This document shows positions 1 to 10,057 of a stretch of 10,057 nucleotides of DNA, piece by piece; positions within the stretch are counted from its first letter, which is position 1, and the number at the start of each line of letters is the position of its first letter. Under the pieces are notes generated by a model. The model searched no databases. It saw nothing but the letters and a program-made list of their open reading frames with translations, and was not told the origin of the DNA. A program made the translations under genes and the position numbers. The stretch is taken from contig JADFJZ010000015.1 of the NCBI GenBank assembly GCA_022565195.1, positions 1-10,057 of the forward strand. The letters are read 5' to 3'. The DNA is from Planctomycetota bacterium. Its GTDB lineage: Bacteria; Planctomycetota; Phycisphaerae; UBA1845; CAIVHJ01.

Positions 1-1422
1 GATGGCCAATACCGACGTTCCCGCAGCCTGCAAAATCTGAGCCCGGGTCAATTCCGTGGTTTCGACGGCAAAGTCCGTATCCCGAATGACCGACTCGCTG
101 GCGGTCAGGTTCTCGAACGTGATCTGCAACTGCCTGATGTTCGTGTCGAGCATGTTGCGCTCGAGCGCGCCCAGGCGGCCTCGCAGGATCGAAATCTGAT
201 CCAAGCCGAGATCGATGATATCCGATGCTTCCCGGAAGGCGCCGTTGACCAGCGATTTGGATCCGCCCGTCACGATTTCTGAGAGGAACCCGGTCAGCGA
301 ATCGCCCAGGCGCGAAGCTGTCACCGACTGGATGCCGATTTGCTCCTGCTGGTTGGGATCGACCTGCGGTCCCAACTGGAACAACGCCCCGCCCCCCACG
401 ATCTCGAACGAAGTGCTGCTCGTCGTTTGCTGGGCGAAGGTCGGGTCAAACGTCAGGTCGATCGTCAAGAGCGTAGTGTTCAAAATGGCCTTCAATCCGT
501 CACCAAGCGTCCGCGTACCGTTGATGAGCGCCTCGACATCCTGGCCGAGGTCACGTCGTACACCGACGTTGCCGTCCGTGTCTTGTAGGAAGTCGACAAA
601 CTCGCCGGCGGTGCTGGAGTCGTTGATGACACTGATGGACACGAACTCGTTGCTGCCGTAGCCGACGCTCTGGAAGATCATTCCACTGGACGCGTTGGTT
701 GCACTGATGGCCACCGCTTGGATGCCCGTGGCGTCGGTGAGGTTGTTGACGGCCTCGATGATCGAAGACGCGGTCTGCCCGCTGTTGAGCGTCAACGATA
801 CCACGCCCTCGCTGCCGGCCAATTCAAGCGTCACGTTACCGGTGGTGATGGACGAGTTGACGAAGCGAAGCTGGGCATGCTCGGCCGACTGCAAGATGCT
901 GACGCTCACGCCGATGCTGGTGTTTCGGCCGAACTTCGCGCGAAATACGCTCACGACGTCGAGCGCGCTGTCTTGGACGCCGCTGGTAATGAAGTCCAGC
1001 GAGCCGTTAATGAGCTTGCGGCCGGCAAAGTTCGTCGTATTGGCGATCCGGGTGATCGATTCCACAGCCGAGTCGATCTGCAACTGGTTGGCCCGAATCT
1101 CTTCGTCACTGAACGCGCCGGAGTTGGCTGCTTCAATGGTCAAGTTACGCACGTCCAGCAGAAGATTCTGTATCTCGGCCAGCGCGCCTTCGCCGGTGGC
1201 GATGACGTTGATGGCCCGTTCAGAGTTCCGGATGGCCTGTGACGCAGCGCTGATTTCGGTTCGCAATCGGGTCGAGACAATCAGCCCGGCAGGGTCGTCC
1301 GCACCTCGATTGATCCGCAGGCCGCTGCTCAACCTTTGCAGCGACTGCTGCAACTGCCGGTTCGTCGCGGCCAATTGCCGTTGTGCCTGAACTGCGGGAA
1401 TGTTTAGGTTGATTCGACTCAT
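1..1422 (-). CDS. fliC: Flagellin, planctomycete type (3' end cut by window edge)
   Basis: Filament subunit, exported by the flagellar type III system and polymerised outside the cell. The frame gives 474 residues from ATG 1422 with no stop before base 1. It ends at ...ILQAAGTSVLAI, so only the last dozen or so residues of the C-terminal D0 helix should be missing. The N-terminal D0/D1 helices (about 1-145) carry RLSSGLRINRGADDPAGL at 30-47 and the NQLQID stretch near 112-117. The C-terminal D1/D0 helices begin near 385 (LGALERNMLDTNIRQLQ at 417-433). The central insert includes a Flagellin_IN-like unit at about 195-240 (TLELAG...SIIEAVNNL). The start is well supported: AAGGAGGA (1429-1436) lies six bases upstream of ATG. 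It follows csrA and fliW, and its leader has two GGA-loop hairpins suggesting CsrA control. The family is certain; the phylum assignment is an inference from sequence resemblance. Confidence 0.95.
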   Translation of the reverse strand, partial: MSRINLNIPAVQAQRQLAATNRQLQQSLQRLSSGLRINRGADDPAGLIVSTRLRTEISAASQAIRNSERAINVIATGEGALAEIQNLLLDVRNLTIEAANSGAFSDEEIRANQLQIDSAVESITRIANTTNFAGRKLINGSLDFITSGVQDSALDVVSVFRAKFGRNTSIGVSVSILQSAEHAQLRFVNSSITTGNVTLELAGSEGVVSLTLNSGQTASSIIEAVNNLTDATGIQAVAISATNASSGMIFQSVGYGSNEFVSISVINDSSTAGEFVDFLQDTDGNVGVRRDLGQDVEALINGTRTLGDGLKAILNTTLLTIDLTFDPTFAQQTTSSTSFEIVGGGALFQLGPQVDPNQQEQIGIQSVTASRLGDSLTGFLSEIVTGGSKSLVNGAFREASDIIDLGLDQISILRGRLGALERNMLDTNIRQLQITFENLTASESVIRDTDFAVETTELTRAQILQAAGTSVLAI

Positions 1423-1424
1423 GA

Positions 1425-1442
1425 TCAGTCCTCCTTGACTGA
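1425..1442 (-). promoter_or_regulatory. fliC SD hairpin, candidate CsrA site (proximal)
   Basis: In the transcript the bases form a perfect 6-bp stem, UCAGUC/GACUGA, closed by the six-base loop AAGGAG. The loop is part of the Shine-Dalgarno sequence, and the stem ends two bases before the fliC ATG. GGA in a hairpin loop that overlaps the SD is the typical CsrA/RsmA repressor target. The site AGUCAAGGAGGA matches 8 of 12 positions of the published consensus RUACARGGAUGU. The structure is seen directly; the CsrA binding is inferred. Confidence 0.6.
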
Positions 1443-1447
1443 GCTGT

Positions 1448-1467
1448 GATCACAGATCCGTGTGATC
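1448..1467 (-). promoter_or_regulatory. fliC leader hairpin, candidate CsrA site (distal)
   Basis: The transcript forms a perfect 7-bp stem, GAUCACA/UGUGAUC, with the six-base loop CGGAUC. GGA is exposed in the loop, and UCACACGGAUCU matches 8 of 12 consensus CsrA positions. It lies five bases upstream of the SD hairpin, and the two GGA motifs are about 25 bases apart, a spacing one CsrA dimer could bridge. On the DNA an overlapping perfect palindrome, CTGTGATCACAG (1444-1455), could also be an operator or compete as an alternative fold. Confidence 0.55.
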
Positions 1468-1471
1468 CATT

Positions 1472-1500
1472 GGGTCGGCCTTTTTGGGGCTGACGCTTTT
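1472..1500 (-). promoter_or_regulatory. Possible sigma-28-like promoter of fliC
   Basis: On the minus strand AAAAGCGT (1493-1500) and GCCGACCC (1472-1479) each match 5 of 8 bases of the enterobacterial FliA consensus TAAAGTTT / GCCGATAA. The spacer is 13 bases instead of 11. It would place a start about 45 bases before the fliC ATG, upstream of both leader hairpins. Weak: the -10 lacks its ATAA end and the two boxes are mutually complementary (a GTCAGCC/GGCCGAC hairpin). fliC could instead be read from the csrA promoter. Confidence 0.25.
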
Positions 1501-1581
1501 CTCCTTGCGAGTTTCCGGTCTCATCTCCGCTCGCTCCATCACTTGTCGATGAAAGCGGCCGGGAGCATCCTGTTCGGGTGA

Positions 1582-1833
1582 CTAATCCCTTCTGCGTTTG
1601 CTCTTCGCCTGTTCCGGATCGACCACCACGTCGGAAATGTCCTCCGGCTTGATCATTGCCGCCCGGCGGTTTTCCTGTTGGATGGCGTCGTACACTTCCT
1701 TGCGGTGTACGGAGATTTCCTTGGGGGCGTTTATGCCCACGCGTACTTTGTCGCCGCGAATGTCCACGATCGTGATCTCGATGTCATCGCCGATCATGAT
1801 CGTTTCGTCGCGTTGTCGTGATAGCACCAACAT
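1582..1833 (-). CDS. csrA: Carbon storage regulator CsrA (translational regulator)
   Basis: Homodimeric RNA-binding protein that recognises GGA motifs, usually in hairpin loops, and blocks ribosome binding. The product is 83 residues. The frame stays open upstream to 1953, but the family always begins MLVLSR, which is found at ATG 1833. That ATG has AAGGAAGGA (1841-1849) seven bases upstream, so the 40-residue extension is rejected. RNA-contacting residues L4, R6, V42 and R44 (SVHR) are present. It is longer than the 61-residue E. coli protein and has the C-terminal helix and tail ([15 protein letters not shown]) seen in CsrA proteins that are antagonised by FliW. N55, reported as important for FliW binding in Bacillus subtilis, is conserved. 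It sits between fliW and fliC, so flagellin mRNA is its most likely target. Its own SD region is rich in GGA, which hints at autoregulation. Confidence 0.96.
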
Positions 1834-2066
1834 CCTCGGCTCCTTCCTTGGCCATGCGGATGCGCCGGGTCGCAAACATAGGTCCGCGAGATCACAGTGG
1901 CCGTCCCATTTCAACCCGCAGTAAGCGCCGGGAAAACGCCTGCCGAACAACACAGCAATTCCGCTGCCAACTCGTTCAGTCGGTCCGTCTCCGTTCGCTT
2001 CAGGCGGCCGAATCGGGAATCCCGGATCGGTTCTGGCCTGTTCTCTGTATGATCGCCCAGCCTGTG

Positions 2067-2096
2067 ATTATAAAGCATTTCACACTACTCTTGCCA
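2067..2096 (-). promoter_or_regulatory. Candidate sigma-70-type promoter for csrA
   Basis: A perfect TATAAT is read on the minus strand at 2067-2072. An imperfect -35, TGGCAA (2091-2096, 3 of 6 matches), lies 18 bases upstream, just past the fliW stop. It would give csrA a leader of about 225 bases. The rest of the fliW-csrA gap (1834-2106) contains one short palindrome, CGGGATTCCCG near 2020-2030, and no gene I can support. The csrA SD region there holds overlapping GGA motifs. Confidence 0.35.
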
Positions 2097-2106
2097 GTCG
2101 GCCAGG

Positions 2107-2559
2107 CTAGGCGCTCTTGCTCGCGACGGCAGAAGGCCGAGGAATCCGCATCAGCGGGTGCCGCGTCGAATATCGTTTGTCGCTCAGCACCAACTGCTTA
2201 GCCTCGCGAGTTTCCACATTTATCACCACCGGACCCTGAAAATTCCCGATCAGCAAATCGTCCACTTTGTTGACAATCACGAATACCTGGGCCCCATCGG
2301 GGTTTTTCAGCCCAATCTGGTCTAGCTCCTCGGTCTTGACCGGAGCCCGGTAATCCGGCACAAACAGCCGCGGATCGCAGACCACAAAAGCCAGATCCGC
2401 CCGGGTGACGGCCTGAAGCCAGTAGAACCCGCTGCCCTCGGCGGTCTGGATCAGGGCGTAATCTTTCTCGTTTGGAAATCCCAGAACTCCGAATTCGAAG
2501 TGGATGAAGCGATTCTCGTCAACTTCGGTGGGTCCAAACCGCGACGTTTCAATCATCAT
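2107..2559 (-). CDS. fliW: Flagellar assembly factor FliW (CsrA antagonist)
   Basis: Cytoplasmic protein that binds flagellin and, when released, binds CsrA and relieves repression of flagellin translation. The product is 150 residues from ATG 2559, matching the usual length. Family hallmarks are FGVLGFPNEKDYALI near 23-37, the FYWLQAVTRADLAFVVCDP stretch at 44-62, VPDYR at 66-70, and the C-terminal GPVVINVETREAKQLVLSDKRY block. Start choice: GAGGAG (2568-2573) is eight bases upstream of ATG 2559. The slightly longer GTG start at 2568 overlaps that SD and is unlikely; ATG 2556 is the other alternative. It is followed by csrA and fliC, so sensor, regulator and target are consecutive. A roughly 330-base gap separates it from flgL, so it may have its own promoter, though I see no convincing one. 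Confidence 0.95.
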   Translation of the reverse strand: MMIETSRFGPTEVDENRFIHFEFGVLGFPNEKDYALIQTAEGSGFYWLQAVTRADLAFVVCDPRLFVPDYRAPVKTEELDQIGLKNPDGAQVFVIVNKVDDLLIGNFQGPVVINVETREAKQLVLSDKRYSTRHPLMRIPRPSAVASKSA

Positions 2560-2667
2560 CGCAGGCACTCCTCATTGTGGTCCGTTTTACAAAGTTGCTG
2601 ATCGCCTGATGCGATCACCCACGGCATCCATGCCATCGGGCGACATTCCTCGTCGGCAACATCAAAG

Positions 2668-2694
2668 CCTCATCGATCGAACCTCATCGATGGA
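2668..2694. repeat. Tandem 13-base direct repeat
   Basis: CCTCATCGATCGA (2668-2680) and CCTCATCGATGGA (2682-2694) differ at one base and are one base apart. They are bracketed by ATCAAAG on both sides (2661-2667 and 2694-2700). The repeat lies in the fliW leader region and contains ATCGAT palindromes. It could be an operator pair or slippage debris; no function is visible. Confidence 0.5.
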
Positions 2695-2701
2695 TCAAAG
2701 A

Positions 2702-2743
2702 AGTAGTCAGTAATCAGTAGCCAGTAGCGAGTAGTCGGTAATT
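2702..2743. repeat. Degenerate heptanucleotide array, copy A
   Basis: Six consecutive 7-base units read on the plus strand: AGTAGTC, AGTAATC, AGTAGCC, AGTAGCG, AGTAGTC, GGTAATT. A seventh, weaker unit, CGGTGTC, may follow. The period of seven is exact although bases vary. The units are the reverse complement of those at 2856-2897, so the pair forms a long imperfect inverted repeat around about 110 bases. Confidence 0.75.
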
Positions 2744-2855
2744 CGGTGTCGGCGGATCGCAAGTCGTGCCGCAAAACCGAGATTGAATAATACATCGCAT
2801 CACTCTCCGAAACGTTCGCTCAATCGCCACAAGGACCGACTGACGCTTGGCTTCC

Positions 2856-2897
2856 CGCTACTCGTTACTCGCTACTCGCTACTGACTGCTCACTACG
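2856..2897. repeat. Degenerate heptanucleotide array, copy B, containing the flgL stop
   Basis: Six exact-period units on the plus strand: CGCTACT, CGTTACT, CGCTACT, CGCTACT, GACTGCT, CACTACG. The complement of the main unit is AGTAGCG, found in copy A. The flgL stop codon (2893-2895) lies in the last unit, so the array begins right at the end of the gene. Such short-period arrays can spread by slippage or act as an RNA stem; here either is possible. Confidence 0.75.
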
Positions 2898-4815
2898 ATA
2901 AAAAGTTCAACAACGACAAATCCAACGTCTGTCCCGATGCCAGCAGACTGGCCTGCAGCGCCGTTTGGGTCTGCTGAAAGCGGGTAATTGCTTCCGCAAA
3001 ATCAAGATCCCTGACTTCCGACAACAACAGAGTCGTCGCTTCGACGGCCTCCAGGGTTTGCTGCCCGCGCGATTCGATGGCCCGCACCTCCGCGCCGAGC
3101 CGGCCCTGGACGCGCGTCACGTCGGTGAGCGCTTCGTCGATCTTGCCGGCGGCTTTGGTGATCTCACGCTCGTCGCCGACGAGCAGCGCCTCGCGAAGTT
3201 CGATCAGCGCGCTGAAAGTGCCGCCCACCTTCACGCCGCCGACCTCGCTGCCGACAACTTCCGTCGCCGCGGCATCGATATCTCCGTCGAGGCCCAGGTC
3301 GAGGATCGCGTCCGAAAAGTTCAGTCGGTTGATCTGCAATCCGCCCGCTCCGCCGGTCGTGTCCGCAATACGGATGCCGTTGCCCGTCCCAGACAATGAC
3401 GCCGCAATGCCGACACCCGCTGCCGTCGCCGCGGTGTTGATTAGGTCAATGACGTCCTGGATCGTCGAAGCCGAATCCAGATTGACTGCCACGGTGCTGC
3501 CGTCCTTGGCCACGATCTCCAGATCGTCCTCGCCCTCGGTGCGCCGTACGCCGTCGCCGAAATTCAAGTCATCAAGGAGCGTGGTCGTGTTCAGCGTGCG
3601 GATGCCCAAGTCCGCCGCGGCGGTCGCGCCTTCCTCGAAGATGGACATCACGCTGCCGGATACTTCGTTCAGCACATCGATGCCCGTGCCCGCGTCGTTG
3701 ATCAGCGCCCGCACGCCGATGCCCGTATTGTTGATCGTGTTGACGATGTCCTGCACGGTTTCAGCAGGCGTCAAGTCAATCGACACAGTATGACTGCCGT
3801 TAGTGATGCCGAAGGTGCTGCCCGCGAAGTCCAATCCCGCGCCGCCCAGCAGGTCCGCGATCGGCGTGCTGTTCGTAACCCGCCGGTCGAGGTCCAGCCC
3901 TTCAATGACCGCGCCCGTGGGCGTACTGGTAAGAATCCCCAGGTCGCTGGCCAGTATGCCGTTTTCGAGAGTGGTGATTGCCACGTCGTCGCCGGGCGTG
4001 ATCCGAATGCCATTGCCCGCCGCGTTGAGATCAGCGGTCAACCCCGAGCCAACCCCGGCAGCGGTACGGTTGATTATGTCGATGATTTGACCGATCGACG
4101 TTGCGGCGGTCAGATCCACCGTCCATGTCCCCGCAGGCCCGTTCTCCGTGAACCGCAGACTCCCCAACCGGATGCCCAGTCCATTGGCGCCGTTCAGTTC
4201 GTCCAGGCGCGTGTCGCGCGTCACCGCCGGATCAAGGTCCACACTCCCCTGCACCCGGTCGCTCAGCAGACCGAACACTTCATGGGCCGTGAGGTTGTAT
4301 TCGTCGTTGCCGTCGAACGCCAGCCGCGCGCTGAGCGTCCCCGTATCGCCGACGTAGCGCAGGCCATCCAGCTCGGAGCGCAACGGCTGCGTCGTCACAT
4401 CGCGACCGCCGAAGAGGTACAGTCCCAGGAACTGCCGGTTGGCGGTGCTGGCCATTTGTTGCAGTATGGCGTCGATCTCGATCGCCGCAGCCTGACGCTC
4501 TTCCGGCAGCGACAGCGAACCGACCGCGCCACTGGCCAACTGTTCCACTCGAATCAACGAATCCGTAACGTCCGTCAGCGCCGCGTCCGTGGCGTTCAGG
4601 AAATCGCCGGCGAAGCGAATGTTCTCCAGAACCTGCTGCTGGCTCTCTTCGACTTCCGTCAATTTCAGCAGGCGCGAAGCCTGGCCCGGATTGTCGCTGG
4701 GAACGCGCACCGCCAGGCCCGTACTCAACTGCATTTGCTCCTTGAACAACGACGACAGCAGCTTCTGCTGCTGGAAGATGAAGTTGTCCAGTGCCATGTT
4801 CGATGAGATTCGCAT
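2893..4815 (-). CDS. flgL: Hook-filament junction protein FlgL (HAP3), enlarged
   Basis: Junction protein between FlgK and the filament, exported with FlgN help. The product is 640 residues against about 317 in E. coli. N-terminal D0/D1 helices (about 1-140) carry MRISSNMALDNFIFQQQKLL and STGLAVRVPSDNPGQASRL. C-terminal helices (about 530-640) carry RVQGRLGAEVRAIE and the DLDFAEAITRFQQTQTALQAS motif typical of flagellin-fold ends. The extra length is three tandem Flagellin_IN-like units of about 95-100 residues, around 201-294, 312-405 and 410-509. Each has a DL.. opening, a vdL..a.tiqdiid.IN core, a GxGI strand and a closing DLGI/DLGL. The ATG start has AAGGTG (4820-4825) four bases upstream. 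It follows flgK after 47 bases. Identification is firm; the domain expansion is read from the sequence. Confidence 0.95.
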   Translation of the reverse strand: MRISSNMALDNFIFQQQKLLSSLFKEQMQLSTGLAVRVPSDNPGQASRLLKLTEVEESQQQVLENIRFAGDFLNATDAALTDVTDSLIRVEQLASGAVGSLSLPEERQAAAIEIDAILQQMASTANRQFLGLYLFGGRDVTTQPLRSELDGLRYVGDTGTLSARLAFDGNDEYNLTAHEVFGLLSDRVQGSVDLDPAVTRDTRLDELNGANGLGIRLGSLRFTENGPAGTWTVDLTAATSIGQIIDIINRTAAGVGSGLTADLNAAGNGIRITPGDDVAITTLENGILASDLGILTSTPTGAVIEGLDLDRRVTNSTPIADLLGGAGLDFAGSTFGITNGSHTVSIDLTPAETVQDIVNTINNTGIGVRALINDAGTGIDVLNEVSGSVMSIFEEGATAAADLGIRTLNTTTLLDDLNFGDGVRRTEGEDDLEIVAKDGSTVAVNLDSASTIQDVIDLINTAATAAGVGIAASLSGTGNGIRIADTTGGAGGLQINRLNFSDAILDLGLDGDIDAAATEVVGSEVGGVKVGGTFSALIELREALLVGDEREITKAAGKIDEALTDVTRVQGRLGAEVRAIESRGQQTLEAVEATTLLLSEVRDLDFAEAITRFQQTQTALQASLLASGQTLDLSLLNFLS

Positions 4816-4862
4816 GAATCACCTTCGGTACGTTGCGAAATCCGCTAATGCGCGTCGCCGCC

Positions 4863-6593
4863 CTACCTCGCGATGGACAGCAACTCCGCAATCAATCGAT
4901 CGATAATACTCGTAAACCGTGCGGCGCCCTGAAACGCGCGTTCATAGCGCAGCAGGTCGACCGCCTCTTCATCCAGGTTGACGCCGCTGATGCTGGCGCG
5001 CTGCTGCTGCAGCGCTTCGCTCGTCGCGGCGGCGCCGTCGAGCCGGGCGGCGGCCGACGCCGTTTGCACGCCCATTTCGCCCAGCGTTTGATTGTAGAAA
5101 TTGAACACCGTCACGTTGTTCAGTTCGGCCACGTTGTTGTTGCCGGCATCCGCCAGCAATCCCATATTGGCGCCGTCGCCGTTAATGTTGACGGCCGACG
5201 CCGCGAGCAACTCCGGCCGCGCCGCAATGACGTCATTGACCGCGATGTCCGAAGCATCGATGCCCTGGAAGAGCGTGTTGATGCCCAACGCCGCGAGCAC
5301 GTTGGACGTGTCGTCCCGGGCGGCCGCACCGTCGTGCCCGAAGGTGATCTCGAAACCCGCGTCGGCCGTAAGCGTGAGCTTGCCGTCCACGCCCACGGCT
5401 GCAGTGAGATTGGCCACCGTGCCGTCGATCTGCGCCGCCAGGCTGTTCAAGGTCGTGTCGTCGCCGTTCTGTCCGTCCAAATCAACATCGATCCGGTAAC
5501 TGACCGTCTGTCCGCCGGCCGTGTCCGTGATGGATACGAAGAAGCTCCCGGTCTGGGGCACGAACGTCAGCCCGGCCGCCGAATCGTTGAGGGCCAGCGT
5601 CGGGTCCGTCACCGCGTACGTGCCGGTCACGCTCCCGAAGCCGTCCAGCCCCTGGCCATTGGTGTGAATCTCGTTCAAAGCGGAGATCAGCCCAACCGCA
5701 AGTCGGTTGACCACATCCGCAGCGCCGGTCACATACGTATCACGCGCCGTGATCAGACCTTCCAATAGTCCGCCGCGAATCTCGGCTTGTCCGCTGTTGT
5801 CACCGAAGTGGACTTCCTCCCGAACCAGGTCGCCATCGACCACCGTCTGGGTCGTCAATCCGCGCGAGTTCCCGAACTGCACCAGCGTTTCGTTGCCGAC
5901 GAACACGCTGACCGTCCCGCTCTCCTGCGTCCGCACGGTGATTTCAACGATTTCACCCAGTTCGCGCAGCAGCGCGTCACGCGTATCGCGCAGCGCCCCG
6001 GCGATCTGGCCGCCGGCTTCGGCCTCGACGACTTGAATGTTGAGATCCGCGATTTGCCGGGCCAGCTCATCCGCCTGCTGCACCGACGCGACAATCTGGG
6101 TGTTGAGTTCGTCGGACAGCCCGCTCAGGCCCTGCTGCCGGATACGCAACGCGTCGGCCAAAGCTGAGGCGTTGCCAATGGCCACGCTGCGCAGGCCCAC
6201 TTCCGTCGGATTGTTCTGCACGTCCTGGAACGAGTTGAACAGCCGGCTCATCATGGTCGAGAGGTCGTTTTCGGTCAGTTCATTGAAGCTCGTCTCGATC
6301 TGCGTCAGTGTATTGCTTTGGATTCGCGCGCTTTCGGCATCGCCCAGCGCCAAACGCAATCGACCTTCCAGTGCCTCGTTGATGATGCGCTCCAGCGAAG
6401 TCAGGGCCACCCCGCCTCCGGGTTGGATGCCCCCGGGCAGGGGCGCACCGATGACCGGCTGCAAAACCGCACGCTGGCGCGTGTAGTCCGGATTGGCGGC
6501 GTTGGCGATGTTGTTACCCACCACTGACAGCGCGCTCTGGTAGCTCGTGATCGCGCTCTGCCCGATGTGCAATGCTGTATTTATCAATCCCAT
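4863..6593 (-). CDS. flgK: Hook-filament junction protein FlgK (HAP1)
   Basis: First junction protein, sitting on the hook tip and joining it to FlgL and the filament. The product is 576 residues, close to the family's 550-ish length. The N-terminal signature ALSVVGNNIANAANPDYTRQR lies at 21-41 and the C-terminal signature SGVNLDEEAVDLLRYERAFQ at 536-555. Both D0 helices are intact, ending ARFTSIIDRLIAELLSIAR. Between them is a helical D1 (about 75-220), then beta-rich D2/D3 with an insert near 322-455 containing RIDVDLDGQNGDDTTL. This insert resembles FlgK proteins I associate with planctomycetes. ATG 6593 matches the conserved MGLINTAL start; only a weak SD (GAGCGG) precedes it, so translation may depend on flgN, which ends 21 bases upstream. 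Confidence 0.96.
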   Translation of the reverse strand: MGLINTALHIGQSAITSYQSALSVVGNNIANAANPDYTRQRAVLQPVIGAPLPGGIQPGGGVALTSLERIINEALEGRLRLALGDAESARIQSNTLTQIETSFNELTENDLSTMMSRLFNSFQDVQNNPTEVGLRSVAIGNASALADALRIRQQGLSGLSDELNTQIVASVQQADELARQIADLNIQVVEAEAGGQIAGALRDTRDALLRELGEIVEITVRTQESGTVSVFVGNETLVQFGNSRGLTTQTVVDGDLVREEVHFGDNSGQAEIRGGLLEGLITARDTYVTGAADVVNRLAVGLISALNEIHTNGQGLDGFGSVTGTYAVTDPTLALNDSAAGLTFVPQTGSFFVSITDTAGGQTVSYRIDVDLDGQNGDDTTLNSLAAQIDGTVANLTAAVGVDGKLTLTADAGFEITFGHDGAAARDDTSNVLAALGINTLFQGIDASDIAVNDVIAARPELLAASAVNINGDGANMGLLADAGNNNVAELNNVTVFNFYNQTLGEMGVQTASAAARLDGAAATSEALQQQRASISGVNLDEEAVDLLRYERAFQGAARFTSIIDRLIAELLSIAR

Positions 6594-6614
6594 GAGCCGC
6601 TCAATTCTGTCTGG

Positions 6615-7232
6615 TTATCCCACCGCGTCGATGACCTGTGCCGCCACCGACTGCGGCCGATCGCCGTCGCGCACGTACACCGGCGGTTGCACAATGCCCT
6701 GCGTAATTTGCCCGAAAACGGCACGGTAATGCTCCAGCATTCGGCCGGCGAACTCGCCGACCACCGCGTTGACCTTGGTGATCTCCTTTAGCAGCGCCGA
6801 CAACCGCTCGCCCGCAACCAGCAGTTTCAACTTCTGCTGCTCGTCCACACGACTCGCCAGCCGGCGAATCGAGAGGCGCCGCGCCTCTTCTTCGTCGATG
6901 CCCAGGTCGCGCCCAATCAGCACCATCAAGCGTCGCCGCAAGCCTTCGCGATCAGCGATGCGGCCGGCCAACTCGCCTTCGCGAGCCACGCATTCATGGA
7001 TCGTGTCCACGCCGTTCTGCCGCATGGCGACCAGCTTGCGTTGCAACACTTCGAGCAGCTCCTCGTGCAACCCCGTTAATTCGATCAGCAAGTTCCCCAG
7101 ATCTCGCAAGCGATTCTGGAATCGTGCCGCATCCTCACGCCCCAAGGGGCCGCAAGCTTCAGCCTGCGCGATACCACGCTGATCGCATTCGCGTTGCTGC
7201 TGTGCTGTTTTGTCCTGCATTCGATCACTCAT
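6615..7232 (-). CDS. flgN: FlgN-like export chaperone for FlgK/FlgL
   Basis: Predicted cytoplasmic chaperone that holds FlgK and FlgL for export. The 205 residues are mostly long, charged amphipathic helices (about 36-185), for example LRDLGNLLIELTGLHEELLEVLQRK and RRLASRVDEQQKLKLLVAGERLSALLKEI. This matches the FlgN helical hairpin and the family's weak conservation. A loose tail (VQPPVYVRDGDRP) follows, a place where FlgN proteins bind clients. It is longer than the ~140-residue enterobacterial FlgN. About a dozen residues near 20-33 are encoded by a palindromic element (7139-7170). Its start is six bases after flgJ and its stop is 21 before flgK, the expected position. ATG 7232 is chosen because no other Met except M5 precedes the helical core; its SD is poor. 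The call rests on fold pattern and neighbours more than on sharp motifs. Confidence 0.8.
   Translation of the reverse strand: MSDRMQDKTAQQQRECDQRGIAQAEACGPLGREDAARFQNRLRDLGNLLIELTGLHEELLEVLQRKLVAMRQNGVDTIHECVAREGELAGRIADREGLRRRLMVLIGRDLGIDEEEARRLSIRRLASRVDEQQKLKLLVAGERLSALLKEITKVNAVVGEFAGRMLEHYRAVFGQITQGIVQPPVYVRDGDRPQSVAAQVIDAVG
7139..7170. repeat. In-frame palindromic element inside flgN (diverged copy)
   Basis: Two abutting hairpins. The first is GCCCC-AA-GGGGC (7139-7150). The second is the near-palindrome CGCAAGCT-TC-AGCCTGCG (7151-7168). The block GCCGCAAGCTTCAGCCTGCGCG (7149-7170) aligns with the element at 8789-8813 (GCCGCGGGCTTTTAGCCCGCGCG), differing at a few stem positions and two loop bases. 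It encodes roughly RGIAQAEACGPLG in the poorly conserved FlgN N-terminus, so it does not break the gene. Confidence 0.5.
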
Positions 7233-7238
7233 GCTCGA

Positions 7239-7604
7239 TTATCCCACCACGTCCACGCCTGCTCTTGGCGCCGGCGCGTTCGGAGCATCGTCCTCATCCG
7301 GCAAATAGCGCTTCGCCATCCGCGCGTAAATCTCATCCACCAGCCCAAACCGCGACGACTTCGCAGCCCGCTCCGCAAAAATGACATCCAACTGCGCCGT
7401 GAACATTTCCTCACCCCGACCGCCGTGGCCGATCTCGCCCTTGAGCGTGCTGTTGTGCGCCGATTGCAGCAGCGTTTGGAAAAACGTGATCCCGACCAAC
7501 TGCTCCGCTGCATGGCGCAGTTCGACCAGCTTGGTTTGGTTCTCGCGCTGCGCTTCGGTGGCCGCACTGGCGAGAGGGTTGGTTGTAGCCGGGCTTACGG
7601 TCAT
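7239..7604 (-). CDS. flgJ: Rod-binding protein, FlgJ N-terminal-domain type
   Basis: Capping or scaffold protein for rod assembly in the periplasm. The 121 residues contain one helical rod-binding domain, about 25-105: ELRHAAEQLVGITFFQTLLQ, then EEMFTAQLDVIFAERAAKSS, then GLVDEIYARMAKRYLP. The C-terminal muramidase domain of enterobacterial FlgJ is absent, which is common outside gamma-proteobacteria; a separate wall hydrolase would then be needed and none is visible here. The start is well supported: AAGGAA lies about seven bases upstream of ATG 7604. It begins two bases after the flgI stop and ends six before flgN, so translational coupling is likely. No signal peptide is visible, consistent with type III export. 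Confidence 0.88.
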   Translation of the reverse strand: MTVSPATTNPLASAATEAQRENQTKLVELRHAAEQLVGITFFQTLLQSAHNSTLKGEIGHGGRGEEMFTAQLDVIFAERAAKSSRFGLVDEIYARMAKRYLPDEDDAPNAPAPRAGVDVVG

Positions 7605-7606
7605 GA

Positions 7607-8752
7607 CTATTCCTTGTAGATGATCTCCGCGTGGATGTTGCCCATGCTGTGCAGCGCTTCGATGACTGCGATCCGATCGTTGATCGGCACCCTGATTTGA
7701 TTCAATTGCTGCAACAAGGCGCTGAGCACCGGCCCACTCTGGTTGCCGGGGTCCACGCCGATGAAGCTCTGCTCGTCGGTCGCCGGCGGCTGAATCTGGC
7801 CTTCGGCATCGCGGGTGATGCTGATGGTCAATCCCTTGACCGTGAAAATCGTGGGCGAAATCGTTACCTCGCCATCAAGGGCGATGATCTGCTTGGCCCG
7901 ATTGATCACAATCCGGGCGCTCTTTTCAGGCAGCAGGATGGTGAGCTTTTCGATCTCGTACAGGAATGGGACCGGATCGTCGGTGTAGACTTCCGGCACG
8001 CGGACGACCACGTTCTTGGGATCCATCGACATGGCCAACTGCGTATCGCGGAAGGTTTCGCCGAGTTCCTGATTGACGGCGTGGGCGATGGCCGACGCCA
8101 TGCCGAAGCCCTCGTGCGTGGTGTGGATGACCAGCGTCACATACATTTGCCCGGCTTTCAGCCACGAACCGTGAATCCTGAAATCAGAAAGCAGATCGGT
8201 CCCGGATGCGAGATAAGAGACCATGGCATCTTCTTCGAGTATGAGTCCGCCGCGGACGATGGCGTTGACCTTCGAAGCGTCCGTGACGGTCAGCTCGAGC
8301 GGCCCCATGGCGAAACCGATGATCGTCTTGTCGATGAGCGAATGATGCTGCAGCGCCGCCGACAGGAGCCGCCCGCCTGCCAGACTCTTGCACGCCCCCA
8401 TCGCCGACACTTGCACGTCGAGCCGATCGCCCTCGCGCGCCCCGCCTTCGGGCAATTCGGCGTGAATGGTGACCAACGCGACATTCTTGGTGTTCTTGAG
8501 GTCTTCCAGTTGAACCACCGGATTGGCATAGTTCTTGAGCCAACTGGCCAGCGGTTGCATGGTCTGCTTGTAGCTGTCGCCGTCGCCGGTGCCCGCGAGT
8601 CCGACGACCAAGCCGATCCCCTGCAAGCGATTGACACGCGGACCTTTGAACTTGGCCACGTCGGAGATGCGCGCGTTGACTTGCCCGAACACCGCAGACG
8701 GTGTCCAGAAACACGCCAACAGCACAACGATGCAACCTGTCAAGTTCCTCAT
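7607..8752 (-). CDS. flgI: Flagellar P-ring protein FlgI
   Basis: Subunit of the periplasmic ring around the rod in the peptidoglycan layer. The product is 381 residues, near the usual 365. A Sec signal peptide is at 1-23 (MRNLTGCIVVLLACFWTPSAVFG). The FlgI opening RISDVAKFKGPRVNRLQGIGLVVGLAGTGDG is at 28-58, then LKNTKNVALVTIHAELP, DRLDVQVSAMGACKSLAGGRLL, and the C-terminal MGNIHAEII strand. The reading frame continues to a TTG at 8779, but ATG 8752 has GAGG about six bases upstream and opens directly into the signal peptide, so I use it; the TTG lies inside a hairpin. It is separated from flgH by about 93 bases of hairpin-rich DNA and is followed after two bases by flgJ. The wording around residues 90-130 differs from enterobacterial FlgI but keeps the fold's landmarks. 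Confidence 0.95.
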   Translation of the reverse strand: MRNLTGCIVVLLACFWTPSAVFGQVNARISDVAKFKGPRVNRLQGIGLVVGLAGTGDGDSYKQTMQPLASWLKNYANPVVQLEDLKNTKNVALVTIHAELPEGGAREGDRLDVQVSAMGACKSLAGGRLLSAALQHHSLIDKTIIGFAMGPLELTVTDASKVNAIVRGGLILEEDAMVSYLASGTDLLSDFRIHGSWLKAGQMYVTLVIHTTHEGFGMASAIAHAVNQELGETFRDTQLAMSMDPKNVVVRVPEVYTDDPVPFLYEIEKLTILLPEKSARIVINRAKQIIALDGEVTISPTIFTVKGLTISITRDAEGQIQPPATDEQSFIGVDPGNQSGPVLSALLQQLNQIRVPINDRIAVIEALHSMGNIHAEIIYKE

Positions 8753-8765
8753 AGTCTGCCTCACT

Positions 8766-8837
8766 GGAGCGACTCGCAATGCTCAAGGAGCCGCGGGCTT
8801 TTAGCCCGCGCGGCCCCGCATACCGGGAGTCGCTTCC
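8766..8837. repeat. Nested inverted repeat filling the flgH-flgI gap (palindromic element)
   Basis: The inner hairpin 8785-8813 begins AAGGAGCCGCGGGCT and ends AGCCCGCGCGG around a TT loop. It is framed by outer arms GGAGCGACTC (8766-8775) and GAGTCGCTTCC (8827-8837). The opening AAGGAGCCGCGGG and closing CCCGCGCGG are identical to those of the element at 9597-9654, in the same orientation. It may stabilise the flgH message end or attenuate flgI, but there is no T-run for a classic terminator. Confidence 0.65.
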
Positions 8838-8854
8838 GATCTCGTTCAGATCGG
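8836..8854 (-). promoter_or_regulatory. Hairpin over the flgH stop codon
   Basis: A perfect 7-bp stem, CCGATCT/AGATCGG, with a 5-base loop. The flgH TGA (8846-8848) lies at the loop and stem edge. Together with the element directly downstream it makes a series of stems between flgH and flgI, which could set different expression of L-ring and P-ring. Function is inferred from position only. Confidence 0.4.
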
Positions 8855-10057
8855 GTTCATCCAATCAAACAGCCGCGTCAGCCAACCGCGTTTGGCGGCA
8901 TCACGCAGCGCACCTTTATGCTGAAGACTAATCGTCTGGTTGAAAATCTGCGTACTCAGGATCGTGTTGTCCGGCGACACGTCGCGGCTGCGGCACACGC
9001 CGGTGAACGCAATGGCCTGTAATTCACGGTCAACGAGAATCTTGGTGTCCGGACCGCTCGCGAGAACCAACAGGCCGTTCGGCTTGATGTCGATGATCTC
9101 GACGGTCAGCCGAAACGTGAGGTCGTCCCTGCGTTCCGACTTGCCCTCGCCCTGCAACTCGGTCTTCACGCTGAAGTCGATGCTGGGTTGGCCATCGGTG
9201 AAACTGGCCGGCGCCAGATGGCCGTTCAGCATGCGCACGAATGCATCGATCTTGCTGTCCATCGAGTACTCGCGGTCGGTTTCCAGCTTGGACTTGCTCT
9301 TGTAGATCTTTTGCTCGCGAACGATGACCGTGATCAAGTCATGCACCTTGAACTCATTTGGCGATTTGGTCTTCACCGCGAAAAGCGAGGCTTGCTCCAA
9401 TTCGGGATTGAGCGGTCTCACTCTGTCGAAATTCTGCGCTCCGTTTGCGTCCGATGGCGGCTTCCTTTTGGCATTCTCGGCAGCCAAACGGCTCTTCTCC
9501 AGCGCCCCGATATACATGGAAGAACTCTGCGCCCGAACCTCGCCCGCTGCAACAAACAGCAACAAACCCAGCGCCAACGCCACATAGCGATTCGCGAAGG
9601 AGCCGCGGGTCCCGGCGCGCCGGGAGAATCCCGACTTGTCGGGAGCCCGCGCGGATGTTGTGACTGTTTGACGTGCAGCACTGTGCGACAATTCATCGTA
9701 ATTCGCAATCGCGTAATTCCGCAGTCCCCACATCGCGAAGCCCGGCCCCATGTCGTAATGGGCGCGCACTTTCGGATAGCGCGCGACAATGTTGATCAGC
9801 GCCGTCAGCTCGCTGAACCCGAAGACGTGTACGACTGTCTTTCGCTTCTTGAGCACGTCAAAGTTGACGTGTGGCAGGATCCGTGCCAGCCATGCGCCCC
9901 CGCGAACGGAAACGATGGCTGAAATGCGATCGTCGGCCAGCGCCCGCTCGATGTCCCGGGCGCGTGCGGCATCGTCGCTCCGCCCGCCCCGGCGCTCATC
10001 GACTTTGGCCTCGAAGAGTTTCACGTTCGCCGTCACTTTGTAGTCCGGACCGACGGC
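8846..10057 (-). CDS. flgH: Flagellar L-ring protein FlgH, in frame behind a truncated S66 peptidase domain (5' end off window)
   Basis: Outer-membrane L-ring subunit. The frame is open from the right edge (403 residues); a GTG at 10036 is only one possible start. Last ~240 residues: signal peptide (VALALGLLLFVAAGEVRA), then the FlgH domain with ASLFAVKTKSPNEFKVHDLITVIVRE, GEGKSERRDDLTFRLTVEI, IKPNGLLVLASG, the GVCRSRDVSPDN block (usual form GVVRPxDI) and the closing GWLTRLFDWMNPI. First ~110 residues: S66 peptidase-like (separate entry). The natural flgH start could be GTG 9583, at the head of the signal peptide, but it has no clear SD; TTG 9691 (L116) is another option. If translated as one chain, the signal sequence would be internal. 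FlgH is usually a lipoprotein; here no lipobox Cys is seen and cleavage after VRA is predicted. FlgH identity is firm; the real start is unresolved. Confidence 0.88.
   Translation of the reverse strand, partial: AVGPDYKVTANVKLFEAKVDERRGGRSDDAARARDIERALADDRISAIVSVRGGAWLARILPHVNFDVLKKRKTVVHVFGFSELTALINIVARYPKVRAHYDMGPGFAMWGLRNYAIANYDELSHSAARQTVTTSARAPDKSGFSRRAGTRGSFANRYVALALGLLLFVAAGEVRAQSSSMYIGALEKSRLAAENAKRKPPSDANGAQNFDRVRPLNPELEQASLFAVKTKSPNEFKVHDLITVIVREQKIYKSKSKLETDREYSMDSKIDAFVRMLNGHLAPASFTDGQPSIDFSVKTELQGEGKSERRDDLTFRLTVEIIDIKPNGLLVLASGPDTKILVDRELQAIAFTGVCRSRDVSPDNTILSTQIFNQTISLQHKGALRDAAKRGWLTRLFDWMNPI
9597..9654. repeat. Compound palindromic element at the S66-FlgH junction
   Basis: Outer arms CGCGGG (9604-9609) and CCCGCG (9646-9651) enclose two complete inner hairpins. 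One is the perfect palindrome TCCCGGCGCGCCGGGA (9610-9625). The other is TCCCGAC-TT-GTCGGGA (9629-9644). The whole can fold as a three-way cruciform. Its ends AAGGAGCCGCGGG and CCCGCGCGG match the element at 8785-8813. It is translated in frame as about SARAPDKSGFSRRAGTRGSF, right between the S66 fragment and the FlgH signal peptide. Confidence 0.75.
9655..10057 (-). pseudogene. S66 LD-carboxypeptidase/MccF-like N-terminal domain, truncated
   Basis: S66 enzymes are serine peptidases that trim peptidoglycan tetrapeptides or cleave microcin C-type conjugates. Visible landmarks are an RARDIERALADDRISAI helix-strand, the RGGAWLARILPHVNF motif, the nucleophile elbow HVFGFSELTALI (Ser in GFS near 9812-9814), and YDMGPGF, where the family has HGP. 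These cover the second half of the N-terminal domain. The family's C-terminal domain, which supplies the catalytic Glu and His, is missing: the sequence stops resembling S66 about 15 residues after GPGF and runs into the palindromic element. Activity is therefore not expected. The start lies beyond the window. I call it a gene remnant read in frame with FlgH, though a domesticated non-enzymatic domain is possible. Its family is clear from motifs; its fate is inferred. Confidence 0.65.

Follow-up and report, generated by a model that had tools for sequence, protein, structure and literature searches.

We found that the leader of a planctomycete flagellin gene, fliC, is very likely a translational switch that would be repressed by CsrA and relieved by FliW. 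The flagellin brake described in a few other bacteria is probably at work in this planctomycete too. The DNA that we analyzed is a stretch of 10,057 nucleotides (hereafter, the window). At the level of sequence, comparison of its fliC leader with those of relatives reveals a site over the Shine-Dalgarno (SD) sequence, the conservation of this site, a sequence rule specific for CsrA, a placement within a fliW-csrA locus, and an association with FliW.

Results

On the minus strand, the window comprises, in this order, flgH, flgI, a short flgJ-like gene, flgN, flgK, flgL, fliW, csrA, and fliC. The flgJ-like gene has a Rod-binding match under the Pfam cut-off, and flgL was assigned from its position and its flagellin domains. 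The fliC gene (1..1422, minus strand) begins with the start codon at 1420-1422, is truncated by the window edge, and matches Pfam Flagellin_N (5.8e-30) and Flagellin_C (2.4e-11). The csrA gene (1582..1833, minus strand; Pfam CsrA, 8.8e-26) encodes 83 amino acids with a C-terminal tail. Its PDB matches include chain 5dmb_D, with which it aligns across residues 2-61. The RNA-binding residues L4 and R44 are present in this protein, as in all 73 csrA genes read. The fliW gene (2107..2562, minus strand; Pfam FliW, 7.6e-34; PDB matches 2aj7 and 5dmb) encodes 151 amino acids and adjoins the csrA/fliC region. These Pfam matches and the order fliW-csrA-fliC bear out the claim of a preliminary description that csrA and fliW lie directly upstream of fliC. 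The planctomycete origin proposed there also holds, as the genome is Phycisphaerae-like: the closest relative fetched is L001 (Planctomycetota isolate B14T1B10), with 94.9% identity across 6.6 kb, and the next one (L002), named Phycisphaerae, is 81% identical in FliW. An Rfam search of positions 1000-2900 gave just two matches, each under the gathering score.

The same description had placed two GGA-loop hairpins, of 7 and 6 bp and 5 nt apart, in front of fliC, and both are confirmed on the minus strand. The SD-bearing hairpin, UCAGUC[AAGGAG]GACUGA (1425..1442, minus strand, 6 bp), stands just before the fliC ATG at 1422-1420. It contains the conserved decamer UCANGGAGGA, here UCAAGGAGGA (1429..1438, minus strand), in which the CsrA consensus is fused with the SD. 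The distal hairpin, GAUCACA[CGGAUC]UGUGAUC (1448..1467, minus strand), has 7 bp. The distal GGA lies at 1457-1459 and the SD GGA at 1432-1434, with 22 nt between them; the bridging range taken for a second CsrA site was 10-63 nt. Both hairpins appear in the minimum-free-energy fold of the leader and in its centroid fold; folded alone, they reach -6.7 (SD) and -7.1 (distal) kcal/mol. The 201-nt leader overall is not more stable than its shuffles (z -0.55; 51 of 200 at least as stable). Both loops had been described as six-base GGA loops, a wording that omits a distinction between them. The SD loop fits the CsrA hexaloop ANGGAN with a C-G closing pair. The distal loop, closed by A-U, is non-canonical on both counts and reads C[ACGGAUCU]G only if its A-U pair opens. 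When the 159-nt intergenic region was shuffled 5000 times with its dinucleotides kept, GGA hexaloops closed by at least 7 bp arose 26 times, those closed by at least 6 bp 103 times, and GGA loops 4-9 nt in size closed by at least 7 bp 156 times. A single GGA hairpin of this kind is thus only mildly unusual, and the case depends on cross-genome comparisons.

For these comparisons, 74 loci were fetched through FliW. The fliW-csrA-fliC order is present in 68 of them, which together with the window give 69 leaders (39 distinct over the 18-nt element); the six loci omitted had either no downstream flagellin match (L037, L057, L068, and L070) or no csrA match (L072 and L073). The motif UCANGGAGGA precedes fliC with its U, C, and GGAGG in 69/69 leaders and its A in 67/69. 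Likewise, every leader has GGAG and a C-G closing pair preceded by U. The N at loop position 2 is free (A40 G15 C8 T6). On a tree of FliW, CsrA, and flagellin fragments, N changed 18 times, the A and the next A once each, and the U, the C, and GGAGG never. The U, C, and A are thus fixed beyond a freely changing N although an SD needs none of them, which is the A-N-GGA rule of CsrA. Moreover, the pattern [AU]CANGGANG[UA] matches 64 of the 66 fliC starts that met the ORF rule, versus 5 of the 75 remaining GGAGG ORF starts at these loci; these controls are ORFs called mechanically and may include non-genes, and three of the five matches among them are fliW genes. The CsrA-type site over the flagellin SD, as initially proposed, is therefore supported by an A-N-GGA rule kept in 67/69 leaders, and the assignment of the window element as a CsrA site is strongly supported on comparative grounds.

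Evidence for the stem itself points the same way at moderate strength. Paired cells amount to 76.9% at the SD-hairpin positions versus at most 58.1% in slid versions of the alignment, and 15 of 500 shuffles, but none of the slid versions, attained the covariation score. By contrast with that score, the number of pairs with both sides changed (4/6) is unremarkable, since 194 of 500 shuffles reach it. Hence, the stem conservation and compensatory changes looked for in relatives are moderately favored for the SD hairpin by the score and not by the both-sides count, and covariation of this stem appears moderate. At least 5 contiguous bp form in 49/69 leaders and 1-4 bp in 20/69.

The distal hairpin is more variable within Phycisphaerae. 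It is identical to that of the window in L001. In L002 the loop is AGGAGUC (7 nt) and in L003 it reads C[AAGGAAUC]G; in both, the stem differs in sequence and has one mismatch (by eye). Nine of the 69 leaders (the window, L001, L022, L045, L047, L048, L049, L067, and L074) carry a GGA-loop hairpin, with a stem of 5 bp or more, 3-6 nt 5' of the SD stem. With a stem of at least 6 bp, such hairpins occur within 90 nt in 20/69 leaders versus 4.2 expected. The canonical form within 90 nt is present in only two of the 69 (L062 and L067). In six leaders (L007, L009, L019, L024, L028, and L039), a hairpin with a heptaloop of ANGGAUC or ANGGAUU lies 100-120 nt 5' of the ATG. When whole leaders were scanned for stems of at least 6 bp, control motifs gave 0/68 for TNGGA, 0/68 for GNGGA, and 3 versus 0.57 for CNGGA. 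A sigma-28 promoter search 5' of fliC gave a mean of 4.51 best mismatches versus 4.54 in shuffles, with L067 as the single good match, and a sigma-70 scan of 1400-2120 was negative; as neither scan revealed a promoter for the window, the distal hairpin may lie outside the transcript. Altogether, the double-site switch first suggested for this leader is supported for its SD site and is weaker for its distal site, whose loop is non-canonical and which has a near counterpart in 9/69 leaders. Judged from the sequence, dual-site control in this window is plausible.

Among 294 Planctomycetota genomes searched, 145 have a flagellin match. We read 109 leaders from 74 of these 145, a non-random set of the best-scoring among the matches listed, in which some flagellin copies are unread. 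The strict SD site is present in 66/109 of these leaders, a count that start codons picked by rule may lower, as some look wrong (L121 and L141). N in the 66 sites is A28 C28 G5 T5, and a U precedes CA in 58. Of the 66 leaders with the SD site, 27 have a canonical C[ANGGAN]G hairpin with a stem of at least 4 bp in the preceding 90 nt, versus 0.08 in shuffles; of 42 distinct leaders without the SD site, 2 do. The double canonical site thus occurs in more distant relatives, outside the window's own class. In the alignment, this distal hairpin appears to covary very strongly: its score is 0.623 versus 0.181 in shuffles, reached by 0 of 500, and 48 cells are changed on both sides versus 18.2. Because the alignment was selected for at least 4 pairs, its percentage paired is inflated, whereas its variety of pairs is not. 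The SD stems of the wider set have just 1-3 bp in 38/66 leaders, so that phylum-wide conservation concerns the sequence rather than the hairpin. The CsrA consensus over the SD is thus general, and the 5-8 bp SD stem is mainly a Phycisphaerae feature. Four site-bearing flagellins (L075, L076, L077, and L083) lie outside a fliW-csrA-fliC locus, which a trans-acting regulator would allow. The second downstream flagellin of 11 loci has a GGAGG SD and, by eye, the CsrA site in 0/11.

FliW was found in 59 of these 74 genomes. The strict site is present in 42/59 genomes with FliW versus 2/15 without it (Fisher p 6.6e-5, a value that is too small because the traits are inherited by clades and independence is overstated); for the relaxed A-N-GGA pattern, the counts are 51/59 versus 3/15. 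These counts per genome include L095, the main flagellin of G006, which is not among the 109 leaders. In 17 of the 59 FliW-bearing genomes, none of the flagellin copies read has a strict site. G072 and G101, the two FliW-less genomes in which a strict site is present, have no CsrA match. The other 13 (G032, G056, G077, G095, G113, G145, G160, G175, G189, G224, G235, G246, and G299) have 4-17 csrA copies each and no strict site in the flagellin leaders read, and G129 and G213, which have FliW and 7-8 csrA genes, are also without it. By csrA copies, the strict site is present in 0/15 genomes with at least four versus 44/59 with fewer. Site absence tracks csrA copy number at least as well as it tracks FliW absence, and the relatives with many csrA genes and no site provide a natural contrast. 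We also observed two loci, L037 (G004) and L057 (G005), that keep fliW and csrA in genomes with no Flagellin_N match; an FlhA match is present in G004 and none in G005.

Discussion

For the window genome, we predict CsrA binding, repression, antagonism by FliW, and a role for the distal hairpin. CsrA dimers would recognize the UCA-N-GGAGGA hexaloop that holds the SD and, bound over it, would exclude the 30S subunit. The upstream GGA hairpin, 22 nt off, would probably serve as a second foothold for the CsrA dimer. FliW, encoded two genes upstream, would bind CsrA and thereby relieve repression. Such relief would come once flagellin is exported, so that FliW is no longer held by flagellin.

In Campylobacter jejuni, the flaA leader forms two ANGGA hexaloop hairpins 21 nt apart, the second over the ribosome binding site, and the evidence comprises compensatory changes in relatives, CsrA footprints, gel shifts, mutants, and FliW antagonism (PMC4894983). 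The window resembles this leader in its two adjacent GGA hairpins, the second over the ribosome binding site, in their spacing (22 nt between GGAs here, 21 nt there), in the compensatory changes among relatives, and in the presence of csrA and fliW. It differs in its distal loop, CGGAUC and not ANGGAN, in its phylum, in being known from sequence alone, and in the adjacency of fliW, csrA, and fliC. Because the architecture matches the tested flaA leader, we regard the element as a known switch in a new phylum and not as a new mechanism. Bacillus subtilis hag has two CsrA sites, one over the SD, with FliW as antagonist (PMC7652899, PMC6529632). The window shares with hag the CsrA-type site over the SD and the fliW-csrA region, and its own SD site lies in a 6-bp hairpin. 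In Escherichia coli glgC, CsrA is tethered at a hairpin GGA just upstream and bridges to the SD (PMC7652899). A GGA hairpin just upstream of the SD site is likewise present in the window; unlike here, the glgC target is a different gene and E. coli has no FliW. Among 14 control genomes, only B. subtilis and T. maritima match the FliW family. As for the loop rule, both the A and the GGA of an ANGGAN loop are contacted by RsmE (PMC7652899). In the titles and abstract openings of the open-access papers listed, we found no paper on the FliW-CsrA-flagellin circuit in Planctomycetota.

The role of the distal hairpin is where another reading deserves most weight. The SD hairpin alone could be the CsrA site, the distal hairpin being a stabilizing 5' stem or a remnant, and we consider this a serious possibility, though not a probable one. 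A one-site CsrA target is known (PMC7652899). The scarcity of distal GGA-loop hairpins (stem of at least 5 bp), which only 16/69 leaders have within 60 nt 5' of the SD stem, points in that direction, as do the deviation of the window's distal loop from ANGGAN and the distal hairpins without GGA in L010, L018, and L025 and also in L004, L005, L013, and L016 (partly by eye). Against it, L002 and L003 retain GGA in a loop of 7-8 nt on stems of different sequence, and canonical hairpin pairs occur in other Planctomycetota. ANGGA-loop hairpins with stems of at least 6 bp are also enriched over whole leaders, at 10/68 versus 0.53 in shuffles, much more than the control motifs; the window's own hairpin was uncounted and is not among the ten.

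Two further readings have little probability. Positions 1448-1467 form a perfect inverted repeat overlapped by CTGTGATCACAG, a 12-bp palindrome, as would suit a DNA operator for a transcription factor instead of an RNA hairpin. Yet this palindrome is absent from L002 and L003, which keep arms pairing around a GGA loop (by eye), and the half-sites TCACA-N6-TGTGA stand in the reverse order to those of the CRP type; an operator is very improbable. Likewise very improbable is a plain attenuator or thermometer-like hairpin that would hide the SD unaided, without CsrA. The SD stem is stable enough to form at -6.7 kcal/mol, and the SD hairpins of the leaders exceed mononucleotide shuffles in stability (mean z -2.4). 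However, the GGA is unpaired in 63/69 predicted folds, and rRNA pairing does not require the U, C, and A in front of the free N, yet they are fixed. Moreover, the wider leaders whose SD stem has only 1-3 bp (38/66) all keep CANGGANG, and the strict site is missing in 13/15 FliW-less genomes.

The switch repressed by CsrA and relieved by FliW would extend to Planctomycetota the flagellin homeostasis circuit examined in Bacillus, Campylobacter, and Clostridioides. The motif UCANGGAGGA with its free N is a sharp comparative signature that may allow FliW-CsrA control of flagellin to be recognized from sequence alone. There is about an even chance that in Planctomycetota the SD-fused site is locked and the distal foothold freely swapped in place, in both loop and stem, and that lineages in which csrA rose to 4-17 copies lost the flagellin site, mostly along with FliW, with antagonist, target site, and repressor copy number evolving together.

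Other candidate CsrA sites were also seen. Near the start, CANGGANG occurs in only 31/69 csrA leaders and 3/69 fliW leaders, so that we make no claim of autoregulation. The csrA leader (window 1834-1870, minus strand) contains a strongly conserved block, with AAGGAAGGAGCCGAGG before the ATG, in many loci. The fliW start carries ACA/UCA-N-GGAGG in L060 and L063, recorded as Sedimentisphaerales, and in L062, recorded as Phycisphaerae. A search of eight genomes with the site pattern gave 2-11 matches each, versus 0-2 for the reversed pattern, and the 30 of 42 matches that were inspected lie at mixed genes besides flagellins. The motif UCANGGAGGA is found at the SD of a sigma-factor gene, FliA/WhiG-like by its look, in L237 (G007:C264:5156), L235, L236, L247, and L255, and 10 of 30 sigma-factor genes of that look have CANGGANG at most 26 nt from the start. 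In G007, a repeated gene that is transposase-like by its start carries UCAUGGAGGAUAAACCG before the ATG in three copies (L213, L221, and G007:C317:6821).
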